A stretch of DNA of 64,000 nucleotides from Lachnospiraceae bacterium. GTDB lineage: Bacteria > Bacillota > Clostridia > Lachnospirales > Lachnospiraceae. The notes below the pieces were generated by a model that saw only the letters and a program-made list of their open reading frames with translations, had not been told where the DNA came from and did not search any database. Of the stretch, positions 1-64,000 are shown piece after piece; the first letter of the stretch is position 1, and each line of letters starts with the position of its first letter. The DNA lies in contig JAILAF010000069.1 of NCBI GenBank assembly GCA_024681775.1, positions 62,001 to 126,000 on the forward strand, read 5' to 3'. Both the position numbers and the translations under genes were made by a program.

Positions 1-530
1 CGCTGCAAAGGGCTCAAAAGCTTCATCGGAACGGTGTTTTTCACGCGCTTTAAGAGGTCCTTCCGCACCGGGATCCCGGTGTAACGGGATATGGCCTTTG
101 CGTACTCATAGGCCTGGTTGTAACCCCGCGTCCGGAAGCGCTTTTTGTGGAGCGGCACGGGGATCAGGGCTTCCGCACCCGTACCCTTGATATACTCCCC
201 CAGATACAGGGCGGTCTGCCGGCCGAAAAAGTCCGCATACTCCCTGCGACCGCCGTACTTGAAGCGGTAGATGGGGAGCACCGCCCCCCGGTAATCGTAC
301 ACCGCTCTGCCCCGGACAAAGACAGGTTCTTCCTTCCGGCATGCTTCGCAAAGGGGCTCCTCCTTCAGGAGCTTTTTGCCGCAGCGCATGCACCAGGGGG
401 GTGCAAGGGGCGGCAGCTTCGGAATACACTCCGTGCAGATCTGCTCCCCGAAGGGAGTGACGATCCTGTCACAAACCGGACAACGGCGTGGAAATAACAG
501 CTGTAATGCAAAATCAAAAGCCTTCCTCAT
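1..530 (-). CDS. comFC: ComF/ComFC-family phosphoribosyltransferase-like protein (partial, runs off the left edge)
   Basis: Absent from the ORF track because it runs off the window. Reading the minus strand from ATG at 530 gives MRKAFDFALQLLFPRRCPVCDRIVTPFGEQICTEC...RCGKKLLKEEPLCEACRK...RYKFKYGGRREYADFFG-like sequence with CxxC zinc ribbon pairs and ComF-type 'LIPVPLHKKRFRTRGYNQA'. ATGA overlap with the recD2 stop (527-530). Confidence 0.85.
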   Translation of the reverse strand, partial: MRKAFDFALQLLFPRRCPVCDRIVTPFGEQICTECIPKLPPLAPPWCMRCGKKLLKEEPLCEACRKEEPVFVRGRAVYDYRGAVLPIYRFKYGGRREYADFFGRQTALYLGEYIKGTGAEALIPVPLHKKRFRTRGYNQAYEYAKAISRYTGIPVRKDLLKRVKNTVPMKLLSPLQ

Positions 531-2764
531 CTGCGGCTTTCCTCCAGCTCCAGGATCCGCTCCTTCAGGGAAGAATAACGCCTGCGCTCTCCCTCCCGGC
601 TGATCATGCCCCGGACGGTTTCGCTGCTGCCCAGGATCACCACGCAGCTCCTGGCCCTGGTGATGCCGGTGTAGAGGAGGTTCCGGTAGCGCAGCATCCT
701 GGGCGGATCCAGCAAGGGCAATATCACCGCGGGATACTCGCTTCCCTGGGCCTTGTGGATGGTGATGGCATAGGCCAGCTCCAGATCCTCCAGAGATCCC
801 AGAGGGTAGGTCACCAGCCTGCGGTCGTCAAACTCCACCTTCATGAAGTTCCCGGACTCGCTGATCTGTTTTATGACACCGATGTCGCCGTTGAAGACGC
901 CCTCTCCCTTGTCGATGACATCTCCGTATTTTCCCAGGATTTCCCACTCCAGATGATAATCGTTTTTGGTCTGCATCACCTTGTCCCCCTCCCGGAAGCG
1001 GTTCTCGCCCGACAGGCATTCCGCTTTTGCGGGGGACTCGGGGTTCAGGACGCTCTGAAGGTAGCGGTTCATCTCCAGGCAGCCCAGCTCTCCCTTGCGC
1101 ATGGGGGTCAGGACCTGGATCTCGCTGCGCTCCGTGTGGCAGTATTCCGGCAGCTTGTCCCGCAGCATCCAGACGGCGATCTGTTTGATGACAGAAGAGT
1201 CATTTCTCTCCAGGAAGAGGAAATCTTTGGAGTTGGTATCCAGCCGGATGTCCTCTCCGCGGTTGATCTTGTGGGCGTTGACAATGATATCGCTTCCCGC
1301 CGCCTGGCGGAAGATCTCCCGGAGTACCACGCTGGGGTAGACGCCGCTTTCGATGAGGTCCCGCAGCACTTCTCCGGGGCCCACGCTGGGGAGCTGGTCC
1401 ATGTCCCCCACCAGGATCAGGTGGGTGCCGGGAAGGATCGCTTTCAGGAGCGCATGGAACAAGAGGATGTCCACCATGGAGGTCTCGTCGATGATGACCA
1501 CGTCCGCCTCCAGCGGATTGTCCTCATTTTTCTGGAAAACGGCTCTGCCGCCGCCCTCTCCCGGGGCGCCCCCCACCTCCAGGAGCCTGTGAATGGTGCG
1601 GGCTTCGTAGCCCGTGGCTTCCGTCATGCGCTTGGCAGCCCGCCCCGTGGGCGCTGCCAGCAGCAGATCCATCCCCTGTGCCATAAAGAACCGGATCATG
1701 AGATTGATGGTGGTGGTCTTGCCGGTGCCGGGGCCGCCGGACAGCAGGAACACACCGTTTACCGCGGCCTTTTTCACCGCTTCGATCTGCAGCGGATCCG
1801 GGGTGATCCCTTCTTCCGCTGCGATGCGCTGCACTTCCCGTTCCACGGAAAGCCCGGCGGTGTCATTCTCCCGGATGCCACCCGCGATGCGGATGAGTCC
1901 GGCCGCACAGTTCAACTCCGTGTGATACATCAGGGAGCTGTAGATCCGGTCCTCCCTGCGATAGACCTTCATCTCCGCTTCCAGATCCCGCAGGCCGTCC
2001 CGCAGGAGCTCGGGCACCGTACTCAGCTGCTCGGCAGCCCTCCCCAGAAGCTCTTCCTCCGGGAGGTAGCAGTGTCCCTCCCCCATGGACTGCTGCAGGG
2101 TGTAGAGGATCCCGCAGCGCAGGCGGAATGCGGAGTCCGGACTGACTCCCATCTCCATGGCGATGCGGTCCGCAGTCTGGAAGCCCACACCCTCGATGTC
2201 CTCCGCCAGGCGGTAGGGATTTTCCTGCAGCACTTCATAAAGGCCCGTACCGTACCGGTCAAAGATCTTCACGGACAGATTCTGGGAGATGTGGAACCGC
2301 CCCAGGTACATCATGGCGTCCCGCAGATCCCGCTTGCCCTCCAGCTGTACCGCGATGTCCATAGCCTTGCGCATGCTGATGCCCTTGATCTCCGCCAGGC
2401 GCTCCGGCTCCTCCTCGATGATGCGGAAGGTATCGTCTCCGAAAGTCTTAACGATCCTGCGGGCCAGTGCCTCCCCCACGCCCTTCACGGCGCCGGATCC
2501 CAGGTACCGCTCCATGGAGATGGCATCCGCCGGGGGCACCACGCGGTAGGAACTGACCCGGAACTGCAGACCGTAGGAAGGATTCATCTCGTAGGCGCCT
2601 TCGGCCTCCACGGTCTCCCCCTGCTCCAGATCCCGGCAGTTGCCCACGCAGACCACCTCTTTCCCCCCGGTGATCAGGAGAAAGATCTTAAAGGTGCCGT
2701 CTGCACTCGTATAGATAAAATGGTCCACCAGACCCTTGATCTCGCGATCCTCAGGTATCTTCAC
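527..2764 (-). CDS. recD2: RecD2-type ATP-dependent DNA helicase (RecD/TraA family)
   Basis: Walker A LSGGPGTGKTTT, VIIDETSMVD, AITIHKAQGSEYPAVILPL, N-terminal HhH region. GTG start chosen at 2764 (VKIPEDREIKG) because AAGGAGG lies just upstream; the ORF-track extension to 2983 covers a hairpin-rich leader. Confidence 0.9.
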   Translation of the reverse strand: MKIPEDREIKGLVDHFIYTSADGTFKIFLLITGGKEVVCVGNCRDLEQGETVEAEGAYEMNPSYGLQFRVSSYRVVPPADAISMERYLGSGAVKGVGEALARRIVKTFGDDTFRIIEEEPERLAEIKGISMRKAMDIAVQLEGKRDLRDAMMYLGRFHISQNLSVKIFDRYGTGLYEVLQENPYRLAEDIEGVGFQTADRIAMEMGVSPDSAFRLRCGILYTLQQSMGEGHCYLPEEELLGRAAEQLSTVPELLRDGLRDLEAEMKVYRREDRIYSSLMYHTELNCAAGLIRIAGGIRENDTAGLSVEREVQRIAAEEGITPDPLQIEAVKKAAVNGVFLLSGGPGTGKTTTINLMIRFFMAQGMDLLLAAPTGRAAKRMTEATGYEARTIHRLLEVGGAPGEGGGRAVFQKNEDNPLEADVVIIDETSMVDILLFHALLKAILPGTHLILVGDMDQLPSVGPGEVLRDLIESGVYPSVVLREIFRQAAGSDIIVNAHKINRGEDIRLDTNSKDFLFLERNDSSVIKQIAVWMLRDKLPEYCHTERSEIQVLTPMRKGELGCLEMNRYLQSVLNPESPAKAECLSGENRFREGDKVMQTKNDYHLEWEILGKYGDVIDKGEGVFNGDIGVIKQISESGNFMKVEFDDRRLVTYPLGSLEDLELAYAITIHKAQGSEYPAVILPLLDPPRMLRYRNLLYTGITRARSCVVILGSSETVRGMISREGERRRYSSLKERILELEESRR

Positions 2765-2857
2765 AAAAACCTCCTTCGCGCGTGCACTTACGCGCGGTGC
2801 ATTCCGCCATTTTCTGGGAAACGGGCGATGTGCCCGACTTGAATTAAGAGAATGAAT

Positions 2858-2964
2858 CGTATCGCAGAGCGATACGTTTGCGCGAGCGCGGTGTCGCAAA
2901 GCGACAATCCACCCATCCGCGCGAGGCGCATCTTGCGGTGCTTCTTTTTTGCAAAAAAAGAAGC
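2858..2964. repeat. Leader hairpin cluster upstream of recD2
   Basis: Perfect inverted repeats with 3-nt loops: cgtatcgc-aga-gcgatacg (2858-2876), tgtcgc-aaa-gcgaca (2892-2906), gcttctttttt-gca-aaaaaagaagc (2940-2964). Confidence 0.75.
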
Positions 2965-3067
2965 GTCCTACTGAGTGTAGCACGCTTTTTCTCCCTTTTC
3001 AACTGATCTGTGGATCCCGTCATCTGCGGCAGAAGCGTTTCCCGCGTCGGGATCCGGGAGTCCCGGC

Positions 3068-3502
3068 CTAGGCTTCTTCCGTTTCCGTGACCGCCGTACC
3101 GGAAGCGGCTTCGTTTTCCTCCAGCTCCCGGAGGCTCACCTGCTTCTCGGACAGGCCCATATTGACCTTCAGCTGCTCATAGAGCATCTGCGCGATGCCC
3201 AGGGACTGGGTGTCAGCGGACTGATTGGCGATCTCCTGCAAGGTCTGGCCCTTGAAAAAATCCACCAGCTGGGAAGTGCTTGCATCCTCGTCCGGATTGG
3301 CCTTGATAACGGTGCTCTCCATGCGCTTGAAGACCTGCTCTAAAAGGTATGCCTCGAACTGCTTGCAGACCCCCATGAGTTCCTCTTCGGTGGCATTTTT
3401 ATCGGTCTGCTGCAGCTTACCGGACAGCTCTGCGCCGGCTGCGTCCTTGGCCATGGTGGTGTAGTAATCCGCGTATGCGCTTGTGATTCCGGAAATATCC
3501 AT
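3068..3502 (-). CDS. Rod-binding protein, FlgJ N-terminal domain-like
   Basis: CKQFEAYLLEQVFKRME...QLVDFFKGQTLQEIANQ...LGIAQMLYEQL resembles the FlgJ rod-binding domain; position next to flgG/flgF. Confidence 0.8.
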   Translation of the reverse strand: MDISGITSAYADYYTTMAKDAAGAELSGKLQQTDKNATEEELMGVCKQFEAYLLEQVFKRMESTVIKANPDEDASTSQLVDFFKGQTLQEIANQSADTQSLGIAQMLYEQLKVNMGLSEKQVSLRELEENEAASGTAVTETEEA

Positions 3503-3545
3503 AAGCCCTCCTATGTGACATGTGCGTCACATCAATACCGGGTCA

Positions 3546-4364
3546 TTATCTTCTCAGGTTGTTGGCCTCGTCCAGCATGGTGTCGGAGGTGGTGATGACT
3601 TTGGAATTCAGCTCGTAAGCACGCTGGGTGGTGATCATGTTCACCATCTCATCGGCGATCTGGACATTGGAGCCCTCCAGGTATCCCTGGATCACCTTAC
3701 TCTTCTCCACGTTATTGCTGGTGGCTTCGTTGATGGGCACGCCGCTGGCAGCGGTCTGGGAGTACAGGCTCTCTCCCTCGCGGTAGAGGCCGTTGGGGTT
3801 GTTGAACTGCCACAGGCCCACGGTGATGCCCAAAGAGGTGGGATTGTTCTTGTCATCGGGATAGCACACGGTGCCGTCCTTATCGATGGTCACGTTGCTC
3901 ATGGTATATTGAGGACCCAGGATGATGGCATTGCCTCTGGAATCCAGCACGGGATTGCCATCGGAGGTCGCCAGCATGTTGCCGCCGTTGGCAGCGGTGG
4001 TCCACTGGAAATTACCGTTTCTGGTGTAGTAGGTATTCCCGTCCGCACCCCGCACCGCGAAAAAGCCCTTTCCGTTGATGGCAAAAGAGGTGTCCAGCTC
4101 GGAAGCCAGGAGTGCGCCCTGGGTGAACACGGTGTTGATGGAGGCATTCCGGACACCCAAACCCACCTGTGCGCTGCCGGGCTTGGTGTCGCCGTTGGCG
4201 GAAGTGGTCTTGGTCTGAATGTTCTGATACAGAAGGCTCTTAAACTCCATGGACTGCGCCTTGTAGCCCGTGGTGTTGACGTTTGCCAGATTGTTTGCGA
4301 TGTTATCAAGGCTGGTCTGCTGTGCCAGCATTCCGGTCGCTCCGGTCCATAAGCTTCTAACCAT
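3546..4364 (-). CDS. flgG: Flagellar basal-body rod protein FlgG
   Basis: MVRSLWTGATGMLAQQTSLDNIANNLANVNTTGYKAQSMEFKSLLYQ ... GYLEGSNVQIADEMVNMITTQRAYELNSKVITTSDTML, flagellar rod N- and C-terminal signatures. Confidence 0.9.
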   Translation of the reverse strand: MVRSLWTGATGMLAQQTSLDNIANNLANVNTTGYKAQSMEFKSLLYQNIQTKTTSANGDTKPGSAQVGLGVRNASINTVFTQGALLASELDTSFAINGKGFFAVRGADGNTYYTRNGNFQWTTAANGGNMLATSDGNPVLDSRGNAIILGPQYTMSNVTIDKDGTVCYPDDKNNPTSLGITVGLWQFNNPNGLYREGESLYSQTAASGVPINEATSNNVEKSKVIQGYLEGSNVQIADEMVNMITTQRAYELNSKVITTSDTMLDEANNLRR

Positions 4365-4432
4365 ATCCTGCTCCTTTCCCGGGATTTCCATCATCCCGGT
4401 GCGCTGTTCATGCGACGGTCATCGCACGAACC

Positions 4433-5209
4433 TTATACCTGACCGATCTGATTGACAGCCACATCCAGGGTACTGTCAATGGTCTGAATGATCTTCTGGT
4501 TGGACTCGTACTGTCTGGAGATGGAGATCAGGCTCACCATCTCGGAGACGCTCTGCACATTGCTCATCTCCAGGTAACCGCTGTAGACTCTGGCGCCCGA
4601 GGGGGTCTGTCTCGCACCGTCGATGGGCACGAAGTAGGTCTCTCCGTAGCGCTCCAGGTAGTCGTAATCCTCAAAGTCCGTCACCTGGATCGTCGCCACC
4701 TGGCGGTCATTCTGCCAGATATTGCCCTGCTGGTCGATGGTGGTGTCCTGCAGGGTATCCAGCTGGATCCTGCGGTTGTTCACATCCAGCACGAAGTCGC
4801 CGTTATTGGTCACCAGGTACCCTTCTTTGGTCAGGGTGAACTGTCCCTGCCTGGTGTACATGGTGGTGGTCTCACCGGCCTTGTTGGTGAATTCTACGGC
4901 GAAAAATCCGGTGTCACCCAGGGCCAGATCGTAGGTATTTTCGGTGATGCGGAAGGAACCCTGGGACCAGTCCACATAGTTCTCTCCGATCTTAACGCCG
5001 CGGGAATTGTATCCCTCCCGCTGGACCAGGTCATACCCCACGGTGGAGTCCTTGATCTTCAGGGTCAGAACCTCATCAAAGGCCTGGCTGGTGGTGCCCT
5101 CCTTCTTGTAACCGACGGTGGTCACGTTTGCCATATTGTTACTCAGTACGTCCATCCTGTGCTGCTCGTTGAGCATACCGGTATAGGCGGTGTAAAGGCC
5201 TTTGACCAT
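4433..5209 (-). CDS. flgF: Flagellar hook-basal body protein (FlgF / FlhO-like)
   Basis: MVKGLYTAYTGMLNEQHRMDVLSNNMANVTTVGYKKEG ... SGYLEMSNVQSVSEMVSLISISRQYESNQKIIQTID. Confidence 0.82.
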   Translation of the reverse strand: MVKGLYTAYTGMLNEQHRMDVLSNNMANVTTVGYKKEGTTSQAFDEVLTLKIKDSTVGYDLVQREGYNSRGVKIGENYVDWSQGSFRITENTYDLALGDTGFFAVEFTNKAGETTTMYTRQGQFTLTKEGYLVTNNGDFVLDVNNRRIQLDTLQDTTIDQQGNIWQNDRQVATIQVTDFEDYDYLERYGETYFVPIDGARQTPSGARVYSGYLEMSNVQSVSEMVSLISISRQYESNQKIIQTIDSTLDVAVNQIGQV

Positions 5210-5229
5210 AAGGTACTCCTTTCAGGCGA

Positions 5230-6228
5230 TCAGTCGCTCTCTCCGCGGTACTGGGAGATGTACTCCACGTACTGGCCGGTTCCGATGGCCACTGCGGTCA
5301 TGGGATCCTCGGCAGTCATGGTGGTGATGCCGGTCTTGTTGCAGATCAGCTCCTCCAGTCCTCTCAGCAGGCTGCCGCCTCCCGTCAGGACGATACCGCG
5401 CTCCGCAATATCGGCGCACAGCTCCGGAGGGGTCTCCTCCAGAACGGAGTGGATGGCTTCCACGATCTGGGTCGCAGGCTCGATGAGCGCCTCCTCCATC
5501 TCCTCGCTGGTGACCTCGATGGTCTTGGGCAGAGCCTCGATCAGGTCTCTTCCGCGAACCTCCATGGTGGTCACCTCGGGCTGTTTGAAACAGCAGCCGA
5601 TGCGGATCTTTACATCCTCCGCCATACGCTCACCGATGGTCAGGTTGTGCTTCTGGCGGATGTATTTTGCAATTTCGTTATTGAACACATCTCCGGCCAC
5701 CGGGAGGGACTTGCTCGCCACGGTACCGCCGAGAGAAATGACAGCGATGTCGGTAGTGCCGCCGCCGATGTCCACAATCATGTTGCCGCAGGGTCTGGTG
5801 ATATCAATGCCTGCACCGATGGCAGCCGCGATGGGCTCCTCGATGATGATGACCTCTCTGGCGCCTACCTGGTAACCTGCATCCACAACGGCCTTCTTCT
5901 CCACCTCGGTGATACCGCTGGGTACGCAGACGGCGATGCGGGGCTTCCGGAAGGTCCTGCGTCCGATGGCCTTCTGGACGAAGTATTTCATCATCTTCTC
6001 GGTGACTTCGTAATTTGAGATCACGCCCTTGCGGATCGGGCGGTCGGTTTCAATGTTGCCGGGGGTCCTGCCCAGCATCAGGCGGGCATCCTCGCCGATG
6101 GCCAGCACCTTGTTGGTGGTGCGGTCGATGGCTACAACGGAGGGCTCCTTCAGGACCACTCCCCTGCCCTTGACATAGACCAGCACACTGGCTGTTCCGA
6201 GATCGATTCCGATATCTGTTGCTCCCAT
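5230..6228 (-). CDS. mreB: Rod-shape determining protein, MreB/Mbl family
   Basis: DIGIDLGTASVLVYVKGRGVVLKEPSVVAID...PSGITEVEKKAV...MIVDIGGGTTDIAVISLGG...GIVLTGGGSLLRGLEELI. Confidence 0.93.
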   Translation of the reverse strand: MGATDIGIDLGTASVLVYVKGRGVVLKEPSVVAIDRTTNKVLAIGEDARLMLGRTPGNIETDRPIRKGVISNYEVTEKMMKYFVQKAIGRRTFRKPRIAVCVPSGITEVEKKAVVDAGYQVGAREVIIIEEPIAAAIGAGIDITRPCGNMIVDIGGGTTDIAVISLGGTVASKSLPVAGDVFNNEIAKYIRQKHNLTIGERMAEDVKIRIGCCFKQPEVTTMEVRGRDLIEALPKTIEVTSEEMEEALIEPATQIVEAIHSVLEETPPELCADIAERGIVLTGGGSLLRGLEELICNKTGITTMTAEDPMTAVAIGTGQYVEYISQYRGESD

Positions 6229-6281
6229 ATCTATCCCCTTTCAAAATCTTAAGGTCGACGTTTTTCTAAAAATAACAATTA

Positions 6282-6287
6282 ATTATA
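6282..6287 (-). promoter_or_regulatory. Candidate -10 element (TATAAT) upstream of mreB
   Basis: Minus-strand TTTAGTATAATTAATTG in an AT-rich stretch 55-60 bp upstream of the mreB ATG; no convincing -35. Confidence 0.4.
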
Positions 6288-6435
6288 CTAAACTTTTCCC
6301 GTTTTTCCTAGTGCCGACCAAAAATTTTAGACATTCCGGAGATCTGCCCGTTCCGGGGATGGAGCGGTAGGAGTGGGACTTCCTGCAGGCGGATCTTCCC
6401 GGAAGGGTGCATCTGCCTGCCGCTTTTTGAGACAC

Positions 6436-6467
6436 AAAAAGGGACGTAGCCCCTTAAGCCGCGTCCC
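6436..6467 (-). terminator. Intrinsic terminator downstream of the GT2 gene
   Basis: Minus strand GGGACG-N15-CGTCCC followed by TTTTT. Confidence 0.7.
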
Positions 6468-6483
6468 TGCGATTTTTCTGTCG

Positions 6484-6523
6484 GAGTCCGTTCCGAGTCT
6501 GTTCCGAATCCTCTCCGAGTCAT
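6484..6523. repeat. Four 11-bp-phased direct repeats (GAGTCCGTTCC / GAGTCTGTTCC / GAATCCTCTCC / GAGTC)
   Basis: GAGTC/GAATC cores start at 6484, 6495, 6506 and 6517, exactly 11 bp apart. Confidence 0.75.
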
Positions 6524-6559
6524 CGGTCGGAATATATATCGGACGGTCGTTACTAAAAC

Positions 6560-7381
6560 TTAACTCCTGTTCTTGCGGAGTCCGTAGATTTTTTGCACCA
6601 GCCGGTTATACCCCGCGGAAAAGCGGGGACTCTCCGCCAGATAATGGCGCAGCGGCTGAAGGGAAACCACCAGGTAGACCCGGAACAGGAAGCGCTGCCA
6701 CAGGGGCAGATACATCCTTGTGATCTCCCGGTGCTCCTTTTTGGAGCGCATCACATTGGCGGGATTCTCGCTAAAGCCCCCTCCCTCGTAGGAGGAAATG
6801 GTGATGGGCATGTAGAGACAGGTCCTGCCGCCCTGAAAATACCACCACAGGAAATGCTCATAATCCGCCCGGACCCGGTAGGAAATGTCGTATTTCCGCT
6901 CCCGGAAGCACTCCAAGGAATAGATGCAGCTCTGGTGACAGGGCAGGTTCCGGAAGCAGACAAAAGGCGTGATCTCCGGGGCGGAGAACTCCACGGAGCC
7001 GGACTTTCTGGACAGGCGGTTCCCATAGAGGATCCCCTTCGGATCTCCCTTCTCCCGGATAAACCGGTCCACCTTGTTCAGCACCAGCTCGTCCGCGAAA
7101 TAGTCGCCGCAGTTCATGAAGATCAGATACTGGCCGGTGGCCTCCGCCACGGCCCGGTTCATGGCATCGTAGATGCCGCCGTCCTCACCGGCAAAGTAGC
7201 GGATCCGCTCCTCCCCGGAGCATTCCTTTTGCAGCTTTTCCACGGAGCCGTCGGAAGAATTGCCGTCCTTGACGATGATCTCATAATCCCGAAAGGTCTG
7301 ATCCAGAACGGAAAATACGGTATTGACCAGCTTGTCGCCCGAATTCAGGCATACCACGATCACAGAAAATCTGGGATTCAT
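6560..7381 (-). CDS. Glycosyltransferase family 2 protein
   Basis: FSVIVVCLNSGDKLVNTVFSVLDQTFRDYEIIVKDGNSSDGS...AGEDGGIYDAMNRAVAEATGQYLIFMNCGD. Confidence 0.9.
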   Translation of the reverse strand: MNPRFSVIVVCLNSGDKLVNTVFSVLDQTFRDYEIIVKDGNSSDGSVEKLQKECSGEERIRYFAGEDGGIYDAMNRAVAEATGQYLIFMNCGDYFADELVLNKVDRFIREKGDPKGILYGNRLSRKSGSVEFSAPEITPFVCFRNLPCHQSCIYSLECFRERKYDISYRVRADYEHFLWWYFQGGRTCLYMPITISSYEGGGFSENPANVMRSKKEHREITRMYLPLWQRFLFRVYLVVSLQPLRHYLAESPRFSAGYNRLVQKIYGLRKNRS

Positions 7382-7392
7382 ACAACCTCCAT

Positions 7393-7413
7393 GCCGTGTG
7401 TTTTACACACGGC
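7393..7413. repeat. Intergenic hairpin between two glycosyltransferase genes
   Basis: gccgtgtg-tttta-cacacggc, perfect 8-bp stem. Confidence 0.6.
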
Positions 7414-7432
7414 GGCGAGCCGAATTTCATCT

Positions 7433-8230
7433 TCACTCTTTTTCCCTTCGGATTCCCTTCTTCATCAGGCCCAGGGCCTTGCCGTAGGGGATATCGGTGC
7501 ACATGACGGAGCGGTTCTTCAGGAGGAACCGCCGCGCCATCAGGGGCGCCAGGGCGCCGTAGAGATAGTGGTACAGGACGCCTCTGTCGTAGAAAAATTT
7601 CTCATTGTAGCCGCTAAACCAGGTGGAAGGCCGGGGGATCTCCTCGCCGATACATACCGGCACCGCGCATACCCTCAGGCCCCGCCGGATGCAATCACTG
7701 ATAAAGAGGCTGTCCTCTCCGTTGGAGTATCTGGCGCCGCCACCAAACCACTGGTGGAAGGACAGGTTCACCTCCTGCATCCGCTCCCGCCGCAGAGCAA
7801 AGCTGTAGGCAGGATACCGTCCGCAGTTGTGGAGTCCCACTCTGTGGAAGCTTTCCGTCCAGTAGGTGCGCCGCTGCTCCGCAACCTTCACGTTGAAAAG
7901 CAGCATATCCGCCTCCGGATGCTCCGCGAAGGCCTGCAGCACCGCTTTTGCCGCGCCGTCTCCGTAAACGATGTCCTCGTCCGAAAAAAGGAGGATGTCC
8001 CCCCCTCCCCGCTGGAGCGCCGTGTTCCGGGACAGGCCCACCCCCCGCTCCGCGGTGTCGATCCTGCGGATGCGGTGACCGGCGCAGGTTCTCTCACCGT
8101 AGTCGTAGTGATCCGTCTGGTTCACGATGAGGGCGTCCGCATCCAGGTGCATCCGTTCCGGGAGATCATCCGGTGCATTCACTGCAGAAACCAGATATTC
8201 CATGTTTTCTGTTTTTCCGGAATTGCTCAT
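7433..8230 (-). CDS. Glycosyltransferase family 2-like protein
   Basis: YLVSAVNAP...RRIDTAERGVGLSRNTALQRGGGDILLFSDEDIVYGDG...; start at MSNSGKTENME. Confidence 0.78.
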   Translation of the reverse strand: MSNSGKTENMEYLVSAVNAPDDLPERMHLDADALIVNQTDHYDYGERTCAGHRIRRIDTAERGVGLSRNTALQRGGGDILLFSDEDIVYGDGAAKAVLQAFAEHPEADMLLFNVKVAEQRRTYWTESFHRVGLHNCGRYPAYSFALRRERMQEVNLSFHQWFGGGARYSNGEDSLFISDCIRRGLRVCAVPVCIGEEIPRPSTWFSGYNEKFFYDRGVLYHYLYGALAPLMARRFLLKNRSVMCTDIPYGKALGLMKKGIRREKE

Positions 8231-8232
8231 AC

Positions 8233-11223
8233 TCACTTCTTCCTGGTGGCCACTGCCTTTTTCTTTGCAGTTTTTGCTTTTGCTTCCGTTTCGGCGCACT
8301 CAGCGTCCTCTGCTGCTTTTCCTCCGGCTTTCTTCTTCGGTGCGGACACCTTCCGTCCCTGCTTTTCCAGCATCTTTTTGATGTAGATGCCGGTGAAGGA
8401 ATCGGGATCCGCAGCCACCTCCTCGGGGGTGCCGCCTGCGATCTGCAGTCCGCCCCGGTCACCGCCTTCGGGACCCATGTCGATGATATAGTCCGCGCAC
8501 TTGATCACGTCCAGATTGTGCTCGATGACCACCACCGTATTGCCGCCGTCCGCCAGGCGCTGCAGGATCTCCACCAGCTTGTGGACATCCGCAAAATGCA
8601 GTCCCGTGGTGGGCTCGTCCAGAATGTAGATGGTCTTGCCGGTGCTGCGCTTGCTCAGCTCCGTCGCCAGCTTAATGCGCTGCGCCTCTCCGCCGGAAAG
8701 CTCCGTGGAGGGCTGCCCCAGCTTGATATAGCCCAGTCCCACGTCATAGAGGGTCTGGATCTTGTTCCGGATGGAAGGAAGGTTCTCAAAGTAGGTCATA
8801 GCCTCCTCCACCGTCATATCCAGGACGTCAAAGATGCTCTTGCCCTTGTAATGCACCTCCAGGGTCTCACGGTTGTAGCGCTTGCCGCCACAGACCTCAC
8901 AGGGCACATACACATCCGGCAGGAAATGCATCTCGATCTTCACGATGCCGTCGCCGGCGCAGGCTTCGCACCTGCCGCCCTTGACATTGAAGCTGAAACG
9001 CCCCTTGGAAAAGCCTCTGGCCTTGGCATCGGGAGTACCCGCAAAAACATCCCGGATCATGTCAAAGACGCCGGTGTAGGTGGCGGGATTGGAACGGGGC
9101 GTCCGGCCGATGGGGCTCTGGTCGATGCAGATCACCTTGTCCAGGGCTTCCGTGCCGGTGATGGCCTTAAAACGGCCGGGAATGGTACGGGCTCTGTTCA
9201 GCTTTCTGGAGAGTTCCTTCTGCAGGATCTCGTTTACCAGGCTGCTCTTACCGGAACCTGACACACCTGTCACACAGGTGAAGACCCCCAGAGGGAACTT
9301 CACATCGATGTTCCGGAGATTGTTCTCCTCCGCTCCCTTCACCGTGAGCCAGCCCTTGGGCTTTCTCCTGGTCTCTGGAATGGGGATCACTTTCCGTCCG
9401 CTGAGGTAGTCTCCCGTCAGGGACTCCCTGCAATCCATGATCTCCTGCGCGGTGCCCGTGGCGATGACTCTGCCGCCGTGGCTGCCGGCGCCGGGACCGA
9501 TGTCCACAATGTAATCCGCCGCCAGCATGGTATCCTCATCATGCTCTACCACGATGAGGGTATTGCCCAGATCCCGGAGATGCTTTAAGGTCCCCAGGAG
9601 CTTGTCATTGTCTCTCTGATGCAGACCGATGCTGGGCTCATCCAGGATATAGCACACACCCACCAGGCCGGAACCGATCTGGGTGGCCAGACGGATGCGC
9701 TGTGCCTCTCCGCCGGAGAGGGAAGCGGTAGCCCGGTTCAGGGACAGATAATCCAGTCCCACATCCACCAGGAACTGCACTCTGGCACGGATCTCCTTCA
9801 GGATCTGCTCTCCGATCTTCAGCTGCTGGGCGGAGAGCTTCGTCCCCAGATCCGCCAGATAAGCGCTGAGATCCAAAACCGACATATCCGTCACTTCATA
9901 GATATTTTTATCTCCCACGGTGACCGCCAGGGATTCCTTCTTCAGACGCATGCCGCCGCATTCGGTACAGGGGCTGATGCGCATGAAGGATTCATACTCC
10001 GCCTTTCCGGTCTCGGAGAAGGTCTCACGGTATCTGCGCTCCACATTCCGCAGGAGGCCTTCAAAGGCCACGGGATAGACGCCGGTGCCCCGCTGACCGG
10101 AGTAGTGGACCTTCACCTCCACACCGTCCGTGCCGTAGAGGAGGATGTTCCGGATCTTCTCCGGGTATTTCTCAAAGGGGGTGTCCAGGTCAAAATGGTA
10201 TTCCTTGCAAAGCGCCTGCAACACCGCATTGGTAAAGCTGCCGGGGGTATTGCAGGACTGCCATCCCAGGACGACGATGGCCCCCTCGTTGATGCTCAGG
10301 CTCTCGTCCGGGATCATGAGGCGATAGTCGAATTCCATCTTGTACCCCAGGCCGGCGCAGACAGGGCAGGCACCGAAGGGATTGTTGAAGGAAAAGCTCC
10401 TGGGCTCAATCTCTGTCAGGCTGACCCCGCAGTCGGGACAGGAATAGCTGGTGCTGAAGGAAAGGGTCTCTCCGTCGATGACATCCACCATCAGCAGGCC
10501 CTGGGTCAGCTCCAGCACATTCTCGATGGACTCCGAGAGTCGCTTCTCGATGCCGGGGCGCACCACCAGACGGTCCACCACGATATCGATGTTGTGTTTG
10601 TTGTTCTTCTCCAGAACGATCTCCTCCGAGAGGTCGTAGAGGATGCCGTCCACCCGGACTCTGCCGTAACCGGCCTTCCGCGCCCGCTCGATGACCTTCT
10701 CGTGCTGGCCCTTCCGCCCGCGGACCACGGGAGCCAGGAGCTGCATCCTGGTACCCTCGGGGAGCGCCATGATGCGGTCCGTCATCTGGTCCACGGTCTG
10801 ACGCTCGATGGGACGGCCGCACTCCGGACAGTGGGGGATGCCCACTCTGGCGTAGAGCAGACGTAAATAGTCGTAGATCTCCGTCACGGTACCCACGGTG
10901 GAACGGGGATTGCGGTTGGTGGATTTCTGGTCGATGGAGATGGCGGGGGACAGGCCCTCGATGCTCTGCACATCCGGCTTCTCCATCTGTCCCAGGAACT
11001 GTCTCGCGTAGGAGGACAGGCTCTCCATGTAGCGGCGCTGTCCCTCCGCATAAATGGTATCAAAAGCAAGGCTGGACTTTCCGGATCCCGACACACCTGT
11101 CATAACCACAAGCTTGTCTCTGGGGATCTCCACATCCAGATCCTTCAGGTTGTTTTCTCTGGCGCCGCGGACCACGATCCTGCTTCCGGGGATCATCTTC
11201 GCGGTTTGTTTCTCTGTACTCAC
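8233..11223 (-). CDS. uvrA: Excinuclease ABC subunit A
   Basis: [80 protein letters not shown]..., two ABC signatures, zinc motifs. Start uncertain (GTG at 11223 or ATG at 11259). Unusual Lys/Ala-rich C-terminal tail. Confidence 0.96.
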
Positions 11224-11307
11224 ATCAATCTCTCTTTCTATCCGGGAGGTCCGGACCAAAGGAACGGCCCTCCCGGCACGGCTCAGGCGCCTTTGTTACC
11301 GGGCAGG

Positions 11308-12712
11308 CTAAGCCAGCAGTTCAAAAAGGTCGTCCTCCTGGCCTGCATAGTCGTCCATGATGGACTCGAAGGCATCCAGGAAATAATGGTTGGATTCGGT
11401 GAACACGTCCTGTTTCAGGTAAAAGATCACCTTGTTGAGGAAGAGCTTTTTGTCCATCAGCTCCTCCTGGTGCACGAAGAAGGGTCCCAGCTTTTTATTT
11501 TCCGCGATACGCTTGTCCTTGGTGATGCCCTTGGCACGTGCGGCGCAGTTCTCCTCATCGATGGCGGTATTGACGATGGCGGCAAAGGTGGGCCAGTTCC
11601 GCTTCAGCTCTCCCTTGGCCTGGAGCTTCTTCACCAGCTCTCCAACTCTGCCGGTGGTGCCGGAAAGCACCTCCTCCAGCGGGCGGCTGCCGGCAAAAAT
11701 GCTGCGCTCCGCCTTCATGCTGTCGGGCAGCACGGAAAAATCGATGGGCACATAGTACAGCTCAAAACGGCGCTTGAAGGCACTGTCCATGACGAAGATA
11801 TTTTCATCCGCCGTGTTCATGGTGGCCAGGATGTTGAAGTTCGGAGGCAGCCAGATCTTGCCGTCGGTGAAGATGTTCTTCATCCAGGGATCCAGGCAGA
11901 AGTAGGCGCCGATGTCCCGGTTGATGATGGGATATTCGCTGCGGCCGCTCTCGCCCCGGTCCAGGAGCTGGAACACGTCTCCGAAGATGGAAGGCGCATT
12001 ACCGCGGTTGATCTCCTCCACGATGAGGTAGTACTTCTCCGAAGGATGCAGGAAAGCCGCCTTCAGGAGGGCGGTGAAGGGACCTGCCACGAAGGAATAG
12101 TCCAGCGGGCTGTCGGCGGATACCATGGGCTTGATGCATCCCACAAAATCGCCGTAGGTGTAGGCAGGGTGGAAGATGGCACGCTTGATGTGGGCGTCAC
12201 GGACCTTCTCATCGGGGTACTCCGCCTTCAGCAGCTCGTTGACGCTGTGGGACTTACCGGTACCGGGAGCGCCGTAGTACACCCGCTGGATGGGGCGCAT
12301 GTTCTCCTCGGTAAAGTAGAAATCCTGTCCTCTGGAATCGGGCGCTGCCGTGGATACCTCGCCGCCGGACCGCATGTAATAGGCCGCGTGCTCCTGGGGA
12401 TCCGCAAAGCGCTCTCCCCGCTCCAGCAGAAGCTTATACAGATGCATGCTGACCTCCAGCACGCCGTGCCCCTCCTCGTTCACCGAAGCGAAGTCCGGAT
12501 GCCGCATGAGCTGCTCGCAGGTCTCGTTAAAGCCCTTTGCATCGGAGCAATAGAAGAGGTTGGCCATGGCGTTGTTTTCCACCTTGGTGGCTCCTACCCG
12601 CAGCGCATAAGCGTAAGCACTGATCTCGTTGTCGGAGTAGGTGCGCATGCCGTCCTCCCGCGCCTGGCTCTTCAGCCAGTCACGGAACCGTTTTTCGTTT
12701 TCGCCGTCCAGT

Positions 12713-12720
<8 letters not shown>
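11308..12720 (-). CDS. McrB-like AAA+ ATPase/GTPase between uvrB and uvrA
   Basis: [17 protein letters not shown] (Walker A), [45 protein letters not shown] (Walker B + NRGN), [25 protein letters not shown]. Start overlaps the uvrB stop by 8 nt. No McrC-like partner seen. Confidence 0.83.
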
Positions 12721-14728
<2,008 letters not shown>

Positions 14729-14782
14729 GAAACCCTGTGATCGGTCTTTTGCTACATAAAACAAGAATGGTACACAACCTTT

Positions 14783-14811
14783 AGTGTACCATTCTTTGGA
14801 GGGTCTGTCCA
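14783..14811 (-). promoter_or_regulatory. Candidate sigma-A promoter of the uvrB operon
   Basis: Minus strand TGGACA - 17 nt - TACACT. The -10 lies inside a perfect 13-bp inverted repeat (14763-14775 / 14784-14796). Confidence 0.65.
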
Positions 14812-14819
14812 TAGGATTT

Positions 14820-14833
14820 AGAACATTTGTTCG
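14820..14833. promoter_or_regulatory. LexA (DinR)/SOS-box-like operator
   Basis: AGAACATTTGTTCG versus Gram-positive consensus CGAACRNRYGTTYG; directly upstream of the candidate -35 of uvrB. Confidence 0.72.
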
Positions 14834-14873
14834 TGCTAAAGCTGAGATATATTTTGTCTGTCTCCACAGCGTT

Positions 14874-15341
14874 TTATTCTTCTCTTTTTGCGTAAATCAG
14901 CGCCGCATTTCTTCCATATTCCGTCAGATCATAGTCCATCTGTTCACTTTCCATGAACTCCTCAAAATGCTCTGCAAGAAAAACGGCGGTTTCATCATCG
15001 GATTCTCCGTATAAGGCATCCCATAAATCCTCAGGCATCTGTATGTATGCTATGGGCTCTTCGTTGTCTCTGATCAGCGGATCTTCGCATCTGTCTTTCA
15101 GATATTCCATTAATGAACCGATATTTGAAGAGCACTGATTCATCAGAGGATCAAAGTTTTCGCTCCATACTTGGTCTCGATCCGGTATCTCATCGAAAAA
15201 TTGATACAGATCTATTCTCGTATCTTCATAAACAAATCCGCCATAAAGAAGGCTGGCATAGAGTTCATCAACATCATCCTGCATTTCTGCCAGAAATTTC
15301 ATATAAGAGTATCCAAATCTGAATTTTCCGTATTTATCCAT
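14874..15341 (-). CDS. Hypothetical acidic protein (155 aa)
   Basis: Intact [39 protein letters not shown]...; no family recognised. Confidence 0.6.
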
Positions 15342-15382
15342 CTTTCGCCTCCCTATTTTTGATCAGTTACGAGCCTATTCCT

Positions 15383-15610
15383 TCATTTTTGAGTGTCCGA
15401 ACGCAGTTTTCCGTTGCAAATCACTTCCCCCTCGTATCTGTTTGCCCGATCCATAAGGTCACGGAACTGCTCATAGCTTAGGCCCGATTTCTTCTCTGCC
15501 TCTATGAGGCTTGCCCCTTGATTCAGCATCCTGAGAGCTGCCTCTTCCGCTTCATTCTGTGCCACATCCGTGATCATCTTCTCATATTTCTCGGTCCAGG
15601 GATCTGTCAT
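15383..15610 (-). CDS. Small hypothetical protein (75 aa)
   Basis: MTDPWTEKYEKMITDVAQNEAEEAALRMLNQGASLIEAEKKSGLSYEQFRDLMDRANR...; ATG overlaps the stop of an upstream 35-aa ORF (ATGA). Confidence 0.55.
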   Translation of the reverse strand: MTDPWTEKYEKMITDVAQNEAEEAALRMLNQGASLIEAEKKSGLSYEQFRDLMDRANRYEGEVICNGKLRSDTQK

Positions 15611-15714
15611 GGTCTTAACACCTCCGTTATACACCCTCCGCGCAGCACCGGCGCGCCTTTATCCAAATACTTCTCTATTTCTTTTCGATAGTTTTCAAAA
15701 ATCTTCTCTTCCAT
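15607..15714 (-). CDS. 35-aa small ORF translationally coupled to the next gene (not in ORF track)
   Basis: MEEKIFENYRKEIEKYLDKGAPVLRGGCITEVLRP*, preceded by AGAGGAG; its TGA overlaps the next ATG. Confidence 0.5.
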   Translation of the reverse strand: MEEKIFENYRKEIEKYLDKGAPVLRGGCITEVLRP

Positions 15715-15726
15715 TTTTGACTCCTC

Positions 15727-17112
15727 TCAAACGATCCTCTCCTTCAATTCCTCTCTGATCGGCAGTTCCCGGAAGGCTTCCGCGCACTCGGTATGCATGG
15801 GATAAATCCGGTCCTGCGGATCCACGGCGTTAATGACGGCGGCGATCATCTCCGGAGTTGCATGGCCGGAGGTATGGAGATGCTCCACATGGATGCCTTT
15901 TGCCTCCTGGCGTTTGATAAAACTGATCCACTTGTCATTTTTTGCTCTGTTGGGATATTTCTTCCCGTCTTTTCCGGTGTATTCCTCCTGAAGGTATCCG
16001 TCCCACATGGACCAGATCAGCACGGGCATCTTTTTGATCCTGTCTTCACGGTAGGCCTCAACAAATCTGTCGATGTAGGCCTCCTGATAGTCCTCCGGCT
16101 TGATCACCGCCAGGAATCCGAACTGTTCCATCATCTCTCCCTGCGAAAGGGGAGAGTCCAGCCGTTGTCCCGGAGGCACAAAATCAAACGCAGGAAGCAG
16201 CGCCACTTTATCAAAGCGGTACACCTCGGCCCAGTCCCCCGCAGTCTCGGTGAAGAGCTTCAGCTGCTCCCGAAAATAATCGTTGTACACGTACATATAC
16301 CTGCCGTAGCGGAGGTTTGTAGACTGGGCAGCCTGATAGAAGCTGGCCAGGGAATCCAGATTGGTGGAGGAGCAGACCAGGAAAGCCCATTTGTGCTCCT
16401 TCAGGAATTTGGAAGCTTCCCGCTGCATCTGCGGCTCTGTCAGCACCTTCTCTCCGGGCCGGCTCATCATGGTTCCTTCGATCACCAGAGCATCCACCCT
16501 GCGCTTTCCGTAATCTCGCACATATTTATAGATGACTCGAAGCATCACTTTTCCGCGTCTCCCATGGCCTCTGAAATCTCCCGTGTGCAGGATCCGATAC
16601 CGGCCGTCCGGAGAGTCCGCGTCCTCCGCTTCGATGAGAAACATGTAGGCGTCGTAGGCGGAATGATCCACACTGTATGGCTCTATGGTAAAGCCCGGAA
16701 GGGTGATGTGTTCATATGTGCGCTCTCCCCACCGAAAGACGTGTACCCGGGAGTCATCCTTCAGGAGCGCTGCTTCTGCCCTGTGCAGCGCCGCATCCTG
16801 CACATGCTCGCTTTTTCCGAGAGCATCCTGGATGTTGATCATGACCTGCCTCGCGGTGACACCCATATACAGAGGGACATTCTCCGGAATCTCCATGAGC
16901 CTGCCGACGTGATCCCCGTGATAGTGGGTGAAAAACACTGCGTCCACCGGTTCCTCATCCCAGGGATATTGAAAATCCTTTTCTTTACCGCTTCCGGGAA
17001 GAAACGAACCATAATCTATCATGATCCGGTGTATGTCCCCTTTGTATTCTGTTGAAATGACAGTGACGCACCCGCCGATCTGATTCCTCTGAAAAACTCT
17101 GATATCTGTCAT
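15727..17112 (-). CDS. MBL-fold metallo-hydrolase, RNase J/beta-CASP-like
   Basis: FFTHYHGDHVGRLMEIPENVPLYMG, ILHTGDFRGHG, VEHLHTSGHATPEMIAAVINAVDPQDRIYPMHTE. Confidence 0.83.
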   Translation of the reverse strand: MTDIRVFQRNQIGGCVTVISTEYKGDIHRIMIDYGSFLPGSGKEKDFQYPWDEEPVDAVFFTHYHGDHVGRLMEIPENVPLYMGVTARQVMINIQDALGKSEHVQDAALHRAEAALLKDDSRVHVFRWGERTYEHITLPGFTIEPYSVDHSAYDAYMFLIEAEDADSPDGRYRILHTGDFRGHGRRGKVMLRVIYKYVRDYGKRRVDALVIEGTMMSRPGEKVLTEPQMQREASKFLKEHKWAFLVCSSTNLDSLASFYQAAQSTNLRYGRYMYVYNDYFREQLKLFTETAGDWAEVYRFDKVALLPAFDFVPPGQRLDSPLSQGEMMEQFGFLAVIKPEDYQEAYIDRFVEAYREDRIKKMPVLIWSMWDGYLQEEYTGKDGKKYPNRAKNDKWISFIKRQEAKGIHVEHLHTSGHATPEMIAAVINAVDPQDRIYPMHTECAEAFRELPIREELKERIV

Positions 17113-17151
17113 ATACCCACCATATTAAGAATGATGACATAGTCCGTTTTA

Positions 17152-17715
17152 TCATTTTTTACTTCTGAAAAAAAAATCATCAATTCCGTCAAGCCAGTTT
17201 TGCAGGGGCACTTCGGGTCGCGGCAGTTTCACTCTCCATTTATCTCGGTCATCGATGCTTAGAGAATTCATCGTGCCGGTTTCAAACTCATAAGTAAACT
17301 CTCTGCCATCCGATCCTGTACCTGCAATGTTAACACGCAGTGACGCGTGCCTCCAGTAAAGCAGAACGGGAAGGACCGCATAGAACTCCCGTTCATAGTA
17401 CAGCCATCGGCAATCCACAGGATCGACAAGATCAAACATCATCTCAGGAATCCCTGTTTTCCTGAATTTCTTTAGCGCCTGATAAAAGTTTACATCAAAT
17501 ACTGACCCCCTCTTATCTGTCGCATCAAACAGGAAATCCTCATAACGCAGCCATTTTTCGTCTGTTTTACTGTTTACAATCCATAACTCGGATTGGAGTA
17601 CTCCATCTGAAAGTGCTACAGATCCGGTATCCTCATCTACGTCTGACTTATATTCGATATAAAGGTCCGGTGTTATATCGATATGGTAGTTGAACGCAAT
17701 ATGTTTCATCTTCAT
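17152..17715 (-). CDS. Hypothetical protein (187 aa)
   Basis: Intact ORF MKMKHIAFNYHIDITPDLYIEYKSDVDEDTG...; no family recognised. Confidence 0.55.
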   Translation of the reverse strand: MKMKHIAFNYHIDITPDLYIEYKSDVDEDTGSVALSDGVLQSELWIVNSKTDEKWLRYEDFLFDATDKRGSVFDVNFYQALKKFRKTGIPEMMFDLVDPVDCRWLYYEREFYAVLPVLLYWRHASLRVNIAGTGSDGREFTYEFETGTMNSLSIDDRDKWRVKLPRPEVPLQNWLDGIDDFFFRSKK

Positions 17716-17846
17716 CGTTCGTCACCCTCTCTGAATCATCAGTTATTCTTACAACGCACAAATTGTGATTGTGTTGATGCAAATAGTGTTCTATAGCATA
17801 CTACAGTAAAAAATTCAATGCACGCTTTTTGGCACATGCTATTTTG

Positions 17847-18989
17847 CTATTTTCGGACAACGGAGTCACTGGGAAATTTCAGATCTTCGACAGAGGTAAA
17901 CAACTCCTCCCGCAAAATTACATTCTCCGGGCCTTCCGCAGCCAGGCATATCGCTTTTTCCGCATTTGCCAGGAAAGACTCATCCAGCCCACATTTTTTC
18001 AATTCTTTGCGGTACATATCTCTGCAGCCGATCAACGACTTCCGCGCCAGCCGGTAAGAATTTTCCGTGAGATTGTCACTCCAACGTACGCCCACTTTCG
18101 GACTGTTGGTAAAAAGGAACAGAATTCGGATGTTACGGGCATATTCCTGCAATTCTTCCGAAGGCAGTTCCTCGGATCCGTCAGCCGCTTTGATGGGCTC
18201 GCCGTTTCGAAGCGCAGCCAGATAGTTGTACTCCCGAATCAGCACTCTCACAAAATCCTGATTCCCGCAGGCTTCCAGCGCTGCGAGGTAATCCTTGAAA
18301 TGGGCTGCTACATTCTTTTTCTCGGCGGTCTCCTCTCCTTTGGAATTCTTCGGCCGAACGTTCCAACCCTTCAGGGAATCCTCCAATCCGCCTGTCACAG
18401 CCTTATCCTGGCATTTGTACTCGATGAGAAGAATGCTTTTCTTCTCCGGACAGATGGCGATGAGATCGATTTCTGCCTGTTTGCCCTCCCCACGGGTAGT
18501 GCCCTTCAGATCTCCCTTGGGAATCGCAGCTTCCATATCGCAGATTGAGTAATCCCCCGGCAAAAATGTCTGATGCCGCAGGGCGATCACCTGCTCGCTC
18601 TTCCGCTCCTTGTCTCGTTTCAGTCCCTCCCGAATACCGGCTTTGATTCCTTTTAACGTTTGAGGTTGAAAGTAAAAAACCTTCTTATCGGTTCTGGGCT
18701 TCCAAAGGTCATGCTCCTCAGTAATCTGTTCCATGACATATTCCTTGTACGAACTCGGGAATCTGTACCATTTTTTCTTTTTCACGGATCCAAGAGGTTT
18801 CCCCTCATAGTAAAACCGCAGGCAGTCCGTCCCCGGCATTGCAAGAATTTCTCCTCCTGCAAAGGAATCCCGGGATGCTTTTGAAATGTCCCTCTTCAGA
18901 TTATGATTTTCCTTCAGACAGAGGAAACTTTTAACATCGTCCAAAGTCTCCTGATCATCGTAGTTCTCCATGTTTCTCGTAAATTCCAT
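17847..18989 (-). CDS. PD-(D/E)XK nuclease-like protein
   Basis: QAEIDLIAICPEKKSILLIEYKCQ matches the ...D...(E)xK arrangement of PD-(D/E)XK folds; preceded by GAGGAG. Confidence 0.58.
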   Translation of the reverse strand: MEFTRNMENYDDQETLDDVKSFLCLKENHNLKRDISKASRDSFAGGEILAMPGTDCLRFYYEGKPLGSVKKKKWYRFPSSYKEYVMEQITEEHDLWKPRTDKKVFYFQPQTLKGIKAGIREGLKRDKERKSEQVIALRHQTFLPGDYSICDMEAAIPKGDLKGTTRGEGKQAEIDLIAICPEKKSILLIEYKCQDKAVTGGLEDSLKGWNVRPKNSKGEETAEKKNVAAHFKDYLAALEACGNQDFVRVLIREYNYLAALRNGEPIKAADGSEELPSEELQEYARNIRILFLFTNSPKVGVRWSDNLTENSYRLARKSLIGCRDMYRKELKKCGLDESFLANAEKAICLAAEGPENVILREELFTSVEDLKFPSDSVVRK

Positions 18990-19008
18990 ATCTTTACTCC
19001 TCAGTATC

Positions 19009-19104
19009 TCAGACGATCCTCTCCTTCAACTCCTCTCGGATAGGAACCTCTCGGAAGGCTTCCGCGCACTCGATATGCATTGGCCAGATCCGGTCCCGGG
19101 GATC
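19009..19104 (-). pseudogene. C-terminal remnant of a second MBL hydrolase gene
   Basis: Minus strand encodes DPRDRIWPMHIECAEAFREVPIREELKERIV*, near-identical to the end of the 15727-17112 product (DPQDRIYPMHTECAEAFRELPIREELKERIV*). Confidence 0.88.
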
Positions 19105-19137
19105 CGTGATGCATCCTCTCATATGCATCTGCACATT

Positions 19138-21345
19138 CTAGCCGATGGCGGCGAGTCCCTCCTTGTAGGCATCGGCATAATGGATCTTGAAGTATGCCAG
19201 CCGTACTGCCATCATGGCATAGGCCACTGCATGTGCTTTCGGGAACAGGTAGCGGACCTTCCGGCAGACATTGAGGTACCAGTCCGGCATTCCCGCTTCC
19301 GTCATGAGAAGTGCCTGCTCTTCCTTCAGTCCCTTGCCCTTTCGTACCTGTTCCATGATCCTGTACGCATCCTCCCTACCGATGCCATATGACAACAGTG
19401 TCAGCATGACATCGTCTCTGGATGCGATGCATTCCTTCAAGGTGATGGTGCCCCTGCGGAAGAGGGGCTCCTGATTATCCATCCACACATCCGTTCCGTG
19501 GCACAGTCCGCTGATCTTCACCAGGTCCTCAAAGGTCCGGGCACCGGTCTGCGCAATGACGCGCCTTACATAATCTGCTCCGTATTCCGGGATATCCCGA
19601 ATCTCCGGAATGCTCTCGTCGCAGAGATAGGACAGAACCTCCTTCTCCTCCAGGGGGATGTCCTCGATTTTGACGCCGGTGTGATCCTGCAGGAAGTGCA
19701 GCAGTTCGTAACTGTCATGTCCCAGGATATCCAACTTCAGCAGGCTCCCCCACAGTTCGTGGTATTCAAAGGCCGTGGTCACGGCCTTTCCATATTCGGG
19801 ATGAATGAGGGGCGTAAAGCTTGCCAGTTCCTCTCCCTCGGGACAGACCATGATGCCGCCGGGATGGATCCCGTTCACCTTCTTCGTTCCCGCCAGGTCC
19901 TCCGTCAAAATCTCCATGAGCTCCCGATCGGGCAGATTCCTGTTCTTCCCATCATAGTATTTCTTGATCATGGCCTCCGCCTGCTGTCTCGTCCGAACCC
20001 CGATGGTCCCCGCATGGCAGGTCTCTCCCACACCGGGGAGCTCCTTCACGGTCTCCTGCACGGTCTCCCTGATGGAAGGAGCAAAATTGATGTCGATGTC
20101 CGGCTCCTTGTCCAGGTGGAATCCCAGGAAAGTTTCGACAGGAATGTCATATCCGCCGCAGGCAGCGGAAAGGGGATTGATCTCTGTGATGCCGCACAGG
20201 TATGCCACAAAGGAAGATCCAACGGACCCTCTGCAGCCCGCGGGATACCCTGCCTCCAGAGACTTCTGCACCAGCTTACGCCACATCAGGTAATACCCTG
20301 CGTAACCGTTTTTGCAGATGCCGGGCAGCTCCCGGTCCAGGCGCGCCCTCACCTCGGGATCCGGGGTTTCTCCGAAGAGCTCCTTCACTCTGTCCTCACA
20401 GATCCGGGTAATCTCCTCCTCCGCATTCGGCCATACCGGGCGGAATTTTCCCTCTCTGAGAGGAGCAATATATTCGATCTGCTGCTCGATCAGCTTCCGA
20501 TTTTCAAAGAGCCGTTCTGTGATCCCCTGTAACTCCTCCGGATCTCCCTTGGCAGGAGCGTAAAAATACGAATAGTAAGGCTCATCCTCATCCATCAGCT
20601 CGTGAAAGACTTTATCCTCCTCTGCCTTGCCCGCTTCGGAGATAAGGATTTCATAGGAAAGCCGGTCCTTCTCGTTAAAATACTGGGCATCGGATCCTGC
20701 CACCATGGGTACATCCCCCAGCTTCACCGAGCCGTAATACAGGTAAACGGGATCGTGCGTCTCGGAAGGAGTCACCTCCAGGAAATCATAATAGGCCGCT
20801 TTTTTCTTCAGCTCATCCAGGGCATCCTCCTCCATGGTCTCATTAAGGGAGGACACTTTCCCACGGATCAACTCCCGGATTTCTCCGCCAACACCTGCGG
20901 AAACTACCAGCAAGCCTTCCCGGTACCGGTCCAAAAGCGCCCTGGAGATTACCGGATATTTGGGATCTGCAGCTTTCAGACAGGCCTCCGTGATCATGCG
21001 ATAGAGATTCCGGAGACCCGTTTCATTTTTCACATAGAGCAGTACGGAATAGATTTTTCCGTCCTCTCCCCGCATGTCCCCCTCCATACCATAGATCAAC
21101 TTCAGGTAATCCTCGATATTTGCCTGTTCTCCGCCATCCTCACACTGCTTCCGATAGGCGTCCCAGAGCTTCTTCCATTCAGCATATGCTGCAGGAAACG
21201 CCTGAACCGTCATATGATCCGTGATAGCCAGTGCTCTGTAGCTGCAGACCCAGGCAAACCTCACCAGTTCCCGGGGATCCATGAGTCCACGCCCCTCCGA
21301 CATGGTGGTGTGACAATGCAGTTCGATGATTCCGTTCTCGTTCAT
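19138..21345 (-). CDS. Compact PolC-like DNA polymerase III alpha protein (PHP + polymerase core, no exonuclease insert)
   Basis: PHP: GIIELHCHTTMSEGRGLM...ALAITDHMTVQAFPAAY; polymerase: LVQKSLEAGYPAGCRGSVGSSFVAYLCGITEINPL, FLGFHLDKEPDIDINF, LLKLDILGHDSYELLHFLQDHTG, SGLCHGTDVWMDNQE, VRYLFPKAHAVAYAMMAVRLAYFKIHY. 735 aa versus ~1400 for canonical PolC. Confidence 0.88.
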   Translation of the reverse strand: MNENGIIELHCHTTMSEGRGLMDPRELVRFAWVCSYRALAITDHMTVQAFPAAYAEWKKLWDAYRKQCEDGGEQANIEDYLKLIYGMEGDMRGEDGKIYSVLLYVKNETGLRNLYRMITEACLKAADPKYPVISRALLDRYREGLLVVSAGVGGEIRELIRGKVSSLNETMEEDALDELKKKAAYYDFLEVTPSETHDPVYLYYGSVKLGDVPMVAGSDAQYFNEKDRLSYEILISEAGKAEEDKVFHELMDEDEPYYSYFYAPAKGDPEELQGITERLFENRKLIEQQIEYIAPLREGKFRPVWPNAEEEITRICEDRVKELFGETPDPEVRARLDRELPGICKNGYAGYYLMWRKLVQKSLEAGYPAGCRGSVGSSFVAYLCGITEINPLSAACGGYDIPVETFLGFHLDKEPDIDINFAPSIRETVQETVKELPGVGETCHAGTIGVRTRQQAEAMIKKYYDGKNRNLPDRELMEILTEDLAGTKKVNGIHPGGIMVCPEGEELASFTPLIHPEYGKAVTTAFEYHELWGSLLKLDILGHDSYELLHFLQDHTGVKIEDIPLEEKEVLSYLCDESIPEIRDIPEYGADYVRRVIAQTGARTFEDLVKISGLCHGTDVWMDNQEPLFRRGTITLKECIASRDDVMLTLLSYGIGREDAYRIMEQVRKGKGLKEEQALLMTEAGMPDWYLNVCRKVRYLFPKAHAVAYAMMAVRLAYFKIHYADAYKEGLAAIG

Positions 21346-21434
21346 ATTTTCCTCCTCGCTGTCCCCGATCCGGTGAGCCGATACAGAGAGAGCATATCAT
21401 AAATCAAGTACAAAAAACTTCCACCAATATTTTC

Positions 21435-21477
21435 AAAAAAAGCACCTCGGCAGACCGCAATCCGCCAAAGTGCTTTT
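21435..21477 (-). terminator. Intrinsic terminator downstream of the lipoprotein gene
   Basis: Minus strand GCACTTTGGCGGA...TCTGCCGAGGTGC followed by TTTTTTT. Confidence 0.78.
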
Positions 21478-21492
21478 CCCATACTGATATTT

Positions 21493-22146
21493 CTAATACT
21501 CCAGGCTGTCCAGGACGCCGTCGTGGAAATGATAATAGGACCGCAGACTGTCGCGGCTCATGGCATCGGCTTCTTCCGTGCTCTTCCAGATCACCCGCTC
21601 GTCTTTTACGAAATCCCGGCTGATCCAGTCGGCAACAAAGATCTGGGTATCCGCACCCCAGTCTGCGGGATTGATCCCGGCGATGCTGCTCCGGTCCAGC
21701 CCGTAGGCGCTGACCATGATCTGAATATTGTCCACCTTCGCAACAAGATCCTCAAAGGTCCGGATGTCCTTGCCCAGATGCTGGCCGGGACGGCCGTACC
21801 AGGCCACCACATAGATGCTCTCGCACCCGAGTCTGCTCCGGAAGTACTCGTCGATCCGGGCGGCATACTCTTTTTTCATGTAGTTGTCACCGTTCAGGGA
21901 AGGATCCGCTATGGAAATCTCCACATCAAAAATACGTCCCTCCGACTCCATGGTAACAGTGCCCCCGTCCCCGGCGGAATTCAGCTTCACGCCCTTCACG
22001 TCGGGTGTGATCTCGTATTTTTCCCGTATGTAGTCCCGCGCCAGATCCTGCACGATCCTCTCGGCACTGTAGCCGCAACCGGCAAACAGTCCCAGGCAGA
22101 CCGTCAGGGCGGCCAGCAGAAGGATCCTCATCCAAGTCTCTCTCAT
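21493..22146 (-). CDS. Putative lipoprotein of unknown function
   Basis: MRETWMRILLLAALTVCLGLFAGCGYSAERIV: signal peptide plus lipobox LFAGC. Confidence 0.7.
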   Translation of the reverse strand: MRETWMRILLLAALTVCLGLFAGCGYSAERIVQDLARDYIREKYEITPDVKGVKLNSAGDGGTVTMESEGRIFDVEISIADPSLNGDNYMKKEYAARIDEYFRSRLGCESIYVVAWYGRPGQHLGKDIRTFEDLVAKVDNIQIMVSAYGLDRSSIAGINPADWGADTQIFVADWISRDFVKDERVIWKSTEEADAMSRDSLRSYYHFHDGVLDSLEY

Positions 22147-22220
22147 CCTGTCCTCCCTGATCCGTGATGCGCATCGCATGATCCCGATATCGGTGCCGGT
22201 GACGACGCAGCTTCCCTGCA

Positions 22221-22613
22221 TCAGAACCGGATCACTTCCGGTGCCTTGGTAAAAGAGAAGAAGGTCGCCGTAGCGTCCTCGAAATACAATACCTCGGTAT
22301 TGCCGTCGTCTGCGGAATACATGCCCTGCAGGGAAGGATAAGCGTCCAGCATGGACTGTCTCGCCTCTCTGCGGTCGTCCTCGATGAGTCGGCCGGATAC
22401 CCGGAGCCAGTCTCCGCCCTTGCAGGCGCAGATCTCTGCCTTGGGATTGGCGTGCAGCTGCTTCGACACGTCTTTGGACTTGCCGGTCTGGATGTAGAGT
22501 TTTCCTTCAAAAACATGGGCCGTTCCGAAGGGTCTGACTCTGGGCTGGTCACCGTCGACGGTAGCCAGATAGTAGACTTCCGCTTCTTTCAAAAACTGTA
22601 CGACTCTTTCCAT
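22221..22613 (-). CDS. Pyridoxamine 5'-phosphate oxidase family protein
   Basis: FLKEAEVYYLATVDGDQPRVRPFGTAHVFEGKLYIQTGKSKDVSKQLHANPKAEICA. Confidence 0.85.
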   Translation of the reverse strand: MERVVQFLKEAEVYYLATVDGDQPRVRPFGTAHVFEGKLYIQTGKSKDVSKQLHANPKAEICACKGGDWLRVSGRLIEDDRREARQSMLDAYPSLQGMYSADDGNTEVLYFEDATATFFSFTKAPEVIRF

Positions 22614-22662
22614 TTTGAATCCTCCTTCTTCGATCCCCGTCGACCCTTAAGGCGCTTCGCCC

Positions 22663-24939
22663 TCAGTGAAGGGGCGGAATTCCCTGAGCGTAGAGAATCT
22701 CATTTTTCAATGTACCGGGCACGTCTCTGCCCATGTTGACGATCTTCTTGGACAGCGTATCCAGCCTGTGGAGGCGCTGTGCCTCTTTGAACCTGTAATG
22801 CTCAATGGGCTCCTGATAGAGCGGATTGACCATGAGCTTGTCGCAGATCTCCTTGCGGAACGGACAGTAGGTAAAGAGGATCGACTTGGAGACCTTGTTT
22901 AATCTGGGAGAACCTGCCGCCTCGAAGAGGATCCAGATCAGGTAGTCCCTGACGAACATTTCCTTGAAGGAATTCTTGGCGCGCTGGAGACTGTTTTTCA
23001 CCTTCTCCTTCGCCTCGTTGCTCAGGTCCCTGTTCTTGCGATAGAACTGTACATAGTCGAAGTATTCGCTGGTAAGGCTCTTGTCGGTGATGTCGTTCCA
23101 TCTTGCGCCCTGCACACGCTTGCACATCTCCCAGCGGAATTCGCCGGCGAGACGGATCATGGTATTCTGCAGGTCGTCCATGTGGAAAATGGAGACACAC
23201 ATACGGGCCGGACTGTTGCGGACCTTGCCCTCGATCTCCTGCCACATGACGCCGCGGACACCCACGTTGGGCATCAGGATGATATCCGGCAGATACTCCA
23301 GATGGATGGGCTCCTTGGACATGACATCGATGTTTTCCTTGTCCAGGCTCTCGCGATAGAAGGCGGAGAAATCGATGGTGCGGATCTTCTCGATGGCAGC
23401 CCCCAGGGATTTGGCGGTGACATAGGTGGACTCCAGGTCCTTCAGCACATTCTGCTTTGCAAAAATAGGGCAGAAGGTGGTGATCCTTCCGAAGGTCATA
23501 CGGTTCACCATGGGGAAGAGATTCTTCATCTCGTAACCCACACGGCCCATGGGGTTGGACGCCAGCTGCTGCAGCTCCTGGGGTGTGATATTGCCCGCCA
23601 CCTGCTGCTTGTGGAGATAGTCGTTGTAATCCGACTCAAACTCGTCGCGGCTGGGATTTTTCCTGCCCTCATAGATGGCAAGCAGCCAGTCGTAGAGGGT
23701 ATAGACACCGGCGCTGCCGTCCGCCTTTATGCTCCGGGCCAGCTTCGCCAGGATCTGACAGTTCTCGGGGCCCGCCAGCTCCTCGTCGCAATAGCCGAAA
23801 TACAGGAACATCTTCACCGGTAGCGGAGGATTGGGATCCTTCACCGCCTTGATGAACAGCACCGTATAGAGGCCGTAGAATTCCTGGGTAATGGCCTTGC
23901 GGAGCTTCACGGTGTCGTCGTCCATGGCATCGATGTCCTTGAGCTTACGCAAGGTGGAGATATGTCTGCGGAAGGAGTCCGCATCCTCCCAGTCCGCACC
24001 GGCGTAGATCAGGATCTCGTTTAAGGAGTTCACCAGCTCCATGGGAGCATCCGAGGCCTGTTCCTCCTCCTGATCCGGATCCGTCTTTTTCACATTGCTG
24101 GTGAGCTCTGCGATGCGGTCCTTGTGCATGGGAAGTGACAGATCCGTCACTTCGGAATACTGCTCGCAGATCCGCAGCAGTTCCTCGTAGAGGTCCTTCG
24201 CTTCCCGGGAGCTCTGATCGATATGATAATACAGGCCGGAGATGCCGCCGAAGAGATCCTCCCCGTCCTCGGAAAAATACACGCTCGCCATCTGCTGTCT
24301 GTACTGCTCATGTCCCTCCAGGATCTGGAAGGCCTTGCGGCAGTCCAGGCTGCCCTTGCGGATCATGCCCAGAGACACGTTGGGCTCCGCCACCAGATGG
24401 GGTGCCAGCCCGCCGGAATACACCTTGATCAGGCTGCTGTAATAGTCCGCCAGCCACAGGTCGGGGGCTTCCTCCACCAGGTAGGAGGTGCACTCCTCAT
24501 ATCCCCTGACGCTGTTTACCTTCTGCCGCATCTGGGTGGACAGGGAGGTATAGGTTCCCATGTCCTTGACCAGGTTCCGGTACAGCTCGCTGCAGCGGAC
24601 CTCGGAATTGGAGCACTGCTCCAGCAGGAAGGAATTCTGACGGAACAGGCTCATGAGGCACACTCTCGCCAGCTCCGGCTGTTCTTTCAAAAGATCCTTC
24701 AACTGATCCAGGCTGCGGAGCGGATATTCCATGTAGGTGACCTTTTCCAGCGCCGCATAGCCCAGGAAATGAACCTCGTTGCATACCTCGCAGATCCCCA
24801 GCACATCGCCCTTCTTCAGGACGAATTTTCCCCCGGGATAGGTGACCTCCACGGTACCTGCCAGCACCAGCCGGATGTGGGTCAAGGGATAGCCCACTTT
24901 TGCGATCACTGTTCCTTTTTCAACTTCGGTTGCTGCCAT
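22663..24939 (-). CDS. Cyclic nucleotide-binding-like domain protein with large uncharacterised C-terminal region
   Basis: N-terminus EKGTVIAKVGYPLTHIRLVLAGTVEVTYPGGKFVLKKGDVLGICEVCNEVHFLGYAALEKVTYMEYPL resembles a cupin-like cNMP-binding domain; the remaining ~600 aa not recognised. Confidence 0.65.
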   Translation of the reverse strand: MAATEVEKGTVIAKVGYPLTHIRLVLAGTVEVTYPGGKFVLKKGDVLGICEVCNEVHFLGYAALEKVTYMEYPLRSLDQLKDLLKEQPELARVCLMSLFRQNSFLLEQCSNSEVRCSELYRNLVKDMGTYTSLSTQMRQKVNSVRGYEECTSYLVEEAPDLWLADYYSSLIKVYSGGLAPHLVAEPNVSLGMIRKGSLDCRKAFQILEGHEQYRQQMASVYFSEDGEDLFGGISGLYYHIDQSSREAKDLYEELLRICEQYSEVTDLSLPMHKDRIAELTSNVKKTDPDQEEEQASDAPMELVNSLNEILIYAGADWEDADSFRRHISTLRKLKDIDAMDDDTVKLRKAITQEFYGLYTVLFIKAVKDPNPPLPVKMFLYFGYCDEELAGPENCQILAKLARSIKADGSAGVYTLYDWLLAIYEGRKNPSRDEFESDYNDYLHKQQVAGNITPQELQQLASNPMGRVGYEMKNLFPMVNRMTFGRITTFCPIFAKQNVLKDLESTYVTAKSLGAAIEKIRTIDFSAFYRESLDKENIDVMSKEPIHLEYLPDIILMPNVGVRGVMWQEIEGKVRNSPARMCVSIFHMDDLQNTMIRLAGEFRWEMCKRVQGARWNDITDKSLTSEYFDYVQFYRKNRDLSNEAKEKVKNSLQRAKNSFKEMFVRDYLIWILFEAAGSPRLNKVSKSILFTYCPFRKEICDKLMVNPLYQEPIEHYRFKEAQRLHRLDTLSKKIVNMGRDVPGTLKNEILYAQGIPPLH

Positions 24940-24987
24940 ATTTCCCCCGTACTCCCCGAAGACTTCCGACTTCGTTTCCTGTTTTCG

Positions 24988-26613
24988 TTACAGACTGACA
25001 TCCTGCAGCTTTCTTACCAGCTCCGACTCCTTCACGGGCTTCGTGATGTAGGCGTCGATCCCCACGGAGTGAAACTTCTCCCGGTCCACGGAATAGGCGT
25101 CCGCACCCACTGCGATGATGGGCACTCCCGCCAGATCCGGGTCTCCCAGATTGCGGATCCTGCGGGCGGCGCCGAAGCCGTCCAGACCCGTCATCTTCAC
25201 ATCCATCAATACCGCATTGTAGTAAAAAGGATTGCTCCGTTTCACCATCTCTGCGCCCACGATACCGTTGGCGGCCGCTTCCACATTCGCACCGTATTTG
25301 TGCAGGATGCGGCTCATCTCCTCCAGGCACTGCATCTGGTCGTCCACGATCAGGAAGCGTCTGCCTTCGAACATGCCGTGGAGCGCATTTTCCTGCTGCC
25401 GCAGGCTCTTCTCGTTCTCTGTCTTCCGGCGGATGGGATCCTGGTCGGAGAGGTGGAAGTCCACCACCACATGGAACACGCTTCCCACGCCTTTTTCACT
25501 GGTAAAGAAGATCTTGCCCCCCATCATCTCCACCAGCTCCTTGGCCAGGGCCAGTCCCAGACCGCTGCCGGGGATGCCGTTCTCCGAGGAGCCGTACTCT
25601 CTGGAGAAGGGCTGGAAGATCTTTCTGGCAAATTCCTTGTCGATGCCGATGCCATGGTCCTCCACCATGAATTCCAGGGTCACATAGCTGCTTAAAGGGG
25701 TGCGCTGCTCCTGGACCGTCAGGGTGATCTCCGTCTTCTCGTCGGAGTAGATGGAGGCATTGGTCAGGATCACCATCATGATCTGCAGCATCCGAGCCCG
25801 GTCGCACAGGAGGATCCTGTCGGGGGTCTCCATCTTCACGCGGAACTTCTGCTTCCGTTCCTTGCACATGGGGGTAAATTCCGCCCGGAGCTCGCCTACG
25901 ATGGACTTTAAGCTCTCCTCGTTCTCCACGATGTGTTCCCGGCCGCTGCGGATCCTGGTGATGTCCAGCAGATTGTCCATCATCCGCACCAGCTCGTTGC
26001 TGGCGGACATGATGCCCTGGAGATAGCTCTCCAGCTCACTGCCGGGCTGGGCCTGAGTCAGCGCCAGCTGGGTGTACCCCATAACGGTGTTCATGGGGGT
26101 CCGGAAATCGTGAGACATGTTTTTCAGGAAGACGGCCTTGGCCTGGTTGGCCGCATTGGCCTCCCGGAGCGCCATCTCCAAAAGGCCGCGCTCCCGCTCG
26201 GCCTCCTGACGCAGACGATAGGTGGATGCTCTGTCGTCCTCCACCTTGCGGAAAGCGAAAAAGACCTTTACGAGGACACCACCGGCGAACTCGCAGGGGA
26301 ACCACTCCGTCTGTCTCCACTTGCCGTACTTGTTGGTGTAGGAGGTGCTCAGCACCTTCCCGGGGGCCAGATTATCCCGCAGGAAATCAGGGCTGCCGTA
26401 GGTCATCTGCTGGTCCTGGTATTCCGTATCCACGCGCTCGGGGATGTAGCTGTTCAGGAATTCGGAGTATTTCATCGCCTCCTTCATGCCGAAGGAGCCC
26501 TGCTCGTCGCCCTTGTAGATACAGGTGATCAGATCCTTCTCCAGATCGATCTCGTAGATCAGCAGATAACGGGACAGTCCCGCCATGATCAAACCGTCAC
26601 TGTAATGTTCCAT
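24988..26613 (-). CDS. Hybrid sensor histidine kinase / response regulator
   Basis: FLKNMSHDFRTPMNTVMGY (H box), NGIPGSGLGLALAKELVEMMGG, receiver FLIVDDQMQCLEEMSRIL...VLMDVKMTGLDGFGAARRIR...YITKPVKESEL. Start at MEHYSDG (26613) has GGGAGG upstream. Confidence 0.9.
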   Translation of the reverse strand: MEHYSDGLIMAGLSRYLLIYEIDLEKDLITCIYKGDEQGSFGMKEAMKYSEFLNSYIPERVDTEYQDQQMTYGSPDFLRDNLAPGKVLSTSYTNKYGKWRQTEWFPCEFAGGVLVKVFFAFRKVEDDRASTYRLRQEAERERGLLEMALREANAANQAKAVFLKNMSHDFRTPMNTVMGYTQLALTQAQPGSELESYLQGIMSASNELVRMMDNLLDITRIRSGREHIVENEESLKSIVGELRAEFTPMCKERKQKFRVKMETPDRILLCDRARMLQIMMVILTNASIYSDEKTEITLTVQEQRTPLSSYVTLEFMVEDHGIGIDKEFARKIFQPFSREYGSSENGIPGSGLGLALAKELVEMMGGKIFFTSEKGVGSVFHVVVDFHLSDQDPIRRKTENEKSLRQQENALHGMFEGRRFLIVDDQMQCLEEMSRILHKYGANVEAAANGIVGAEMVKRSNPFYYNAVLMDVKMTGLDGFGAARRIRNLGDPDLAGVPIIAVGADAYSVDREKFHSVGIDAYITKPVKESELVRKLQDVSL

Positions 26614-26648
26614 GCCGCCTCCCAAAGGAATATGCTCTTCGGGCGAAA

Positions 26649-26858
26649 TCAATGGATTCCGGTTACCTCGTAATCCTTTTCTTCCACCGCTTTTTTCAGG
26701 ATATCATCCGCCACATCACTCCCCAGAGTGACCACAGCGGTGCCTTTCTCATGGCTCACCTGCGCGCTCTCCACGCCTTCCAGGCTCTCCAGAGCCTTCT
26801 TCACGGATGCCTCGCAATGTGCGCACATCATGCCTTTGATTTCAATCGTTTTCTCCAT
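26649..26858 (-). CDS. Possible independently translated CopZ-like chaperone (internal in-frame start in copA)
   Basis: In-frame ATG at 26858 preceded by AAGGAGG (26870-26876); yields a 69-aa protein with MMCAHC motif. Confidence 0.5.
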   Translation of the reverse strand: MEKTIEIKGMMCAHCEASVKKALESLEGVESAQVSHEKGTAVVTLGSDVADDILKKAVEEKDYEVTGIH

Positions 26859-29228
26859 TGTACTACTTCCCTCCTTATTTTCCAAAGTTTTCTCTAAAGG
26901 TTTCTCGTTTCGTTTTTCTTCCGGAGTTTCCCTGTAAGGGTTCCGGTCCCGGGAAGGATCATAGACCTTCACCAGATTTAAGCGCAGAGCGTTGCTCACC
27001 ACACAGAAGCTGGAAAGGCTCATGGCAGCCGCACCCAGCATGGGATTCATGGTGACGCCAAAGTGGGAATAGAGCCCCGCCGCGGCAGGGATCAAAAGGG
27101 TGTTGTAGATGAGGGCCCAGAACAGATTCTCCATGATGTTCCGGTAGGTGGCCCTGCTCAGGCGCACCGCTGCGGGTACGTCCGCCATCCGGCTCTTCAT
27201 AAGCACCACATCCGCCGCGTCAATGGCAACATCGGTGCCCGCTCCCACGGCGATGCCCAGATCCGCCTGGGTCAGTGCGGGTGCATCGTTGATGCCGTCT
27301 CCCACCATGGCCACCTTCCCGGAGGCCTTCAGCTCCCGGATCACCGCTTCCTTGCCGTCCGGCAGGACGCCTGCGATGACGCGGTCGACGCCCGCCCGGG
27401 CGCCGATGGCTGCGGCGGTGCGCTCGTTGTCCCCCGTGAGCATCACGACGGTGATGCCCTGCCGCTGCAGCTGCCGAATGGCCTCCGCACTGTCGGGGCG
27501 CAGGGTGTCCGCCACTGCGATCAAACCGATGGGCGTGTCATTTTCCAGGAAAAAGAGGGGCGTTTTTCCTTCCCCGGAAAGGCGCCTGCTCTCCTGCAGC
27601 AGGTGCATGGGAAGGGGTGCGAAGCTTTCGGCGAAAGCAGCATTTCCGCCCACGAGGAGATTGCCCTTCAGCCGCGCCTGCAGGCCGTTGCCGGGCTTTG
27701 CCAGGAAGTCCTCCACGGGCTCCGGGATAAGTCCCTCACTTTCGGCATACCGCAGCACCGCTCCCGCCAGGGGATGCTCACTGGGACGCTCCAGGGCTGC
27801 CGCCTTCCGGAGGAGTTCCTCCTCCGTGACACCCTCCGCGGGGACCAGATCCGTCACCCGGGGGATTCCTTCCGTCACGGTGCCGGTCTTGTCCAGCGCC
27901 ACGATCCGGATGTTTCCGGTCTCCTGCAGGCTCTCTGCGGTCTTAAAGAGAATGCCGCTGCGGGCGCCCACGCCGTTTCCCACCATGATCGACACAGGTG
28001 TCGCAAGTCCCAGGGCACAGGGACAACTCACCACCAGAACGGTGATGCCTCTGGCCAGAGCGTATCCCGTCTCCGCTCCCAGCAGGAGCCAGATCACGAA
28101 GGTCACGATGGCGATCAGGATCACCGCCGGCACGAAAATGCCGGAGATCCGGTCTGCCAGTCTGGCCACGGGAGCCTTGGTGGCAGCGGCGTCGCTGACC
28201 ATGGAGATGATCTTCGCCAGAGTGGTATCCTCTCCCACCCGGGTAGCCTCACATTTCAGGAAGCCGGACTGATTTAAGGTAGCGGAGGTCACTTCCGCGC
28301 CGGGCTCTTTGTCCACGGGAATGCTCTCTCCCGTCAGGGCCGCTTCGTTCACGGCACTGGTTCCTTCCCGAACAATGCCGTCCACGGGGATGGTCTCTCC
28401 GGGGCGCACCAGGAAGAGATCCCCCACCCGCAGGTCGGACACGGAGACGGACACCTCCTGCCCGTTCCGAAGCACCGTGGCGGTCTTCGGGGTCAGACGC
28501 ATCAGGCTCTTTAAGGCGTCGGTGGTCTTTCCTTTGGAGTAGGCTTCCAGCATCTTCCCCAGGGTGATGAGGGTCAGGATCATGGCGGAAGCTTCGAAAT
28601 ACAGTTCATGCACATAGCCGTGGGCGGTATGCATTTTGCCCTGCAGCAATGCATCGGACATCAGAAAGAGGATCACCACGGAGTAGACGTATCCCGTGCC
28701 GGAGCCCAGTGCGATGAGGGAATCCATATTGGGGGCTCTGTGCAGGAGCGCCCGGAAGCCGCTGACGAAGAATCGGCGATTGATCACCAGAATGATGGTG
28801 GAGAGCAGGAGCTGGAGCAGACCGATGCTCACGGGGTTGTCCGCCAGAAAGGCAGGCAGGGGAAAGCCAAACATCCCCGCTCCCATGGAGACATACAAAA
28901 GCAGCAGCAAAAATCCCAAAGAAGTCAGAAGACGCTTCCGCAGCGCAGGGGTCTCCCGGTCCTTCAGGGCATCCTCCTGGGCGGAGAGCTTCTGCAGGTA
29001 ATCGGCGGATGGGCCTGACGCATTCCCCGTATCTTTCAGGGAGGCGCCGTAGCCCGCTTTTTCCACGGCGGAGATGACGGCGGAAGGATCCACGGATCCC
29101 TCCACGCCCATGGCACCGGTAAGGAGGCTGACAGCGCAGGATTCCACGCCGGGCAGTGCCGAGACCGCCTTCTCCACCCGTGCCTGGCAGGCCGCACAGC
29201 TCATGCCGGTAACGGTGTATTGTTCCAT
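26649..29228 (-). CDS. copA: Copper-type P-type ATPase with N-terminal HMA domain and C-terminally fused CopZ-like HMA domain
   Basis: GMSCAACQARVEKAV, TGESIPVDKEPG, VVSCPCALGLATP, LDKTGTVTEG, MVGDGINDAPALTQADLGIA; C-terminal MEKTIEIKGMMCAHCEASVKKALESLEGVESAQVS. Confidence 0.93.
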   Translation of the reverse strand: MEQYTVTGMSCAACQARVEKAVSALPGVESCAVSLLTGAMGVEGSVDPSAVISAVEKAGYGASLKDTGNASGPSADYLQKLSAQEDALKDRETPALRKRLLTSLGFLLLLLYVSMGAGMFGFPLPAFLADNPVSIGLLQLLLSTIILVINRRFFVSGFRALLHRAPNMDSLIALGSGTGYVYSVVILFLMSDALLQGKMHTAHGYVHELYFEASAMILTLITLGKMLEAYSKGKTTDALKSLMRLTPKTATVLRNGQEVSVSVSDLRVGDLFLVRPGETIPVDGIVREGTSAVNEAALTGESIPVDKEPGAEVTSATLNQSGFLKCEATRVGEDTTLAKIISMVSDAAATKAPVARLADRISGIFVPAVILIAIVTFVIWLLLGAETGYALARGITVLVVSCPCALGLATPVSIMVGNGVGARSGILFKTAESLQETGNIRIVALDKTGTVTEGIPRVTDLVPAEGVTEEELLRKAAALERPSEHPLAGAVLRYAESEGLIPEPVEDFLAKPGNGLQARLKGNLLVGGNAAFAESFAPLPMHLLQESRRLSGEGKTPLFFLENDTPIGLIAVADTLRPDSAEAIRQLQRQGITVVMLTGDNERTAAAIGARAGVDRVIAGVLPDGKEAVIRELKASGKVAMVGDGINDAPALTQADLGIAVGAGTDVAIDAADVVLMKSRMADVPAAVRLSRATYRNIMENLFWALIYNTLLIPAAAGLYSHFGVTMNPMLGAAAMSLSSFCVVSNALRLNLVKVYDPSRDRNPYRETPEEKRNEKPLEKTLENKEGSSTMEKTIEIKGMMCAHCEASVKKALESLEGVESAQVSHEKGTAVVTLGSDVADDILKKAVEEKDYEVTGIH

Positions 29229-29246
29229 AAACGGGTCCTCATGTTG

Positions 29247-29261
29247 TTGACAATATGTCAA
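29247..29261. promoter_or_regulatory. Candidate copA operator palindrome
   Basis: TTGACA-ata-TGTCAA perfect inverted repeat 19 bp upstream of the copA ATG. Confidence 0.5.
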
Positions 29262-29280
29262 TTTTGTAAGGATACTACGG

Positions 29281-29510
29281 ATTGCTTCGTTGCTACGCAA
29301 CTCCCGCAATCCTACAACCACTCACAATCCGCTGATTTTCTGCATTCACAGAAAATCGCCTCTTGCTCGTGTTTGTTCGGGCCATGAAGTCATTCATGCT
29401 GACAATAGACCGCTTCGCGCTCTATTGTCAGCATTTGAAAGGAATAAGCCCTTTGGGCTTATTCGGGCTCACTCATGCAAGCATGGTTCGCAGAATGACT
29501 TATGCCCCTT
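29281..29510. repeat. Intergenic hairpin array (FRG gene - copA)
   Basis: gattttctg-cattca-cagaaaatc (29334-29357), atgctgacaataga-N11-tctattgtcagcat (29396-29434, 14-bp stem), gaataagccc-ttt-gggcttattc (29442-29464). Confidence 0.8.
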
Positions 29511-29513
29511 GTA

Positions 29514-30317
29514 TCATTTCACGTAATAGTGCCGCGCGATCCAGCTGGAGAGACCGCCGAGACCGGGATACATGATGCGCTCGCTGATGTTCAGCTGGTC
29601 CAGCATATCCCGCACCCGCCAGCGCAGGTTCCGGTCGATAACATATTTCACGGTTCCGTTTGTCCGGGCGTCCAGGAATCCCTCGATGTCCGTCATCTCC
29701 ATGGGCACCACGGAGAAGAAGGAGTACTGGTTCACGATGCGTGTGTTGACGGAAGGGGGCTCGATGACCACCATGGCATCCTTTCCCATGTCGGCATCGT
29801 ATTTTTCCAGGCTGTTGCCCGTGATCTCCTTCAGCATGTCCACGGAGTAGATGGTGGACATCTTCTGGTTCAGGAGGATGCTGTAGTCCTCCGGCAGGAT
29901 GGCGTGCATCTCGTCCATGTTGATCTGCCACACCACACAGTCGTGGGCGTCCATCTCCGCCATATCCGTCTCCGTGACGGCAAAATGCAGTCCGGTGAGG
30001 GCCGAATGGGTCCAGTCCAGGAGCCTGGTGGGAAGACCGTAATGCTGTCCCAGAATCATCTGGCGCCAGACGGACTCCGCGATGGTGGGATCCCCGATGA
30101 CGGCGTATTTTGCAAAAGTCTCCAGGATGGCAGGCTCAAGCCGCTTTGCCAGGTGCTTGCAGTTCCGGCCCAGGCTGGTCTCCATGCGGTAGTTCACATC
30201 CGGCATGCCGCGATAGAGATAGTTGTTGCGGTTCCGGTTCAGATCCTCCCGATACTCCTGGTCCGTCAGGAGGGGCATCAGTTCTTCGATCTTTGTGATC
30301 CTGACTTCTTTGATCAT
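29514..30317 (-). CDS. FRG-domain protein
   Basis: YLYRGMPDVNYRMETSLGRN...ILGQHYGLPTRLLDWTHSALTGLHFA, characteristic FRG-domain motifs. Confidence 0.83.
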   Translation of the reverse strand: MIKEVRITKIEELMPLLTDQEYREDLNRNRNNYLYRGMPDVNYRMETSLGRNCKHLAKRLEPAILETFAKYAVIGDPTIAESVWRQMILGQHYGLPTRLLDWTHSALTGLHFAVTETDMAEMDAHDCVVWQINMDEMHAILPEDYSILLNQKMSTIYSVDMLKEITGNSLEKYDADMGKDAMVVIEPPSVNTRIVNQYSFFSVVPMEMTDIEGFLDARTNGTVKYVIDRNLRWRVRDMLDQLNISERIMYPGLGGLSSWIARHYYVK

Positions 30318-30335
30318 AACTCTCACCTCGAATGG

Positions 30336-30357
30336 AAAAAATCCCGCCCCGCCGGGA
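30336..30357 (-). terminator. Possible intrinsic terminator upstream of the FRG gene
   Basis: Minus strand TCCCG-GCGGGG-CGGGA followed by TTTTTT. Confidence 0.45.
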
Positions 30358-30381
30358 GCCTCCTGCATGCGCGCATCCGCA

Positions 30382-30639
30382 TCAGCGCAGGATCGTCACC
30401 TTCGTGGGTCTGCGACAATAGGGACAGTTCAGATAATTCTGGGGACCGGACTGGTACAGATCCAGCCTGTCCGCTACGGCGGGAAAGCTCTGTCTGCACA
30501 CCGTGCACTCCACCTTCACCCGGCTCCTGCCCAGCATGCCGCTTCCCATGCCGGAAGCCTTGGGTTTACGGCTGTTTTTCCGGAGCTGAAACAAAAGCAG
30601 CACCATCACCAGGATAAAAATGAGTCCTACGCCCAGCAT
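30382..30639 (-). CDS. Small membrane-anchored zinc-ribbon protein
   Basis: N-terminal TM helix GVGLIFILVMVLLLFQL, then VECTVCRQSF...NCPYCRRPTKV. Confidence 0.6.
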   Translation of the reverse strand: MLGVGLIFILVMVLLLFQLRKNSRKPKASGMGSGMLGRSRVKVECTVCRQSFPAVADRLDLYQSGPQNYLNCPYCRRPTKVTILR

Positions 30640-30648
30640 CGTCCCTCC

Positions 30649-31557
30649 TTACCCGAGCCCGGCCCGGATCCGCCGGATCTCCTCTCCCGTGCCCAGCACC
30701 GGAGAAAAGGCGGTGGCAGCTCCCGCGGCGATGCCCGTCAAAAGCGCTTCCTTCGGATCTCCGGAGGACCGGATCTCCGCCAAAAATCCCGCCAGCATGG
30801 AGTCTCCCGCACCCACCGTATTTACCGGCACGCCCGGCGCAGCGGGGGCAGAAAACTCCCTTCCGTCCTCCGAAAGGAGGGCAGCTCCGTCGGGGCCCAG
30901 AGAGATCAGCACATGCCGTGCCCCCATCTCCTGCAGTCTCCTGCCGTAGGAGAAGAGCTCCTCCCGGGGGATCTCCTCTGCTCCGAAGAGCTCGCAGAGC
31001 TCCGCCAGATTGGGCTTGATGAGGAGCGGTCCGTAGGGCAGGGTCTCCAACAGCAGTGCTCCCGTGGCATCCACCGCAAAGTCGATCCCCCTTCCCGCGA
31101 TCCTCTTCAGGATCCCCGCATAGGTATCCGCAGGCAGGGAAGCGGGGATGCTGCCGGAAAGGATCAAGAGATCTCCCTCCCGGAGCTCCTCCAGGATCTG
31201 CAGCAGCGCTTCCCGGGACGCTTCATCAATGGCAGGGCCCGCCGCATTGATCTCGGTTTCGGAATCCCCTTTTAATTTCACATTGATGCGGGTCATGCCC
31301 TCCGGCAGGCTGATAAAGCGCGTTCTGACACCCATGTCATGAACACCCCGCTCCAGCTCCCGGCCGGTAAATCCCGCGACAAATCCCAGGGCGGTGCTTT
31401 CCACCCCCAACTGCCCCAGCACGTAGGAGACATTGATCCCCTTCCCGCCGTAACAGATCTGCTCTCCGGAGCTTCGGTTGGTCTGTCCCGGCTGCAGCGG
31501 ACCTTTTTGGTGCATCACATAGTCCAGTGCCGGGTTAAAAGTCACTGTGTAAACCAT
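30649..31557 (-). CDS. PfkB-family 1-phosphofructokinase/tagatose-6-phosphate kinase-like
   Basis: VYTVTFNPALDYVM...CYGGKGINVSYVLGQLG...NTVGAGDSMLAGFLAE. Confidence 0.88.
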   Translation of the reverse strand: MVYTVTFNPALDYVMHQKGPLQPGQTNRSSGEQICYGGKGINVSYVLGQLGVESTALGFVAGFTGRELERGVHDMGVRTRFISLPEGMTRINVKLKGDSETEINAAGPAIDEASREALLQILEELREGDLLILSGSIPASLPADTYAGILKRIAGRGIDFAVDATGALLLETLPYGPLLIKPNLAELCELFGAEEIPREELFSYGRRLQEMGARHVLISLGPDGAALLSEDGREFSAPAAPGVPVNTVGAGDSMLAGFLAEIRSSGDPKEALLTGIAAGAATAFSPVLGTGEEIRRIRAGLG

Positions 31558-31592
31558 GAAATCCTCTTGCCTGCGCTTTCGTCTGCGGCGCG

Positions 31593-33386
31593 TCAGGCCT
31601 TTTTGCCGGCTCCTTCATCCTTCTTCGGAGCGGCGGCGTCTTCTGCGCCCTTCGCATCCGCAGCAGCCTTCTCTGCCGCCAGCTTTTTCAGCTCTTCCTC
31701 TTCCAGGACGCGGTAGGCCACCTTGCCCACTAGGGTCTTGGGGAGTTCCTCCCGGAACTCGATATCATAAGGCATCGCATATTTTGCGATGTTCTTCCTG
31801 CAATACTCCATCAGCTCACGGCGGGTCGCCGCATCTGGCATTACGCCGGGCACCAGCTTGACGAAGGCCTTCACCTTCTGCATCTTGTAGGCATCGGGCG
31901 CACCGATGATGCAGCTCATCTGTACCTTCTCATGGGCATCCAGGATATTCTCCAGCTGTCCGGGATACACATTGTAACCGGAGGTGATGATCATACGCTT
32001 GGAACGGCCCCTGAAGTAGACAAAGCCCTGATCATCCATGGCACCCAGGTCACCGGTGCACACCCAGGTCATACCGTCCGCGTGCTTCTGCAGGGTCTGC
32101 GCCGTCTCCTCGGGATGGTTCATATACTCCTTCATGACGGTGGGACCTGCCAGCAGGATCTCGCCCTCTTCACCGTAGGGAAGCTCCTCCTCGGTGCCGG
32201 GCTTAACGATCTTGATGTAGGTATCGGGGAAGGGCACGCCGATGCTGCCTTCCTTAAACATATGGGGAGGCGTGAGGCAGCATGCCGTCACGGTCTCCGT
32301 CGCACCGTACCCCTCGCGCACCTGAATGGTGGCCTTGTGGTCGTAGAGGAAACGGTCGAATTTCTTTTTCAGCTCGATGCTTAAGCTGTCGCCGCCGGAA
32401 AAGACGCCCTTCAGGCAGCTCAGGTCGGCACCCTCCATGCTGGGCAGACGCAGCAGCGCTTCATACAGGGTAGGGACACCGGCGATGAAGTTGCAGCGGC
32501 ATTTTACGATGAGTCTCGCGTAACTCTTGGCGGTGAAGCGGGGCACCAGGATGCAGCGCCCTCCCTGGGAGAGCATGGTATGGATGCAGACGCCCAGTCC
32601 GAAGCCGTGGAACAGGGGCATGGCCGCCAGCATTTTGTCCCCGGGACGGAACATGGGGTTGGCTGCCACCACCTGCTGCCCCAGGGCGTTAAAATTGTAA
32701 TTGGTCAGGACGATGCCCTTGGTGGTGCCGGTGGTACCGCCGGAGTACAGGATCACCGCAGGATCTTCGCTCTTTTTCCGCACGCGGAAATTGTAGAAGC
32801 AGTGGTTCGAAAGCCGCATGAAATCCTTCCAGCGGATGACAGGGGCATCCTTGGGGATCTTGCTGACCTTCCGGCCTTCCGTCAGCATGTAGCCTGCCTT
32901 CACGGGGCGGCTCAAAGCGTCCTTCACGGAGGCGATGATGATGTTCACCACACCGGTATTTTCCCGGACTGCCTCAAACTTGTGATAGAACTGGTCCAGG
33001 GTGATGGCGGTGACGGACTTGCTCTCGTTTAAGTAGAACTCAATCTCCTTCTCCGCGGAGAGGGGATGGATCATGTTGGCGATGGCGCCCACCATGTTCA
33101 CCGCATAGAACATGTAAATGGCCTGGGGACAGTTGGGCATTGCGATGGTGACCCGGTCATCCTCCCGGACACCGATGGTCTTCAGCGCCTTAGCGCAGCG
33201 CTCGATCTCGTGCATCATCTGGCTGTAGGTCGTCGACTTTCCCATAAAGTCAAAAGCAATGTAATCGGGATATTTCGATGCGATCTCCTCGATCCTGTCC
33301 ACCATGGATCCTTCAAAATAATCCAGGTGCAGGGGGACGTCTCCCACATAGTTTGCCCAGGGGGTCTTTACTTTCTGCTGATCCAT
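31593..33386 (-). CDS. AMP-dependent acyl-CoA synthetase/ligase
   Basis: ILYSGGTTGTTKGIVLTNYN, REGYGATETVTACC, WVCTGDLGAMDDQGFVYFRGRSKRMIITSGYNVYPGQLE. Confidence 0.92.
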   Translation of the reverse strand: MDQQKVKTPWANYVGDVPLHLDYFEGSMVDRIEEIASKYPDYIAFDFMGKSTTYSQMMHEIERCAKALKTIGVREDDRVTIAMPNCPQAIYMFYAVNMVGAIANMIHPLSAEKEIEFYLNESKSVTAITLDQFYHKFEAVRENTGVVNIIIASVKDALSRPVKAGYMLTEGRKVSKIPKDAPVIRWKDFMRLSNHCFYNFRVRKKSEDPAVILYSGGTTGTTKGIVLTNYNFNALGQQVVAANPMFRPGDKMLAAMPLFHGFGLGVCIHTMLSQGGRCILVPRFTAKSYARLIVKCRCNFIAGVPTLYEALLRLPSMEGADLSCLKGVFSGGDSLSIELKKKFDRFLYDHKATIQVREGYGATETVTACCLTPPHMFKEGSIGVPFPDTYIKIVKPGTEEELPYGEEGEILLAGPTVMKEYMNHPEETAQTLQKHADGMTWVCTGDLGAMDDQGFVYFRGRSKRMIITSGYNVYPGQLENILDAHEKVQMSCIIGAPDAYKMQKVKAFVKLVPGVMPDAATRRELMEYCRKNIAKYAMPYDIEFREELPKTLVGKVAYRVLEEEELKKLAAEKAAADAKGAEDAAAPKKDEGAGKKA

Positions 33387-33387
33387 T

Positions 33388-34254
33388 CTAGTATTCCACC
33401 TCTTCTTCCAATGTTTTTTCAAGGAGCTCAGGCTCTTCCAGTAATTTCTTCAGGAGCCGTATGGTCTTGGAGCAATAGTAGCCGTCGGAGATGCGCTCAT
33501 CCACCGTCAGGCCCAGATCCACGCTCATGCGCATGGTCACGTTTCCCTCCTCGTCGTAGAAGGGACGCTTTTTCATTTCACCGATGACACAGAAGACGGA
33601 AGTCGTCCCCCAGTTGGTCAGGTGATGGTAGCCCGCATGGAGCTTGATAGAGCCCAGGTTGCTCACCACAACGGAGGCGTAAAAAGGGTCCGTTGCGATG
33701 ATAGCCTTCGGCATGAGGCCGTGTCTGTCCAGACATCTGGCAATGACGCCCACCAGCTTTAAGAGCGGGCGGGGGATCTTCTGAATGATGTCCATGGCCG
33801 CGGTGGACTGATCCTTGTCGGTCTCGGACTTGCACAGGGACACCTGGCGGTACAGTTCCTCGTGGATGGTGTCGATGGTGTCGGTGGGCTTGCTGTGGAT
33901 GAAGGCCAGGGCCTCACCGCCGTTGTCGGAAAAGATCTTCTTTACGGTAAATGCGGCGGATACTTCGTTCCGCTGGTAGATGGATTTGTTCTGGATAAAT
34001 CGGTTCAGCTGCGGGCGCAGGGTAATGGTCTTGAGCATGGCCGTTACCATCACCTGGAACAGATTGTATTTGTAGGCGGGTCCGTCCGCATTTTTGCGCT
34101 CCAGGTACGCCATCACATTGGTCAGGTCGATGCACTCCGAAATGAACGCTTCGTTGTCGCAGCGGTTGGGGTACATGAGCGGCATGATGGTGTGCATGGA
34201 GTCGATCTTTTTCAGATAGACCCCGTCTCTCCGGTCTCCGAGCTTCTTAGCCAT
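33388..34254 (-). CDS. 2-oxoacid dehydrogenase E2-acyltransferase/CAT-like fold protein with altered catalytic motif
   Basis: VVSNLGSIKLHAGYHHLTNWGTTSVFCVIGEM...LGLTVDERISDGYYCSKTIRLLKKLLEEPELL; no lipoyl domain; DER replaces the usual DHR. Confidence 0.75.
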   Translation of the reverse strand: MAKKLGDRRDGVYLKKIDSMHTIMPLMYPNRCDNEAFISECIDLTNVMAYLERKNADGPAYKYNLFQVMVTAMLKTITLRPQLNRFIQNKSIYQRNEVSAAFTVKKIFSDNGGEALAFIHSKPTDTIDTIHEELYRQVSLCKSETDKDQSTAAMDIIQKIPRPLLKLVGVIARCLDRHGLMPKAIIATDPFYASVVVSNLGSIKLHAGYHHLTNWGTTSVFCVIGEMKKRPFYDEEGNVTMRMSVDLGLTVDERISDGYYCSKTIRLLKKLLEEPELLEKTLEEEVEY

Positions 34255-34280
34255 AATTCTTGTTTACTCTCCTTCCACAG

Positions 34281-34343
34281 CAGAGCGCAAAGCGCTCTGT
34301 TGCCAGCATTTGTATGGAATAATCCCCCGGGCTTATTCGGCCT
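34281..34343. repeat. Second copy of the dispersed hairpin repeat
   Basis: cagagcgc-aaa-gcgctctg (34281-34299) followed by gcgctctgttgccagcatttgtatggaataatcccccgggcttattcgg, ~85% identical by eye to 29418-29466. Confidence 0.75.
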
Positions 34344-35034
34344 CATATGACGGTTCCGTCGTTTTTGAAAAACGGGGAACCCAGTATTTTCTGCCGAAAA
34401 CGATGATCTCCGCCACCAGGCACACAGCGGCGGCACCCAGGATATCCAGGGCGGAATGCTGCTTAACGAAGCACACCGCCAGGCAGATCATCACCACCAC
34501 GAAGAGCAGTCCCGCTCTGGTGACGGGCTTCAGCTGCCGGTCCTTCAGTCCCACGGACAGCACCGCCAGGGAAAATGCCACATGCATGGAGGGGAAGACG
34601 CCGGTGTTGGTATCAAAGGCGTAGATCATCCCCATGATGGCGGTGAGAATGTTCTGTCTGGGGAACACCTCCGGCCGCAGGAGCTGCACGCTGGGATAGA
34701 TGAGATAGATCACCACACCGATGACCTGGGTGATGATGATATAGGTCTGCATCTCGCGGAACCGCTCCACATCGTAGAGCAGACCGTAGAGCAGGGCCCC
34801 CGCGATGAGCAGATACCATCCTCCGTAGAAGATGAGGAAAAACTCATTGAAGGGGATCAGGTCGTCCAGTGCGCAGTGGATCACGTGGAAGCGCTCTGCG
34901 GGGATCAGATTCTCCGTGATGAAGAAAAAAAGAAAATACACCGGCCATCCGATGATGAGCAGCAAATGGGAAAAACGCGGATCCTTCAGCGTCCGAAGGG
35001 ACAGACCCGTATAATCAACTCTCTGTTTTTTCAT
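34333..35034 (-). CDS. PAP2-family membrane phosphatase / inositolphosphotransferase-like
   Basis: Multi-TM; LLRPEVFP, FPSMHVAFSLAVLSVG, FVKQHSALDILGA motifs. Confidence 0.83.
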   Translation of the reverse strand: MKKQRVDYTGLSLRTLKDPRFSHLLLIIGWPVYFLFFFITENLIPAERFHVIHCALDDLIPFNEFFLIFYGGWYLLIAGALLYGLLYDVERFREMQTYIIITQVIGVVIYLIYPSVQLLRPEVFPRQNILTAIMGMIYAFDTNTGVFPSMHVAFSLAVLSVGLKDRQLKPVTRAGLLFVVVMICLAVCFVKQHSALDILGAAAVCLVAEIIVFGRKYWVPRFSKTTEPSYEAE

Positions 35035-35791
35035 TCCGAACCTTCTCCACGGGCAGGCTTTCTTTGTAATATTTTTTGGACATATTGGGGTAGGGGATCA
35101 CGATGTGCTTCGGCTGCTCCGCGGCCATGGCCGTGATGCGCTCCATGAGCTCTACAGCCACCGCCCTGCGCTCCTCCTTCCCCGGCACCGCCATGTCGTA
35201 ATACACCGGCTCCCCGTAGGTGACGGTTTTTAAGCTCGGCGCCAGATACATAGGGACAAAGGCCAGATCTTTCCCCGTCTTCTTCCGGTAGGTGCGGGCC
35301 ATATCGATGAATTTGTCCTGGAACTCATAGACGATATTGTTGTAGGGTGTGTAATGCTCCGGAAAGATCACGATGCGGTATCCCTTCTCCAGCCATTCCT
35401 GGGACTCCCGGAAGGTCTCTATGACACGCATGTCATGATACACCGGGATGCAGTGTGCGTTGCCGAAAACGCAGACCGCCAGGGGCGGGATCAGGTGACT
35501 CAGGAGCTTGAAAAAAGGCCTGGCAGCGGGCTTCGATCCGGACCAGAAATCCCGGTAGGAGTAAGCCGCCACCTCCTTAAGGTTCATCATTTCTCCGGCA
35601 CACCAGATGTAGTGGGGGCCGGGGGTATAGAGCTCCGCTTCCATGGGGCCGTACATGTGGCAGTGATTTCCCACGATGACACAGGCTCCCTCCGGGAGGT
35701 GCTCCGTACCGCGGATCTCATATTTCGGGGAAAAGACCTTCACCCCGAAACGGATCAGGCGGTAAAGCAGGCTGATCTTCTTGTCTTCCAT
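35015..35791 (-). CDS. PlsC-like lysophospholipid acyltransferase family protein
   Basis: EIRGTEHLPEGACVIVGNHCHMYGPMEAEL...YRIVIFPEHYTPYNN...FVPMYLAPSLKTVTYGEPV. Confidence 0.75.
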   Translation of the reverse strand: MEDKKISLLYRLIRFGVKVFSPKYEIRGTEHLPEGACVIVGNHCHMYGPMEAELYTPGPHYIWCAGEMMNLKEVAAYSYRDFWSGSKPAARPFFKLLSHLIPPLAVCVFGNAHCIPVYHDMRVIETFRESQEWLEKGYRIVIFPEHYTPYNNIVYEFQDKFIDMARTYRKKTGKDLAFVPMYLAPSLKTVTYGEPVYYDMAVPGKEERRAVAVELMERITAMAAEQPKHIVIPYPNMSKKYYKESLPVEKVRNEKTES

Positions 35792-35929
35792 AGTTGCTCT
35801 TGCTTTCTGCAGGTACTTGATATGCCCATAGCACATCACTCTATATCATACGCTTTTTCATAAGAAAAGTCACTTTAAGAAATTCATAAGATTTTCTCAA
35901 CAGTCCCCCGGAAGGCCGACGAAAAACCG

Positions 35930-35968
35930 CAAAAAAGCAGGAATGCGCACGATACGCACCCCTGCTTT
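35930..35968 (-). terminator. Intrinsic terminator of the TIR gene
   Basis: Minus strand AAAGCAGGGGTGCGTATCGTGCGCATTCCTGCTTTTTT. Confidence 0.78.
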
Positions 35969-35987
35969 ACCGGGCGGCAGGTTCGAT

Positions 35988-38243
35988 CTACTCTCCCGTC
36001 GCCATACCGTCAAAATATTCCCACCACAGATCAAAGATCCTGCGCCCCAGCGGGTTGTTGGCATCCAGCACCGGAGCCGCGGAGTAAACGGGCCCCCCGG
36101 TGAGGGTGTGTCCTTCCGCCGGCGCAAAGAGCCGCCCGCAGGGACACAGATAGCTTTCCCGGATCCGAACCTCCTGCGCTCCGGCAAAGCCTGCGCGGAG
36201 CTGCTCCGAATGCCTCCCGGCAAAACGGGCCCGGTACATGTTTTTCCCGCAGGAGGGACATCTGCAGCCGGAAGCCGGAAGGCTCCCCTCCACAGGTCCG
36301 AAAACCCCCGCCGGCGCGGGTCCATCAAAGGTAAACAGACCGGGCAACTGTTCCGGGGGAACCATCACCTCAAACCACAGGGTCCTGCCGCGCAGGATCT
36401 GCCCCAGACGCTCCGGGCTTCCTTCATAACGCAGGTCTGCGGGAAAGTCCGGCGTGCTCTGCTGCCACTCCGCAACCACCTCTTCAAAAATGCCGAAATG
36501 CCGCAGATACCCTTCGGCAGTCCTTCGCATGGCATCGTCCTGCAGCGGGTCCTGCGCCAAAAACAGATAATCCTCTTTCAGACGCACATAATCCGACCCT
36601 ACCATGTACGCCACATCCAGGAGACTGTCCCTGCCCAGGACGCCTTCCAACGCCAGGGCCTCCTCCATCGCCCGCTCCAGATACCTGCGTGCCTGCAGGA
36701 TATTCTCCTCCGGACCGATCTGCCCCAGGCGGATCATGGAAAGGAGGGTCCTGCCGTAGTAGGCACAGACCTCAAAGAGCATCATGCGGGAACGGACATC
36801 ATGCAGGAGTTCCGCATTTGCCCGCAGCACGGGCTCAGCCTTGGAAAAGGCGGTCTCGGCGGACTCCGTATCCCCGCTCATGAGAAACACCTGGCCGAAG
36901 CGCAGATTTAAAGTGCCGGGACTGATCAGGGAGGATTGCTGTCCGCTCCGCAGAGAATACTGCAGCACGGGGACCTCCTCCGCAAGGAGCTCCGAAGCCT
37001 TTCTCCAGTCCTCCTTTTGCATATAATACCTGAAGAGATCCTCTCCCAGCTTGAAAACAGTCGGTGCAATGGAAAAGACCTTCTTCTCCGCGTCCGGGTC
37101 CGTCACCGCCTTCCGGCACAGCCTCTCAAAGGCCTGCTGCATCCAGGGGATGGCTGCCGTCTCCTTGCCGCTCTCCTGCAGCTCCCGGGCCATGCGGACG
37201 ATCCCCCAGATATACTCCAGACGGGCGGACTGCTCGAAGCAGTGTTTTGCCAGGGCCCGGTCGCGCTCGGTCAAGACCCCGGAGGCATAGGCTCTTCCCA
37301 GCCGGAACCACGCCTGCCCGGAGAGCTCGGGAAGCCTGCCCCCTGCTCTGCCAAAGGCTTCGTCAAGCCGCCCGCGGATCTTCCCGGGATCTCCGGAAAA
37401 GCACATCTCCCCGATGCCGGGGAAGGCTTCGACGAGGACAGCGGGATCCGCTTCCTCCATCATCACGGGCAGGATGATCTTCCCGGCACGGACCGCATCG
37501 GGGTATTCCTGTCTTATGACATAGTTGCCGTTTTCCAGGAGCCTGGGGGTGACCACCAACACAAAGACATCGCAGGCTTCCAGCTGCGCACGGATCTGCT
37601 CGTTGTAATCCTCTCCCGCCACCAGCGCATCGTCGTACCAGACCCCCACATCCCGGAGTTCTTTCCAGCTGCGCAGCAGGGAGAGAAATTCTTTCAGTCT
37701 CACCAGGTCCTTTTTCCGGTAGCTGAGGAAGATCCTGCCCCTGACCACGGGCTTCGGCGCTTCCTCCCAGACGGTCACATCCGCGTAGAGATTCACATAC
37801 CGCTCGATGAAGCTCTCCAGCTTCCGGGAAAAATCGGGAGCAGCGGCGCTCATCAGATGCAGGGACCCGAAGCGCTTCGTAAAGGCCGATCCCAGCCCCT
37901 CCTGCAGCGCAATGGGGAGCAGCACGCAGCCTGCGGCCTGAGCGGCGGGCAGCACCACGTTCCCTGCGACGCCGGGGTCTGCCAGAAAACGGGCGGTGAC
38001 CGCGATGACCACCGCCTTCATTTCACTCAAAACCGCCTGCAGCTCCGCAGGATCCGCTTCTGCCTCCCACCCCTTGGAGATCCGGATCTCCGCATGGAAG
38101 GACTCCCGGATCCGGGATGCGATCTCCCGCATGATCTCCAGATCCTCCGGATGTCCGCAGAGGTAGACGACCTCGTTTTTCCCCGGGTTCATCCCCGCCT
38201 CTTCCAGTGGATTCGGTATGACAAAATACGCTTTTTCTTCCAT
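35988..38243 (-). CDS. TIR-domain protein with helical/TPR repeats and C-terminal zinc ribbon
   Basis: GRIFLSYRKKDLVRLKEFLSLLRSWKELRDVGVWYDDALVAGEDYNEQIRAQLEACDVFVLVVTPRLLENGNYVIRQEY (TIR); SEL1/TPR-like repeats; C-terminal CRCPSCGKNMY...LCPCGRLF; N-terminal ~150 aa resembles a degenerate second TIR. Confidence 0.82.
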   Translation of the reverse strand: MEEKAYFVIPNPLEEAGMNPGKNEVVYLCGHPEDLEIMREIASRIRESFHAEIRISKGWEAEADPAELQAVLSEMKAVVIAVTARFLADPGVAGNVVLPAAQAAGCVLLPIALQEGLGSAFTKRFGSLHLMSAAAPDFSRKLESFIERYVNLYADVTVWEEAPKPVVRGRIFLSYRKKDLVRLKEFLSLLRSWKELRDVGVWYDDALVAGEDYNEQIRAQLEACDVFVLVVTPRLLENGNYVIRQEYPDAVRAGKIILPVMMEEADPAVLVEAFPGIGEMCFSGDPGKIRGRLDEAFGRAGGRLPELSGQAWFRLGRAYASGVLTERDRALAKHCFEQSARLEYIWGIVRMARELQESGKETAAIPWMQQAFERLCRKAVTDPDAEKKVFSIAPTVFKLGEDLFRYYMQKEDWRKASELLAEEVPVLQYSLRSGQQSSLISPGTLNLRFGQVFLMSGDTESAETAFSKAEPVLRANAELLHDVRSRMMLFEVCAYYGRTLLSMIRLGQIGPEENILQARRYLERAMEEALALEGVLGRDSLLDVAYMVGSDYVRLKEDYLFLAQDPLQDDAMRRTAEGYLRHFGIFEEVVAEWQQSTPDFPADLRYEGSPERLGQILRGRTLWFEVMVPPEQLPGLFTFDGPAPAGVFGPVEGSLPASGCRCPSCGKNMYRARFAGRHSEQLRAGFAGAQEVRIRESYLCPCGRLFAPAEGHTLTGGPVYSAAPVLDANNPLGRRIFDLWWEYFDGMATGE

Positions 38244-38273
38244 AGCCGCTCCTTTATGCCGTCGCTCTTTTTG

Positions 38274-38864
38274 TCATTTTTTCTTCTTTTGCACGGAGTA
38301 ACCGAATTTTCCGATGTAATCCCCCAGGGCATAGTACTCCCCGTGGGAGTAAGCGATAAGGTCCGTGGCCGCCAGGTCAAAACGCCCGCTTTCATCCATG
38401 TACGCCCCGCTGACGGTCACGCCTTTGATCTTCCCCAGGAAGAGGTCGTGGGACCCCAGAGGCAGGATCTGTGTCACCTCGCAATACAGGTTCACGGGAC
38501 TCTCGGCGATGGCCGGCGTCTCCATGAATTCCGAAACATACTCCGTCAGATGCATCTCCCGGAACTTGTCCACATCCCGTCCGGACTTGACGCCGCACCA
38601 GTCGCAGGCTTTGGCCAGATCCCGGTTCACCAGGTTCACTGCGAATTCCCCCGTGTCCCGGATGATGTCATGGGAAAATCGGGAGGGGCGCAGAGATATG
38701 GAAAGCATGGGCGGGTCGGAGTTGATGGTGCCGGCCCAGGCCACGGTGACGATATCGGGCCTTTCGCCGGGCCGCATGCAGCTCACCATCACCGCAGGAA
38801 CGGGATAGAGCATGTTGCCGGGCTTCCAGATCTCTTTGCACATTGCAGATGGATTTTCAGACAT
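38274..38864 (-). CDS. Flavin reductase family (FMN-binding split-barrel) protein
   Basis: PVPAVMVSCMRPGERPDIVTVAWAGTINSDPPMLSISLRPSRFSHDIIRDTGEFAVNLVN. Confidence 0.9.
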   Translation of the reverse strand: MSENPSAMCKEIWKPGNMLYPVPAVMVSCMRPGERPDIVTVAWAGTINSDPPMLSISLRPSRFSHDIIRDTGEFAVNLVNRDLAKACDWCGVKSGRDVDKFREMHLTEYVSEFMETPAIAESPVNLYCEVTQILPLGSHDLFLGKIKGVTVSGAYMDESGRFDLAATDLIAYSHGEYYALGDYIGKFGYSVQKKKK

Positions 38865-39084
38865 AAAAAACACTCCTTCCGACCGGTCCCGGGCCCTTTT
38901 CCGGACGGATCCGGCCATATCGGAAAATTTGTAGAAAAAACAAATGACAGCAAAAAAGCAGCCGTGCTATAATGCTTTCAATTGGTAAAGCATTAAAGGG
39001 CCAAAGTGTGCACCGTACACGGAGGAAAAGCCAGCCCCAAGGAGCCGCACACACGGCTTCTCTATGAGGAGGAAGGGAGAATTT

Positions 39085-40626
39085 ATGAGCGATTTTATGA
39101 CGAACCTGACGCAGGTCAACGATGCGATCAACTCTTTCGTATGGGTAAAGATCGGATTGTTTCTGCTCCTGGGCACCGGCCTGGTGACGACCTGCATCAC
39201 GAAATGCTTTCAGATCACCCATCTGAGGCATTGGTGGAAGGAGACCATCGGATCGGTCTTCTCCAAGGATACCCATCAGAAGCTGGGTAAGAAATCCGGA
39301 TCCGTTTCGCAGTTCCAGGCGCTCTGTACTGCGCTTGCAGCCACCATCGGTACCGGCAACATCGCGGGTGTCTCCGCAGCCATCTGTCTGGGCGGCCCCG
39401 GCGCCGTGTTCTGGATGTGGATCGCAGCCTTTCTGGGCATGATGACCAACTACTCCGAGAACATCCTGGGCATCTACTACCGCAGGAAGAATTCCGAGGG
39501 TGAGTGGAGCGGCGGTGCCATGTACTATCTGAAGGACGGCCTGGGCTCCTACAAGGGATGCAAAAAGCTGGGCTCCTTCCTGGCAGCCCTGTTCTCGGTC
39601 TTTGCGGTGCTGGCTTCCTTCGGCATCGGCAACATGGGACAGATCAACAAGATCACGCTGAACATCAAGTCCGCCTTTTTCTCCAACATCAACGCCACTG
39701 AGATCGCAGGCGTCAGCTTCGTGAACTGGGCCATCGGCTTCTGTCTGATGCTGGTGGGCGGTTTCGTCATCATCGGAGGTCTGCAGAGGATCGCAGCCTT
39801 CGCAGAGAAGGTGGTACCCTTCATGGCAGTGCTCTATGTCTTCGGCGCGCTCATCGTATTTTTCATGCACATCGGCACGGTGGGAGCCATGTTCAAGGCC
39901 ATCTTCCGTTTTGCCTTCGGTATCCGTGCGGTTGCCGGCGGCGCAGCGGGCGTAGCCATTTCCCAGGTCATCACCCAGGGATGCAAGCGCGGCGTCTTCT
40001 CCAACGAGGCCGGCCTGGGTTCTTCCGTTATGGTCCATTCCAACTCCAACGTCAAGGAGCCCGTAAAGCAGGGTCTGTGGGGCATCTTTGAGGTCTTTGC
40101 GGACACCATGATCGTCTGCACCATGACTGCTGTGGTGGTCCTGAGCTCCGGCGCCATCGATCTGGAGACGGGACTGGTGCGAGAGGGAACCGACGATGCC
40201 ACGCTGGTGGCGACCGCCTTCGGTAATGTCTTCGGACAGCCCGGTCAGTGGTTCATCGCCATCGCAGTGCTGCTCTTTGCCTTCACCACGGTGCTGGGCT
40301 GGTCCCACTACGGCTCCAAGGCCATCGAGTATCTCTTCGGTGTCAAGGGTGCCAAGGTCTACCGCATCATCTTCGTGCTGATGATGATCTCCGGTGCGGT
40401 CATGACTTCCTCCCTGGCATGGGACATCTCCGATACCTTTAACGGTCTCATGATGATCCCCAACCTCATCGGTGTGCTCTCCCTGACGCCCCTGGTGATC
40501 AGGCTCACCAACAACTACGTGGAGCGCAGGATCAAGGGCAAGGATGTGGAGCCACTCCTCTCCTACGATCAGAAGATCCAGGCGGAGTATGCCCCCATCG
40601 TAAAGGCAGAGCAGGAGGCAAACTAA
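39085..40626 (+). CDS. Alanine/glycine:cation symporter family protein (AgcS)
   Basis: ALAATIGTGNIAGVSAAICLGGPGAVFWMWIAAFLGMMTNYSE...GVFSNEAGLGSSVMVHSNS. Confidence 0.93.
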   Translation: MSDFMTNLTQVNDAINSFVWVKIGLFLLLGTGLVTTCITKCFQITHLRHWWKETIGSVFSKDTHQKLGKKSGSVSQFQALCTALAATIGTGNIAGVSAAICLGGPGAVFWMWIAAFLGMMTNYSENILGIYYRRKNSEGEWSGGAMYYLKDGLGSYKGCKKLGSFLAALFSVFAVLASFGIGNMGQINKITLNIKSAFFSNINATEIAGVSFVNWAIGFCLMLVGGFVIIGGLQRIAAFAEKVVPFMAVLYVFGALIVFFMHIGTVGAMFKAIFRFAFGIRAVAGGAAGVAISQVITQGCKRGVFSNEAGLGSSVMVHSNSNVKEPVKQGLWGIFEVFADTMIVCTMTAVVVLSSGAIDLETGLVREGTDDATLVATAFGNVFGQPGQWFIAIAVLLFAFTTVLGWSHYGSKAIEYLFGVKGAKVYRIIFVLMMISGAVMTSSLAWDISDTFNGLMMIPNLIGVLSLTPLVIRLTNNYVERRIKGKDVEPLLSYDQKIQAEYAPIVKAEQEAN

Positions 40627-40632
40627 CCGTTC

Positions 40633-42231
40633 TCAGCGGGAGCCTTTTCTGTAGCGCTTGTTCTCGTACATTCTTTCATCGGCTTCACGGTACATCTGGC
40701 GATAGTTGATGCTGTCCTTCGCCTTGTAGAAGCCAATGGAGAATTCCAGTTCCACCATGACCCCGTTTTCCAGCTCCGAGAGATGGCCGTTCTGACGCAG
40801 GCGCAGGTTCTCCAGCACCCCGTCCAGGAGGTTTTCGCTCTCGTAGCCGTACAAAAACAGAACAAACTCGTCTCCGCCCGTTCTGGAGCAGAGCGATTTC
40901 CGGACGCCTGCACTGTTCAGGGTCTCAGCGATCCTGTTCAGGTAGGCGTCTCCGCAATTATGGCCGTAGGTATCGTTGATCTTCTTCAGACCGTCCGCGT
41001 CCGCCATGATCAGGGCGCAATATCCCACAAACTCGCCCTTCGCCAGCACCTCATCCAGGCGGCGCTCCAGGCCTCTGCGGTTCAGGAGTCCCGTCAGCAG
41101 ATCCATGTCACGTTCCTTCTCGATCTGCTTCCGGGATGCGGTCAGGGAGCTGACCATCTCGTTGATGTGGGTGCTGAGCTCTTCAAACTCCTGGTAATCG
41201 TTCACCTTCACCTCGGTGGTCAGGTCACCGTCGGTGATCTTGCGCAGGCTCTCGTTGATCAGGAAAATATTGTGGATCACGGCGCGCTCCATATAGTTGC
41301 TCACTGCCACCAGGACCATGGCGGCCACCGCCAGAAGGCCCAGGGCGAACCACAGACAGGAACTCATGACAGGGGCAAACATCACGGAGCGGTTGACCAC
41401 GTAAGCGATCATGGTGTTCTGCACTTCCGAGCAGATCACGTAGCTGGGGACGCCGTCCACCTCCGCGAAAAATCCCGCGTTCAGGCGGATATCCTCGTAG
41501 GCGGGGAAGCCTGCCCGCTCCATCGTCCGGTTGTTCATGGAGGTGTTGGTACATCCCAGGATGGTCTGAGATTCCGGATCGATGGCAAAAAAGTCCACGC
41601 CGTAATTGGTCTTCAGCAGGGAAAAGATGTAGGAAAGCTCGTTCTTCGCTCGAGCCCGCAGCACCGCCTCGGGGTACATGCCGATCTGCAGGATGAACTC
41701 CCCGTCGGGGCTCCAGACGGCGGAGTACTGCACCAGCTTGCCCTCCGCGGTATTTTTCTCAATGCCCTGAACCAGCTTCAGGGTCTTGTCCGTGACCATG
41801 GGCTTAAAGAAGGAGATCTGCTCACCGTCGTCCACGCTGTAGCCGTAGTACTGGGGCTGGGTGCCGAAGATGATGACACCCTCCTTGTTGAAGATGTGGA
41901 TCTCGTTGATCTCCACCATCTCCGCGATCCGGAAGAGTTCTTCGATGTCCTCCTTCTCCAGGATCTCGGGCATGGACTGAAGGATGTATGCTACGGTCTC
42001 CGCATTTGCCAGACAGCTCCGGGAATAATCCCGGCTGATCTCCTCCAGGTCCTCCTCGTTCTGCGACAGGATATTTCCCACCTGCTCAAAGGCAGCCTGG
42101 GCGTCCTCCGCCCTCCGGACCGTCACGTTCCGAAACTGCAGCGCCAGCATACAGATCATAGTGATGACCATCATGGCGATGACGATGGTGATCAGATATT
42201 TGAATACTCTTTTACGAAGATGAGGTATCAT
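40633..42231 (-). CDS. Membrane diguanylate cyclase (periplasmic sensor-HAMP-GGDEF)
   Basis: Two TM helices flanking a sensor domain; MADADGLKKINDTYGHNCGDAYL...CSRTGGDEFVLFLYGYE. Confidence 0.9.
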   Translation of the reverse strand: MIPHLRKRVFKYLITIVIAMMVITMICMLALQFRNVTVRRAEDAQAAFEQVGNILSQNEEDLEEISRDYSRSCLANAETVAYILQSMPEILEKEDIEELFRIAEMVEINEIHIFNKEGVIIFGTQPQYYGYSVDDGEQISFFKPMVTDKTLKLVQGIEKNTAEGKLVQYSAVWSPDGEFILQIGMYPEAVLRARAKNELSYIFSLLKTNYGVDFFAIDPESQTILGCTNTSMNNRTMERAGFPAYEDIRLNAGFFAEVDGVPSYVICSEVQNTMIAYVVNRSVMFAPVMSSCLWFALGLLAVAAMVLVAVSNYMERAVIHNIFLINESLRKITDGDLTTEVKVNDYQEFEELSTHINEMVSSLTASRKQIEKERDMDLLTGLLNRRGLERRLDEVLAKGEFVGYCALIMADADGLKKINDTYGHNCGDAYLNRIAETLNSAGVRKSLCSRTGGDEFVLFLYGYESENLLDGVLENLRLRQNGHLSELENGVMVELEFSIGFYKAKDSINYRQMYREADERMYENKRYRKGSR

Positions 42232-42289
42232 AGTCCGTTCTCCTTACAGATGTCAGGGTAATATTTATATTTTACCATATTTTATGCAT

Positions 42290-42317
42290 AAAAAAAACGG
42301 ATACCCGAAGGTATCCG
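42290..42317 (-). terminator. Intrinsic terminator of the ABC exporter operon
   Basis: Minus strand CGGATACC-TTCG-GGTATCCG followed by TTTTTTT. Confidence 0.9.
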
Positions 42318-42363
42318 CTTTTTCGTTACTACCCGTAAACACTGCCTTTCCGGAGGAAGCAGG

Positions 42364-44100
42364 CTATGCCAGTTTCCAGCTGACGGCCTGCTTTCTTCCC
42401 AGGATGAAGTTCCGGTAGATCCCATCCTGCCGGAGGAGTTCCTCATGCCGACCTCGCTGCACGATCTTCCCGCGGTCCACCACAAGGATCTGGTCCGCAT
42501 TCCGGACGGTCTTGAGCCTGTGAGCGATCATGATGATGGTCTTGCGTCTGGTGAGATTCCCGATGGCTTCGGTCAGCTCCTTTTCGTTCTCGGGATCCAC
42601 ATTGGCCGTTGCCTCGTCCAGGATGATGATGGGAGCATCCTTCATGATGGCGCGGGCAATGGCGATCCGCTGTTTTTCTCCGCCGGACAGGGTGGCTCCG
42701 CCTTCACCGACGACCGTGTCATATCCGTCCGGCAGGGCGGAGATGAAGTCGTGGCAGGCAGCCTTTTTCGCCGCCTCGATCACCTCTTCCATGGTGGCGT
42801 CCGGCTTGCCGAAGCGGATGTTATTGGCGATGGTATCTTCAAAGAGATACACCTTCTGGAACACGAAGCTGAAATTCTCCATCAGGGAGTCGAAACTGTA
42901 ATCCCGCACATCCCTTCCGCCCAGGGTGACCCTGCCCTCCTGCACATCCCAGAAACGGGCGATGAGGGAGGTGATGGTGGTCTTGCCTCCGCCGGAGGGA
43001 CCCACAATGGCGGTGGTGGTATTTTCCCGGATGTCCAGCGTCACATCGTCGATGATCTTCCGGTTCTCATAAGCAAAGCTCACATGCTCCAGATGAATGT
43101 CCCTGTTCGCGGGGCGTATCTCCTCCCCATTGGTATCCATCTGTTCCACTTCCAGGATCCCGTTTGCCAGATCCACGCCTTTTCCGATGATCTTCAGCAG
43201 TGCCGTAAAGGTGCCGGCCAGATCCAGGGAGTCAAAGACCATATAGGAGCACAGCAGCATGGTGATGGTATAGACCAGGTCCATGGAGCCGTCAAAATAA
43301 AACCGCAGGGAAGCGCAGGCGATGGCCACACCCATCAGCTTGGTGATCAGGTTCTGCAGCCCCACCGCAGGAATGGCAGCCAGCTCCGCGCGGATGTCCG
43401 CATTTTTCTTCCGGTCGATGGCCTGCTGCAGACGGGAACGGTTCCGTCCGATGATGTTGTAGTTGCGGATCTCCGCGATCCCCTGGATATACTCCAGGAT
43501 CACGCCCACCATGTCCCGGTCGGCAGCGAGCTTTTCGTCCGCCACCTCTGCCACGCTTCTGTTGGTGCGGCGATTGACCAGAAGGAACAGCCCCAGGCCC
43601 GCCAGGGAGATGATGCCGATGCGCACGTCAAAGAAAAACATGAAGACGATCACAACAGCCGTTGTGATGCTCCCCTGCAGGACCATCATGATAGCCCTGG
43701 TGGCGATGTCTCCCGTCTGCTCCATGGTATTGGTGGTGACGGAAGTGATATGTCCCAGACTCGTGTCATTGAAATACCCCATGGGCAGGTAACGGAGATG
43801 CTCTCCGATCTCGATACGCTTTCCGGCACAGGTGTCATATCCCGCCTCGGTCTGCAGCATGGAGGAGAAGCGGCTCACTACCATTTTCCCTACAGTGCTG
43901 AGGAGCATGAGGCCGATGACGATCAGGAAGGTGCCCGCAGTGATTTCTCCGGACAGCACCGCACCGATGGCGAAAAACGCTGCCGGGATCTTCATGGCGG
44001 TAAAGAGGGCTTCCAGTACCCCCAGTGCGACGGACTTGTAGAATTTTTTCCGGTTCTTCTCATTGCAAAAGTCAAAGAACTTCTTCACCATCTTAAGCAT
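42364..44100 (-). CDS. ABC exporter, fused permease/ATPase subunit
   Basis: AIVGPSGGGKTTITSLIARFW...GEGGATLSGGEKQRIAIARAIMKDAPIIILDEATANVD. Confidence 0.92.
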   Translation of the reverse strand: MLKMVKKFFDFCNEKNRKKFYKSVALGVLEALFTAMKIPAAFFAIGAVLSGEITAGTFLIVIGLMLLSTVGKMVVSRFSSMLQTEAGYDTCAGKRIEIGEHLRYLPMGYFNDTSLGHITSVTTNTMEQTGDIATRAIMMVLQGSITTAVVIVFMFFFDVRIGIISLAGLGLFLLVNRRTNRSVAEVADEKLAADRDMVGVILEYIQGIAEIRNYNIIGRNRSRLQQAIDRKKNADIRAELAAIPAVGLQNLITKLMGVAIACASLRFYFDGSMDLVYTITMLLCSYMVFDSLDLAGTFTALLKIIGKGVDLANGILEVEQMDTNGEEIRPANRDIHLEHVSFAYENRKIIDDVTLDIRENTTTAIVGPSGGGKTTITSLIARFWDVQEGRVTLGGRDVRDYSFDSLMENFSFVFQKVYLFEDTIANNIRFGKPDATMEEVIEAAKKAACHDFISALPDGYDTVVGEGGATLSGGEKQRIAIARAIMKDAPIIILDEATANVDPENEKELTEAIGNLTRRKTIIMIAHRLKTVRNADQILVVDRGKIVQRGRHEELLRQDGIYRNFILGRKQAVSWKLA

Positions 44101-45877
44101 TGACAGCCTCCTTTCCCAGCGGCGCATAGCCATCCGCGTCCTCATCCTCGTCTCTGGAGAGGGTGTGGGCTTCCCACATCCTGCGGTAGAGATCGCAATC
44201 GGAAAGGAGCTCGTCCTGGGTGCCGCAGGCCTCCACCCGGCCGTCCCGGATCACATAGATCCGATCCGCATCCACGATGGTGGAAAGTCTGTGGGCAATG
44301 ACGATCAGGGTCCTGCCGCGGACCAGTCTGGCCACGCTGGACTGCACCAGCGCTTCATTCTCGGGATCGGTGTAGGCCGTCGCCTCGTCCAGGATGACTA
44401 CCGGCGCATTTTTCAGCATGGCTCTTGCGATACAGATCCGCTGCCGCTCGCCGCCGGACAGATGTCCTCCGGCGCCGCCGACAATGGTGTCATATCCCTT
44501 CTCCAGTCCCAGGATGAATTCGTGGCAGCCGGTGGCCTTGGCCGCTTCCACCACTTCCCGGTCCGTGGCGCCCGCTCTGCCCAGGCGGATATTCTCCTTC
44601 ACGGACAGATCAAAGAGGTAATTGTCCTGGGCCACATAGGCAATGCGGCTCATGTAGTAGTCCAGCGGGAGATTGCGGATGTCCACACCGCCGTAGGTGA
44701 TGGTGCCGGAATCCGGATCCCACAGAGAGTCGATGAGTCTGGCGATGGTGCTTTTTCCGGAGCCGGAGGGCCCCACGATGGCGATCATCTCTCCCTGCCG
44801 GATCTCCATGTCGATACCGTGGAGCACTTCCTTGTCCTTGTAGGTAAAGTGCACATCCTTCAGCAGGATGTCCGTTCCTTCGGGCTCCCGGGTCAGGGTG
44901 TCCGGGCGGACCATATCGGGACGCTCCAGGATCTCCGTCACCTCTCCGAAGATGGTGCCCATCTTCAGCAGGTCATCCATGTAGGAAAATGCCACCACTA
45001 ACGGCGTGATCAGGCCGGCGGAAAGGATGATGCAGGTGATAAAGTCCGAGGGAGCCAGGGAGCCGTTTTTCACCAGCAGCAGTCCCACGGGGAGCACTCC
45101 CAGGAAGGTGGCGGGCAGGAAGGTCAGGGTCCCGGACTGGGGCCAGATACATCTGCGCATCCAGTCGATGAAGACATCCGCCCCTTCTCTGGCAGCGATG
45201 ACAAATTTCTCATAGGAGCTGCCGGTCTTGCCGAAAGCCTTGATCACCTCGATGCCGCCGATGTACTCCACTGCTGTGTCATTCAGCTTCTTGGTCTTCT
45301 CCACGGAGAGCTCATACCCGCCGCGGCTCTTGTAAAACATGATCATCATGAACACCAGACCGATGCCGGCGCCCACAAAGTTCGCAAGCCCCACCCGCCA
45401 GTCGATGCTCAGGATGTAGATGAACATGACGACGGGAAGCAGGAGATTGGAGGTAAACTCCGGGACGATATGGGCCAGGGTCGTCTCCATGGAATCCACC
45501 CGCTCCACGATGATGTTTTTGTAGCTGCCGCTGTTGTCGTCCAGCACGGAGCCCAGGGGAATGCGGGAGAGTTTCTCACAGAGCTGCTTCCGGATCGTTC
45601 CCAGCACGGTGAAGGTGCCCACATGGGACAGGGATGTGGACAGCGAATGCAGGGTCATCCGGATCACCCAGAAGATCCCCATCCAGATTACCGGGCGGAT
45701 GTAGTCCCCCCACTCCCGGTTCCCGGAAAGGAGCCGGGATACGATCGTCGCGGTAAGCAGGTAGGGAACGAAGGAGGCAGCGACCCCCAGCATGGCCAGG
45801 ATCACGCTTCCTCCGAAATAGGCCGCCTTCCTTCCGGCGAACTCCAGCACCCATGACAGCAAACTTCTTTTTTTCAT
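44093..45877 (-). CDS. ABC exporter, fused permease/ATPase subunit (partner)
   Basis: AIVGPSGSGKSTIARLIDSLWDP...GGAGGHLSGGERQRICIARAMLKNAPVVILDEATAYTD; overlaps the next gene. Confidence 0.92.
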   Translation of the reverse strand: MKKRSLLSWVLEFAGRKAAYFGGSVILAMLGVAASFVPYLLTATIVSRLLSGNREWGDYIRPVIWMGIFWVIRMTLHSLSTSLSHVGTFTVLGTIRKQLCEKLSRIPLGSVLDDNSGSYKNIIVERVDSMETTLAHIVPEFTSNLLLPVVMFIYILSIDWRVGLANFVGAGIGLVFMMIMFYKSRGGYELSVEKTKKLNDTAVEYIGGIEVIKAFGKTGSSYEKFVIAAREGADVFIDWMRRCIWPQSGTLTFLPATFLGVLPVGLLLVKNGSLAPSDFITCIILSAGLITPLVVAFSYMDDLLKMGTIFGEVTEILERPDMVRPDTLTREPEGTDILLKDVHFTYKDKEVLHGIDMEIRQGEMIAIVGPSGSGKSTIARLIDSLWDPDSGTITYGGVDIRNLPLDYYMSRIAYVAQDNYLFDLSVKENIRLGRAGATDREVVEAAKATGCHEFILGLEKGYDTIVGGAGGHLSGGERQRICIARAMLKNAPVVILDEATAYTDPENEALVQSSVARLVRGRTLIVIAHRLSTIVDADRIYVIRDGRVEACGTQDELLSDCDLYRRMWEAHTLSRDEDEDADGYAPLGKEAVNA

Positions 45878-46006
45878 TTTTTCTTTTCCCTCCTCATGAT
45901 CGATTTTGCTGTTCTGAAGGTAGATATAACTTGCTTATGTTAGCAAAAACTAACCGTCGGCCGTTTTTTAGGGGAAACGCCGCAAAGCGTTTCCCCGACA
46001 TTCCTG

Positions 46007-46621
46007 TCACAATCCGAACAGTGCCTTCCACGCAGGCAGATAAAACTGCTCCAGCGTTTCGGCATAGTGCATGGCTTCTTTTTTGTCAAAATCGTGGATC
46101 ACCGCCTGAAAAACGGCCTCCAGACTGGCAGTCACCAGGAGATGGAACTCCCTCTCGTCCACTTCCCGCACCGGATGCCCGCCTTTTTTCAGCTCCTGCA
46201 TATAGCGCAGGGTGACCTCTTCCTCCAGCACTGCCAGTTCATGGGTAAACTCCGCATACCGGGTTCCCCGGGAGTTACAGATGATCAGCCGGAAGGCGTC
46301 CTGATGATCGTAGATGTACTCCATGAGCTGAACCATCTCCCGCTGGTCCGTCCACTGATCCCCGGGATCCCGCTGCTCGATCCCGGCAAAGTAGCTGCTC
46401 TCGATCTGCCGATACCGCTCCATGAGGCCCTCGATGGCGGGATCCACCAGGGAAGCGAACATCTCCTCCTTGCTGGAAAAATGCTTGTACAGGCCGCTGA
46501 CCTGGATCCCGGCTCCGGCGGCGATCCTCCGCAGGGAGGCATCCGCAAAACCGTACTCCAGGAATTCCTTCCGGGCAGCATCAATAATTCTGTTGTGGCT
46601 TTCCGTCTTGTCTCTCGGCAT
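46007..46621 (-). CDS. TetR-family transcriptional regulator
   Basis: RIIDAARKEFLEYGFADASLRRIAAGAGIQVSGLYKHFSSKEEMFASLVDPAIEGL. Confidence 0.9.
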   Translation of the reverse strand: MPRDKTESHNRIIDAARKEFLEYGFADASLRRIAAGAGIQVSGLYKHFSSKEEMFASLVDPAIEGLMERYRQIESSYFAGIEQRDPGDQWTDQREMVQLMEYIYDHQDAFRLIICNSRGTRYAEFTHELAVLEEEVTLRYMQELKKGGHPVREVDEREFHLLVTASLEAVFQAVIHDFDKKEAMHYAETLEQFYLPAWKALFGL

Positions 46622-46639
46622 GGATCCCTCACAGCGAAA

Positions 46640-46683
46640 AGAGAACAGTGTTCTCTAACAGGGATCAGAGTACACTGTTCTCT
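46640..46683. promoter_or_regulatory. Tandem TetR-type operators
   Basis: agagaacagtgttctct (46640-46656, perfect palindrome) and agagtacactgttctct (46667-46683, one mismatch), 27 bp centre to centre, upstream of the TetR gene. Confidence 0.7.
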
Positions 46684-46797
46684 TTCGGATGTCAAGGTTT
46701 TGGAGCGCAATGAGTGATTCTCTCAATAAGCGTCTTTATTTATACAGTTTTTCATGCAAAAAAATGCAATTTTGTGTGAAAAATACGCTTCTCCGAA

Positions 46798-46826
46798 TTG
46801 ACAACCCCACGCTCAGTACATAAAAT
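46798..46826 (+). promoter_or_regulatory. Candidate sigma-A promoter of the Trp-type ABC operon
   Basis: TTGACA - 17 nt - TAAAAT. Confidence 0.7.
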
Positions 46827-46869
46827 AAGAAAGAAATTTAGAACCGATATACTCGGTGAGGAGGATTGT

Positions 46870-46983
46870 TTGAAAAAACGCATTGATATGCCGTTTTTTC
46901 AAACGCAGTTTGGTCCGAGCCCAAACTGCAGGATGTGCCATGAGAAATTGCATTCGCAAGTTTCTCATGCACCACCTCGCTAA
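46870..46983 (+). CDS. 37-aa upstream ORF/leader peptide with own Shine-Dalgarno
   Basis: TTG start after GAGGAGGATTGT; MKKRIDMPFFQTQFGPSPNCRMCHEKLHSQVSHAPPR*; stop sits immediately before the second copy of the same SD. Confidence 0.45.
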   Translation: MKKRIDMPFFQTQFGPSPNCRMCHEKLHSQVSHAPPR

Positions 46984-47006
46984 AAACGCTCGGTGAGGAG
47001 GATATT

Positions 47007-48017
47007 ATGAAAAAGTTCAAGAAAATCGCAGCATCACTGCTGGCTGTCGTTATGGCATTTACCGTAACGGCCTGCGGCTCCGGTGCAAAGACCGAAGCGG
47101 ATAGCGCCGCTTCCGGCAAGACCTACAAGATCGCAGTGATCAAGCAGCTGGATCATGCATCTCTGGATGAGATCGCCAATGCCATCACCGCAGAGCTGGA
47201 TTCCGTTGCCACCATGAACGGTGTCACCATCCAGTATGAGGTATATTCCGGACAGAACGATCAGTCCACTTTAAAGCAGATCGCGGATCAGGCCGTGGCT
47301 GACGGCGTGGATGCCATCATCCCCATCGCTACCCTGGCTGCACAGGTGGCTACCGTATCCGCCAAGGATACCAAGACGCCCGTGATCTTCGCAGCCATCT
47401 CCGACCCCGTCACCGCGGAGCTCACCGGCATCGACTATGTCACCGGCACCAGCGATGCGCTGAACACCCCCTACATCCTGGACATGATGTTCGCGCAGAA
47501 TCCAGACATTCAGACCGTGGGACTGCTCTACTCCCTGTCCGAGTCCAATTCCGCAACCCCCATCGCTGAGGCGAAGGCTTACCTGGATGCCAAGGGCATC
47601 GCTTACAGCGAGCAGACCGCCAACACCAACGATGAGGTGGTGCTGGCAGCTTCCTCTCTGGTAGCTGAGGGCGTGGATGCCATCTTCACCCCCACCGACA
47701 ACGTGATCATGGCTGCTGAGCTGGCCATCTACCAGACCCTGGCAGAGGCAGGCATTCCTCACTATGCGGGCGCCGATTCCTTCGTCCGCAACGGTGCGTT
47801 TGCTACCTGCGGCGTGAACTACACCGCTCTGGGCACCACCACTGCTGACCTGGCGTTCCAGGCCATCACCGGCGGCATGGCTTCCATGGAGGACTACTAC
47901 CTGATGGACGGCGGGATCATCACCGTCAACACCGAGACCGCCGCTGCCATGAATGCGGACTACTCCGTCTTCTCCACCATGGGCGAGCTGGTAGAGGTTA
48001 CCACCACCGAGGAGTAA
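47007..48017 (+). CDS. ABC transporter substrate-binding lipoprotein (TrpX-like)
   Basis: Lipobox VTACGSG; KIAVIKQLDHASLDEIANAITAEL...IPIATLAAQVATVSAKDTKTPVIFAAISDPV (ABC_sub_bind family). Confidence 0.88.
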   Translation: MKKFKKIAASLLAVVMAFTVTACGSGAKTEADSAASGKTYKIAVIKQLDHASLDEIANAITAELDSVATMNGVTIQYEVYSGQNDQSTLKQIADQAVADGVDAIIPIATLAAQVATVSAKDTKTPVIFAAISDPVTAELTGIDYVTGTSDALNTPYILDMMFAQNPDIQTVGLLYSLSESNSATPIAEAKAYLDAKGIAYSEQTANTNDEVVLAASSLVAEGVDAIFTPTDNVIMAAELAIYQTLAEAGIPHYAGADSFVRNGAFATCGVNYTALGTTTADLAFQAITGGMASMEDYYLMDGGIITVNTETAAAMNADYSVFSTMGELVEVTTTEE

Positions 48018-48084
48018 TGTTTTTGTGACCTGCGGGTGGGCGCCACGCGCCCACCCTATTCTTTTCTATGGAGGAAGGATCCCC

Positions 48085-49002
48085 TTGCTGTACATTGTTA
48101 AGACTGCTCTTGAACTGGGATTTTTATATGCACTGGTGCCCATGGCGCTCTTCTTAAGCTTTCGCGTCCTGGACATTGCCGACTTGACCACCGACGGATG
48201 CTTCGTGCTGGGCGGTGCGGTCTCCGTGTCCTTTGCCCTCGCGGGGCACCCCATCCTGGGGATCCCTGCCGCCATGATCGCAGGTGCCTGTGCAGGATTT
48301 GTCACCGCCTTTTTGCATACCCATCTGAAGATCCCGGCGATCCTGGCCGGTATCATCACCAATACGGGGCTCTACACCGTGAACCTGATGGTCATGAAAT
48401 GGAGCTCCAACCTGAGCATCCTGAAGACGCCCACCATGTTCTCCATGCTGAAGGACACGGGCTTCGGCGGTGCCTGGTATCAGGTGATCCTGGCGGCGGC
48501 CATCACCGTGGTCATGGCGCTGCTTTTGATGTGGTTTTTGAGTACCCGCCTGGGGCTTTCCATCCGGGCCACCGGTGACAATATCGACATGGTCCGGGCT
48601 TCCTCCGTCAACCCCCGCTTCACCATCACTGTGGGGCTGTGCATCGCCAACGCCCTCACAGGGCTCTCCGGCGCCATGGTGGGACAGTATCAGAACACCA
48701 TCGACATCAACGGCGGTACCGGTATCGTGGTCATCGCCCTGGCCTGCCTCATCATCGGCGAGACCGTGCTGGGACGCCGCTCGCTGCGCAAGGGCGTCTG
48801 GGCAGCCATCACCGGCTCCGTGATCTACCGTATCATCTATGCCGTCGTGCTGTATACGAAGGTGGTGCCCGTCCAGGGTCTGAAGCTCATCACCGCCATT
48901 GTGGTGGCACTGGCCATCGCCTTCCCCACCATCAAGGAATGGGCAGCCTTCCGGAAGGCAAAGAAAAACGGCAACCGGAAAGGAGGGACTGCAAATGCTT
49001 GA
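48085..49002 (+). CDS. ABC transporter permease (TrpY-like)
   Basis: ALFLSFRVLDIADLTTDGCFVLGGAVS...GLCIANALTGLSGAMVGQYQN; TTG start after GGAGGAAGG. Confidence 0.85.
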   Translation: MLYIVKTALELGFLYALVPMALFLSFRVLDIADLTTDGCFVLGGAVSVSFALAGHPILGIPAAMIAGACAGFVTAFLHTHLKIPAILAGIITNTGLYTVNLMVMKWSSNLSILKTPTMFSMLKDTGFGGAWYQVILAAAITVVMALLLMWFLSTRLGLSIRATGDNIDMVRASSVNPRFTITVGLCIANALTGLSGAMVGQYQNTIDINGGTGIVVIALACLIIGETVLGRRSLRKGVWAAITGSVIYRIIYAVVLYTKVVPVQGLKLITAIVVALAIAFPTIKEWAAFRKAKKNGNRKGGTANA

Positions 49003-49795
49003 TCTGATCCATATCTCCAAGACCTTTAATCCGGGTACCGTCAACGAGAAAAAGGCCGTCTCCGACCTCTCCGTTCATCTGGACGACGGTGATTTCGTCA
49101 CCATCATCGGTTCCAACGGTGCGGGAAAGTCCACGCTTTTCAATGCCGTGGCAGGCACCTTCTATGTGGATTCCGGCTCCGTCATCCTGGGGGGACAGGA
49201 TATCACCTACCTGGAGGAGCACAAGCGCAGCCGGGTCATCGGCCGCATGTTCCAGGATCCCCTGAAGGGCACGGCACCCTCCATGTCCATTGAGGAGAAC
49301 CTGGCGCTGGCATACCTGCGCTCCTCGGAGGGGACCTCTCCTTTCAGCAGGATCGGCAGACGGGACAAGGAGCTGTTCCGGGAGAAGCTGGCGCTGCTGG
49401 GGATGGGACTGGAGGATCGAATGAAAAATCCCGTAGGTCTCCTTTCCGGCGGCCAGCGGCAGGCACTGACCCTTCTCATGGCCACCATGGTCACCCCCAA
49501 GGTCCTGCTGCTGGATGAGCACACCGCAGCCCTGGATCCCGCCACGGCAGACAAGGTCATGGAGCTCACGAGGCGCATCGTTTCAGAGTCCCACATCACC
49601 TGCATGATGATCACCCACAACATGAGTCAGGCCCTGGAGACCGGAAACCGTACCTTCCTCATGTCCGACGGTCGTATCGTTTATGATGTGAAGGGGGAGG
49701 AGCGGTCCAGGCTCACCACCCAGGATCTGCTGCGGAAGTTCCGGGAGGGAACGGGCAGAGATCTGGACAATGACAGGATCCTGCTGTCGGAGTGA
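48995..49795 (+). CDS. ABC transporter ATP-binding protein (TrpZ-like)
   Basis: IIGSNGAGKSTLFNAVAGTF...GLLSGGQRQALTLLMATMVTPKVLLLDEHTAALDP; ATG after AGGAGG, overlaps the permease stop. Confidence 0.9.
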   Translation: MLDLIHISKTFNPGTVNEKKAVSDLSVHLDDGDFVTIIGSNGAGKSTLFNAVAGTFYVDSGSVILGGQDITYLEEHKRSRVIGRMFQDPLKGTAPSMSIEENLALAYLRSSEGTSPFSRIGRRDKELFREKLALLGMGLEDRMKNPVGLLSGGQRQALTLLMATMVTPKVLLLDEHTAALDPATADKVMELTRRIVSESHITCMMITHNMSQALETGNRTFLMSDGRIVYDVKGEERSRLTTQDLLRKFREGTGRDLDNDRILLSE

Positions 49796-49830
49796 TCCGG
49801 ACGACCAATTCCTTTCCCATATGGCAAAAG

Positions 49831-49860
49831 AAAAAGGCGTGGCCACTCGGCCACGCCTTT
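49831..49860. terminator. Bidirectional intrinsic terminator
   Basis: aaaggcgtggcc-actc-ggccacgccttt, perfect 12-bp stem between convergent genes. Confidence 0.9.
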
Positions 49861-49886
49861 CGTATCTCGTTATGTCCCGCTTCGGA

Positions 49887-50297
49887 TCAGCCCCACAGAG
49901 CCTTCATGAAGTTCGGGAAAGCATCCTGCACGATCTGGACCATGCGGATCATGAGCTCATAGCACTCCTCGCCGCAGGTATCCAGCTGGATGACAACATC
50001 CTCTCTCGCATTGAGCTGTCCGTCCTCGGTGTCCAGAACGAACTTCACGTACTTGTAGGTGTCGTTCACCTCGTTCAGAACCTTATACATGGACTCGTAC
50101 TTCGCCTCGGGAACCTTGATGAAGTCCAGTCCCTCGAGATGTACGTGCGTATCGGTATCATCAAAGTCGAAATAAATCTGGATGCTACCGCCGTTGAAGT
50201 CCCAGCCCACTCTCAGGAGATCCTCCTTGAGCTGATTGACCTTCAGGTCCTGCGCCTCCATGTAGGATTTCACCATCTTTGCAGCCATTCCTGCCAT
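49887..50297 (-). CDS. YbjN-domain-like hypothetical protein
   Basis: SIQIYFDFDDTDTHVHLEGLDFIKVPEAKYESMYKVLNEVNDTYKYVKFVLDTEDGQLNAREDVVIQLD; start at MAGMAAK after GGAGGG. Confidence 0.6.
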   Translation of the reverse strand: MAGMAAKMVKSYMEAQDLKVNQLKEDLLRVGWDFNGGSIQIYFDFDDTDTHVHLEGLDFIKVPEAKYESMYKVLNEVNDTYKYVKFVLDTEDGQLNAREDVVIQLDTCGEECYELMIRMVQIVQDAFPNFMKALWG

Positions 50298-50362
50298 ATT
50301 TATACCCTCCGTCATATTTTGATTCCGGCAATCCGGTTTTATGTGCCTGATATCATCAGAGC

Positions 50363-50698
50363 CTATGCTGATATTTTATCATCTATCGGCGAACAAATAA
50401 AGGAAATTTTCCTGTCCTCCGAAAAAGGAAGAAGAGGGCTTTCGTCCTCTTCTTTTTCTCCTGTCAGGATCTCGTCCACGTCCGTGTGGAAAATCGCTTT
50501 CAGAACCAGCAGATTCTCTACGGAAGGGACGCTCTCCCCGCGCTGCCACTTGTAGACAGCCTGCACGGACTCGAGACGCAGGATCTCGGCCAGCGCAGCC
50601 ACCGACAGGTGATGTGCCTCGCGGAGGTGCTTGATCCGAGCGCCGATGGCGACGGGATCAAGAACAGGGTAAACCATTTCCGTAACGGGATAATCCAT
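50363..50698 (-). CDS. XRE-family HTH regulator
   Basis: GARIKHLREAHHLSVAALAEILRLESVQAVYKWQRGESVPSVENLLVLKAIF. Confidence 0.87.
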   Translation of the reverse strand: MDYPVTEMVYPVLDPVAIGARIKHLREAHHLSVAALAEILRLESVQAVYKWQRGESVPSVENLLVLKAIFHTDVDEILTGEKEEDESPLLPFSEDRKISFICSPIDDKISA

Positions 50699-50909
50699 AT
50701 GCGGCCTCCTTGTAAATGTGTTGCGGTTAACTGCTACAACGACTTACAGCATCCTCTCGCACTTACGATCGGTACCTCTACCTCCGGGGGATGCAAGGCT
50801 CTTTTTCCGCTCTGTAAGAAGCGGCGGGATTGTAGTATATCGCCTCGAAACAGGTTTGTAAAGAGCTTTTCGACAGGTATTTTTGAATGTCTGTATACGA
50901 TCCGGAACT

Positions 50910-52520
50910 TTAGCGCAACACCTGCATGAGTCCCTCCAGACCGGCGCTTTTGTAGATGTCCTTGTAATAGGCCACCTCGTCCCGGATGATGTCATCGATG
51001 ACCCGCATGCCCAGGAGCTCCACCGGCGCCTTATCGTCGGTCATCACACGGTCTCCTGCTTCGTAGGGCACGAGCGCTGCGGTGACGCGTTCCATGGCCG
51101 CCTTCAGGTCCGCATTGTCCTCCAGGGCGATGTTGCGCTCGCAGATCTGCATTACCTCCGGATCGTCGCAGGCGAAGAGCTCCCGGTTGGTGGAGCCTGC
51201 CACATCCGCCGTCATCACGGTGCCGAAGACGGAGGCGATGGTATCGGAGAGATAGGCGGTGATGTCATCCTCCGCTTTTCCCTGCATATTCATGTTTACC
51301 ACCATGATCCCGCCGGGCTTTAGGTGGTTTTTCACCAGGGTGAAAAACTCTACAGAGGACATCTGAAAGGGAATGGTGATATCCTGGTACGCATCCACCA
51401 TGATGACATCGTAGAGATCCTCGCTCGCATTCAGGAAGGCTCTGCCGTCGTAGGTGGTGACGGGGATGCTGTCGGACATATGAAAATAGGTCCCTGCCAG
51501 CGCCGTGATGTCACTGTCGATCTCCACGCCCTCGCATATGACCCCGTCAAAATACCGCTCGCACTGGGTGGCGAAGGTGCCGGTACCCATGCCCAGGACC
51601 AGGATCTGCGTCTCTGCTTTTTCATTGACGCCGGCCATCAGGGGCGCCGCCATGGCATAGTCATAGTACATCCCTGTCAGGGTGTCGGCCTTCCGGTAGA
51701 CGGACTGGACGCCGAAGAGGACATTGGTGGAGAGGTAGACCGCGTTCTCATCCTCCTTTACCTGGAGGTAATTGTAGACGGACTCTCCCTCGTAGAGCAG
51801 GTCGCTCTCCCAGAAGGCAAAGCTGTCGGAGGCCCCGGTGAGGCACGCCAGGATCAAAACGGTGGTACCAATGACGGGAGCAGCGGACTTTACTCTCCCG
51901 GAGAGGAAGTAGGCCACTGCCAGGATCAGCAGGATCCCTGCAAAGATCAGGAAGGTGACAGAGGTACCCACGGAAGGAATGGTGATGAAGGTGGGGACAA
52001 AGGTGCCGATGATGCTGCCGATGGTGTTGGAAGCGTTCAGGAGTCCCACGGTCTTTCCACTGTCCTCCAGATCCTCCACGGTGTACTTCACCAGGGAGGG
52101 CGTCACGGTCCCCAGCAAAAACAGCGGGAACACAAAGATCACCATGCAGGCCGCAAATGCCGCCCAGATCAGATACGCGGAGTTCACGGAAAAGATCATG
52201 AGCAGAGAAATGCCGATGATGATGTATTTTCCGACCACGGGGATCAATGCGATCCAGCAGGCCGCCACGATGATGCGCCGGTAGAGCTTATCCGGGTTCG
52301 GATTTCTGTCCGCGGAGCGTCCGCCGTAGATATTTCCCAGCGCCATGGCGATCATGATGGTGCCGATGATGATGGTCCACACGATCTGGGAGGAGCTGAA
52401 GTAGGGTGCCAGCAATCTGCTGGCGCCCAGCTCCACCGCCATGACGGACATGCCGGCAAAAAACTCGGTGAGGTACAGGTACCACTTCCTGCTCAGGATC
52501 TTTCTTTTTCCGTTTTCCAT
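50910..52520 (-). CDS. Membrane-fused spermidine synthase-like methyltransferase
   Basis: N-terminal multi-TM domain (GMSVMAVELGASRLLAPYF...), C-terminal VLGMGTGTFATQCERYF...DVIMVDAYQDITIPFQMSSVEFF. Confidence 0.85.
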   Translation of the reverse strand: MENGKRKILSRKWYLYLTEFFAGMSVMAVELGASRLLAPYFSSSQIVWTIIIGTIMIAMALGNIYGGRSADRNPNPDKLYRRIIVAACWIALIPVVGKYIIIGISLLMIFSVNSAYLIWAAFAACMVIFVFPLFLLGTVTPSLVKYTVEDLEDSGKTVGLLNASNTIGSIIGTFVPTFITIPSVGTSVTFLIFAGILLILAVAYFLSGRVKSAAPVIGTTVLILACLTGASDSFAFWESDLLYEGESVYNYLQVKEDENAVYLSTNVLFGVQSVYRKADTLTGMYYDYAMAAPLMAGVNEKAETQILVLGMGTGTFATQCERYFDGVICEGVEIDSDITALAGTYFHMSDSIPVTTYDGRAFLNASEDLYDVIMVDAYQDITIPFQMSSVEFFTLVKNHLKPGGIMVVNMNMQGKAEDDITAYLSDTIASVFGTVMTADVAGSTNRELFACDDPEVMQICERNIALEDNADLKAAMERVTAALVPYEAGDRVMTDDKAPVELLGMRVIDDIIRDEVAYYKDIYKSAGLEGLMQVLR

Positions 52521-52545
52521 TGTCTCTCTCTGTGGGGATGCCGCA

Positions 52546-55308
52546 TCAGGTCTGCAAGGTGATGAAGCTTCCGCCTGTTCTTTCTTTCTTAACGATGATC
52601 TGCGAATCGATCTTGTTCTTCAGGTCCGCCACATGAGAGATGATTCCCACAAGTCGATTGCCCTCGCTTAAGGAGGTCAGTGCGCGATAAGCCTGGTCCA
52701 GGGAGTCGGGATCCAGAGAGCCGAAGCCCTCATCCACAAACATGGTATCCACCTGAATGCCACCGGCGCCGGACTGGACTTCATCCGAAAGACCCAGGGC
52801 CAGGGACAGAGAGGCCATGAAGGACTCACCGCCGGAGAGGCTCTTCACACTGCGTTCCGTTCCATTGTAATGGTCGATGACATTCAGTTCAAGTCCGCTT
52901 TGGGATTGATTGTTGCCATCCTCTGCACGCTTCAGTTCGTACTGGCCGCCGGACATGGTCATAAGCCTTACATTGGCCTTCCCCAGGATCCGGTCAAAAT
53001 AGGTGGCCTGGATGTAGGCTTCCAGCGTGATCTTCTTCTTGCCCGTCAGGTCCGCATTGGCGGTTCTGGAAAGTGCATCCGCGATCCGGAGCTGCTTTTC
53101 GATGTCCTCGGCTTCGGACATGCCTCTGCGGATTTCCTTCAGTTCCGTATCGTTGGTGCTGATGCGGGTGGTGAGGATACGGAGTGTCTCCTGCGTCTGC
53201 GCCCGGAGCTGCGTCTTTTCATCCCGTTCCTTCGTTACCGCTGCAGGATCCTCCGTGCTACCGGAGGCAAGCTGCTCCCTGTATCCCTTGATGAGGCCCC
53301 TGCTGGACTCCACGGCCTTCTCCCGGCTACGGAATGCGGCGTCTGCGTCATCGAAAGCCTTCTGAAGCGCTGCTGCTTTGCGGTCACATTCCGCGATCAG
53401 GGCGTTTGCTTCTTCCAGGGTGGGAGGGGTCAGCGTCTTTTCCAGATCTGCCAGCTGCTTTTCTTCCGCCACGTTTGTGCTTTCCGCTGAGGCAATTTCC
53501 GTCCTCTGCTTTTCGATGGCCTCGTTCAGATTTGTGACAGCGCCGTCATATTCTTTGGATTTTTTCTCAAGTTCCGCCTTGCGGGAAATCCTGGCTTCCT
53601 GCGCCTTCAGTTCACTCTGCGCTTTCTCCCGGTCCTCCCGGACCCTCTTGATGGTCTGATCCACCTGAGGTTCATCGGTATCGGGATCCAGGACCATGTA
53701 GTTTTCATTGCCGAGGGAAATGATATGATGCTTCTTCTCCTCTAGGGCCGCTTTGATCGATGCTGCATTCTCGGATGCTGCGGTTGCAGCCTTTCCGGCT
53801 TCCTCCGCCTCCGCTTTTGCCACTTTCAGTTCCTCTTCCGAAGGCACCTCTGCAGGCTTGCATGCGGGAGCAGGATGCTCTATGGCGCCGCATACAGGGC
53901 AGGGCACGCCGGGCTGCAGGCGCTCTGCCAGAACCCCTGCCTGACCGTCCCGGAAAGCATTGTCCAGGGTTTCGTAGGTCTGGCGGAGTCCCCGGTAGAG
54001 TTCATCCTTTTTCAGGTAATCGGCCTGTGCCTTCTCCAGTTTTTCTTTCTGTGCGGCGTAGAGACCGAACTCCTTTTTCAGATTCTGCAGACTCTGCAGA
54101 TTTTTATCGATCCGCTCCAGTTCAGCCGCAGCCTTCTCCTTGCCGGCGCCGGCATCCTTCAGGGTATCCAGCTCCTCTGCGATGATTTTCAGGTCATCGT
54201 TGCAGCGCTTCAGATTCTGCTCGTTGGTCTGCAGATCCTGCTTTGCCTGTTCCAGTCGTTTCCGGCGGTCCTCCGTATTTTTCCGCAGGGTGTCCGCCTC
54301 CTGATAGCGGGGCAGGAGGGTGCGCAGAGCGGTAGCTTTTTCCGTATGACCTTCCTTCGCTTTCAGATCTTCCTTTGCTTTCTCCAGAAGGGGCTTCTGC
54401 GCTTCCAGGGCAGCCTCCAGCGCTTTCAGGTTCTCTTCTTCCTTTGCAAGGCTCTGCTTAGCCTTTTCCAGCTCCTGCAGGCCGCCGATGCGCCGGTTCA
54501 GATCCTCCAGAGCCTTCTCCAGATCCGTGTCCTGTTTTCTGACCTCCGTCTCCCGCTTCCGGTCTCCTTCCAGGATCTGCTCGATGAGTGAAGCCGTTTC
54601 CGGCAGTGTCATCTCCCGGGCTTTTGCCTTTGCCAGCTCCAGAGAAAGGACATCGGTCTCATCGCAGGTAACGCGGCTCACCGCATGGTGGATGCCGGTG
54701 GTCTTCCCATCGTATTCGGTACGAAGGCGCTTCGCCTCCGCCTTCAGTTTTTCCTGGAGGCTCAGGTAGTGGCCGGTCTCAAAGAGCTTCCGGAAGATCT
54801 CCTGGCGCTCCTTGGTGGTGGCCAGAAGGAGCTTGCGGAACTCTCCCTGGGCGATCATGGACACCTGGGTAAACTGCTCAAAGGAAAGACCCAGGAGCTC
54901 TTCCACCGCTGCGTTTACCTGGTTCTTTTTGGTGATGGCCTGTCCGTCCGGCAGAGTGAGGGAAGCATCCGCAGGAGTGGTGGTCATGCCCTCGCCGCGC
55001 TTGGAAGGGCGCATGTATTCAGGGTTTCTGCGGATGGTATACTCCCTGCCGCCATGCTCAAAGACCAGCTCCACCTCCGTGGGGGTGCCGGGCTCTGCGT
55101 ACTTGGAACGAAGCATGTTGCCGTCCCGCAGCTGTCCGCCGGTCTTGTCATAGAGTGCATAGCAGATGGCATCAAAAATGGTGGTCTTGCCGGCACCGGT
55201 ATCGCCGGTGATGAGATAAATGCCGCTTCCTCCCAGCCGGTCCATGTGGATCTCCACGGTCCCGGCGTAAGGGCCGAATGCTGACATTTTCAGATAGATC
55301 GGTCTCAT
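52546..55308 (-). CDS. sbcC: Exonuclease SbcC
   Basis: LKMSAFGPYAGTVEIHMDRLGGSGIYLITGDTGAGKTTIFDAICYALYDKTGG; zinc hook GVPCPVCGAIEHP; VKSLSGGESFMASLSLALGLSDEVQ. Confidence 0.95.
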   Translation of the reverse strand: MRPIYLKMSAFGPYAGTVEIHMDRLGGSGIYLITGDTGAGKTTIFDAICYALYDKTGGQLRDGNMLRSKYAEPGTPTEVELVFEHGGREYTIRRNPEYMRPSKRGEGMTTTPADASLTLPDGQAITKKNQVNAAVEELLGLSFEQFTQVSMIAQGEFRKLLLATTKERQEIFRKLFETGHYLSLQEKLKAEAKRLRTEYDGKTTGIHHAVSRVTCDETDVLSLELAKAKAREMTLPETASLIEQILEGDRKRETEVRKQDTDLEKALEDLNRRIGGLQELEKAKQSLAKEEENLKALEAALEAQKPLLEKAKEDLKAKEGHTEKATALRTLLPRYQEADTLRKNTEDRRKRLEQAKQDLQTNEQNLKRCNDDLKIIAEELDTLKDAGAGKEKAAAELERIDKNLQSLQNLKKEFGLYAAQKEKLEKAQADYLKKDELYRGLRQTYETLDNAFRDGQAGVLAERLQPGVPCPVCGAIEHPAPACKPAEVPSEEELKVAKAEAEEAGKAATAASENAASIKAALEEKKHHIISLGNENYMVLDPDTDEPQVDQTIKRVREDREKAQSELKAQEARISRKAELEKKSKEYDGAVTNLNEAIEKQRTEIASAESTNVAEEKQLADLEKTLTPPTLEEANALIAECDRKAAALQKAFDDADAAFRSREKAVESSRGLIKGYREQLASGSTEDPAAVTKERDEKTQLRAQTQETLRILTTRISTNDTELKEIRRGMSEAEDIEKQLRIADALSRTANADLTGKKKITLEAYIQATYFDRILGKANVRLMTMSGGQYELKRAEDGNNQSQSGLELNVIDHYNGTERSVKSLSGGESFMASLSLALGLSDEVQSGAGGIQVDTMFVDEGFGSLDPDSLDQAYRALTSLSEGNRLVGIISHVADLKNKIDSQIIVKKERTGGSFITLQT

Positions 55309-55314
55309 ATGTTC

Positions 55315-56442
55315 CTATGCCTCCCAGATGCTGACGATCATGTCATTTACCACTTCCCGCTGGTCTTCGCTCATCTCCTGATTGTTCTGCAGTTCATAGA
55401 ACTCGGAGAAAAGCTCCAGGGGCGTTTTATGCTCCACGTCCACCGCCCCGGTCACCTCTGCATTGGTGCGGGTGCGCAGGTTGTCGTAGGTCAGCTTCAT
55501 GATGTTGGGATAAACGGAACGGAGTCTGGCCATGGCATCGGGCACATCCTCCTCATCCGTCAGTACGGCGTGGATGTAATCCTCGGTATCGGTCCCCTCG
55601 TAAAAGGACCTGTCCGTAAGCTCCATGTAGCTCCCGCGGATTTCCCGCAGGTCGTGCTTCGGCACCAGCGGCACGGTGCGGACCGTCACATCCCCCTTTT
55701 CTCCCAGCTCCACCACGGTGACGGATTTGTGATGATCCTTCTCGGAGAAGGAGTATTTCAGCGGGCTGCCCGCATAACGGACGGTTTCCCTGCCCACCTT
55801 CTGGGGACCGTGGAGATGGCCCAGGGCCACATAGTCGAAAGCGTCAAAAACATCCACGGACACATTGTCCAGGCCGCCGATATTTTCCTCGGATTCACAG
55901 CGCTCTGCCCCTGCCACGAACTGATGCGCCACCAGGACGTTCCGCTCCGCAATGTCCACAGCAGCCCGCCCGATCACCAGCCTGCAGGCATCGGTGTAGT
56001 CCCGGATCTCCTCCCCCTCGAAGAAAGGCCGCACCATGGCGGGCTTGATGAAGGGAAGAAGGTAGATGTGGACGGGGCCGTGAGCATCCTCCACAGTAAA
56101 GGAAGAAAGGGAGCCCTCATAGCCCGGTGCCAGATGGATCCCGGTGACATCCACCAGCTTCCCGTGGTCCGCAAAGCGCACCGCGGAGTCATGATTGCCG
56201 CTGATGGCGTACACGGGGATGCTGCGCTTCGCCAGGCGCACCAGGAAGTCGTCCCACAGCCGCATGGCATCCTCGCTGGGAACGGATTTGTCATAGACAT
56301 CCCCCGCAATGAGGATGCCGTCGGGCCGCTCTTCATCGATGACGCCCAGGATCTTCAGCAGGATGTACTCCTGGTCCTCGATCATGGGGAATTCGTTAAC
56401 CCGCTTTCCAAGATGCAGGTCTGCCAGATGGATCAGTTTCAT
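55315..56442 (-). CDS. sbcD: Exonuclease SbcD
   Basis: MKLIHLADLHLGKRVNEFPMIEDQEYIL...GILIAGDVYDKSVPSEDA...AISGNHDSAVRF. Confidence 0.95.
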   Translation of the reverse strand: MKLIHLADLHLGKRVNEFPMIEDQEYILLKILGVIDEERPDGILIAGDVYDKSVPSEDAMRLWDDFLVRLAKRSIPVYAISGNHDSAVRFADHGKLVDVTGIHLAPGYEGSLSSFTVEDAHGPVHIYLLPFIKPAMVRPFFEGEEIRDYTDACRLVIGRAAVDIAERNVLVAHQFVAGAERCESEENIGGLDNVSVDVFDAFDYVALGHLHGPQKVGRETVRYAGSPLKYSFSEKDHHKSVTVVELGEKGDVTVRTVPLVPKHDLREIRGSYMELTDRSFYEGTDTEDYIHAVLTDEEDVPDAMARLRSVYPNIMKLTYDNLRTRTNAEVTGAVDVEHKTPLELFSEFYELQNNQEMSEDQREVVNDMIVSIWEA

Positions 56443-56664
56443 GGTGGCTCCCTTCCGTTGATTTCCGCCGTCGCATTCGTCCGGCAATTTACAATCGGTA
56501 CACTACATCAGTATAAAATGATTCCCGGAGATTGGAAAGCAACTGTCAGTTCAATCCCTGCCGGCCCGGTCATCCCACACTCTTACAAGATTTTACTTCT
56601 TCTTTTGCGGAATCTGTTTCCCTCAAAGCAGTGAAAAGCGTTTGTTCGGTTTCTGCTGCGCTGA

Positions 56665-56693
56665 TTGAAAACCGAAACCCGAACAGATATAAT
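56665..56693 (+). promoter_or_regulatory. Sigma-A promoter for the zinc-ribbon/TM gene cluster
   Basis: TTGAAA - 17 nt - TATAAT. Confidence 0.75.
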
Positions 56694-56736
56694 GGGGAAA
56701 GTGTACATGAAAGAAACCTCAAAAGGAAACCCTTCA

Positions 56737-57489
56737 GTGAATAAGAGCAAAAAGAAAACCACTCATTGTAGCAGCTGTGGCGGCGTTTTTGACGCAGTGC
56801 TTCCCAATTGCCCCTTCTGTGGAACCATGAACGTGACCGGCGCGGAAAAGCAATATATGGATCGGCTCGGAGATATCCATGACAATCTCCGGGAACTGTC
56901 GGATTATTCTGCTGCGGAAACGGGACGTCAGGCCAGAAAGACCTGGAGATGGCTCATTTTGGCCGTCGTTCTTCTTCTGGCAGTCGGTGGCGGCATATTC
57001 CTGCATAACGAGATGCGGGAAAAGGCGTATCTCGCCAAAGAGAAGGCAGAATTCTTTTGGCAAAAGGAGGCATTTCCAGAACTGGAAGCCCTTTTTGAAG
57101 CCGGCCAATACGAGGAACTGCTGCGTCTGTACGAACAATACACGGAAGAAGGTCACAGTCTTTGGGATTTCCAATATTACCGGTTCTGCGAATACATGCA
57201 GAATCTGGAACAAGCGGAACATTCGATGACAGACTTCACCGACATGGGGCTTCTCAAATATCTGCTGGCCGACGAATTGGAGGTTATGGCGATGGACACG
57301 TCGAAGCTGCCGGAGGAGGCAGGCGCATATCTGGAGCAGAGGAGAGCACCCGTCACGGAAGATTTTTGGCAGCGTTTTCAAATGAACAATGAGGATTTCC
57401 AGCTCTTTATGAACGAATACAAAGAGTTGGGCTACATCAGTTATTCGGAATGCGAACAGTATCTGAAGGATCATCCGGTCAACCCGTGA
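56737..57489 (+). CDS. Zinc-ribbon single-TM protein, unknown function
   Basis: HCSSCGGVFDAVLPNCPFCG then TM WRWLILAVVLLLAVGGGIFL. GTG start at 56737 chosen because the ATG at 56707 lies only ~6 nt from the predicted TSS and GTG has AAAAGGAAA upstream. Confidence 0.7.
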   Translation: MNKSKKKTTHCSSCGGVFDAVLPNCPFCGTMNVTGAEKQYMDRLGDIHDNLRELSDYSAAETGRQARKTWRWLILAVVLLLAVGGGIFLHNEMREKAYLAKEKAEFFWQKEAFPELEALFEAGQYEELLRLYEQYTEEGHSLWDFQYYRFCEYMQNLEQAEHSMTDFTDMGLLKYLLADELEVMAMDTSKLPEEAGAYLEQRRAPVTEDFWQRFQMNNEDFQLFMNEYKELGYISYSECEQYLKDHPVNP

Positions 57490-57510
57490 GTCCTGTTAGG
57501 AAGAGAGAAC

Positions 57511-58260
57511 ATGAAATGTGAAAACTGCGGCGGAGAGGTCAGTTTAGAGCAAAAATTCTGCCCTTTCTGCGGAAAAGAGAATACCCAGGCGACCGAGCAC
57601 CAAAGGGATATGGATGCATTTAAGCGGCGCTATGAACAGACCGAGGCATCGGTCAAACACAAAACCCGGAAATATGCCATGGTTACCATACGCGTTGTGG
57701 GAATCGTTGTGCTGCTGATCGCCTGCATCATTATGTTCGCTGTGGCGGAATCGGCCTATTCGATGCCCGGCGATGCCAGAAGGCGCGCCTCGCAGCGCAA
57801 TCCCGAACCCTATAAGGCAGCCCTTGAGAAATACCTCGAAGAGGGAGACTACCGGTCCTTTTGTTCCTATGGAGATTACCATAATCTTCGCTGGTTTTCG
57901 GATTCCCCCTTCAGGGAATACCGCGATATTTATATGGTCTGTCAGGACTACGATGCCGTCATGCGCATGGCCGAAAACCTCATCCTGCACGGGGATGAAG
58001 AAAAGTGGCGTACCTATTCCATGGAATCCGATATCACACACTTCGTAAACTACCTGGATTCCTTTGAAGAACGGATCGACCGAAATTACTCGGAAGAGGC
58101 GTCCCGCTTTGATATCTATGTATCGGATATGCAGGAAAATGTGAATCTCGTACTGGAAACCTGTTTTGGAATGAGTGCGGAGGAACGAGAAGAATTCATG
58201 AGTCTCTCTGCCGGAAAAAAGAGTGTTGTGATCGAGGATGCATTGATCGGTGAAGAGTGA
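57511..58260 (+). CDS. Zinc-ribbon single-TM protein, paralogous organisation
   Basis: MKCENCGGEVSLEQKFCPFCGKEN then TM VVGIVVLLIACIIMFAVA. Confidence 0.75.
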   Translation: MKCENCGGEVSLEQKFCPFCGKENTQATEHQRDMDAFKRRYEQTEASVKHKTRKYAMVTIRVVGIVVLLIACIIMFAVAESAYSMPGDARRRASQRNPEPYKAALEKYLEEGDYRSFCSYGDYHNLRWFSDSPFREYRDIYMVCQDYDAVMRMAENLILHGDEEKWRTYSMESDITHFVNYLDSFEERIDRNYSEEASRFDIYVSDMQENVNLVLETCFGMSAEEREEFMSLSAGKKSVVIEDALIGEE

Positions 58261-58276
58261 GCGAGGAGACAGACAG

Positions 58277-58735
58277 ATGAATGATCACGAAAAAACAAAT
58301 CAAAATCTCGCAGGCATGGCTGATGGCAAAAAGCCGATCTACATTCTGCTCCTGGATATTGTGCTGGTCATTGCGGCGATTGCCTTTGTGGGTATTTTTT
58401 TCCATATGGTGGGAGAAATCCGGAGGGCCTACAATCGTAGCCTCTACAGTTCAGGCTATACCTACTATCTAAAGGATGGGGACTACGGAGAGATCGCGGA
58501 CACCTACTACAGAACCCATGCCGATGTGGTCGCGGTAGACGAGGAATCCATGGAAATCCTGCGCATCGGAAAGTATGCAGACGAAGCCTTTTTCAAGCAT
58601 GTGTTTGAAGCAGGGAACGAGCCGGACAAGGCAAAGCCTTATGAGAGCCGGATGGCAACGACGAGAAGCCTTCTGGGGGAGTATTCCTTTACAGCGGATG
58701 AAATCGATCGCGTCCTGGAAAGGTACATCCGATAA
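58277..58735 (+). CDS. Single-TM protein, third member of the cluster (no zinc ribbon)
   Basis: PIYILLLDIVLVIAAIAFVGIFF TM followed by YYLKDGDYGEIADTYYR; preceded by GAGGAG. Confidence 0.65.
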   Translation: MNDHEKTNQNLAGMADGKKPIYILLLDIVLVIAAIAFVGIFFHMVGEIRRAYNRSLYSSGYTYYLKDGDYGEIADTYYRTHADVVAVDEESMEILRIGKYADEAFFKHVFEAGNEPDKAKPYESRMATTRSLLGEYSFTADEIDRVLERYIR

Positions 58736-58755
58736 AGCACTGAAACGCCGAAAAA

Positions 58756-58790
58756 GGGGGTTGCCACCATGGCGGTGGCAGCCCCCTTTA
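58756..58790 (+). terminator. Intrinsic terminator after the zinc-ribbon cluster
   Basis: gggggttgccacc-atggc-ggtggcagccccc followed by TTTA. Confidence 0.78.
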
Positions 58791-58806
58791 ATATCCATAC
58801 TACTCG

Positions 58807-58856
58807 TTTTGCGAAATTGTCAACCTTCTATAATTCAAGGTTGACAATTTGCAAAA
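58807..58856. promoter_or_regulatory. BirA-type biotin operator overlapping the bioY promoter
   Basis: TTTTGCGAAATTGTCAACCTT-ctataattc-AAGGTTGACAATTTGCAAAA, near-perfect 20-bp inverted repeat; half-sites TTGTCAACC/GGTTGACAA; right arm contains -35 TTGACA (58841) with TATGAT 16 nt downstream (58863-58868). Confidence 0.78.
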
Positions 58857-58914
58857 CAGGGGTATGATAAGAAGCGTGCATGCATCAAACCACAGAAAAG
58901 GAATGAACTGAACA

Positions 58915-59532
58915 ATGTCAGAAATACAGACGAAAGAACAAAACCGCAGTCAGGGCTCAAAAGTCGCTGACACCTGCAGGATCGGGCTCTTCACGGCCCT
59001 GATCTGCGTGATATCTCAGCTCCCCGGAATCCCCCTCCCGGGGGGCGTTCCCATGACGCTGCAGACCTTGATCCTGCCGCTGGCAGGGATCATCCTGGGA
59101 CCGGTAAACGGTACCATCGCCTCCCTCATCTACCTGCTGCTGGGGATCGTGGGACTTCCGGTATTCTCCGGATTTAAGGGCGGCTTCGGCGTCCTGATGG
59201 GCGCCACCGGCGGCTTTATCATCTCCTTTCCCCTGCTGCCCCTCTTTGCAGGGCTGGGACTGAAGATCGGCGCAAAAAAGCAGGGCGAGAAAGGCGTCTT
59301 TTACTACGTCTCTCTGACCGTCGGCCTGGTGCTGGGAGCGGTCCTCAACTATGTGGTAGGAACCTTCTGGTTCGCAGGTGTCTACCTGGGCGGGATCACC
59401 GCCGAGAATCTGGGGAAGGGCTTTGCCGCCTGTGTGCTGCCCTTCATCCCCACCGCCATCATCAAGATCATCCTGGCGCTGCTGCTTGGCACTCTGCTGC
59501 GCAGGACCTTAAAAAAGGCCTCCCTGCTGTAA
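58915..59532 (+). CDS. bioY: Biotin transporter BioY
   Basis: GLFTALICVISQLPGIPLPGGVPMTLQTLILPLAGIILGPVNGTIASLIYLLLGIVGLPVFSGFKGGFGVLMGATGGFIISFPL. Confidence 0.93.
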   Translation: MSEIQTKEQNRSQGSKVADTCRIGLFTALICVISQLPGIPLPGGVPMTLQTLILPLAGIILGPVNGTIASLIYLLLGIVGLPVFSGFKGGFGVLMGATGGFIISFPLLPLFAGLGLKIGAKKQGEKGVFYYVSLTVGLVLGAVLNYVVGTFWFAGVYLGGITAENLGKGFAACVLPFIPTAIIKIILALLLGTLLRRTLKKASLL

Positions 59533-59554
59533 CCGGGAGGCCGGAAGAAAAAAG

Positions 59555-59594
59555 AAGCGCCTCCCGCCAGTGTGGTCGGGAGACGCTTTTTCTT
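59555..59594 (+). terminator. Intrinsic terminator of bioY
   Basis: aagcgcctcccg-ccagtgtggt-cgggagacgctt followed by TTTCTTTC. Confidence 0.75.
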
Positions 59595-59597
59595 TCT

Positions 59598-60785
59598 TTA
59601 ATCCAGTTCGCCGTTTTTGTATCTGGCCACGATGTTCTGGATCCTCTCGCTGGGATTCAGCAGATCGGAAATGGAGGAATCGTGGTTCAGGGTGTCAATG
59701 ATGTATGCGATGTACTTGCTCAGGTCGCAGTTGATGTACCACTCTCTCTCCAGCAGCTCCGGAGTCTGGTAGATCAGGTTCGTGGTCAGGATCCGGTCGA
59801 TGATGTGATCCTCGTATGCCTTGTCGATCACATCCAGGCCACTGGTGAAGAGACCGAAGGTGGCGAAGACAAAGATCCTGTTTGCCTTCCGCTCCTTCAG
59901 CGCTGCCGCAACCTCCAGCATGCTCTCACCGGAGGAGATCATATCATCGATGATGATCACATCCTTGCCGGCCACGTCGGAACCCAGGAACTCGTGAGCG
60001 ATGATGGGATTGCGTCCGTTGACGATCCTGGTGTAATCTCTCCGCTTGTAGAACATACCCATGTCCAGTCCCAGGACATTGGCAGTGTAGATGGCACGGG
60101 ACATACCGCCCTCATCGGGGCTGACGATCATCATGTGCTCCGCATCCAGGGACAGGCCCTTCACGTTGCGCAGCAGACCCTTGATGAACTGGTATGCGGG
60201 CTGAACGGTCTCAAATCCGTTCAGAGGGATGGCGTTCTGTACACGGGGATCGTGGGCATCGAAGGTGATGATGTTGTCCACGCCCATCTTGACCAGCTCC
60301 TGCAGTGCGATGGCACAGTCCAGAGACTCTCTGGAATTGCGTTTGTGCTGGCGGCTCTCATAGAGGAAAGGCATGATGACGGTGATGCGTCTGCCCTTGC
60401 CGCCCACAGCGGCGATGATCCTCTTCAGATCCTGATAGTGATCGTCCGGAGACATGTGGTTCTCATGTCCGCAGAGGGAATAGGTCTGGGAGTAATTCAG
60501 GATATCCACCAGGATGTACAGATCATGTCCGCGGACGGATTCCAGGATCTGTCCCTTGGCTTCTCCGGACCCGAAGCGGGGCACCTTGGCCTGCAGCAGA
60601 TAGGAGTCTCTCTGATATCCGGCAAATGCCAGCGAGCCCTTGTGCTCGCTCTCTCTCTCGGCTCTCCATCTGACCAGGTACTGGTCTACCTTCTCCCCCA
60701 GGGGCTTACAGCCCTCCAGAGCGATGATGCCGAGCGCGCCTACGGGAATGCTTTCCAGGTTGCGCTTTTCTTCGTGTTTTGCCAT
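59598..60785 (-). CDS. prs: Ribose-phosphate pyrophosphokinase (divergent, 395 aa)
   Basis: ESVRGHDLYILVDI...RRITVIMPFLYESRQHKR...NIITFDAHDPRVQNAIP...IVSPDEGGMSRA...DVIIIDDMISSGESMLEVA. Confidence 0.87.
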   Translation of the reverse strand: MAKHEEKRNLESIPVGALGIIALEGCKPLGEKVDQYLVRWRAERESEHKGSLAFAGYQRDSYLLQAKVPRFGSGEAKGQILESVRGHDLYILVDILNYSQTYSLCGHENHMSPDDHYQDLKRIIAAVGGKGRRITVIMPFLYESRQHKRNSRESLDCAIALQELVKMGVDNIITFDAHDPRVQNAIPLNGFETVQPAYQFIKGLLRNVKGLSLDAEHMMIVSPDEGGMSRAIYTANVLGLDMGMFYKRRDYTRIVNGRNPIIAHEFLGSDVAGKDVIIIDDMISSGESMLEVAAALKERKANRIFVFATFGLFTSGLDVIDKAYEDHIIDRILTTNLIYQTPELLEREWYINCDLSKYIAYIIDTLNHDSSISDLLNPSERIQNIVARYKNGELD

Positions 60786-60879
60786 GCGTATTCTCCTCTT
60801 TTCGTTACAATCCTTATCGGTCGGTTTCGGTAACTGATGACAGGAATTGCTCCCTTTTATTTCTTTTCTGACCCTGTCA

Positions 60880-61848
60880 TCAGATCAGTGTGCGCAGATC
60901 CGGTCCCGTCAGCCTGATGATGTCATACCGCCCCAGGATCCTGGAAGCGATGCGGTCCGTGTATCTCTTCTGGAGATCCCCGAAGCTCAGGTTGGTGGAA
61001 AGAATGGTGGGCCGTTTGCGCAGGTCCCGTTCGTTCATCAACGCAAAAAACTGTGTCTCCACAAAGCCGTTGGTATATTCCGACCCCAGATCGTCGATGA
61101 TCAGCAGATCACAGTTGTACAGAGAAGTCTCAAAATCCTGACTGCGGTCCTCCTGAAATTCGGGGCGGAACCGCTGATCAGCCAGCGTATCAAAGAGCTT
61201 CTGGGAACTTAAGTATACCACAGAATGGCCGCTGGGAAGAAGCTCCGCCGCGATGCAGCAGGACAGGAAGCTTTTGCCGGTTCCTACTGTACCATAGAAC
61301 ATGAGATTTCGATAGTTCGTTTCGAAAGAATTCACAAAATCTTTACACAGGGCCACGGCGCCCTTCAGATGCGTCAGGTCCTCACCCTTGTGGTACTCGT
61401 AGGTCAGATTGGAAAAGTTGCACTGTTCCAGAAGCCCCTGCAGATTGGACTGGTGATACAGGATCCGGGTCTCCTTCATCTTAAAGCAGCGGCATTTGCG
61501 CCTCGTGCCGTCCGGCTGGGGGATAAATCCCGTGTCGGAGCACATCCTGCAGGCATAGTCCGGCTCGAAATCCTCCTCGGAATACCCCTCCGAAGCAAGG
61601 AGAGCGCGGAACTGCCCCCGGGCTTCCTCCAGGTCCTCCGCCAGTGCCTCCGCTTCCGGCGTATGACCTGCCAGCTGCTGCTTGGCCCGCTGCACGGAAA
61701 GAGTGGCAATACGCTCTTCCAGAGGCTGCAGTCCCGGGAGCTGTGCATAGATCTGCTCCCTGCGCTCGGCCACACGGGCCTGTGCCGCACTCTGAAGCTC
61801 GCCGTATTCCTTCATGATCTCCTGGTATTGGCTGTTGGTCAGTGGCAT
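60880..61848 (-). CDS. DnaC/DnaI-like helicase loader ATPase
   Basis: N-terminal zinc motif CRMCSDTGF...RRKCRCF; LMFYGTVGTGKSFLSCCIAAELL; LLIIDDLGSEYTNGFVETQFFALMNERDLRKRPTILSTNLSF. Confidence 0.9.
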   Translation of the reverse strand: MPLTNSQYQEIMKEYGELQSAAQARVAERREQIYAQLPGLQPLEERIATLSVQRAKQQLAGHTPEAEALAEDLEEARGQFRALLASEGYSEEDFEPDYACRMCSDTGFIPQPDGTRRKCRCFKMKETRILYHQSNLQGLLEQCNFSNLTYEYHKGEDLTHLKGAVALCKDFVNSFETNYRNLMFYGTVGTGKSFLSCCIAAELLPSGHSVVYLSSQKLFDTLADQRFRPEFQEDRSQDFETSLYNCDLLIIDDLGSEYTNGFVETQFFALMNERDLRKRPTILSTNLSFGDLQKRYTDRIASRILGRYDIIRLTGPDLRTLI

Positions 61849-61883
61849 AACCTATAATCCCCTATGATCCCCTCTATTAATCT

Positions 61884-61979
61884 CTTATTGACTCGCTATG
61901 CTCCTCAATAAGCTTGTCTTATTGACTCGCTTTGCTCCTCAATAAGCATCGCAAAACCACTCCGGTGGAGTGGTTTTGC
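61884..61979. repeat. Three tandem hairpins between dnaD-like and dnaC-like genes
   Basis: Two 29-bp copies cttattgactcgct(a/t)tgctcctcaataag (61884-61912, 61918-61946; one mismatch, 34-bp period) and gcaaaaccactcc-ggt-ggagtggttttgc (61951-61979; perfect 13-bp stem). Confidence 0.9.
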
Positions 61980-63110
61980 TCAGTTTTTGACGCGCTTTGC
62001 AGCCAGGTCATCATAATCGATGCCGGACTCCTGATAGATATGGAACTGACTGCGGCCCCCACGGCCGGTATCCTGCTTCGGGCTTCCCGCTGCCGCCCGG
62101 TGCTCCTTGTCCTGCCGCTCCACGTCCGCCAGGGTCTTTACCTGATCCTTGTGCCAGGCGGAAAGGATCCGGTCCGCATACTTGATGCGGTTGGAATCCG
62201 TGGCGATGACGGTGCGCTTGCAGGCTTCCAGGATGATATCCAGGGAAAAGGCATATTCGCCGGTCCAGCGGGTAATATACTCCAGCTCGGGCTGGGTGGG
62301 AACGCCGGAGCGTCCCAGGCCGTTCATGATGCTAGCGACAGTCTTGTCATAAGTGTTGACATGGGCCCTGGCCTGCTCCACGGTGGTGATCCCCTCCGTT
62401 GCCCAGCCGATGGCCACTTTCTCTATATAGCGGAAGGAGCGCTTGCCCCGCTCCGCGCAATATTGCAGCAGATAGTCCGTCAGATCCGTGGAAAATCCCA
62501 GCACGTCCCCGATAAAGTAGAGGGAATCGATATCTCCCGCCGTCAGGATCTTGGACAGGTAGGTCTCCGCCAGGAAAAGGATCTGACCGCCGGATTCGGA
62601 GTTCCGGAAGGCCTGGATCTGATCTCTGGAGTAGGAAGCCTTGGCAGGGATCCGGGGCGCCGCGGATGAAACGGCAGCGTCCTTCACAGGTGCCTCGGCC
62701 GCCCCGGCAGCGGTGCCGGCAGTCTTTCCGGAGGAAGCCTTTTTGGGCGCAATGCTCTCCGGGATCACCTCCGGCGCATGGGTCTCCTCTGCGGATGGCT
62801 GTGACTGGGGCAGGCTGCAGAGATTCTTCATATGGATCCCCGTCAGCTGCTGATCCTCACCGTATTCCAGCGTCAGCAGACCCGCTTTTTCCCAATACCG
62901 CAGCGAGCGCATGACGTCCGATTCCATGTAGTTGAAACGTTCGCAGATATCCGTGATGCCCGTCTTCAGATGGGCGTTGAGCATTCTGAGAAGATAGAGA
63001 TAGATCTTGAGCTGTGCCGCATTGGCATCCAGCATATACTCATCGATGAAGCGATTGGAAACAATGGTCGCTCCGATGTAACTGTCCTGATAAATGGTCA
63101 ATTCTGCCAT
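61980..63110 (-). CDS. DnaD-domain replication protein
   Basis: MAELTIYQDSYIGATIVSNRFIDEYMLDANAAQLKIYLYLLRML... winged-helix start and two DnaB_2/DnaD-like helical domains (WATEGITTVEQARAHV; YADRILSAWHKDQVKTLADVE). Start at 63110. Confidence 0.82.
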   Translation of the reverse strand: MAELTIYQDSYIGATIVSNRFIDEYMLDANAAQLKIYLYLLRMLNAHLKTGITDICERFNYMESDVMRSLRYWEKAGLLTLEYGEDQQLTGIHMKNLCSLPQSQPSAEETHAPEVIPESIAPKKASSGKTAGTAAGAAEAPVKDAAVSSAAPRIPAKASYSRDQIQAFRNSESGGQILFLAETYLSKILTAGDIDSLYFIGDVLGFSTDLTDYLLQYCAERGKRSFRYIEKVAIGWATEGITTVEQARAHVNTYDKTVASIMNGLGRSGVPTQPELEYITRWTGEYAFSLDIILEACKRTVIATDSNRIKYADRILSAWHKDQVKTLADVERQDKEHRAAAGSPKQDTGRGGRSQFHIYQESGIDYDDLAAKRVKN

Positions 63111-63233
63111 ATCCGTGCCCCGCTTACCGGTACCCCCTGCAAAAAAATACATTCTAAGGTATAGCACAGATCCGGTCAAAAACAAATGGACAAAGTGCCC
63201 ATAATCAAAACGGGGTCCGGGGCGCTCTGCTTT

Positions 63234-63370
63234 TGTGGAAAATGTGGACAGTGTGGATAACGACGGAAAAATCCGAAAAAACGCACCCGGTTTTTCCACC
63301 CCGGAAACAAAATCATCCACAGCCTTCGGAAGAAATCCTTCTTCCGGGAGACTGTGGATGATGTGGATAA
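63234..63370. promoter_or_regulatory. Cluster of DnaA-box-like 9-mers
   Basis: Perfect TGTGGATAA (=TTATCCACA) at 63252-63260 and 63362-63370; one-mismatch boxes TGTGGAAAA 63234-63242, TCATCCACA 63313-63321, TGTGGATGA 63353-63361; weaker TGTGGACAG 63243-63251. Confidence 0.7.
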
Positions 63371-63373
63371 GAT

Positions 63374-64000
63374 TTATGAAAGGAGTGCTTCGCCGATTTT
63401 ATACACATCTCCGGCACCCATAGTTATCAACAGATCACCCTCTTGGCAATTTTTCCGAAAGTAATCTTCGATTTCTTCGAAGGAAGGAAAATACTCACAT
63501 TCCTTTCCCCGGGCACGGATGGCATCCCGCAGGTCGGCGGAGGAGATCCCCACCGTGTTTTTCTCTCTGGCGGCGTAGATATCCGCCAGCACCACCCGGT
63601 CTGCGGCGGAAAGTGCCTCTGCAAACTCCGGCAGCAGTGCCTTGGTGCGGGTATAGGTGTGGGGCTGGAACACCACGAAGAGACGCTTGTGATCCACTCT
63701 GGACGCAGCCGCCAGGGTGGCGCTGATCTCCGTGGGATGGTGGGCGTAATCGTCGATCACGGTAACGCCGGCGAAGGAGCCCTTGTGCTGGAAGCGGCGA
63801 TCGGTCCCGCCGAAAGCAGCAAGACCCGACAGGATCTGTTCCTCCGTCAGTCCCAGGGCGCGGCAGCATGCGATGGCGGCCAGGGCATTCAGGATATTGT
63901 GGCTTCCGGGAACGGAGAGCTTCACCTGCATCCGCTCGCTCCCGCACACGGCGGTAAAGGAAGCACAGCCCAGCTTATCATAGGTGATCTCCTCGGGATA
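63374..64000 (-). CDS. murC: UDP-N-acetylmuramate--L-alanine ligase, C-terminal part (runs off right edge)
   Basis: VPGSHNILNALAAIACCRALGL...FGGTDRRFQHKGSFAGVTVIDDYAHHPTEISATLAAA...VVFQPHTYTRTKALLPEFAEAL; reading frame continues past 63949 to the edge. Confidence 0.93.
   Translation of the reverse strand, partial: YPEEITYDKLGCASFTAVCGSERMQVKLSVPGSHNILNALAAIACCRALGLTEEQILSGLAAFGGTDRRFQHKGSFAGVTVIDDYAHHPTEISATLAAASRVDHKRLFVVFQPHTYTRTKALLPEFAEALSAADRVVLADIYAAREKNTVGISSADLRDAIRARGKECEYFPSFEEIEDYFRKNCQEGDLLITMGAGDVYKIGEALLS

What the first reader, a model, noticed from the sequence alone, without database searches (positions are those of the whole stretch)
15727..19137. Recombination scar: second MBL C-terminus downstream of the PolC-like gene
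Seen: 19009-19104 encodes DPRDRIWPMHIECAEAFREVPIREELKERIV*, matching the end of the MBL gene at 15727. The remnant is in frame with and directly after the PolC-like stop (TAG AAT GTG ...). The two ~96-bp direct repeats bracket a 3.3-kb segment with a PD-(D/E)XK-like nuclease, a hypothetical and the intact MBL gene. Inference: a single-crossover insertion or tandem duplication plus deletion at an ancestral PolC-like-MBL pair, so this locus is a turnover hotspot.
Basis: partly seen in the sequence, partly recalled or inferred. Interest (0 to 1): 0.72.

Follow-up and report, generated by a model that had tools for sequence, protein, structure and literature searches.

The report
Recombination scar from nuclease cassette import
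A 96-base leftover of a second metallo-beta-lactamase-fold nuclease gene marks where a foreign nuclease gene pair was spliced into the chromosome of a Lachnospiraceae bacterium, and it shows that an uncharacterised family of paired nucleases changes partners by recombination.

Summary
Observation confirmed. Bases 19009-19104 (minus strand) encode the last 31 codons plus stop of a second MBL gene, in frame after the PolC-like stop; the 99-nt direct repeat is 85% identical. The predicted 'empty' arrangement exists: same-genus MAG Tb.RUG.395 (L032) has PolC-like-MBL-h83-h155-uvrB without remnant, nuclease or h187. But the inserted piece is not the 3.3 kb between the repeats; it is about 1.98 kb (17126-19101): remnant + nuc380 + h187. 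The MBL body is resident, yet its first 141 nt are foreign: 70% identical to L032 (97% downstream), 89% to locus L041 (68% downstream; p=2e-7). So foreign DNA entered through a homologous crossover inside MBL (nt 141-253) and a short-homology (GGAT) join behind the PolC-like gene. The remnant is best read as the 3' tip of the donor MBL that preceded nuc380, 20 nt away, as in MBL-nuclease operons. Across 32 non-redundant MBL loci, adjacent genes carry a PD-(D/E)XK motif in 16/45 cases versus 7/145 controls (p=7e-7), with several unrelated nuclease families and recurrent WYL regulators. This looks like an uncharacterised, probably defence-type module with a constant MBL and exchangeable nuclease partners. 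Function is untested.

The parts
19138..21345 (-). polCL: 735-aa accessory PolC-like gene (PHP, DNA_pol3_alpha, finger domains); left flank of the import, orthologous to L032 (98% aa)
19102..19137 (-). spacer behind the PolC-like stop, shared with L032 up to the GGAT microhomology; left junction
   Evidence: junction assigned to within a few nt
19009..19104 (-). remnant of a second MBL gene (MBL'), last 31 codons plus stop, about 20 nt before nuc380
17126..19101 (.). net insertion relative to the empty site in L032 (about 1.98 kb); GC 0.466 against a window mean of 0.564 (only 1 of 125 same-size tiles is as low)
17847..18989 (-). nuc380: putative PD-(D/E)XK nuclease (EIDLI...ILLIEYK motif), no Pfam/NCBIfam/PADLOC hit, one weak match in 193 relatives; a distant relative lies directly 3' of an MBL in L039
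17152..17715 (-). h187: orphan 187-aa protein, GC3 0.44, no relative in 193 genomes
15727..17112 (-). intact MBL: beta-CASP-type metallo-beta-lactamase-fold protein (HYHGDH, HTSGHA), hybrid gene
16972..17112 (-). foreign 5' tract of MBL: 69.5% nt identity to L032 and 88.7% to L041; downstream 97.1% and 68.2%
16860..16971 (-). 112 nt identical to L032, covering the metal-binding motif region; right-hand homologous crossover lies here
16032..16207 (-). two further divergent patches in MBL (nt 906-969 and 1041-1081, 20-28% diverged) inside a 3% background: separate small conversion tracts
15383..15634 (-). h83, conserved downstream of MBL in L032 (right flank)
14874..15341 (-). h155, small protein that travels with polCL/MBL in L037, L041, L043, L148

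Best explanation
The remnant is the 3' tip of a donor MBL gene that formed an operon with nuc380. A foreign segment carrying [end of donor MBL'-nuc380-h187-start of an MBL] was imported into a resident PolC-like-MBL pair. On the right it joined by homologous crossover inside the conserved metal-binding region of MBL (nt 141-253), giving a hybrid but intact MBL. On the left it joined behind the PolC-like gene at a 4-nt match (GGAT), cutting the donor MBL to its last 31 codons. This is the pattern of homology-facilitated illegitimate recombination. Shown: empty site, insertion borders, foreign 5' tract, coding-type divergence of the remnant. Inferred: one-step import, donor gene order, operon origin. 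The biological meaning (inferred) is partner exchange in an MBL plus PD-(D/E)XK nuclease module, most likely anti-phage or anti-plasmid, in which the MBL is the constant part and the recombination handle.
For: Empty site in L032/G003. The divergent tract abuts the insertion and ends abruptly (43 differences in 141 nt, then 112 nt identical; scan statistic 21 against at most 16 in 5000 permutations). The window, not L032, switches affinity: window-L041 88.7% in the tract and 68.2% after it (p=2e-7); L032-L041 72.3% and 67.6% (p=0.28). The insert is GC-poor and its genes are practically absent from 193 relatives. Remnant-nuc380 spacing is operon-like, and in L039 a nuc380-like protein follows an intact MBL (shuffle p about 1e-5). 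MBL-nuclease adjacency is general (p=6.5e-7).
Against: A 4-nt microhomology can be chance. The remnant looks resident-like (84% to resident, 60-68% to L033/L034) whereas the 5' tract is L041-like, so one import needs a donor with two different MBL alleles or a mosaic donor. Only one empty-site genome is available. No donor locus with MBL'-nuc380-h187-MBL was found. The PD-(D/E)XK assignment of nuc380 rests on a motif and a weak relative; its structure model failed (pLDDT 33).
Confidence: 0.65

Rival explanations
1. Campbell-type single crossover: a circular donor with one MBL-nuc380-h187 unit recombined in MBL, giving two hybrid MBL copies that flank the cassette; the upstream copy (resident 5', donor 3') then lost all but its last 31 codons.
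For: Predicts a downstream MBL with donor 5' end and resident 3' end, and an upstream donor 3' end, as seen; needs only one MBL in the donor.
Against: Needs a second event (deletion of about 1.3 kb). A single L041-like donor should give a remnant about 68% identical to the resident; it is 84%. No gene of a replicon or integrase lies in the insert.
Confidence: 0.2
2. Ancestral tandem MBL'-nuc380-h187-MBL; L032 collapsed it by MBL x MBL recombination, and the window lineage lost the body of MBL'.
For: Explains both loci by losses only; the L032 MBL 5' end would then be MBL'.
Against: The window, not L032, carries the tract with changed affinity; the insert is GC-poor and its genes are absent elsewhere in the genus.
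Confidence: 0.08
3. Recent local tandem duplication of MBL with later deletion, no import.
For: Two copies of the MBL 3' end in direct orientation.
Against: The remnant has 13 codons that differ from the resident, mostly synonymously, whereas resident and L032 differ in 3: the split is older than the strain split. nuc380 and h187 do not come from the locus.
Confidence: 0.03
4. Assembly artefact that joins two strains in a metagenome bin.
For: The source is a draft genome of 143 contigs, and strain mixtures are common in such bins.
Against: Longest exact stretch shared by the two repeats is 21 nt; both flanks are colinear with L032 over about 9 kb.
Confidence: 0.04

Closest known systems
Homology-facilitated illegitimate recombination, and module displacement in T6SS effector-immunity arrays (PMC5361080, PMC3240628)
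   Same: Incoming module anchored by a homologous stretch at one end and joined illegitimately at the other; leaves gene-end remnants and hybrid genes.
   Different: Here the anchor is the 5' part of an MBL-fold nuclease gene, and the cargo is a putative nuclease plus an orphan gene, not effector-immunity genes.
MBL nuclease-trypsin protease pairs in Hachiman, AVAST, Lamassu and DRT (PMC12799240)
   Same: An MBL-fold nuclease gene repeatedly paired with a partner gene in accessory, defence-type loci.
   Different: The published MBLs are compared with the ComEC-type nuclease and pair with proteases; this one is beta-CASP/RNase J-like and pairs with PD-(D/E)XK-type proteins of several families.
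RNase J / EF2904 (PDB 2az4) beta-CASP proteins
   Same: Fold and metal motifs: profile E=6.9e-27 to 2az4; Foldseek top hits are RNase J and 2az4.
   Different: 12-18% identity in those hits, shorter than RNase J, far below the RNase J family cut-off (24.9 vs 400 bits), accessory distribution.

Membership tests
beta-CASP metallo-beta-lactamase superfamily (MBL gene) | HxHxDH metal motif, further His/Asp ligands, C-terminal HTSGHA-type motif, beta-CASP/RMMBL fold | tested here: met
   Invariant H63 H65 D67 H68 H150 D179 H413 H417 in 42 sequences; pLDDT 92.6 model matches RNase J/2az4; RMMBL E=3.4e-4
RNase J | Passes the curated RNase J model | tested here: not met
   TIGR00649 24.9 bits against cut-off 400
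PD-(D/E)XK nuclease (nuc380) | D...(E/D)xK catalytic motif | tested here: met
   EIDLI...ILLIEYK, conserved in the distant relative of L039
PD-(D/E)XK nuclease (nuc380) | alpha-beta-beta-beta-alpha-beta core fold | tested here: inconclusive
   AlphaFold model with 2 sequences pLDDT 33.4; no Pfam family
Homology-facilitated illegitimate recombination | Homologous anchor at one end with a foreign tract running into it | tested here: met
Homology-facilitated illegitimate recombination | Short-homology, non-homologous join at the other end | tested here: inconclusive
   GGAT shared by the L032 spacer and the MBL 3' end; 4 nt may be chance
Lamassu | LmuA-type effector with an LmuB SMC-like partner | tested here: not met
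   Weak LmuA model hit to the MBL (E=0.0018; 20 of 42 relatives, best 5e-6), but no LmuB hit among the seven window proteins scanned
Any catalogued anti-phage system | PADLOC model for nuc380, h187, polCL, h155 or h83 | tested here: not met
Anti-phage activity | Protection in a phage challenge assay | not testable with these tools
   needs an experiment

The most novel reading that the evidence does not exclude
A widespread, uncatalogued two-nuclease system: a constant beta-CASP MBL nuclease paired with exchangeable PD-(D/E)XK nucleases (sometimes with a PolC-like protein and a WYL regulator), in Lachnospiraceae, other Clostridia, Bacteroidota and plasmids of Alphaproteobacteria, that diversifies by recombination through the MBL gene.
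Probability: 0.4. Interest if true: 0.72.

Novelty: new variant of a known kind. Interest (0 to 1): 0.5.

Why it matters
The scar catches a nuclease cassette import with both borders readable, and it leads to a pairing of an RNase J-like MBL with many unrelated PD-(D/E)XK proteins that the family and defence libraries used here do not name. If the pairing is a defence system, the MBL would be its constant core and the nucleases its replaceable specificity or effector part, which can be tested directly.

Tried and rejected
nuc380 relatives in 193 genomes: one weak match; viral contigs and plasmids: none. h187 relatives: none. MBL in phage records: none. AlphaFold of nuc380: unusable. PolC-like catalytic loss: first suspected from PDIDIN, rejected because the housekeeping PolC of the same genomes has the same residue. 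A junction register in which the remnant keeps the MBL' start codons was considered (14/18 with a 15-nt gap) and judged no better than the ungapped one (13/18), by hand on the sequences. polCL is too rare for a genus-wide comparison (3 of 31 genomes); stretches of about 10 kb upstream of uvrB in 13 other genus genomes lack polCL, MBL, h83 and h155.

Full report
Observation. The remnant is real. Minus-strand 19104-19009 encodes DPRDRIWPMHIECAEAFREVPIREELKERIV and a stop, in frame behind the PolC-like stop; it is part of a 99-nt direct repeat with the MBL 3' end (85%, spacing 3282). A search of the whole genome finds only these two places.

Empty site. Alignment shows continuous homology on the left down to window base 19102 (94.5%) and on the right from 17125 on (91.7%), so about 1.98 kb (17126-19101) is extra in the window. 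That piece has GC 0.466 against 0.564 for the window (only 1 of 125 tiles as low), and its two genes are practically absent from 193 related genomes. The 3.3-kb interval between the repeats is therefore not the inserted unit.

Age of the remnant. Compared with the resident MBL it has 9 synonymous and 4 non-synonymous codon differences; resident and L032 differ in 3 synonymous codons. It is 84% identical to resident and L032, and 60-68% to the next relatives L033 and L034. It is thus a divergent allele that evolved as a working gene, not a copy made in this lineage after its split from L032.

Hybrid MBL. Window and L032 MBL differ at 43 of the first 141 nt, are then identical for 112 nt, and differ at about 3% elsewhere apart from two short patches (clustering exceeds all 5000 permutations). 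In the first 141 nt the window is 88.7% identical to L041 and 69.5% to L032; downstream these become 68.2% and 97.1% (p=2e-7 for the L041 shift). L032 shows no shift against L041 (p=0.28). So the window received foreign DNA that runs from the insert into the MBL and ends within nt 141-253, over the metal-binding region.

Mechanism. A homologous anchor at one end and an illegitimate, short-homology join (GGAT) at the other is the pattern of homology-facilitated illegitimate recombination (PMC3240628; proposed for T6SS module displacement, with an anchor and retained gene ends, in PMC5361080). The remnant is then where the incoming molecule was cut. Which one happened is inference. The remnant is resident-like and the 5' tract is L041-like, so the donor probably carried two MBL alleles or was itself mosaic.

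What the genes are. The MBL is a beta-CASP-type protein: metal motifs invariant in 42 homologues, confident model, nearest solved relatives EF2904 (2az4) and RNase J, but well below the RNase J cut-off. In 32 non-redundant loci, 16 of 45 adjacent same-strand genes carry a PD-(D/E)XK motif against 7 of 145 genes three or more places away (Fisher p=6.5e-7). One of the 16 (L052) looks spurious, and by eye several loci have variants that the pattern misses (for example the FWEAK motif in L176 and L177). The pattern was written after the first nucleases had been seen, so the p-value is indicative. The nucleases fall in different sequence families without Pfam entries and lie upstream or downstream of MBL. 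WYL-domain regulators are recurrent neighbours. In L039 a protein related to nuc380 directly follows MBL (a phmmer search did not list it, so the relation is distant), which supports reading remnant plus nuc380 (about 20 nt apart) as a former MBL-nuclease operon.

Function. Accessory distribution, diverse nuclease partners, WYL regulators and plasmid carriage suggest a defence-type module; no PADLOC system is met. This is inference. Literature searches for the pairing showed no description of it; the closest is the MBL-protease pair (PMC12799240), which differs in MBL type and partner. The library lacks most subscription papers.

Verdict. A confirmed recombination scar, better explained than at first: import of a foreign nuclease cassette at an MBL gene. 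The event type is known; the module it exposes is not described in the sources searched.

Noticed in passing
19138-21345; L155:3225-7704; L076; L037; L041; L148: Accessory PolC-like genes (PHP, palm and finger parts, no exonuclease domain match) sit with this MBL in several lineages; in L155 MBL, nuclease and PolC-like genes are contiguous. Possible third component.
   Followed up: partly
L041:8001-8867: MBL truncated after codon 286 and followed by an acetyltransferase-like gene: another decayed MBL beside a PolC-like gene.
   Followed up: partly
L148:4223-6061: PolC-like gene in same-genus G018 looks decaying: it gives two separate matches and has changes in conserved catalytic-region motifs.
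   Followed up: no
14874-15341: h155 travels with PolC-like/MBL loci (L037, L041, L043, L148) but has no known family; possibly an immunity or regulatory protein.
   Followed up: no
11308-12720: McrB-like AAA ATPase gene overlapping the end of uvrB, conserved in L032; no McrC-like partner was looked for.
   Followed up: no
L035:9366-10070; L155:9057-9755; L175; L156: Calcineurin-like phosphatases (L035, L155, L175) and 3'-5' exonuclease-like genes (L156, L175) recur near this MBL.
   Followed up: no
L152:5430-7880; L051:7995-10397: MBL with a long C-terminal extension (816 and 800 aa in all), perhaps a fused partner domain.
   Followed up: no
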